Shown: positions 1-27,203 of the stretch, piece after piece
How the letters are laid out: every line of letters starts with the position of its first letter
How positions within the stretch are numbered: position 1 is the first letter of the stretch
NCBI RefSeq assembly: GCF_946479975.1
Contig: NZ_CAMLIX010000037.1
Coordinates: forward strand, 1 to 27,203
Length of the DNA: 27,203 bases
Origin: an uncultured Flavobacterium sp.
GTDB lineage: Bacteria; Bacteroidota; Bacteroidia; Flavobacteriales; Flavobacteriaceae
Direction: 5' to 3'
The notes under the pieces: model-generated
Told to the model about the DNA's origin: nothing
The model's database searches: none
Seen by the model: the letters and a program-made list of their open reading frames with translations, nothing else
Translations under genes and position numbers: made by a program

Positions 1-1182
1 CGCTTTTGTTTGGGCAGCTAATCCTAATTGTTCAAGCAATTCTGGTTTTTCAAGTATCGTGTATAATACCTCTTTGATTGCTGCTGCAGATCCTGCTGGA
101 ACAATCCATCCATCATTTCCGTTATCAATTAAGTCTGGACCTGCAGTTCGATCTGTTGTTATAACTGGAACTCCCTGCGACATTGCTTCTGTAATTACTA
201 ATCCGAAACCTTCAAAAAGTGATGGAAAAACAAACACATCATGTTCTCTCATGCAAGTCAAAATCTGATCATGAGATAATGATGGAATCCAATTATGCTG
301 TTCTAGAGCCTGATTTAGAGCTTTGCAATTCGGAACTGCTTTATGTCCTACGATTGTTAAATCAATCTTATCCTGCAAACCTTCTACAGCTTCAAACAAA
401 TAAGAAAGTCCTTTTCTCTGTGATAATCCGCCTACAAACAAGACTTTAAGCTTTCTATTAACAAGCGGCAGATATTCTTTTTTACTTTTCACATCGGGAA
501 AACCGTACGGAATAACTTTTATTTCAGGCAATTTTCCAGAGTATTCTTCTAAAGTTTTTTTGGTAAAAGTGCTGGCTACAAAAATGACATCAGCCAAAGC
601 CAATTCTTGATCTTTTTTGTTTAATTTTTCGCTCGAATCGTTAAAACCTGTAAGTGTCTCTGCCCAATCAGGATTAATTTCAAACTCTCTCTGCATCAAT
701 AAACGAGCACTTTTCCAATATCCAATTGGTAAATCGTAAAGGCAATAAAGTCCTGTTTTTTTTGCTTTTAAAAAAGTAACTAATGCACCATCTTCATAAG
801 CATAAACTCCAAAAACTCCTTTCCTTTTTGCTTTAGCCAGATTATCGGCTACCCATTTATCTTGTTTATGATAAACATTATCAACACAAAAAAAACCTTT
901 TTCATGTTCTACTAAATAGTCTAAACGTAGTTTTGAAGCAATCAAACGCCCAAACTCAAAAAAAGATTTGGAAACAGTAAAATCTTTCCAATTCGTATCT
1001 AAACGTCTTCTTTTTAAATCTTTCAACTTAGGATTTTCTCCTAGTTTAAAAAACAACTGCCCCTGAAAAATAGCTATACAAGTATATAATTTATACAGCG
1101 TGTTATTTTTAAGCAGGCCATTGATTAATGCTTTTGAATTTGCATTTAATGTTGGATGTGAAAACAAGATCATTTTAGCCAT
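1..1182 (-). CDS. Glycosyltransferase family 4 protein, 3' end cut by window
   Basis: This reading frame stays open for 394 codons to the left window edge, so the C-terminus is missing. It begins MAKMILFSHPTLNANSKA at an ATG at 1182; a second in-frame ATG lies three codons later. The C-terminal half reads as a GT-B retaining glycosyltransferase: VLFVGGLSQRKGLSYLFEA (donor-domain start), then SLFEGFGLVITEA with the EX7E pair at about E324 and E332. By family knowledge such enzymes transfer a sugar from a nucleotide-sugar donor onto a lipid-linked glycan on the cytoplasmic face of the inner membrane. The start overlaps the end of the upstream acetyltransferase gene by 13 bp, which suggests translational coupling within the polysaccharide operon. 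Donor and acceptor cannot be told from sequence. The family is confident; the exact start is less so. Confidence 0.88.
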   Translation of the reverse strand, partial: MAKMILFSHPTLNANSKALINGLLKNNTLYKLYTCIAIFQGQLFFKLGENPKLKDLKRRRLDTNWKDFTVSKSFFEFGRLIASKLRLDYLVEHEKGFFCVDNVYHKQDKWVADNLAKAKRKGVFGVYAYEDGALVTFLKAKKTGLYCLYDLPIGYWKSARLLMQREFEINPDWAETLTGFNDSSEKLNKKDQELALADVIFVASTFTKKTLEEYSGKLPEIKVIPYGFPDVKSKKEYLPLVNRKLKVLFVGGLSQRKGLSYLFEAVEGLQDKIDLTIVGHKAVPNCKALNQALEQHNWIPSLSHDQILTCMREHDVFVFPSLFEGFGLVITEAMSQGVPVITTDRTAGPDLIDNGNDGWIVPAGSAAAIKEVLYTILEKPELLEQLGLAAQTKA

Positions 1183-1760
1183 GCGTTATTTGTTGCTAGA
1201 AACTCACAAGGATTATAGTTTAATACCTCTGTTCTCTTTTTTTCAATTTCTTTTGCGGGATTCCCAATAACTATCGAATAATCTTTAACATCTTTACTAA
1301 CAACTGCTCCTGCTCCAACAACTGCTCCTTTGCCAATAGTAACTCCTGGTAATATAATGGCATTTGTTGCGATCCATGCATAATCTCCAATTGAAATTGG
1401 TGCTTTTTTATGTCTCCATAAAGGATCTGAAACATCATGAGAGGCACTTAGAATAATTACACCATCATTTATGCAGACATATTTACCAATGCTGACCTTA
1501 TCATGCAAAGCAATTTCAACCTTGCCTAGTGTACTAAAATCATCTATCGATAAATTTTCTTTTCTACCATTAATAGTAACGATTCCTATTTCAGCAGTTT
1601 CAGCTATATGGGCACCCTTATTAATAAGTTTTTTTCTTCTTCTGTTATTCTTAATTAATTCTGGAAAAGTCAATAAACGTTTTGCCCAACTAATAAAAAA
1701 AGATTTGCTGAACGGGCTGTATTTTGTTCGGTTTTTACATAAATATCTTAGGCTGGCCAT
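1170..1760 (-). CDS. WcaF-like left-handed beta-helix O-acetyltransferase
   Basis: This 196-residue protein has imperfect hexapeptide repeats from about residue 50 to 160 (AEIGIV, SIGKYV, ISIGDYAWIATNAIILPGVTIGKGAVVGAGAVVSKDV segments), the signature of trimeric left-handed parallel beta-helix acyltransferases. His108 in SASHD is the likely catalytic base, and the end of the fold carries the usual IGNPAK segment at about 165-170. Family members transfer acetyl from acetyl-CoA to a sugar hydroxyl. The length and the C-terminal tail after GNPAK resemble the colanic-acid acetyltransferase WcaF. The basic N-terminal stretch (about 30-45) may help it associate with membrane or lipid-linked acceptor, which is inference. 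It sits 10 bp after the upstream glycosyltransferase and overlaps the next gene, so its target is probably the polysaccharide repeat unit. Confidence 0.85.
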   Translation of the reverse strand: MASLRYLCKNRTKYSPFSKSFFISWAKRLLTFPELIKNNRRRKKLINKGAHIAETAEIGIVTINGRKENLSIDDFSTLGKVEIALHDKVSIGKYVCINDGVIILSASHDVSDPLWRHKKAPISIGDYAWIATNAIILPGVTIGKGAVVGAGAVVSKDVKDYSIVIGNPAKEIEKKRTEVLNYNPCEFLATNNAWLK

Positions 1761-1770
1761 ATCTTAAAAC

Positions 1771-2883
1771 TTAGTTTAAACCACTTAGAAACTTTGTAGC
1801 TACAAACTCTAAATTATTATCATTTAAAACAGTGAATTTTCTATCTAAAAAACTATTAATCGTTTTGTGATTTTCGTATTTCATTAAATTTGAAGATACT
1901 TTGGGTTTAAATCCTTTCACATTCCAATTTCTTGCCACACATAAAACAGGCAATTCATGGTCAAACATAGAAGCCAGACTTCCACTTTTTTGATTTAATA
2001 AATAAGGCGTTGTGGAAATTCCGTATTGACAAGTAGATAAAATTTCACTTATCTTGAAATCATTTACAAATCCTGTGACTTCGAACCTGATTTCGTTTGC
2101 CTTTAAAACTTTCTTCCATTCTTCAATTTCAGCACCACAGTTTCCAATAAAAACAAATTTTAATGTTCTAATTTCTTTAGAAATAGATAAAACTAGTTTT
2201 AAATCATAAATAAATTGTTTTACTGGAGCTCCATGATGAATATTGCCAAAGACACAGAATTTTAAGTCTGAATGATATATCATTCCCTTGTTTTCAGTCA
2301 CATTACTTTTTCCAATATTGCTAAACAAAGGAAGTATTTGTACTTTGTAACCTAATTTTGATATTTTAGACTTATATAAATCCGTTTGTGTATGGATGAC
2401 TACTTTCTTTTTCGTTTTTAAAATTTTTGAGATTAGTTTCTTTTGAAGTAAACCGATGCACTTACCTTTAATTGTAGAATCTGAATCCATTCCAATCCAC
2501 AATTCGTGAAACATAATATGCATCTTATGATTTCCTTTTAAATTCTTTAAAAATGAAGGAAGCCAAAACGGTAATCCTTTTGAGTTAAAACTATAAGGGA
2601 CAAATTGCAAACTGATCCAATCAGGCTGAAAATCATTTACTATCTGCTTTGTCCATAAAAATCGTTGTTTAACATCTGTAGCGACAGGTATACGATAAAC
2701 TGTAACCTGATCTTTTCCAATCAATTGATCCTCCGTTACAAAAAAATTGGACTGATGATCACATAGTGCCAATATTCTAACGTCATGTTTTCTGTGTAAT
2801 AATTCAGCACACAAACGGCGAGTGTAATCACCAACACCATCTTTTCCAGCTTCAGCTGAGCCACAAACAAATAAAATGTCCAT
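1771..2883 (-). CDS. GT4-like glycosyltransferase
   Basis: The 370-residue protein starts MDILFVCGSAEAGKDGVGDYTRRLCAELLHRKHDVRI at the expected position for a GT-B N-terminal Rossmann domain, with a glycine-rich loop and the D-G-V-G-D-Y-T-R segment common in GT4 enzymes of Bacteroidota polysaccharide loci. The second half has VFGNIHHGAP at the start of the donor domain and GYGISTTPYLLNQKSGSLASMFDHELPV, which takes the place of the usual E-G-x-x-x-x-x-E region. The EX7E motif is not canonical, so the donor is unclear. It is 10 bp upstream of the acetyltransferase and separated from the preceding gene by 106 bp in which I see no terminator. It most likely adds one sugar of the repeat unit in the cytoplasm. 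Confidence 0.78.
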   Translation of the reverse strand: MDILFVCGSAEAGKDGVGDYTRRLCAELLHRKHDVRILALCDHQSNFFVTEDQLIGKDQVTVYRIPVATDVKQRFLWTKQIVNDFQPDWISLQFVPYSFNSKGLPFWLPSFLKNLKGNHKMHIMFHELWIGMDSDSTIKGKCIGLLQKKLISKILKTKKKVVIHTQTDLYKSKISKLGYKVQILPLFSNIGKSNVTENKGMIYHSDLKFCVFGNIHHGAPVKQFIYDLKLVLSISKEIRTLKFVFIGNCGAEIEEWKKVLKANEIRFEVTGFVNDFKISEILSTCQYGISTTPYLLNQKSGSLASMFDHELPVLCVARNWNVKGFKPKVSSNLMKYENHKTINSFLDRKFTVLNDNNLEFVATKFLSGLN

Positions 2884-2989
2884 AATTTGTGCTTTTTAAT
2901 TGAAGTATTTTATGCTAATTCTAGTAGCTTTTTGAAGTTTTGTCTTTTTAAAGTTCTGATTCGAACCTTGCTATAATCTTAATTTAAAT

Positions 2990-3910
2990 TTACTGGACTG
3001 AGTTTTTAAGCCACATATTGTAAAGAAGGCTCATAAAATTAAATACGCTGATTTTAAACATTTTTCTATTGACAATACACAGATACAAACCCATCAACCT
3101 ATCTCGTCCTAACATCTGCTGAATAAAAGATTCTTTGCTTCCTCGCGCATATTTCTTCAAAGCTACAGTCAACGGTTGAGATGGTTTTTTTTTAGTATTT
3201 AAATATTTAAAAATCCAGTTTTCCATTCCAATAGTTGCAATTCTTTTTAATTCCAAACTGCTTGTACTTGTAATATTGTATTGATTTTTTCTGTAAAATA
3301 ATAAAGGCCTTTCAGTATAGGCTATTCCTTTATCTCCACAGGCAATAAAAGCCGAAATGTAATCTGAAGACCATGCTAATGGCAATTTGTAAAATCCTCC
3401 ATTGCTTAATAAGGTGCTTTTTCGGTAAACAAAATCAGAAATAAACTGCTCGCTTCTGCTTTCTATACAATTCAAAATATAGGTATCAGTATCTTCATAT
3501 TCAGGACAAATAGTACTCAATCCCATCTCTTCAGATTTTTCATTTATGACCCTTATCCTGCAATGAAAAATATCTAAATCTGGGTATTTGGCAATTAGTT
3601 TATCAAACTCACTCAAATAATCTGGAGCTAGTTTATCATCGTCTCCCATTAGTATAAAAAAATCACCTTTGGCTAGACTCAAGCATTTGTTCCAATTATC
3701 GATAACATTTTCGGCACCTATGTTAACCTCATTTTCGTAGTAATTAATACGGGGATCGTCAAAGGCTTTAACTATGTCATATATTCTATCTGGAGAGCAA
3801 TCGTTAATTACAATTAACTCAAAATCTTTAAATATCTGCGACAAAATACTATCGATACAATCGTTAAGATAACGTCCTTTATATGCAGGAATTCCGATGG
3901 AATATTTCAT
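2990..3910 (-). CDS. Glycosyltransferase family 2 (GT-A)
   Basis: The 306-residue protein opens with MKYSIGIPAYKGRYLNDCIDSILSQ and continues FELIVINDCSPD, the nucleotide-binding start of GT2 enzymes. The metal-binding acidic triplet is in LMGDDDKLAPDY (about D90-D92), and a later CRIRVI/ERPLLFYRKN region fits the acceptor half. Family members are inverting transferases that take a UDP-, GDP- or TDP-sugar donor. There is no obvious membrane segment apart from a hydrophobic C-terminal stretch near 280-300 that may lie on the membrane. The start is preceded by an A/T-rich stretch typical of this genome. It lies 30 bp after the flippase gene and is in the same operon. Substrate is unknown. Confidence 0.86.
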   Translation of the reverse strand: MKYSIGIPAYKGRYLNDCIDSILSQIFKDFELIVINDCSPDRIYDIVKAFDDPRINYYENEVNIGAENVIDNWNKCLSLAKGDFFILMGDDDKLAPDYLSEFDKLIAKYPDLDIFHCRIRVINEKSEEMGLSTICPEYEDTDTYILNCIESRSEQFISDFVYRKSTLLSNGGFYKLPLAWSSDYISAFIACGDKGIAYTERPLLFYRKNQYNITSTSSLELKRIATIGMENWIFKYLNTKKKPSQPLTVALKKYARGSKESFIQQMLGRDRLMGLYLCIVNRKMFKISVFNFMSLLYNMWLKNSVQ

Positions 3911-3940
3911 TTTATATTTATTTTGATTCAGTAAACTTTT

Positions 3941-5245
3941 CTAACTTTTATTATGCTTATTTAATTCTAAAATTTTATAATATCCATAAGAAACGTGCAA
4001 TACCATTTGTGCCAAAGCAACAAGTATATTTAAATATAGAATTCCTTTTAGAGTTGATATATCAAACAGAAAACAGCTCAATATGATAGGTAGTAAACTG
4101 CCCGAGATAGAAATGTAATATTTTAAGACCCAGCCTCTGCTTAGATAAAGTGCCAATGCTGTAGCCATTAGTGTTGTAATTGCAGTTCCAATCATTAGCA
4201 AAACTAATTCGACATTTAGGTTTTTATAATTACTTCCTAAAACCCATAAAATCTGATTTGAAAATAAATAAGTACAGGCAACTATAAAGAACAGAATGAT
4301 TGTGATGCAAACTAATATTTTGCTATAATGCTTTAATAATTTTTGAGGCTGATTCTGTATCCTGGCAAATCTTGGAACAATTAAGATCGAAAAAACCACC
4401 ATAAGAAGAGTTATAACTGAACTTATTCTTCCAAGTGCCCCAATTTCCGCAATTGATGCTGGGTTTCCAAAAATTGAAATAATCCACGTTGAAATCTGCC
4501 CTGAAAAACAATAATAAATAAGGCCTGGCAAGCTTTTTTTAACTATTAGTGAAATCTCTTTTTTGACTTCCGGGTCTTCAGTTTCTGATGTATCAGCAAA
4601 AACATTCGTATGTTTTTTTAGACGAATATTCCCGTATATTCTTGCTATTCCGCTGGTTAAAATTGATAAATAGGCAAAAGGAAATATGAATATGGTTGAA
4701 GCTACCATTAACAATCTGCCAAAACTTACCATAACTTGATTTCTTTGAAGCGGCACAATACTTTGATTTAACTTTAAAGGAATCTCCAATAAAGAATCGG
4801 ACAAAGTAGCATAGAATGCAGGAATTATTGATAATATAATCAGAATTGAGGTCATCCAGCCTGCACCATTGTGAAGCAATAAGTAAAGCAAAATAGGTAG
4901 AGAGATAAACAGACTTATTACTGCAAATTTTTTACGCATTTCAAGCCCTGTAACCAGTACTTTTCCTAATTCTTGTTTTTTTTCCCAAACCTTTCCTCCT
5001 TGTGCCAATACGCCTGTAGAAATTCCACCATCAGATAATACCGACATGGCGCCAAGCATAGTATTTGCCAAAGTATAGAAAGCATATTCAGGTACAGAAA
5101 GTAATCGAATAATTAAAATACCCGAAAAAAAACCAACTCCTTGTACAATAACCTGTGCGCCTCCTGTTATGGAAATTAATTTTCCCCAATTTACAATCGT
5201 ATCGTATTTTGGATGATCTTTAAATTTTATCAAAATATCTTTCAA
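3941..5245 (-). CDS. Wzx-type oligosaccharide flippase
   Basis: The protein has 434 residues and is strongly hydrophobic, with about a dozen membrane-spanning stretches beginning near residue 25 and continuing to the C-terminus. The start region (ISITGGAQVIVQGVGFFSGILIIRLLSVPEYAFYTLANTM) matches the first two helices of the polysaccharide transporter branch of the MOP superfamily. By family knowledge Wzx proteins move undecaprenyl-pyrophosphate-linked repeat units from the cytoplasmic to the periplasmic leaflet of the inner membrane. The place between the nucleotide-sugar genes and the glycosyltransferases is normal for Wzx/Wzy loci. The matching Wzy polymerase is not in the window. The exact branch of the superfamily is not certain without alignment. 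Confidence 0.85.
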   Translation of the reverse strand: MKDILIKFKDHPKYDTIVNWGKLISITGGAQVIVQGVGFFSGILIIRLLSVPEYAFYTLANTMLGAMSVLSDGGISTGVLAQGGKVWEKKQELGKVLVTGLEMRKKFAVISLFISLPILLYLLLHNGAGWMTSILIILSIIPAFYATLSDSLLEIPLKLNQSIVPLQRNQVMVSFGRLLMVASTIFIFPFAYLSILTSGIARIYGNIRLKKHTNVFADTSETEDPEVKKEISLIVKKSLPGLIYYCFSGQISTWIISIFGNPASIAEIGALGRISSVITLLMVVFSILIVPRFARIQNQPQKLLKHYSKILVCITIILFFIVACTYLFSNQILWVLGSNYKNLNVELVLLMIGTAITTLMATALALYLSRGWVLKYYISISGSLLPIILSCFLFDISTLKGILYLNILVALAQMVLHVSYGYYKILELNKHNKS

Positions 5246-5297
5246 GAAATGAAATTAAAATAGTTACTAAATAGATTCTCTTTTACAATTGAAAATT

Positions 5298-6710
5298 TCA
5301 GCCTTTTCCAATTCCCTTAACTCTAAAACCAATGTTTGTTAATTTTTCAGCATCCAGAATGTTTCGTCCGTCAAAAACAAAAGCTGGTTTATACATTTTG
5401 ATATATATATTTTCCCAATCATAGGTTTTAAATTCATCCCATTCTGTTAATACCGCAACTGCATGTGCCTGATCTAAAGCCTCTTTAGGATCATTGTAAA
5501 CGTAAATCTGATTAAGCTTTGTTTCTATTTTTTGATCTGTAAATCCTTTGGATTCCCATAGATAACGCATGTCTGCTTTAATTTTTGCTTCAGAAACTTT
5601 GGGATCATAAACATGTACCTGGGCACCATCTTCAATAAGATGTTCGGCAACATAAATGGCAGCAGATTCTCGAGTATCATTAGTGTCTTTTTTGAAAGCC
5701 CAGCCTAAAAAAGTAATTTTTTTATCACTAACCGTATTAAACAAAGAGCTTATAATTTTTTTTGCAAAACGATACTTTTGATAATCATTTAAAATGATAA
5801 CTTGCTCCCAATAATTAGCGACTTCAGGTAAGTTAAAAAAACGACATAAGTAGACGAGATTTAAAATGTCTTTTTGAAAACACGAGCCCCCAAATCCTAC
5901 AGATGCTTTAAGGAATTTAGGACCAATTCTACTATCTGTTCCAATTGCGTTAGCAACTTCATCAACATTTGCTTCTGTTACTTCGCATAAAGCAGAAAGT
6001 GCATTTATAGAAGATATACGCTGTGCTAAAAAAGAATTTGCAGTTAATTTTGACAATTCAGACGACCAAACATTGGTTGTTAAAATTTGTTCCGGCTTCA
6101 GCCAATGTGCATAAATATCTACTAATGCTTGAATGGCCGAAATTCCCTCAGGAGTTTGTTGTCCACCAATCAATACACGATCTGCATTGAACAAATCTTC
6201 TATTGCAGTACCTTCTGCCAAAAACTCTGGATTGGATAAAACTTCAAATTTCACTCCGTTACCAGTGCTGTCCAAAATAGTTTGCAATGTTTCGGCAGTA
6301 CGAACAGGCAAAGTCGATTTTTCTACGATAATTTTATCATTCTTGGCTATTCTAGCGATTTGCCTTGCACATAACTCAACAAACTTTAAATCAGCCGCCA
6401 TACCTTTTCCCTCACCATAGGTTTTGGTTGGTGTATTAACGGCTATAAAAATCATATCTGCAGTATCTATTGCGCTGTCAACATCTGTAGAGAAAAAAAG
6501 ATTACGTCCTCTTGCCTCACCAACTACTTCTGCAAGTCTTGGCTCATAAACAGGTAAATTATCTAAATTTTCATCATTCCAGGCCGCAATACGGCTTTCA
6601 TTTAAATCAACAACAGTAACTTTAATTTCTGGACATTTTAATGCAATAACCGACATCGTAGGACCGCCCACATAACCAGCACCTAAACAACAAATATTTT
6701 TGATTTTCAT
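5298..6710 (-). CDS. ugd: UDP-glucose 6-dehydrogenase, animal-type
   Basis: This 470-residue enzyme oxidises UDP-glucose to UDP-glucuronate with two NAD+. The N-terminal Rossmann loop is GAGYVGGP (about 10-17), VNTPTK is at 91-96, and the catalytic cysteine is Cys277 in [10 protein letters not shown]. The C-terminal UDP-binding domain has [24 protein letters not shown] and ends with [12 protein letters not shown]. Length and motif details ([20 protein letters not shown]) look like the long form found in animals and many Bacteroidota rather than the short TuaD/UgdA form; this is judged by eye. UDP-glucuronate is a likely acidic sugar donor for the polysaccharide made by this operon. The neighbouring gmd gene is 51 bp upstream. 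Confidence 0.95.
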
Positions 6711-6761
6711 TTATTAATTTTTACGAAGAAAAAAATCTACTTATACAAAATTTTTAATCTA

Positions 6762-7886
6762 TTACTCGAAATAGTTCAAAACTGCGAAACCTGATTCTTT
6801 TAAAAGTTGTTCTTTTCTCATTAACTTTAAATCAGACTCCATCATCTCTTTTACTAATTCAGACAGTTCGTATTCGCATTCCCAGCCTAACTTAGTTTTC
6901 GCTTTTGTGGGATTACCTATTAATAGATCGACTTCTGTAGGTCTAAAATAATGCGGATCTACAGCTAATACTTCTTTACCAATTGGAAGCTGGTAATCCG
7001 GATTGCTGCAAGACAGTACAAATCCTTTTTCGTCTACACCCACACCTCTAAATTCTAATTCGATACCGACTTCCGCAAAGCTCATTCGAACAAATTCACG
7101 AACTGGAGTTGTTTTTCCTGTTGCAATTACAAAATCTTCGGGTTCGTCTGCTTGTAGAATCATCCACATCATTCTTACATAATCTTTTGCATGTCCCCAA
7201 TCACGTTGTGCATCTAAGTTTCCTAAGTACAATTTATCTTGTAAACCTAAAACTATTCGTGAAGTTGCTCTTGTAATTTTACGGGTTACAAAAGTTTCTC
7301 CTCTAATAGGAGATTCATGATTGAATAAAATCCCGTTGCAAGCAAACATACCATATGCTTCTCTATAATTAACGGTCATCCAGAAAGCATATATTTTAGC
7401 TACTGCATAAGGTGATCTTGGATAAAAAGGAGTTGTTTCAGATTGTGGTACTTCTTGTACTTTACCATACAATTCTGAAGTTGATGCCTGATAAATTCTA
7501 GTCTTTTTTTCAAGTCCTAACAAACGCACCGAATCTAAAATTCTAAGAGTTCCTAATGCATCTACATTTCCTGTATATTCAGGAGTTTCAAATGAAACTG
7601 CAACATGGCTCATAGCTGCTAAATTGTAGATTTCGTCTGGTTGAATTTCCTGAATCAAACGTGTTATATTTGTACTATCTGTCATTTCTCCATAATGCAA
7701 AATAAAATTTCTGTTTTCTGCATGTGGATCTTGATAAAGATGATCTATTCGATCTGTATTAAATAAAGAACTTCTTCTTTTCAATCCATGTACGATATAA
7801 CCTTTTTCTAATAAAAATTCACTTAAATAGGCTCCATCCTGTCCTGTTACTCCCGTGATAAATGCTGTTTTTTTTAATAGAGTCAT
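6762..7886 (-). CDS. gmd: GDP-mannose 4,6-dehydratase
   Basis: This extended short-chain dehydrogenase converts GDP-D-mannose to GDP-4-keto-6-deoxy-D-mannose. I use the ATG at 7886 ([18 protein letters not shown]), giving 374 residues. A longer frame starting at TTG 7907 adds seven residues that do not fit the family. The NADP-binding loop GVTGQDG is at about 12-18, the active-site stretch STSELYG has Thr136 and Glu138, and the Tyr160-x3-Lys164 pair is in [23 protein letters not shown] is the typical substrate-binding segment. Together with fcl and manC it gives a complete route from mannose-1-phosphate to GDP-L-fucose. The 99-bp gap before it shows no clear terminator, so it should be in the same transcript. 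Confidence 0.95.
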
Positions 7887-7985
7887 AATGTAGTTGTAAG
7901 GCAACAAGGCATTGTACTGCGATGTCGCGAAGTTTGTAAAGTCTAATTAAAAGTTTTTGTTGATTTCTAATTGAAGAGCTAATTA

Positions 7986-8939
7986 TTAATAGCTTTTTTC
8001 TTTTAAATGCTCAATATTTTCTAGAAACCAATTATAAGTTTTTTGTATTCCTTGTTCTAAATCTATTTGATGCTTCCAACCGATATTATGCATTTTAGAA
8101 ACATCCATTAATTTTCTTGGCGTGCCATCAGGTTTACTATCATCCCAAATTATTTCTCCAGTATGACCTACAATTTTTTGTATTGTAGTTGCTAAATCTT
8201 TTATGGTTAGATCTTCGCCAGTTCCTATATTATACAAATGTTCTGGAAGTTCATTTTCCAAGGCAAAAACAACTGCTTCTGCCATATCATCTACAAATAG
8301 AAATTCGCGCATTGGTGTCCCGCTTCCCCAAAGAATCACGGGTGCATTGTTGCTGTCTTTTGCTTCATGAAATTTGCGAATCATAGCCGGCAAAACATGA
8401 GAACTTGTCAAATCAAAATTATCGTGTGTACCGTATAAATTAGTCGGCATTAAACTCACAAAATCTTTCCCAAATTGCTTGCGGATAGCTTCACAAAGTT
8501 TTACACCTGTGATTTTTGCCAAAGCGTACCATTCATTTGTTTTTTCCAAAGAAGCCGTTAGCAAATATTCTTCCTTTAAAGGCTGTGGTGCTAATTTTGG
8601 ATAAATACAAGAACTTCCTAAAAAAATGAATTTATCTACATCTAAATTATGTGCTTCATTAATAAGGTTATTTTGAATCTGCATGTTTTCCATCAAAAAT
8701 TGAAATGGAAAATCGTTGTTTGCCAAAATTCCTCCCACTTTTGCAGCAGCATCTATAATTACATCTGGTTTTGCTTTTTGGATAAAATCTCGAACTGCAT
8801 TTTGATCTCTTAAATCTAATTCTTTGCTTGTAGCGCCAATAAGATTTTGATACCCCTTTGAAGTCAGCGTTCTCCAAATGGCACTCCCTACCATTCCTTT
8901 GTGTCCGGCGATATATATTACAGCATTTTTATCAATCAT
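7986..8939 (-). CDS. fcl: GDP-L-fucose synthase
   Basis: The 317-residue enzyme performs epimerisation and NADPH reduction of GDP-4-keto-6-deoxymannose to GDP-L-fucose. It shows the glycine-rich loop GHKGMVG (12-18), LGSSCIYP with Ser109/Ser110 and Cys111, and the catalytic Tyr138-x3-Lys142 in WYALAK. The segment MPTNLYGTHDNFDLTSSHVLPAMIRKFHEA is characteristic of this family. Length is normal. It is 20 bp downstream of manC and 99 bp upstream of gmd, as in many fucose-producing polysaccharide loci. Identification is firm; whether fucose itself enters the polymer is inference from context. Confidence 0.95.
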   Translation of the reverse strand: MIDKNAVIYIAGHKGMVGSAIWRTLTSKGYQNLIGATSKELDLRDQNAVRDFIQKAKPDVIIDAAAKVGGILANNDFPFQFLMENMQIQNNLINEAHNLDVDKFIFLGSSCIYPKLAPQPLKEEYLLTASLEKTNEWYALAKITGVKLCEAIRKQFGKDFVSLMPTNLYGTHDNFDLTSSHVLPAMIRKFHEAKDSNNAPVILWGSGTPMREFLFVDDMAEAVVFALENELPEHLYNIGTGEDLTIKDLATTIQKIVGHTGEIIWDDSKPDGTPRKLMDVSKMHNIGWKHQIDLEQGIQKTYNWFLENIEHLKEKSY

Positions 8940-8959
8940 TGTGAGTATATTATTTACAA

Positions 8960-9961
8960 TTATAATAATGGCGAAGCGATCGATTCCAATTGTTGATAAA
9001 CTTCTTTTACTTCTTGAGAATTTTCTTTTTGCAAAACCATCAAAGCATCAGCAGTATAGATGAGAATACAATTTTTAACTCCTATGAAAGTCGTATGCAT
9101 CGAAGTGCCAATAGCGATATTTTTATTAGCATCAATCGGATGTCCTTTGTTTACCAAATAATCATAAACCGATTCAAAAGAACCTAAATCAGACCATGCA
9201 AATTGAGCGGGAACAACTTTAATATCTTTACTGCGTTCCATAACAGCATAATCAACACTTATGGAAGGTATATTTAGTGACAATTCGTAATCAAGAAAAC
9301 CATTTTCGTTTGCTTCCCAGGCAGTTTTTGATGCCCAATACACTTCTGATTCTTGTTTTTCAAGCTCTGCTAAAAACTTTCCTGCTTTGAAACAAAATAG
9401 TCCGCTGTTCCAGAAATAATTACCATTTTCTAAATAAACCTTTGCAGTTTCTAAATCTGGTTTTTCATGAAATGCAATTACATTTTCATTTTCAAACTCT
9501 ATATAGCCGTAGCCCGTTTCTGGTTTTGCAGGTTGAATCCCAAAAGTTACCAAATGATTCTGGCTCGCTAATAGTATGGCTTTTTGTAAAGCACTCTCAT
9601 ACCATTCACTACCATCAATAATATGATCTGATGGCGTAATCAACAATACATCTTCAGGTTCTGATGCAAACGCCGCAAATGCAATCGCTGCAGCTGTATT
9701 ACGAGGAACGGCTTCTACTATATGAATAAAAGGTTTATCAAATTTTGACATAATAGAATCACTCATTTTGTAATTCTCAATATTTCCAACTACGATCGTT
9801 TTATTGGCTATGTCCAGATTACGATTTACCGTTTTCTCAAAAAGTGATTCTCCATCAAAAAGCTCAAGATATTGCTTGGGTAGTGTTTTTCTGGATAGTG
9901 GCCACAGTCTACTGCCAATCCCTCCTGTTAAAACTACATGAGTAACTTTACTAATTGCCAT
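8960..9961 (-). CDS. manC: Mannose-1-phosphate guanylyltransferase (GDP-mannose pyrophosphorylase)
   Basis: The 333-residue protein makes GDP-mannose from mannose-1-phosphate and GTP. The nucleotidyltransferase signature TGGIGSRLWPLSR (12-24) with PKQ just after it, the LLITPSDHII segment, GYGYIE and FHEKPD are all present. It is the short form: the C-terminal phosphomannose isomerase domain of bifunctional ManC/AlgA enzymes is missing, so mannose-6-phosphate must come from a separate isomerase. Its start overlaps the end of the upstream cytidylyltransferase-like gene by 11 bp, which points to coupled translation. It provides the substrate for Gmd encoded two genes downstream. Confidence 0.94.
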   Translation of the reverse strand: MAISKVTHVVLTGGIGSRLWPLSRKTLPKQYLELFDGESLFEKTVNRNLDIANKTIVVGNIENYKMSDSIMSKFDKPFIHIVEAVPRNTAAAIAFAAFASEPEDVLLITPSDHIIDGSEWYESALQKAILLASQNHLVTFGIQPAKPETGYGYIEFENENVIAFHEKPDLETAKVYLENGNYFWNSGLFCFKAGKFLAELEKQESEVYWASKTAWEANENGFLDYELSLNIPSISVDYAVMERSKDIKVVPAQFAWSDLGSFESVYDYLVNKGHPIDANKNIAIGTSMHTTFIGVKNCILIYTADALMVLQKENSQEVKEVYQQLESIASPLL

Positions 9962-10385
9962 TTGAATGCATTAAAACCTCTTTCTGATAAACCTCATTAC
10001 GGAGGTTAGTGCTCGAAAAACGATGGTCTCTAGTATTATAGTGCAACTCGATTCCTTTTTCTTCACAATATTTTCTACCAGTAAAATCTCTTTCCTTATA
10101 CTCGTCTCCTAAAATTCGAACGTTTAAAGAAAAGGCTTTTAAAATATCTTCTAAATCCTGCTCTGTAGCATAAGGAACGATTTCATCAACAAACTTACAC
10201 GCCTTTAACTGTATGTATCTTTCGACAACAGTTTGTGTTGGTTTATTTTTTGTTGGGCGATCTAATGTTGGGTCTGTTTGTAGACCAACAATTAAATAAT
10301 CACAATGTTGTTTTGCTTCTTCAAGCATCTTAACGTGCCCCGCATGTAACAAATCAAAAGCACTAAATGTTATTCCAGTTCTCAT
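9951..10385 (-). CDS. TagD-like nucleotidyltransferase (cytidylyltransferase family)
   Basis: This 144-residue protein has the HxGH nucleotide-binding motif as HAGH (14-17) after GITFSAFDLL, the R-P-T-x-K-x-P segment near 43-49, and RFSSTNLR near 127-134 at the place of the second nucleotide-binding motif (RTxGISTT in TagD). Family members couple a phosphorylated alcohol or sugar to CMP or AMP; glycerol-3-phosphate cytidylyltransferase is the closest known role. The altered second motif and missing partner transferase make the substrate uncertain. It is the first gene of the polysaccharide operon. One possible job is making an activated phospho-alcohol for decorating the polymer; this is inference. 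Confidence 0.8.
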   Translation of the reverse strand: MRTGITFSAFDLLHAGHVKMLEEAKQHCDYLIVGLQTDPTLDRPTKNKPTQTVVERYIQLKACKFVDEIVPYATEQDLEDILKAFSLNVRILGDEYKERDFTGRKYCEEKGIELHYNTRDHRFSSTNLRNEVYQKEVLMHSNGN

Positions 10386-10950
10386 ATGCTTACTTGTTTT
10401 AGATTAAAAAAATATGTTTGTTAATGTGTATGATTTTAAAAATTCATAGTCAACCATTTTACTGGGGTTTCGAAGCTTTTTTTTAATTTTTAAAAAAGGG
10501 TTCCCCGTGAATAGTTACATTATAACTACTCAAAAAAGAAAAAATAAATGGTGTGAAAATTTCTAAATTATGATGCTCAATCTGTTCTAAAAAGATCTAA
10601 ATCTTATTCTTTTAAATGCAAAAATTAGATCGATAAAAACAATATATCTACAATAATAATTTAGGATAAAATTAGATTAATACGGTTGATGAGAAATTTG
10701 GATTTTGTTGCTAAATGTCCTTAATAAGGAAATTTTACTATAAAAAGCATCTGCAATTTTTGAGTCTTGGTTTTAAATTTACCACTTAGTTTATAGATAA
10801 AATGTCTGCTCTCGTTAAAGAGTATTTTTTCAAGCTCTTATACTAATTGAATTTGAAAAATCTTTATTGGAATCTAACATTTAGTATTAATAAATACGAA
10901 GAGCAAATCTTTTTTAACCACTATTAAAATACGTTAATACAGTTACAATT
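10386..10950. promoter_or_regulatory. Divergent leader region between polysaccharide operon and UpxY-like gene
   Basis: A 565-bp A/T-rich region without a credible gene. It must hold the promoter and 5' leader of the minus-strand polysaccharide operon and the promoter of the plus-strand UpxY-like gene. I found no clean match to the Bacteroidota promoter (TTTG, about 19 nt, TAnnTTTG). The nearest plus-strand candidate is a TTTG followed 19 nt later by TAACATTT about 60-100 nt before the UpxY ATG, which is weak. A hairpin at 10464-10506 is listed separately. The length is large for simple promoters and fits a regulated leader. Confidence 0.5.
10464..10506 (-). promoter_or_regulatory. Candidate leader hairpin upstream of the polysaccharide operon
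   Basis: In the minus-strand transcript this stretch begins GGGG and ends CCCC, and inside them a U-run (six or more) faces an A-run, giving a nested stem with mismatches between the two parts. It is 79 nt before the first operon gene. No U-tract follows the closing CCCC, so it is not an ordinary intrinsic terminator. As UpxY-type antiterminators are known to act on the 5' leader of their polysaccharide operon, this is a candidate site, but only the inverted repeat is seen. Confidence 0.35.
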
Positions 10951-11418
10951 ATGAAATGGTATGTAGTCTACACCAAACCTAAATGGGAAAAAAGAGCCGC
11001 AGAACAATTAAGCAAGTTTAATATAAACTGCTATTGTCCTGTTATAAAAAAGGTACAGCAAAGATCAGATAGGAAAGTGAAGGTAGAAGTGCCATTGTTT
11101 AACCATTATATATTTGTACAATTAGCAGAAAAAGACAGAAATCTGGTATTTCATTCTCCTGGTGTTGTTCGTTTTTTATTTTGGCTGGGCAGACATGCTG
11201 TTGTAAAAGACCAAGAAATTGAAACAATTAAGGAATGGCTTAATACAGGAGATACGGCTTCGGAAATATCTGTTATGCAATATCAAATTGGAGATAAGAT
11301 ACATTTAAATTCTGGTCCGTTTTGTGATCAAAATGCGGTTGTGAAAGATATTACAAAAACGCACTATGTATTAATTTTAGAATCTTTAGGATATGTTTTA
11401 AAAGTAAAACACAAATAA
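10951..11418 (+). CDS. UpxY-family transcription antiterminator (NusG paralogue)
   Basis: The 155-residue protein starts MKWYVVYTKPKWEKRAAEQL, the typical NGN-domain start of specialised NusG paralogues. It continues through NHYIFVQLAEKDRNLVFHSPGVVRFLFWLGRHAVVKDQEI to about residue 95, and ends with a KOW-type domain (YQIGDKIHLNSGPFCDQNAVVKDITKTHYVLIL). In Bacteroides, UpxY proteins bind RNA polymerase in the 5' leader of a capsule operon and prevent early termination. Here the gene is divergent from the polysaccharide operon, not its first gene. A role in switching on that operon is inference from location. The length is a little shorter than typical UpxY. It ends in front of a bidirectional terminator. 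Confidence 0.87.
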   Translation: MKWYVVYTKPKWEKRAAEQLSKFNINCYCPVIKKVQQRSDRKVKVEVPLFNHYIFVQLAEKDRNLVFHSPGVVRFLFWLGRHAVVKDQEIETIKEWLNTGDTASEISVMQYQIGDKIHLNSGPFCDQNAVVKDITKTHYVLILESLGYVLKVKHK

Positions 11419-11430
11419 TAATAAAAGAAA

Positions 11431-11480
11431 AAAAAAGAGTTTTTCAAGGAATCACATCTTACTTGAGACTCTTCTTTTTC
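11431..11480. terminator. Bidirectional intrinsic terminator between convergent genes
   Basis: AAGAGT (11435-11440) and TCAAG (11444-11448) pair with CTTGA (11462-11466) and ACTCTT (11468-11473), with a small internal loop. On the plus strand the stem is followed by CTTTTT; on the minus strand it is followed by a long T-run (complement of the A-run at 11428-11436). It sits between the UpxY-like gene and the converging XRE gene, so it can end both transcripts. Confidence 0.8.
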
Positions 11481-11503
11481 ATGAGTAGTAAATTGATATT
11501 TTA

Positions 11504-11713
11504 CTAATTTTCCAGTTGGAAAATTTGACTTTTTTTGATACCCAGAATTTTAACCAACTGATCTAATTTTGACAATTTAAGATCAATCATTCCGTTTTCA
11601 ATTTTCTGATATGTTTTTACGCTCATTTCCATTTGAATAGCTACATATTCTGGAGTATGATTATTCTGTAACCGATACTCTTTTATTCTTAAGTAGTAAT
11701 TTTCCATGACCAT
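11504..11713 (-). CDS. Small XRE-type helix-turn-helix protein (copy 2)
   Basis: A 69-residue protein that is nearly all one Cro/C1-type DNA-binding domain: RIKEYRLQNNHTPEYVAIQMEMSVKTYQKIENGMIDLKLSKLDQLVKIL gives the five-helix pattern, with the recognition helix around MSVKTYQKIENG. A second ATG two codons downstream (MENYYLR) is an equally good start. It closely resembles the protein encoded just upstream (EYVA, M-S, Y-x-K-I-E-x-G, D-L, S-K-L are shared in the same spacing), so the pair probably comes from duplication. A 64-bp gap separates them. There is no effector domain. It may regulate the nearby polysaccharide or UpxY genes, or itself; this is inference from position. Confidence 0.8.
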   Translation of the reverse strand: MVMENYYLRIKEYRLQNNHTPEYVAIQMEMSVKTYQKIENGMIDLKLSKLDQLVKILGIKKSQIFQLEN

Positions 11714-11777
11714 ATTTTTTTGCTTTTTAAACTTTTGAGTTTCACTTTATATATTCAACAATTTATGGAAAGAGATT

Positions 11778-12008
11778 TTATCTGGTTTCGCTAAAAAAAA
11801 TTGCTACATCAAATTTGAAAATAAATTCTATTGAGACCTCTAAAACTTTTGAAATTTCAATCAATTTAGAAACCGTTAAATCAACATCACCTCTTTCAAT
11901 TTTACCATAACCGCTCGTACTCATATTAAGTTCAGCAGCTACATATTCTCTAGTAAAATTTTTTAATTCTCTTATCTTTCTAATATTTTCGTATACACTA
12001 TATTTCAT
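11778..12008 (-). CDS. Small XRE-type helix-turn-helix protein (copy 1)
   Basis: A 76-residue protein with one Cro/C1-type domain: NIRKIRELKNFTREYVAAELNMSTSGYGKIERGDVDLTVSKLIEISKVLEVSIEFIF. The recognition helix lies around MSTSGYGKIERG. The C-terminal ten residues (DVAIFFSETR) go past the domain and past the length of the neighbouring paralogue. As the first of two tandem genes it is the likely point of transcription start. A 9-bp perfect tandem repeat lies 40-57 bp before its start codon and might be its operator. The role is not known. Confidence 0.8.
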   Translation of the reverse strand: MKYSVYENIRKIRELKNFTREYVAAELNMSTSGYGKIERGDVDLTVSKLIEISKVLEVSIEFIFKFDVAIFFSETR

Positions 12009-12047
12009 AAAAAATAAAAAATATAAATAATTCGTATTTGGAAATTT

Positions 12048-12065
12048 CTCTAATAACTCTAATAA
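12048..12065. repeat. Perfect 9-bp tandem direct repeat upstream of XRE gene
   Basis: CTCTAATAA occurs twice back to back, 40-57 bp upstream of the first XRE gene's ATG. Direct or inverted repeats at this distance are common operators for self-regulating XRE proteins. Only the repeat is seen; binding is inference. Confidence 0.4.
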
Positions 12066-12245
12066 AACTTATTTTGATGCAGCATAATTTATTTATTAAT
12101 TATTTACAAAAAAATCATCTTATCACAACAACTATTCAATTATTAACAAGGTTTAAAGCTAAATGACGGTTATTCTCTATCATTCATTTTAAATTTTGAT
12201 CAAAAATATATAATGTTTCGAGTTTATAATAATAAATCTGTTCAA

Positions 12246-12261
12246 CGGATTTTAAAATCCG
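12246..12261. repeat. Perfect 16-bp palindrome CGGATTTTAAAATCCG
   Basis: The 16 bases are identical to their reverse complement and no T-run follows on either strand, so a dimeric protein-binding site is more likely than a terminator. It lies in the spacer between the XRE pair and the exported-protein operon. No specific regulator can be named. Confidence 0.4.
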
Positions 12262-12385
12262 ATAAAATACAACATCACTCGTTTTATGACTTTAAGATCA
12301 ATAAAATATTGAAGTAAAAACCTTATGTTATAAGATAATTATTATTAACTTTTATGCTCGGTATAACGCACTTACAGTGCTTTGC

Positions 12386-12433
12386 AGCAAAAAAAAGAGG
12401 TTGAAAACAGCTAAACTATTCTCAACCTCTTTT
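12386..12433 (-). terminator. Strong intrinsic terminator of the exported-protein operon
   Basis: The minus-strand RNA forms a perfect 12-bp stem between 12422-12433 and 12393-12404 (AAAAGAGGTTGA and its complement), loop of 17 nt, followed by a run of U. It lies about 80 nt after the beta-helix stop codon and clearly closes that operon. On the plus strand the stem is also followed by TTTT, but more weakly. Confidence 0.9.
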
Positions 12434-12514
12434 AGAAGTGTTTTTTCTAGATTTTACATCCAATTACTTTTCAAACTCAAAAAATGTAAAAAATAATCAG
12501 ATTTTATATTTTTT

Positions 12515-14698
12515 TTATTGTGTCACCAAAAGCTGTGGGTAAGGGTTTGGCGTTTCATTTATAAGTATAGTGGCAATATTATCTTTCATGTTTACCAGCA
12601 ACTTACTAAAAGCAGTATTTGATTGTAAATTGCTATTTACAAATACACCTTGAGTTAATCCGTAAGTTCTTGCAACTGTTCCTTTAATAGTTGAATTAAG
12701 AATGTAGTTACTCATAAGATAATGTACTGTAGAAGAAAACACTGGAATGTTGTCCTGTAAAGTACAACCTTCCATAAAACTACCTTGTCCTCTAATTATA
12801 GCATCTGTACTCGCATTATTATAGAAATTACAGCTGTATAATGACAAAGGAGCATCTCTTATGATATGAGGCCCTTTATGATTTGTAAAATCGCAATTTG
12901 CGGCGATAGGAAAATTATGCCCAGAAATATCAAAAGCTAAACTATTCCCATCAAACTTACAATTGATCCATGCATTTAAATTATCGGCTCTTGTTGCTTT
13001 CATAGATACTGCAGTTCCGCAATTTAAAAACTGTCCGTTGTAGAAAACAACTTTATCTACATATCCTGCTTCTTTAATAGTATATACCGGATTTGGATCT
13101 TGGAAGAATCCTATATTACAATTCACGAAACTTAAACTATCAAAAAAACAATTGTCTAAACCAAAAATCCTATACAGATGAATGCCATAGTTTTGATTTC
13201 TAAATACGACATATTTTAAATTCGTAAAAGCAATCAAGTCCATTTCATCAGGGGCGTATACTCCAACACTTCCGCCTTGTAATGTCAAATTCGAAAGCAC
13301 AAAATTATTATCGCCTGTTGCAGACTCTGAAAGTGTTATTAAAGGAAAATCGTCTTTTAGACCCACAATAACCGTTTTTCCTGTTCCTGCCCCAATAATT
13401 CCTTTTGTTCCATCTACCGGCATTTTTAAGGTTGAACTAATATAAAAAGTACCTTCTGGAAGTTCTGCAATACCTTTAGTATTTATTAAATTCTGAATAT
13501 AACTGGTATTATCTGTTTTTCCTGATCTGTCAGACGCCCAATTAGGACCTAATGGATCTGGCAATGCTTCCCAAATTGTACGGCTAAATGGTGTATATTT
13601 TGTACCAATGATAGCAGAAGATATAGCCGATGAACCTGAAATAGCCGCGTTCTGAGCTGTTCCGTTTAAAGTAACCTCTTTATCAAGTCCAACTCCACGA
13701 AAATGTGCCTTTAAGTCAAATCCTGTAACAGGTGACGTGCTTCTTTTATAGTCATCATGCTCTCCAACAAAATAAAGTACATTTGTTTTTCCTGCAACTG
13801 ATGGAGCTCCGCTTGTTCCGTCTCCCTGAATAAGTTTATTTAAAAAGAATAAATTGTTGGCAGTAATATCAAAAGTAGGAGTTTGAACTGTAGAATATCC
13901 ATTTCCGCCTCCAAAATCTGTAATCTTTACATTTCCCATGTTCTCCATATATAACATAGGTTTAGTGCCGGTACCGCTAAAATTCCAAGCCTCACTGTCC
14001 AATCCAACAAAAGTCATAGACTGCAGATTATTAATATCTGTAGCATCTCCAGCAGGTGTTAAGAAATTAGAATGTAAATGCACATTCCCATAACTTGGAG
14101 TTATGCTGTTACCTTTCATTACAAGCTGATTGGATGTACCATGTACTTGATGCTTTATGATTTTATTATTTCTAAAATATCCAGATGCACTACAATCAAA
14201 TTGTATGGCACTCATTACATTTATAAATAAATTGTTTTCGATCTGAGCATTAGTCGCTTTAATGGTAGCCCATTTAATTGACTTTAGTGTACAATTAGAA
14301 ATAACTCCACCAGCTTGAAAAGTTATCGTTTTACCATTTGGTAATAAATCCTGCAAAAGCACATTAGTACTTCCGGCTGCAATTGTGATATTAGAAACTG
14401 GACTTAAAGTAGAATATCCATATAATCTCTGATTACTTTTCATGACAATATCTACTCCCGTATAATCTCCTTTTTCTAATCGTACAGAACCATATTTATC
14501 TAACGCAGCTTGTAGAGTTGCCTTTTGCGTTATTGGCAGTAAATAAGCATTAAAATAATCAATCTCTTCCTGCTGATTATTTACTCCAGGTGGTGTCACC
14601 GGCGGAGTAGTCTTGACTGGAGCTTCATCGATCGCATAATGATAATTCTGCGAGAAAACGGCGCTTGTAAAAAGCAAAAAGTAAATTAAATGTTTCAT
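12515..14698 (-). CDS. Exported two-part right-handed beta-helix protein (pectate lyase 3-like)
   Basis: The 727-residue protein begins with a signal peptide (MKHLIYFLLFTSAVFSQ, cleavage likely after residue 16 or 17), then a short proline-rich stretch (about 29-39). Two units follow. Residues about 60-340 have short beta-strand repeats with SNQRLYGY, NNLFFLNKLI and similar coils. Residues about 375-700 begin ASDRSGKTDNTSYIQNLINTKGIAELPEGTFYIS, the classic start of the pectate lyase 3 / phage tailspike-type beta-helix. I see no sure catalytic residues, and no T9SS sorting domain at the C-terminus (INETPNPYPQLLVTQ). Known relatives bind or cleave polysaccharides; a glycan target is inference. 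Its start codon overlaps the stop codon of the gene before it (ATGA), showing coupled translation. Confidence 0.75.
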   Translation of the reverse strand: MKHLIYFLLFTSAVFSQNYHYAIDEAPVKTTPPVTPPGVNNQQEEIDYFNAYLLPITQKATLQAALDKYGSVRLEKGDYTGVDIVMKSNQRLYGYSTLSPVSNITIAAGSTNVLLQDLLPNGKTITFQAGGVISNCTLKSIKWATIKATNAQIENNLFINVMSAIQFDCSASGYFRNNKIIKHQVHGTSNQLVMKGNSITPSYGNVHLHSNFLTPAGDATDINNLQSMTFVGLDSEAWNFSGTGTKPMLYMENMGNVKITDFGGGNGYSTVQTPTFDITANNLFFLNKLIQGDGTSGAPSVAGKTNVLYFVGEHDDYKRSTSPVTGFDLKAHFRGVGLDKEVTLNGTAQNAAISGSSAISSAIIGTKYTPFSRTIWEALPDPLGPNWASDRSGKTDNTSYIQNLINTKGIAELPEGTFYISSTLKMPVDGTKGIIGAGTGKTVIVGLKDDFPLITLSESATGDNNFVLSNLTLQGGSVGVYAPDEMDLIAFTNLKYVVFRNQNYGIHLYRIFGLDNCFFDSLSFVNCNIGFFQDPNPVYTIKEAGYVDKVVFYNGQFLNCGTAVSMKATRADNLNAWINCKFDGNSLAFDISGHNFPIAANCDFTNHKGPHIIRDAPLSLYSCNFYNNASTDAIIRGQGSFMEGCTLQDNIPVFSSTVHYLMSNYILNSTIKGTVARTYGLTQGVFVNSNLQSNTAFSKLLVNMKDNIATILINETPNPYPQLLVTQ

Positions 14699-15423
14699 TG
14701 TCCTGAAATAATATAGGAATTTGTTCCTGTTTTTCTAAGAAACCCAAACCTTACATTTCCTGCTGTACTAGTAAATTTTGCACTTCCAGAAGCAGTGTAA
14801 TTAAGAGCGACACCCGAAGCTGCCTGAATTGTCAATACAGCACCATTATGAGCTTCTAAATTAATAGTTTCGCCTACCAGCATATTATTAAAATCAGAAG
14901 TTAATGTTAAGGTCGATGATGTTGTACATTCTATTGTATTGTTTATATCTGCTACAGCAATATTTCTTGAAGATGTAAACGAAACAATTACAGCTCTACT
15001 TGCTGTTGCAGTTGTTGATCCAGCTGTTTTTGCATACAAAGCAAAAGGAACACTCAAAAGCTGTGTAACTCCAGTAATGTTATAGTTTGTTCCCCCTTTT
15101 ACATCGACTTGTGTTTCTATAAAATAAGGACCTTTATCCCATGCAATTTTACTAAAGTCTCCTGTAACAATTGTTCCTGTTCCAATTTCTAGAGAAACCA
15201 AACCGTTGCTGTTTGTATTTACAGAATGCGTTTCCTGATAAACATTAGTCCCTGTTGCAGCACCTTGATGTACAATAATCTTAAGACTAATTCTGGAGTT
15301 AACGACTAAACTATTATCCTGCGCTCGTATAATAGCCTGATAACTCATTTTTTCAGGTGATTGTGCAAATACCTTAAACGTAACAGTCACAAAAAATAAT
15401 AAAAGGATATGTGCAAGTTTCAT
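14695..15423 (-). CDS. Secreted protein with SPEKMSYQA N-terminal domain
   Basis: The 242-residue protein has a clear signal peptide ending VFAQ (about 1-21), then SPEKMSYQAIIRAQDNSLVVNSRISLKI and ending SVPFALYAKTAGS near 130. This N-terminal domain recurs in many exported Bacteroidota proteins, often before collagen-like or tail-fibre-like regions, and its function is not known. The second half (SRNIAVADINNTIECTTSSTLTLTSDFNNMLVGETINLEAHNGAVLTIQ) looks like a beta-rich domain similar to short domains at the end of phage-fibre-like proteins, judged by eye. It is in the middle of a three-gene operon: 13 bp after the T9SS-domain gene and overlapping the beta-helix gene by 4 bp. It has no sorting domain of its own. 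Confidence 0.72.
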   Translation of the reverse strand: MKLAHILLLFFVTVTFKVFAQSPEKMSYQAIIRAQDNSLVVNSRISLKIIVHQGAATGTNVYQETHSVNTNSNGLVSLEIGTGTIVTGDFSKIAWDKGPYFIETQVDVKGGTNYNITGVTQLLSVPFALYAKTAGSTTATASRAVIVSFTSSRNIAVADINNTIECTTSSTLTLTSDFNNMLVGETINLEAHNGAVLTIQAASGVALNYTASGSAKFTSTAGNVRFGFLRKTGTNSYIISGQ

Positions 15424-15436
15424 CAGATTTCTATTT

Positions 15437-15982
15437 TTAATTTTTAATTATTTTAAATGATTTCAAAATCTGACTATCATTATATACTACTAATATATAG
15501 ATAGACGGACTTAGATAACTGAAGCTCACTTGAGCTTCGGTTTGATTGATTAGATTTTGTTTCAAAAGCCTGCCTTGTATATCGTAGAGCCTATAGGATT
15601 TTTGTCCGTCGAGCTCTAAACCTGTCATGCTTATGTTCACGAAATCAATTGTTGGATTTGGGTATGCAAATATTTCTGTAGTAGGTTTTTCAATATCTGG
15701 AGTATCTAAATTCTTTGCTGCTTCTTGGTGCTGTATCCCTTGCGCTACATTATAAACAGATTCTACCCCAATATAAGTGTAAAAGACTTGCCCAATAGAA
15801 TAAGTTACCGTTCCAGAACTACCAGTTGCATTGCTTCCTGAGGTAATTATGGTTTCCATTATGTCGTTAGAATTTGTGGGCGTCGTCTGGCAAATTCCTA
15901 CAAAAGGAATAAGTAGCATTAATACAATTAGTATGTTGATATTTTTGATTTTTTGATACTTCACAGTCTTACTTATTGACAT
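15437..15982 (-). CDS. Small exported protein with T9SS type A sorting domain
   Basis: A 181-residue protein. An N-terminal signal segment (about 1-32, KNINILIVLMLLIPFVGICQ) is followed by a short domain with GSNATGSSGTVTYSIGQVFYTYIGVESVYNVAQGIQHQ, a pattern repeatedly seen in small Bacteroidota exported proteins. The C-terminal 75 residues form a Por/T9SS type A sorting domain: FAYPNPTIDFVNI, YRLYDIQGRLL, and the final LKSFKIIKN. By family knowledge this sends the protein across the outer membrane by the type IX secretion system, usually followed by removal of the domain and anchoring or release. It is the first gene of the operon. The job of the central part is unknown. Confidence 0.85.
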   Translation of the reverse strand: MSISKTVKYQKIKNINILIVLMLLIPFVGICQTTPTNSNDIMETIITSGSNATGSSGTVTYSIGQVFYTYIGVESVYNVAQGIQHQEAAKNLDTPDIEKPTTEIFAYPNPTIDFVNISMTGLELDGQKSYRLYDIQGRLLKQNLINQTEAQVSFSYLSPSIYILVVYNDSQILKSFKIIKN

Positions 15983-16868
15983 AATTATTTATACTGCAAA
16001 AATATTTAATCTCAAAAAATAATCGATAAAAATATTATTATTTCCGATTAACTACTTAAAATGTAGGGTTTTAATGACTATTTACTTACATTGGAAATGT
16101 TAAATTTATTTTTTAATTCTTAACAAGAACTTAAAATAGACTTAGAGTATATTAATACTTTAAAGAGTAAAGATTAAATATTTTTGGCTTTAGACTAAAC
16201 AAGTTAGTACTACTAAAATAACGATGCTTAATTTGTTAAATTATATCGTTACAAGCTTTTTATTTAATCTTTAAAATGAGGCTGTTTATTATTTCTATTT
16301 CTCAATTATAAGGGGCTTTAATAATTGATTTTTCATTATAACTGACAAAAAAACATATCTCGTTATAAATCAAAAATATAGATTTTACAAAAATAGTTAA
16401 ATATTTTACATTGTCTAAACTTACCTTACTTATTTTAGAAAAAATAATCTTTCCTGAATAAAATTTTCATTAAAAACTGAAATATATAGATTGATAAATC
16501 GAAAACAACTTCAAAAATTTGCTGCTAATTTTTTAATAAAAATTGCCTTATACAATTTAAAATATGCCATTCATCGAGAATAATCGCTTTATATAGAATA
16601 TGCAAGATTTACTGAAAAAAAAATCCTTTTTTTGATCATCTTATTTAAGAATAAGTAAAAAATACCATTTTAATACAGAGCCAAAATAAAAGCCAGAACC
16701 AAATAAAATTCTTACATCCCTTTATTGACGAAGCTGCCAGTTGTACATAAAACAACAATTACTCATCACTAAAAAGCTTTATAACAAAGCTTTATAAGAT
16801 TCTACTTTTAGTTTCAACGCTGATTTTATCACATTATTTTGCTCAACTTTAATTTTAATACCCTTAAA
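15983..16868. promoter_or_regulatory. 886-bp divergent spacer before the biosynthetic cluster
   Basis: A very A/T-rich region between the divergent exported-protein operon and the NRPS-PKS operon, with no credible gene. On the minus strand TATTTTTG at 15997-16004 fits the Bacteroidota -7 box (TAnnTTTG), 15 nt before the T9SS gene start, but no well-spaced TTTG box is found. On the plus strand a 12-bp direct repeat (16773-16797) is listed separately. The rest (about 16010-16770) shows only short, weak inverted repeats. Confidence 0.5.
16773..16797 (+). repeat. 12-bp direct repeat upstream of the NRPS-PKS operon
   Basis: AAAGCTTTATAA occurs twice, separated by one base, so the repeat unit spacing is 13 bp; each copy contains the 8-bp palindrome AAAGCTTT. 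The pair ends 71 nt before the chosen start codon of the NRPS-PKS gene, where an operator or activator site could be. Only the repeat is seen. Confidence 0.45.
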
Positions 16869-19800
16869 ATGAAAAGACCTAATAAAAATAGTTTAGACAA
16901 CATGGGAAATTGGAAAAACATGAGTTATCCTCAAAACGCATTGCATGAGCTTTTTACAAAACAAGCTGAGGCAACTCCAAATTCTATAGCACTTGAATTT
17001 GCAAATAAAAAACTTACCTACAAAGAGTTGTCTGAGACGGTAAATCAAATGGCTAATTACTTTTTGGGTAAAGGTTTATCTGCTGGGCAAATAGTAGCAG
17101 TATCTATGGAGCGAAACACAGATTTAATCGCTTCTCTATTAGCAATTTTACAATGTGGCGCAGCTTATTTACCATTAGATCCAAAATTTCCAAGCGAACG
17201 TTTAGAATTTATGCTGGTAGATTCTGAAGCAAGTTTTTTACTGACTACAGAATCACTTTCAACTACACTGCCAAAAAGTTCTGTAACTCTACTTATAGAA
17301 GAGATATGGTCTTTAATTGATCAATATCCCACTTCCCCATTATCAGTTGATGTCTCAAATAAATCGGTTGCCTATATCATGTATACTTCGGGATCAACTG
17401 GAAAACCTAAAGGCGTAACCGTTACTCATAAAAATTTAGTCAATTTTCTATACAGTATGGCGATTGAGCCCGGTATTGATCCTACAGATAAATTGTTGTC
17501 AATCACTACTATTTCCTTTGATATTGCAGGTTTAGAATTGTTTCTTCCATTAATTACTGGCGCTTCAGTAGTTTTTTCTGACTACGAAACTACTCGAGAC
17601 GGACAATTGTTACTAAATCTTTTACAAGAAAAAGAAATTACAATATTGCAGGCCACTCCTACTACATGGCAAATGCTACTTGATTCGGGCTGGAAAAAAC
17701 CATTAGCTCTAAAAGCGCTTTGCGGAGGTGAAGCGCTGCCTTTGAACCTTGCTCGCCAGTTAACTTCTAAATGTGAATCACTTTGGAATATGTACGGACC
17801 AACTGAAACTACAATTTGGTCTGCTGTAAAAGAGATTAAAAATGATGACGAATTAATTACAATTGGTTTTCCTATCGCTAATACTCAAATTTATCTATTA
17901 GATGAAAATGATAAACCTGTTGAATCTGGAACAATTGGAGAAATCGTTATTGGCGGAGATGGAGTCGCAGAAGGTTATTGGAAACGACCTGAGCTTACTG
18001 CTGAAAAATTTATTCCTGATACATTTTCTGTCAATCCAAATGCTGTTCTTTATCGCACTGGCGATTTAGGAAAACAACTGCCAAATGGAGAGTTTCAATG
18101 TTTAGGACGTATCGATCATCAAGTAAAAATTAGAGGACACCGTATTGAATTGGGCGAAATTGAATCTACTTTAAATACACTTTCGGGCATCAAACAATCT
18201 GCAGTAATTGTAAGTAACCATCTTGGAAACGAAGATAAACTTGTTGCTTATTTAAAATCTGGAGCTCAATTTAAGGATGAAAAACAAATTCACACGGCAC
18301 TTTCCAAAATGTTACCCGAAATCTTACTGCCTTCAAAATATATTTGGGTAGATGAATTTCCGATAACACCAAACGGAAAAATCGACAAAAAGAACTTGCC
18401 TGTTCCTGAATACAATAGACCAGATTCTGCACCTCTTTTCAAAAAACCAACAACTGAATTAGAAAAAGAAATTGCCAAAATTTGGAGTGAAGAATTAAAA
18501 ATAGCAAGCATTGGTATCGATGATGATTTTTTTGATTTGGGAGGGAGTTCTGTACTTGCTCAAAAAGTAACGACTTTAATGAGACAGCAATTATCTAAAG
18601 ATGTTCCTGTTTCAAAAATTTATATTCATCCTACAATTAGAGAATTGGCAGTTACTTTAGAAGAAAACAACAACGATAGTACGACTAAAGAAAATGTTTT
18701 TACATTTAAAAATACGAATGACAAAATAACTTCTTCAGACATTGCAATAATTGGTATGGCAGGAAGATTTCCTGGTTCTGATACTATCGATGAATTATGG
18801 GAAAATCTTAGAGATGGAAAAGAAACAATTTCTTTATTTTCTAAAGAAGAATTAGACAGCAGTTTACCAGAAAGTCTTCGTAATGATCCATTATATATTG
18901 GCGCAAGAGGAGTTCTTTCATCTGCAAAAACATTTGACGCCGCTTTCTTCGGATTAAATCCGCAGTTAGCCGCCGCAATGGATCCTCAAATTCGAATATT
19001 TTTAGAGATTTCTTTTGAGGCTCTGGAACAATCTGGACATTTGCCAAGACATTACAAAGGAACAATTGGAGTATATTCTGGAAGTGAAATCAATTCGTAT
19101 TTTGAGAATAATATTTTTTCGAACCAAGAATTAAAAAGTTCCGTAGGCGATTTACAAATTTATACAGTAAACGGAAAAGATTTTATTGCTCCACGTACTT
19201 CTTATCATTTAAATCTAAAAGGTCCATCTGTCAGCGTTCATTCTGCTTGCTCAACTTCACTTTTAGCAGTTGCAGAAGCTGTAAAAGCAATTAGAGCTGG
19301 CATGTGCGATGTTGCACTTGCAGGAGGATCGAGCGTAACAGCTCCTATAAACAGCGGTCATCTTTATGATGACGGTTTTATCAAAAGTCCAGATGGTTCT
19401 ACCAGATCTTTTGAAGCTTCTGGAAAAGGAACTGTTTTTAGTGACGGAGCTGGAGTTGTTGTACTAAAAAGATTGGAAGAAGCAGAAAAAGATGGAGATA
19501 TAATATACGGAGTAATTAAAGGTGTCGGCGTAAACAACGACGGAGGCGACAAAGGAAGTTTCATGGCTCCGAGTGCTAAAGGACAAGCTGGTGCCATTAT
19601 TAATGCATTTAATGATGCACAAATTTCTCCTTCAACAATCAGCTACATGGAGGCACATGGTACTGCAACACCAATTGGAGACCCAATTGAGATTGAAGGA
19701 CTTAAAATTGCATATGGTAAACAGGAAAAAAACAACTATTGTGCACTTGGTACTATAAAAAGTAACATGGGACATACTACGGCGGCGGCTGGAGTTGCAG

Positions 19801-22181
19801 GTTTGATGAAAATATTATTGGCAATGCGTTACAAAAAAATACCGCCGATGGTAAATTTTACAAAACCAAATCCTAACATAGATTTTGAAAATAGTCCATT
19901 TTTTATCAATAATACTTTAATAGATTGGAAATCTGAAGGTAAAAGAAGAGCTGGTGTGAGTTCGTTTGGAATTGGAAGCACAAATGTTCACGCAATTGTC
20001 GAAGAATACGAATCTAAACCAATTGTTTCTTCAGCTTCGCGACCATTTCAATTACTAATGTGGTCTGCGAAAAACCAAAATAGTTTATTAGCATATGAAA
20101 ATGCATTGGGTCATTTTATTGACAAGTCAAAAGATACCGCTTTAGCAGATATTGCTTATTCGCTAAATACCACTAGAGATGAATTTAATTACCGAAGCTT
20201 TTTAATTTCAAATTCCACAGCCGATGCTTCTGAAAAATTACTTTGTTTAAAAGCCAAAACTACAAAATCTTCAGTTTTAAAAAATTCGCCTTCAGAAATC
20301 GGATTTTTATTTCCTGGCCAAGGATCGCAATATGTGCAAATGGGAAAAACACTTTACGATAACGAAAAAGTTTATCGCGAAGCTGTAGACAAATGTGCAG
20401 AGTTATTAATGGATGAATTAAAATTAGATATTCGTGATATTATTTATCCGAAAAACAAATCTATTGAAGCCGAGGAACTTTTAAAAGATACCAGACTTAC
20501 GCAGCCTTCTTTATTTGTTACAGAATATGCTTTATCGCAATTATGGATGAGCTGGGGCATAAAACCAACTTTTCTTTGTGGTCATAGTATTGGTGAATTT
20601 GCTGCTGCGCATTTAGCAGGAATTCTGAGTTTAAAAGATGCTTTACATATCGTTTCTGTTAGAGGAAGATTAATCAGTGAACTGCCTGGCGGATCCATGT
20701 TAATCGTTCGCGTACCAGTAAATCAGTTAAAAGAATTACTTCCCGATACAATTTCGATTGCTGCTGTAAATTCAACTCAATTTTGTGTTGTTTCAGGAAC
20801 AAAAAAAGATATTTCGGCATTCAACAAAGAACTTGATCTTAAAGAGATTCCAAACAAACTTTTGAATACAAGTCATGCTTTCCATTCTTTTATGATGGAA
20901 CCAATTTTAAATGACTTTAAAAATGAATTAGAAAAAGTAAAATTAAATATTCCTAGATTACCGATTATTTCGACAGCATCGGGAACATGGCTTACAGATA
21001 CTGAAGCAACAAGTACAACATATTGGGTAAACCAGCTGAAAAACACAGTACGATTTGCAGATGCAATGGATACCGCTTTTGAACTGGATAATTTTATATT
21101 ATTAGAAGTTGGTCCCGGCCAGACTCTAACTACGCTAGCTCGTCAACAAGCTGCTGGCAAAATTATACCTGCTTTTACAAGTTTAAATTTTCCTAAAGAT
21201 GAAAATGATAGTGAATATTCTACGCTATTAACTGCTTTGGGCGAATTATGGATGAAAGGTGTAAATCCTGACTGGAAAGCTTTCTATGGCGAACAGCAAA
21301 GACAAAAAATAGAATTACCAAGTTATGTTTTTGATCGTAAGCATTGTTGGATCGATCCTGTAGAAACCATTCAAACAATTGCTATTCAAAAAACAATTGT
21401 TACCGATACTATTATCCCTTCTATTGAAGTTGAAAATAATATTATTAAAACAAATGATTCTAGAAAAGATTCTATTTTAATTGAAATTGCAGAAATCATT
21501 AAAAATGCTTCGGGCATAATATATGAATCTGATGCAATTGAAAACACATTTCTAGAATTAGGTTTAGATTCGCTATCACTCACACAATTATCAGGGAAAC
21601 TGAAAAAAGAGTTCAATTTACCAATTACTTTCAGACAGCTAAATGAAGCTTATTCCTCTCCTTCGCTTTTAGCAGATTACATTGATTTAAACCTTCCTGA
21701 AGAGCGCATATCCAAAAATAAAGCAACTGAAATAACTTCAAACCAAAATGCTGATTCGAATACTTTGCCAGATCCTGTTCAATTATCATCTGCTCAAAGT
21801 CATGTTTCATTAGAGCAAATTGTGCATCAAATTCAGCTTTTGAGTCAGAAAGTCGATCAATTACAAAATTATCAGGCAACATCAGTAAACGGTAATTTCT
21901 CATTTACAAATTTAAAAGCAGAACATTTTGATACAGTTAAATTTACTAATGAACATCATGCCGAGAAAAATGGCACTAACGGGCATGTTAATGGAACCAA
22001 TGGTTTTTCTAAAAAAGAAAAAGAATTAAATGAAGTCAATTCCTTCGTGAAAAAATATACAATAAAAGCGACCGAACCACCAGTACAAGGCAGTAAACTA
22101 GGACGAGATGAAAATGGAAATCCCGCGTGGTTTATTGCAGACCCTAATCAAAATGGAAGTTTTGTAAAGATCAAACTGTAA
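16869..22181 (+). CDS. Hybrid NRPS-PKS, A-PCP-KS-AT-ACP
   Basis: I choose ATG 16869 (MKRPNKNS, 1770 residues); a TTG 30 bp upstream adds ten residues. Domains: adenylation about 20-505 (YTSGSTGKPKG at 172, YGPTETT, specificity code DILQCGMIWK, NGKID), PCP with Ser561 (LGGSS), ketosynthase 624-1050 with Cys794 (SACSTS), His930 (EAHGT) and His969 (NMGHT), acyltransferase about 1150-1480 with Ser1240 (GHSIGE) and HAFH (1336-1339, the malonyl-type motif), ACP with Ser1568 (LGLDSLS). A coiled-coil-like stretch (about 1655-1675) and a tail GRDENGNPAWFIADP end the protein. There is no condensation, reductase, dehydratase or methyl domain. It should load an amino acid, extend it with malonate, and pass a beta-keto amino-acyl chain to the next protein. 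The glycine-like preference is inference from the code. All core active-site residues are intact. Confidence 0.93.
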   Translation: MKRPNKNSLDNMGNWKNMSYPQNALHELFTKQAEATPNSIALEFANKKLTYKELSETVNQMANYFLGKGLSAGQIVAVSMERNTDLIASLLAILQCGAAYLPLDPKFPSERLEFMLVDSEASFLLTTESLSTTLPKSSVTLLIEEIWSLIDQYPTSPLSVDVSNKSVAYIMYTSGSTGKPKGVTVTHKNLVNFLYSMAIEPGIDPTDKLLSITTISFDIAGLELFLPLITGASVVFSDYETTRDGQLLLNLLQEKEITILQATPTTWQMLLDSGWKKPLALKALCGGEALPLNLARQLTSKCESLWNMYGPTETTIWSAVKEIKNDDELITIGFPIANTQIYLLDENDKPVESGTIGEIVIGGDGVAEGYWKRPELTAEKFIPDTFSVNPNAVLYRTGDLGKQLPNGEFQCLGRIDHQVKIRGHRIELGEIESTLNTLSGIKQSAVIVSNHLGNEDKLVAYLKSGAQFKDEKQIHTALSKMLPEILLPSKYIWVDEFPITPNGKIDKKNLPVPEYNRPDSAPLFKKPTTELEKEIAKIWSEELKIASIGIDDDFFDLGGSSVLAQKVTTLMRQQLSKDVPVSKIYIHPTIRELAVTLEENNNDSTTKENVFTFKNTNDKITSSDIAIIGMAGRFPGSDTIDELWENLRDGKETISLFSKEELDSSLPESLRNDPLYIGARGVLSSAKTFDAAFFGLNPQLAAAMDPQIRIFLEISFEALEQSGHLPRHYKGTIGVYSGSEINSYFENNIFSNQELKSSVGDLQIYTVNGKDFIAPRTSYHLNLKGPSVSVHSACSTSLLAVAEAVKAIRAGMCDVALAGGSSVTAPINSGHLYDDGFIKSPDGSTRSFEASGKGTVFSDGAGVVVLKRLEEAEKDGDIIYGVIKGVGVNNDGGDKGSFMAPSAKGQAGAIINAFNDAQISPSTISYMEAHGTATPIGDPIEIEGLKIAYGKQEKNNYCALGTIKSNMGHTTAAAGVAGLMKILLAMRYKKIPPMVNFTKPNPNIDFENSPFFINNTLIDWKSEGKRRAGVSSFGIGSTNVHAIVEEYESKPIVSSASRPFQLLMWSAKNQNSLLAYENALGHFIDKSKDTALADIAYSLNTTRDEFNYRSFLISNSTADASEKLLCLKAKTTKSSVLKNSPSEIGFLFPGQGSQYVQMGKTLYDNEKVYREAVDKCAELLMDELKLDIRDIIYPKNKSIEAEELLKDTRLTQPSLFVTEYALSQLWMSWGIKPTFLCGHSIGEFAAAHLAGILSLKDALHIVSVRGRLISELPGGSMLIVRVPVNQLKELLPDTISIAAVNSTQFCVVSGTKKDISAFNKELDLKEIPNKLLNTSHAFHSFMMEPILNDFKNELEKVKLNIPRLPIISTASGTWLTDTEATSTTYWVNQLKNTVRFADAMDTAFELDNFILLEVGPGQTLTTLARQQAAGKIIPAFTSLNFPKDENDSEYSTLLTALGELWMKGVNPDWKAFYGEQQRQKIELPSYVFDRKHCWIDPVETIQTIAIQKTIVTDTIIPSIEVENNIIKTNDSRKDSILIEIAEIIKNASGIIYESDAIENTFLELGLDSLSLTQLSGKLKKEFNLPITFRQLNEAYSSPSLLADYIDLNLPEERISKNKATEITSNQNADSNTLPDPVQLSSAQSHVSLEQIVHQIQLLSQKVDQLQNYQATSVNGNFSFTNLKAEHFDTVKFTNEHHAEKNGTNGHVNGTNGFSKKEKELNEVNSFVKKYTIKATEPPVQGSKLGRDENGNPAWFIADPNQNGSFVKIKL

Positions 22182-22261
22182 AACCAGATCAGCATAAGAG
22201 ATACTAATATTTTAAATGGGCAATCCCAAAATTGTTCAATTAAATTTAAAATAGGAAAATA

Positions 22262-25200
22262 ATGAAAAACGAACCTCAAATACAAATAGAAATGGAAACT
22301 GAAACTCAAATTCAATTTAGTCCATTTTCACCTGAAATTGAACGAGTAATCCATACCACCAATTCTCAACAGGAGATATGGTCAGATTGCATTTTTGGAG
22401 GCAGTGATGCTAACAAAGCTTACAATCTTTCGGTATCCATTAGGTTTAAAGGAAATTTAGTAATTGATATTTTTGAAAAAGCTGTAAAAACTTTGATTCA
22501 GCGTCATGAAGGTTTAAGAGCTGTTTTTAGTCCAGACGGACGCTTTATGTGTATTTACAGCGATTATAATTATGAGATTTCTCAAAATGATTTTTCTGAT
22601 CTTTCAGCCTCTGAAAAAGAAACCGCTGTTGATGCTTCAGTTCAAGAAGAAGTTAGTAAACTTTTTGATCTTGTTAATGGTCCATTATTTAGAGTTAACG
22701 TAATTAAAATTGATGATTTTGAATATTTATCTGTTTTAACCATTCACCATATTATTGGAGACGGATTAAGCATTGACATTATTTTAGAAGAATTGGGCAC
22801 AATTTATTCGGCATATATTGAAAATAAAGAACCTAAATTACCAACTCCAGAACGTTTTAGTGAATTTGCTGAAAAAATAAATTCAGTAATGGAAAGCAAA
22901 GAGTACAAATCTTTAGAAGATTTTTGGATTAATATTTACAAAGATTCCATACCAACGATTGAATTACCTTTGGATTTCAAAAGACCTTCTTTAAGAACTT
23001 ATAACAGTAATAGAATTGATATTCCTTTAGATGACAGTATTATTAATGAATTAAAAAATGTGGGTATAAATTCAGGATGCAGTTTAGTTACTACTTTATT
23101 GGCTGCTTTTGAAATCTTTTTATCTAAAATTACTGGCCAAACTGATTTGGTTGTAGGATTTCCCTCTTCAGGAAATATCTTGTACGACATGAGACAATTA
23201 ATTGGTGATTGTGCAAATCTTCTTCCTTTACGAAGTAAAATAAATCCAAAAATCAGTTTTACAGAATACTTAAAACAAAGAAATTCAGAATTATTTGATG
23301 CTTATGAACATCAGCAGGTAAGTTTTGGTCATCTTTTAAAAAGTATTCCTATTAATAGAGATCCCTCTAGAATTCCCTTAGTTCCTGTTGTATTTACTGT
23401 TGATCTAGCTCGAACTATAGAAAATGAATTTTCATACAAAGATCTTACCCATAGTTTTAAACCTAATCCAAGACAATATGGAACTTTTGAAATTCAGCTT
23501 CATATTTTTAGAACTAAAGATGGACCTTCATTTCAGTGGCTTTATAACACGACACTTTTTAAACCAGAAACGATAAAACAAATGATGATTTCTTTTGTAG
23601 AAATAATTCAAAAAGTGATATCTGGTTCAAATAATCCGCTATCCGATTTAATTGGCGGAAATTATATTGAAGATTATAACGAGTTGAACAGTACCGAAAT
23701 GCCATACCCAAATGTAACTTTAACTGAGTTACTCAATAAGCAAGCAGAATATACACCAAACAATATAGCCTTAGAATTTCATGACTCAAAAACTACTTAT
23801 TTTGAATTACAACAAAAGGTAAATCAATTCGCTCATTATCTAAAAGCGCAAGGCGTTCAACCTGGTGATTTTATAGCAGTATCATTTCCTAGAAGTCCGG
23901 AACTTCTGTACACTTTACTTGCCATTATGCAATGTGGTGCGGCGTACTTACCACTCGATCCAGAATATCCAAAAGATCGTTTAGAATTTATGTTAAATGA
24001 TTCTGGTGCCAAAATTTTATTAACCAGCAAGGAATTGTTTGCACATTTACCATCATGGTCAAAAATGCTATTTATAGAAGATGCTGTAAATACTTTACAA
24101 GAATATTCTACGGCATCACTTCCTTTCATTACAGATTCAGAAAGCAACGCTTATATACTTTACACATCAGGATCAACTGGTAATCCAAAAGGAGTTCCAA
24201 TTACACATAAAAATCTAGTCAATTTTCTTTGCAGTATGGCAGTTGAGCCTGGCATTAATGAGAACGACAGATTACTCTCTATTACAACAATTTCATTTGA
24301 CATTGCTGGTTTAGAATTATATCTACCTTTAATTAAGGGAGCCACTTTGATATTAGCTGATCATGAAACCGCCAGAGATGGAAGACTATTACTAGAATTA
24401 GTAAAAAAAGCAAAAATTAACTTTTTACAAGCTACTCCAACAACTTGGTCAATGCTACTCGATTCTGGATGGTCAGAAAAATTACCAATTAAAGCATTAT
24501 GTGGTGGCGAGGCAATGCCAGTAGATCTTGCACAAGAACTTTTGATTAAATGTGATACACTTTGGAATGTATATGGTCCAACAGAAACTACCGTTTGGTC
24601 TACTATAAAACAAATAAAAAGTGATGATAACACTATTACTATTGGAAAACCAATAGGGAACACACAAATTTATATAGTCGATGAGCAAGGTCAATTAGTT
24701 GCTCCAGGAAACATCGGAGAAATTATAATTGGTGGCGATGGTGTTGCAAAAGGATATTGGAACAGACCCGAACTAAGTGCTGAAAAATTTATTAAAAACA
24801 CAATTACGGCGAATGAAGAAGAAATACTTTATCGTACAGGAGATTTAGGAAAATTACTTCCCAACAGCGAAATAGAATGCTTAGGCCGTCTAGATCAGCA
24901 GGTAAAAATTAGAGGTCATCGTATTGAGCCAGGAGAAGTAGAACAGGCTTTATTAGCTCTTGATGGAATAAAATCTGCAGTAGTATTAGCAGATGAAAAC
25001 TTTCTTATAGCGCATATTGTTCCATATTCCAGTTTGAACGAAGCTGAAATTCAGATTCCATTGTGGAGAGAAAGTCTATCTTCAAGATTACCAGCTCAAT
25101 TAATTCCGCATGATTTTAATCTGCTAGAAAAAATTCCAACAACTCTAAACGGAAAAATAGACCGTAAGACATTATCGCATTATAAGGCAAACAAAAAAAT

Positions 25201-26272
25201 CACATTTACTGCACCACGAACAGAAGAAGAAAATATTGTAGCTTCTATTTGGAAAGAAAGCTTAGGCATTGATAACATCGATATTTTTAGTAATTTTTTC
25301 GAAATGGGAGGTCATTCTATCAAAGGTGTAAAAGTAATGATTGAGATAGAAAAATATACTGGTAAACGAATTCCGTTATCTGCCCTATTCAAATATTCAA
25401 CAGTTGAGAAGTTTGCTAAACTCTTGAATACCGGCACCGAAATTTATTCAGATTGTCTAGTTCCTATAAAACCTACAGGAAATAAAGTACCGCTTTTTAT
25501 CGTTCATGGCGCAGGATTGAATGTATTAAACTTCGTAAATCTTAGTAAACATTTCGATGAAGACCAGCCTGTTTACGGTATCCAAGGCATTAAACCAAAA
25601 GGATTTAATGGATGGTATGAATCTATTGAAGCTATGGCTGCCTATTATATTGATGCCATTATTAAGGTAAACCCAAAAGGTCCATACGCATTGGCAGGAT
25701 TCTCATTCGGCGGTATTGTCGCTTTTGAAATGACACGCCAATTAAGAGCGCAAGGTAAAACAGTAAGTATGACTGCATTACTAGATTCTTATGTCGATTC
25801 TTCATATTACTATGGAAATTTCAGACGAAAACAACTTGTTAGATACATGGATATTACATACAGGAGATTAGATTTTTTAAAAGAAATGTTATTAAGTTGG
25901 AAAGCTTTCAAAATGAGAATTAACGGAAAAAAAGAACACATCCTTCATAGATATCTTGGCAAGAAAAAAATAATGACAGAACATGAAGAATTAGCTTTAG
26001 AGCAATTTATAGAGGCCGATGGTATGGTCAAAAAAATTGTAGATCTTTATCATCTTAAGCCACAAAATTTTGAAGTTGACCTATTTAGATCCAAAGATGA
26101 TGACAACTATAAATTAGATCCAACGCATTTAGGATGGAAAAAAGCCGCTTTAGGAGGAGTTACTATTCATAATATTTCGGGCAACCATTTAAATATAGTG
26201 GCGCCGCCGAATGACAGAGTATTAGCAAAATTAATTCAAGACATTTTAGATGAGAAACATGAAAACATCTAA
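22262..26272 (+). CDS. NRPS, C-A-PCP-TE
   Basis: This 1336-residue protein starts 80 bp after the hybrid gene; AGGA lies 5 nt before the ATG, an unusually good ribosome site here. Domains: condensation about 20-460 (PFSPEIERVIHTTNSQQEIW start as in C domains that follow PKS modules; catalytic HHIIGDG at 162-168), adenylation about 480-965 (YTSGSTGNPKG near 631, Asp680, code DILQCGVVWK), PCP with Ser1019 (MGGHS), thioesterase about 1070-1330 with Ser1148 in GFSFGG. The C domain should join the beta-keto chain from the ACP to a second amino acid; the TE releases the product by hydrolysis or cyclisation. The A domain is strikingly like that of the first protein. There is no epimerase or methyl domain. 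The gene overlaps the next by 23 bp. Confidence 0.93.
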   Translation: MKNEPQIQIEMETETQIQFSPFSPEIERVIHTTNSQQEIWSDCIFGGSDANKAYNLSVSIRFKGNLVIDIFEKAVKTLIQRHEGLRAVFSPDGRFMCIYSDYNYEISQNDFSDLSASEKETAVDASVQEEVSKLFDLVNGPLFRVNVIKIDDFEYLSVLTIHHIIGDGLSIDIILEELGTIYSAYIENKEPKLPTPERFSEFAEKINSVMESKEYKSLEDFWINIYKDSIPTIELPLDFKRPSLRTYNSNRIDIPLDDSIINELKNVGINSGCSLVTTLLAAFEIFLSKITGQTDLVVGFPSSGNILYDMRQLIGDCANLLPLRSKINPKISFTEYLKQRNSELFDAYEHQQVSFGHLLKSIPINRDPSRIPLVPVVFTVDLARTIENEFSYKDLTHSFKPNPRQYGTFEIQLHIFRTKDGPSFQWLYNTTLFKPETIKQMMISFVEIIQKVISGSNNPLSDLIGGNYIEDYNELNSTEMPYPNVTLTELLNKQAEYTPNNIALEFHDSKTTYFELQQKVNQFAHYLKAQGVQPGDFIAVSFPRSPELLYTLLAIMQCGAAYLPLDPEYPKDRLEFMLNDSGAKILLTSKELFAHLPSWSKMLFIEDAVNTLQEYSTASLPFITDSESNAYILYTSGSTGNPKGVPITHKNLVNFLCSMAVEPGINENDRLLSITTISFDIAGLELYLPLIKGATLILADHETARDGRLLLELVKKAKINFLQATPTTWSMLLDSGWSEKLPIKALCGGEAMPVDLAQELLIKCDTLWNVYGPTETTVWSTIKQIKSDDNTITIGKPIGNTQIYIVDEQGQLVAPGNIGEIIIGGDGVAKGYWNRPELSAEKFIKNTITANEEEILYRTGDLGKLLPNSEIECLGRLDQQVKIRGHRIEPGEVEQALLALDGIKSAVVLADENFLIAHIVPYSSLNEAEIQIPLWRESLSSRLPAQLIPHDFNLLEKIPTTLNGKIDRKTLSHYKANKKITFTAPRTEEENIVASIWKESLGIDNIDIFSNFFEMGGHSIKGVKVMIEIEKYTGKRIPLSALFKYSTVEKFAKLLNTGTEIYSDCLVPIKPTGNKVPLFIVHGAGLNVLNFVNLSKHFDEDQPVYGIQGIKPKGFNGWYESIEAMAAYYIDAIIKVNPKGPYALAGFSFGGIVAFEMTRQLRAQGKTVSMTALLDSYVDSSYYYGNFRRKQLVRYMDITYRRLDFLKEMLLSWKAFKMRINGKKEHILHRYLGKKKIMTEHEELALEQFIEADGMVKKIVDLYHLKPQNFEVDLFRSKDDDNYKLDPTHLGWKKAALGGVTIHNISGNHLNIVAPPNDRVLAKLIQDILDEKHENI

Positions 26273-27050
26273 GCTATCTATCTCTTTTTCAGATGTAAAA
26301 AGTGCAGAACCAATTCCTTATAAAAAGCATTTTTTAGAAAGTGATGATATCATAATATATACCATTTACTTACCCAATTTTACTAATTTAAAATCAGATT
26401 TGTCCAAATTTTTAAGTGACAAAGAAATTAAAAAATCACAACGATATTATAAAGAATCAGATACCAATCGTTTTATAATATATAGATCAATATTAAAAAT
26501 CATTTTGGCGGCACACACCAATCTGCGTTTAAAAGATGTGTATTTTGATTATAACTTTAATAAAAAGCCATATCTAATTTCTCATCCATGGCTTCATTTT
26601 AATGTGTCGCATTCCGAAGATTTCGCTGCTATTGCAGTTTCTCGAAAAAAAGTGGGATTAGATATTGAATACATGTCAAATGATTTCAAATTTACAACCT
26701 TACTTCCAGATGTTTTTGAAGATAATGAAGTATTGCAAATTCAAAATTCAGAGAATATAAAACATGCATTCTACACGTCGTGGACACGTAAGGAAGCATT
26801 TGTAAAAGCATTAGGTAAAGGTATCGATGAGGATTTCAAAAATCTTCCTAGTTTAGATGGACAATATCATATCGATTCTACATTGCTAAGAAATACACAG
26901 AACTGGCAAGTTTATAGTTTTGATTTTACTGAAAACTATTTAGGAGCTGTCGCCTTTGAAGATTTACCTGAAATTTCTAAAAGCATAATGTTATACACCA
27001 TTCCCAATAATTTGGAAGAACTACTTGAAATGGTTACAAAAAAAGATTAA
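26250..27050 (+). CDS. Sfp-type 4'-phosphopantetheinyl transferase
   Basis: The 266-residue protein converts apo carrier proteins to the holo form by moving 4'-phosphopantetheine from CoA to the carrier serine. It shows the Sfp-type motifs: RFIIYRSILKIIL near 74-86, HFNVSHSEDFAAIAV near 116-130, VGLDIE at 135-140 (metal-binding Asp138 and Glu140) and WTRKEAFVKALGKG at 178-191 (Glu182, Lys186). It starts inside the end of the NRPS gene; a second ATG three codons later (MKTSKLS) is possible. The overlap shows coupled expression, and the three carrier domains of the two synthetases are its obvious substrates. It may be the genome's broad-range Sfp enzyme as well. Confidence 0.93.
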   Translation: MRNMKTSKLSISFSDVKSAEPIPYKKHFLESDDIIIYTIYLPNFTNLKSDLSKFLSDKEIKKSQRYYKESDTNRFIIYRSILKIILAAHTNLRLKDVYFDYNFNKKPYLISHPWLHFNVSHSEDFAAIAVSRKKVGLDIEYMSNDFKFTTLLPDVFEDNEVLQIQNSENIKHAFYTSWTRKEAFVKALGKGIDEDFKNLPSLDGQYHIDSTLLRNTQNWQVYSFDFTENYLGAVAFEDLPEISKSIMLYTIPNNLEELLEMVTKKD

Positions 27051-27117
27051 GATTGATATAATTACTCTTCTTAATTACATGGAATTAATACAATAAATTT
27101 CAAAGTTATACAAACAA

Positions 27118-27148
27118 AAAATCCTCATCAGATAATGATGAGGATTTT
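27118..27148 (-). terminator. Intrinsic terminator of the rRNA operon
   Basis: A perfect 12-bp inverted repeat (27118-27129 with 27137-27148) with a 7-nt loop. In the minus direction it follows the 5S rRNA end by 5 nt and is followed by a T-rich run (complement of 27111-27120). It may also end the converging NRPS-PPTase transcript, whose stop codon is 68 nt away. Confidence 0.92.
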
Positions 27149-27153
27149 AAAAG

Positions 27154-27203
27154 AAAGGCGGCGACATACTCTCCCACAATGATGCAGTACCATCTGCGCA
27201 GGC
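27154..27203 (-). rRNA. rrf: 5S ribosomal RNA, 3' end only
   Basis: The reverse complement of the last 50 bases is the conserved 3' part of bacterial 5S rRNA: CCTGCGCAGATGGTACTGC followed by GTGGGAGAGTATGTCGCCGCC. The 5' part lies beyond the right edge. It is presumably the last gene of a 16S-23S-5S operon running toward the window, which converges with the biosynthetic cluster. Confidence 0.93.

What the first reader, a model, noticed from the sequence alone, without database searches (positions are those of the whole stretch)
16869..27050. Compact, apparently complete NRPS-PKS cluster predicted to make a small beta-ketoamide
Three coupled genes give A-PCP-KS-AT-ACP, C-A-PCP-TE and their own phosphopantetheinyl transferase. 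All active-site residues that I could check are present. A divergent exported-protein operon on the left and a converging rRNA operon on the right bound the cluster, leaving no room for regulators, exporters or tailoring enzymes. With no reductive domain, the expected chain is amino acid - malonate unit with free beta-ketone - amino acid. I do not recognise a known product with this exact pair of proteins in Bacteroidota.
Basis: partly seen in the sequence, partly recalled or inferred. Interest (0 to 1): 0.78.

Follow-up and report, generated by a model that had tools for sequence, protein, structure and literature searches.

The report
Stripped-down flavobacterial NRPS-PKS lacking its aminotransferase
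A three-gene assembly line in Flavobacterium is predicted to join two small amino acids (probably glycines) through a two-carbon unit that keeps a reactive ketone, because an amine-installing domain found in many of its relatives has been lost; the exact product is unknown.

Summary
Three coupled genes encode A-PCP-KS-AT-ACP, C-A-PCP-TE and a phosphopantetheinyl transferase, with the checked active sites intact and under purifying selection; a converging 5S rRNA end lies on the right. The pair is not unique: 57 of the 120 homologues listed for gene 1 are close (71-86% identity), Flavobacterium wherever an organism is named. The window protein keeps ACP and tail but lacks the AMT; none close was found in trans in nine relatives' genomes. 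Trees indicate at least two, best three, independent losses, plus one recombination that brought an AMT-less ACP-linker into an AMT-type gene. This supports the free beta-ketone and explains its origin. Both adenylation codes are glycine-like, suggesting 4-amino-3-oxobutanoyl-glycine or a cyclised form. The divergent exported operon accompanies the cluster in 11 of 12 sampled Flavobacterium genomes, but elsewhere lies mostly in polysaccharide loci without it, so it is probably a neighbour. New variant of a known kind; moderate interest. MIBiG/antiSMASH could not be run.

The parts
16839..22181 (+). Gene 1, hybrid synthetase A-PCP-KS-AT-ACP-linker-tail (likely start ATG 16869)
   Evidence: close homologues; dN/dS 0.087 against L122
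16953..18398 (+). A1 domain, code DILQCGMIWK (glycine-like)
   Evidence: code positions (PheA numbering recalled)
18468..18650 (+). PCP1
   Evidence: Ser in 140 of 140 rows
18735..20207 (+). KS with C-terminal extension; Cys/His/His present
20304..21260 (+). AT, GHSxG and HAFH (malonyl-type; motif meaning recalled)
21471..21668 (+). ACP (Ser 1578 of the TTG-started protein)
21669..22178 (+). Linker and conserved C-terminal tail (PPVQGSKLGRDENGNPAWF...); AMT-bearing relatives carry about 430 more residues between them
   Evidence: alignment
22262..26272 (+). Gene 2, C-A-PCP-TE
   Evidence: dN/dS 0.068
22403..23650 (+). C domain, HHIIGDG
23735..25177 (+). A2 domain, code DILQCGVVWK (glycine-like)
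25238..25426 (+). PCP2
25490..26224 (+). TE, Ser/Asp/His triad
26250..27050 (+). Gene 3, Sfp/HetI-like 4'-phosphopantetheinyl transferase (HetI model matched below its cut-off)
   Evidence: dN/dS 0.036
27120..27149 (.). Inverted repeat followed by a T run: possible terminator between gene 3 and the 5S gene
   Evidence: read directly; not scored
27155..27203 (-). 3' end of a 5S rRNA gene, cut by the window end
   Evidence: sequence; same motif in the 5S gene of L012
15437..15982 (-). u1, small exported protein with T9SS C-terminal sorting domain; divergent neighbour, probably not a pathway gene
14695..15423 (-). u2, exported by the look of its N-terminus, weak match to a fibre N-terminal domain (below cut-off); neighbour
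12515..14698 (-). u3, predicted beta-helix protein, weakly like polysaccharide lyases and tailspikes; neighbour

Best explanation
This is a complete, minimal two-protein hybrid assembly line. A1 loads an amino acid (probably glycine) on PCP1; KS and AT extend it by one malonate-derived C2 unit on the ACP; nothing then reduces or aminates the beta-ketone, because the PLP aminotransferase that many relatives carry after the ACP has been lost from this lineage; the chain passes across the tail/C-domain interface and is condensed with a second amino acid (probably glycine) on PCP2; the TE releases it; gene 3 arms the carriers. The expected core is 4-amino-3-oxobutanoyl-glycine (C6H10N2O4, 174.064), an alpha-amino-ketone that may appear as a cyclised or self-condensed form. 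Shown: gene content, domain order, intact catalytic residues, purifying selection, AMT absence and its phylogeny. Inferred: substrates, order of transfer, release chemistry, product.
For: Domains; active sites in 77 AMT-less and 63 AMT-bearing gene-1 rows and 47 gene-2 rows; dN/dS 0.04-0.09. AMT between ACP and tail in relatives, absent here with the tail kept. KS-AT trees: AMT-bearing outgroup, AMT-less rows in several places (4 changes in 83 rows; without the recombinants, 30 rows: 3 changes, 2 forced by starred branches; one clade rejected, p-AU 3.7e-61). In trans: of 14 genomes searched with an AMT domain, the nine AMT-less ones other than G002 and G003 had only matches of 33% identity or less, as had G009 without the cluster; G002 has its own AMT-type gene 1 and G003 a 44% match in a 6,543-aa frame. 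No AMT, methyltransferase, cupin or Rce1-like relative of those in AMT-type loci in the 24 loci L001-L024. C domains that follow the main AMT-less gene 1 form one 100/100 clade on a long stem. Gly codes: DILQLGMIWK (A1 agrees at 9 of 10, A2 at 7 of 10) and DILQLGVI (both at 6 of 8), with 12 codes covering 83 of 93 Gly domains said to vary at 299, 322 and 330, just where the window codes depart (passages of PMC12283262 and PMC5466765). A PKS-embedded AMT is held to make the beta-amino group of puwainaphycins and iturins (passages of PMC4219810).
Against: Both window codes have Cys at 299, a residue not seen in the Gly codes that I read, so another small substrate is possible. No metabolite is known. 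The TE cannot be told apart as hydrolase or cyclase by sequence. F. aquicola has two successive C-A-PCP-TE genes (L022), which a simple two-module reading does not explain. The C domain behind the independently AMT-less gene of L168 does not join the AMT-less C clade, and one C domain of a mixed array (L115) does.
Confidence: 0.6

Rival explanations
1. The line makes a tetramic acid: either the TE acts as Dieckmann cyclase on the beta-keto-amide thioester (3-glycyl-tetramate, C6H8N2O3, 156.053), or the free glycine amine lactamises on the ACP to pyrrolidine-2,4-dione.
For: An unreduced beta-keto unit followed by C-A-PCP is the usual precursor of tetramates; a Gly-derived tetramate with a similar A code is nocamycin (passages of PMC5466765). 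A free alpha-amine is placed for five-ring closure (inference).
Against: Nocamycin uses a separate Dieckmann cyclase; no further gene lies between u1 and the 5S end here. The same TE family serves AMT-type lines (38-66% identity), whose beta-amino chains are not Dieckmann substrates (inference).
Confidence: 0.25
2. The ketone is modified in trans by an enzyme coded elsewhere, so the product is not a beta-ketone.
For: Trans-acting tailoring is common in hybrid lines (general knowledge); AMT-type loci often have a methyltransferase or Cupin_8/JmjC gene near.
Against: None of these in the 24 loci L001-L024; no close AMT in nine genomes; the AMT loss recurs. Reductases elsewhere in the genome were not searched.
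Confidence: 0.1
3. Genes 1-3 and the divergent operon u1-u3 form one surface system in which the small molecule decorates or regulates an exopolysaccharide.
For: u3 in 11 of the 12 Flavobacterium genomes with gene 1 and in 1 of 187 others (Fisher p 4e-16, not corrected for kinship); divergent, 634-1064 bp apart, in 24 of 24 loci; u-genes near the cluster also in G341 (20 kb) and G373 (u1/u2 kind only); u3 fold weakly like polysaccharide lyases and epimerases.
Against: u1-u3 occur without genes 1-3 in G009, G203, G238, G390, G408 and G548, mostly beside glycosyltransferase or gmd genes. Of 13 family-level genomes with an AMT-type gene 1, only G341 had u3. A chromosomal site inherited together explains the link.
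Confidence: 0.07
4. Loss of the AMT made the line non-functional.
For: A missing domain relative to kin.
Against: dN/dS 0.04-0.09, intact active sites and a whole clade without AMT.
Confidence: 0.03

Closest known systems
AMT-bearing A-PCP-KS-AT-ACP-AMT / C-A-PCP-TE lines of Flavobacteriaceae (48 of P0058-P0120; loci L154, L158-L167; product unknown)
   Same: Same gene pair, PPTase gene seen in 7 of the 11 family-level loci, 54-61% identity over gene 1, same C-terminal tail, mostly Gly-like A2
   Different: They carry the AMT and mostly another A1 code (DAMWIGIVCK in 38 of 62 rows); 8 of the 11 loci have a methyltransferase gene near
Iturin/mycosubtilin and puwainaphycin beta-amino-acyl PKS-NRPS
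   Same: PKS module feeding an NRPS module; in the AMT-bearing relatives also a class-III aminotransferase (passages of PMC4219810)
   Different: Fatty-acyl start instead of amino acid, long peptide; the window lacks the AMT
Tetramate PKS-NRPS (nocamycin, tirandamycin)
   Same: beta-keto chain condensed with glycine by C-A-PCP (passages of PMC5466765)
   Different: Long polyketide and a separate Dieckmann cyclase; here an amino acid starter and a C-terminal TE
Flavobacterium NRPS-PKS cluster needed for Rhizoctonia suppression (BGC298; Carrion et al. 2019, original not seen)
   Same: Genus and class of cluster; several hosts of the window type bear plant- or root-related names

Membership tests
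Hybrid NRPS-PKS assembly line | NRPS (A, PCP, C) and type I PKS (KS, AT, ACP) modules with intact catalytic residues in one operon | tested here: met
Hybrid NRPS-PKS assembly line | Chain-terminating domain and carrier activation | tested here: met
   TE and PPTase
beta-Amino-acyl PKS-NRPS (AMT type) | Class-III aminotransferase after the ACP | tested here: not met
   absent in the window; present in 63 of 141 rows
beta-Amino-acyl PKS-NRPS (AMT type) | Common ancestry with the AMT-bearing lines of Flavobacteriaceae | tested here: met
Tetramate synthetase | Dieckmann cyclase or cyclising release domain | tested here: inconclusive
   no separate cyclase gene in the operon; TE type cannot be told
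Glycine-activating A domains | Code like DILQLGMIWK | tested here: inconclusive
   A1 agrees at 9 of 10 and A2 at 7 of 10 positions; Cys at 299 in both
BGC298 | Sequence identity with the published cluster | not testable with these tools
   name and role only in passages of PMC7912845 and PMC7680756
Any MIBiG-characterised cluster | Match to a cluster with known product | not testable with these tools
   no MIBiG or antiSMASH available

The most novel reading that the evidence does not exclude
Flavobacteria switch one small assembly line between a beta-amine and a free alpha-amino-beta-ketone product by deleting the AMT, or by recombining in an AMT-less ACP-linker, several times independently, with C-domain divergence following in the main clade. 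The AMT-less line makes a reactive alpha-aminoketone dipeptide mimic (self-condensing to a pyrazine, or a minimal tetramate) that could be the plant-protective metabolite of root Flavobacterium.
Probability: 0.15. Interest if true: 0.72.

Novelty: new variant of a known kind. Interest (0 to 1): 0.45.

Why it matters
It is a natural series of closely related synthetases in which one domain has been removed more than once with its flanks preserved: a ready-made guide to where an aminotransferase can be cut out of a hybrid line and what the downstream condensation domain must tolerate. The two-module size makes reconstitution feasible. The cluster recurs in soil and plant Flavobacterium, and my literature searches showed no product for it.

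Tried and rejected
The idea that u1-u3 are pathway genes was tried because of the 11-of-12 co-occurrence; it was set back when u1-u3 were found without genes 1-3, mostly in polysaccharide loci. A single AMT loss was rejected. Counting the P0059/P0064/P0065/P0067/P0070 group as a further loss was rejected because its A-PCP-KS-AT part is AMT-type and its ACP and linker are of the main AMT-less type. An in-trans AMT was searched for and not found in nine genomes. A first AMT label by a short motif mislabelled some rows and was replaced by BLAST; one search used another motif and mislabelled L025. One search left six rows out as duplicates, cut rows or outgroup (listed in its script) and kept 5 of the 57 close homologues; one search used 30 chosen rows. 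In one search a naming slip split the labels; the tree, not its change counts, was used. The 'PCP1 Ser' line looked at the neighbouring residue and was corrected. PDB sequence search of the TE gave no release type. Literature: in the listings I saw no description of this gene pair; searches returned nothing; only passages of six papers were read, and most subscription papers are not in the library.

Full report
Check of the observation. Gene 3 overlaps gene 2 by 23 bases. The window ends inside what reads as a converging 5S rRNA gene. Rfam reports nothing in the window, presumably because only about 50 bases are present; the motif, with one mismatch, is inside a complete 5S gene downstream of the cluster in L012. 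L001 gave none.

It is real and selected. The catalytic residues checked are conserved in 140 gene-1 rows (77 AMT-less, 63 AMT-bearing) and 47 gene-2 rows, apart from one Tyr in the HAFH motif and one cut gene-2 row. dN/dS against L122 is 0.087, 0.068 and 0.036 for genes 1-3.

Distribution. The protein search scored 7,996 candidates and listed the best 120 of 7,547; 57 of these are 71-86% identical over 98-100% of gene 1, and where an organism is named it is Flavobacterium. One search gave 51 loci. In 24 of them (L001-L024) gene 1 is followed by gene 2 and preceded by u1-u2-u3 on the other strand; 23 of 24 have gene 3 in the piece held, and in L009 further synthetase genes follow instead. In a draw of 199 genomes of the genus, 12 matched gene 1 at E 1e-250: 8 AMT-less, 3 AMT-type (one cut by a contig end) and one (G079, 39% identity) of another kind.

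The missing aminotransferase. Of the 63 listed homologues beyond the close set, 48 carry an AMT. Alignment puts it between the linker after the ACP and the tail PPVxGxKLGRDENGNPAWF; the window protein goes straight from linker to tail. P0096 keeps a stretch (TTEEKQDHKKPLEASPR) that in AMT-bearing proteins precedes the AMT, so there the direction is loss. The quick KS-AT tree of 83 rows (59 AMT, 24 without), rooted on an AMT-bearing Pedobacter protein, needs 4 changes, all forced by starred branches; the tool warns that stars of quick trees deserve less trust when long rows are present. One of the four AMT-less groups (P0059, P0064, P0065, P0067, P0070) is a recombinant: A to AT are closer to AMT-type proteins, ACP and linker closer to the window clade. 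With that group out, a careful tree of 30 chosen rows needs 3 changes, 2 forced, and a single AMT-less clade is rejected (lnL difference 213, p-AU 3.7e-61). In 14 genomes searched with an AMT domain, nine AMT-less ones, and G009 without the cluster, had only matches at 33% identity or less; G002 has its own AMT-type gene 1 and G003 a 44% match inside a 6,543-aa frame; the rest are AMT-type. The window's own genome could not be searched. The C domains behind the main AMT-less gene 1 form one 100/100 clade on a long stem; it also holds one C domain of the mixed F. micromati array (L115), and the independently AMT-less L168 does not join it.

Substrates. By alignment to window positions (PheA numbering recalled), A1 reads DILQCGMIWK and A2 DILQCGVVWK. 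By the labels, DILQCGM(I/V)WK is the A1 code in 64 of 78 rows labelled AMT-less (one of them, L025, mislabelled); of 62 AMT-bearing rows 3 have DILQCGMIWK and 38 DAMWIGIVCK. A2 is DILQ-type in 38 of 47 rows. Against the Gly code DILQLGMIWK, A1 agrees at 9 and A2 at 7 of 10 positions. A passage of PMC12283262 says that 12 Gly codes covering 83 of 93 domains vary at 299, 322 and 330, the positions where the window codes depart; a passage of PMC5466765 gives DILQLGVI for Gly. Two glycines is therefore the best guess, not a demonstration; Cys at 299 was in none of the Gly codes that I saw.

Mechanism. Load, extend by malonate (HAFH-type AT, motif meaning recalled), keep the ketone, condense, release; no reductive, aminating or exporting function is coded in the operon. 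The released alpha-aminoketone could stay linear, cyclise to a tetramate or self-condense to a pyrazine; the sequence does not decide.

Surroundings. u1-u2-u3 co-occur with gene 1 in the genus: 11 genomes with both, 1 with gene 1 only (G079), 1 with u3 only (G009), 186 with neither (Fisher p 4e-16 without correction for kinship). Against a functional link, u-genes occur without the synthetases in G009, G203, G238, G408, G548 and twice in G390 (once u3 alone); neighbours tested by Pfam are glycosyltransferases (L150, L152, L155, L157) or GDP-mannose dehydratase (L118, L151), while the second G390 place (L156) showed no sugar gene in what I saw. Of 13 family-level genomes with an AMT-type gene 1, only G341 had u3. 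The u3 model (mean pLDDT 84.5) reads as two beta-helices with weak matches to polysaccharide lyases, glucanases and tailspikes (TM-score 0.17-0.29 by query length in the 20 matches at E 0.001 or better). An UpxY-type antiterminator gene lies near. I read the left operon as part of the polysaccharide locus.

Known or not. In the listings I saw no description of this pair; searches found nothing. A survey of 2,680 genomes reports 41 PKS/NRPS hybrid families specific to Flavobacterium (passages of PMC10734526; genome number from its abstract), which may include it. A Flavobacterium NRPS-PKS cluster is reported as essential for suppression of Rhizoctonia by a root consortium (passage of PMC7680756; name BGC298 in a passage of PMC7912845; the original paper was not seen). 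Whether it is this cluster is open. Scores: new variant of a known kind, interest 0.45.

Noticed in passing
L115/L116 (G002:C26), F. micromati: Tandem array: AMT-less gene 1, C-A-PCP-TE, AMT-type gene 1, two more C-A-PCP-TE genes and the PPTase; both chemistries side by side next to u1-u3.
   Followed up: partly
L022 15426-24405 (F. aquicola; same as L117): Two successive C-A-PCP-TE genes after one gene 1, each with its own TE; how two terminating modules share one line is unexplained.
   Followed up: no
L120, L121, L162, L167: A Cupin_8/JmjC-type hydroxylase gene lies between or near the AMT-type synthetase genes (Pfam on L121 and L162 only); all four have the A1 code DVQF(T/A)GQ-CK, which recalls proline codes (resemblance recalled). 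L161 has the code without the gene in the 20 kb seen.
   Followed up: partly
L158-L164, L166: A SAM methyltransferase-like gene close to AMT-type gene 1 in 8 of 11 family-level AMT-type loci (Pfam on L158 only), not found in L001-L024.
   Followed up: partly
P0059, P0062, P0064, P0065, P0067, P0070: Mosaic gene-1 proteins: some domains nearer AMT-type, others nearer AMT-less proteins, pointing to recombination between the two kinds.
   Followed up: partly
window 12515-15982 and L120, L151, L152, L153, L157: u1-u2-u3 triad; u3 longer than in the window in some genomes, with fibronectin III repeats in L120 and L152 and a GDSL lipase-like domain in L152. u3 differs more than its neighbours between close strains (dN/dS 0.33).
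   Followed up: partly
window 10951-11418: UpxY-family transcription antiterminator gene beside genes that resemble rfaE, manC, fcl and gmd by their place and the labels I gave them; the same order recurs in most of L001-L024.
   Followed up: partly
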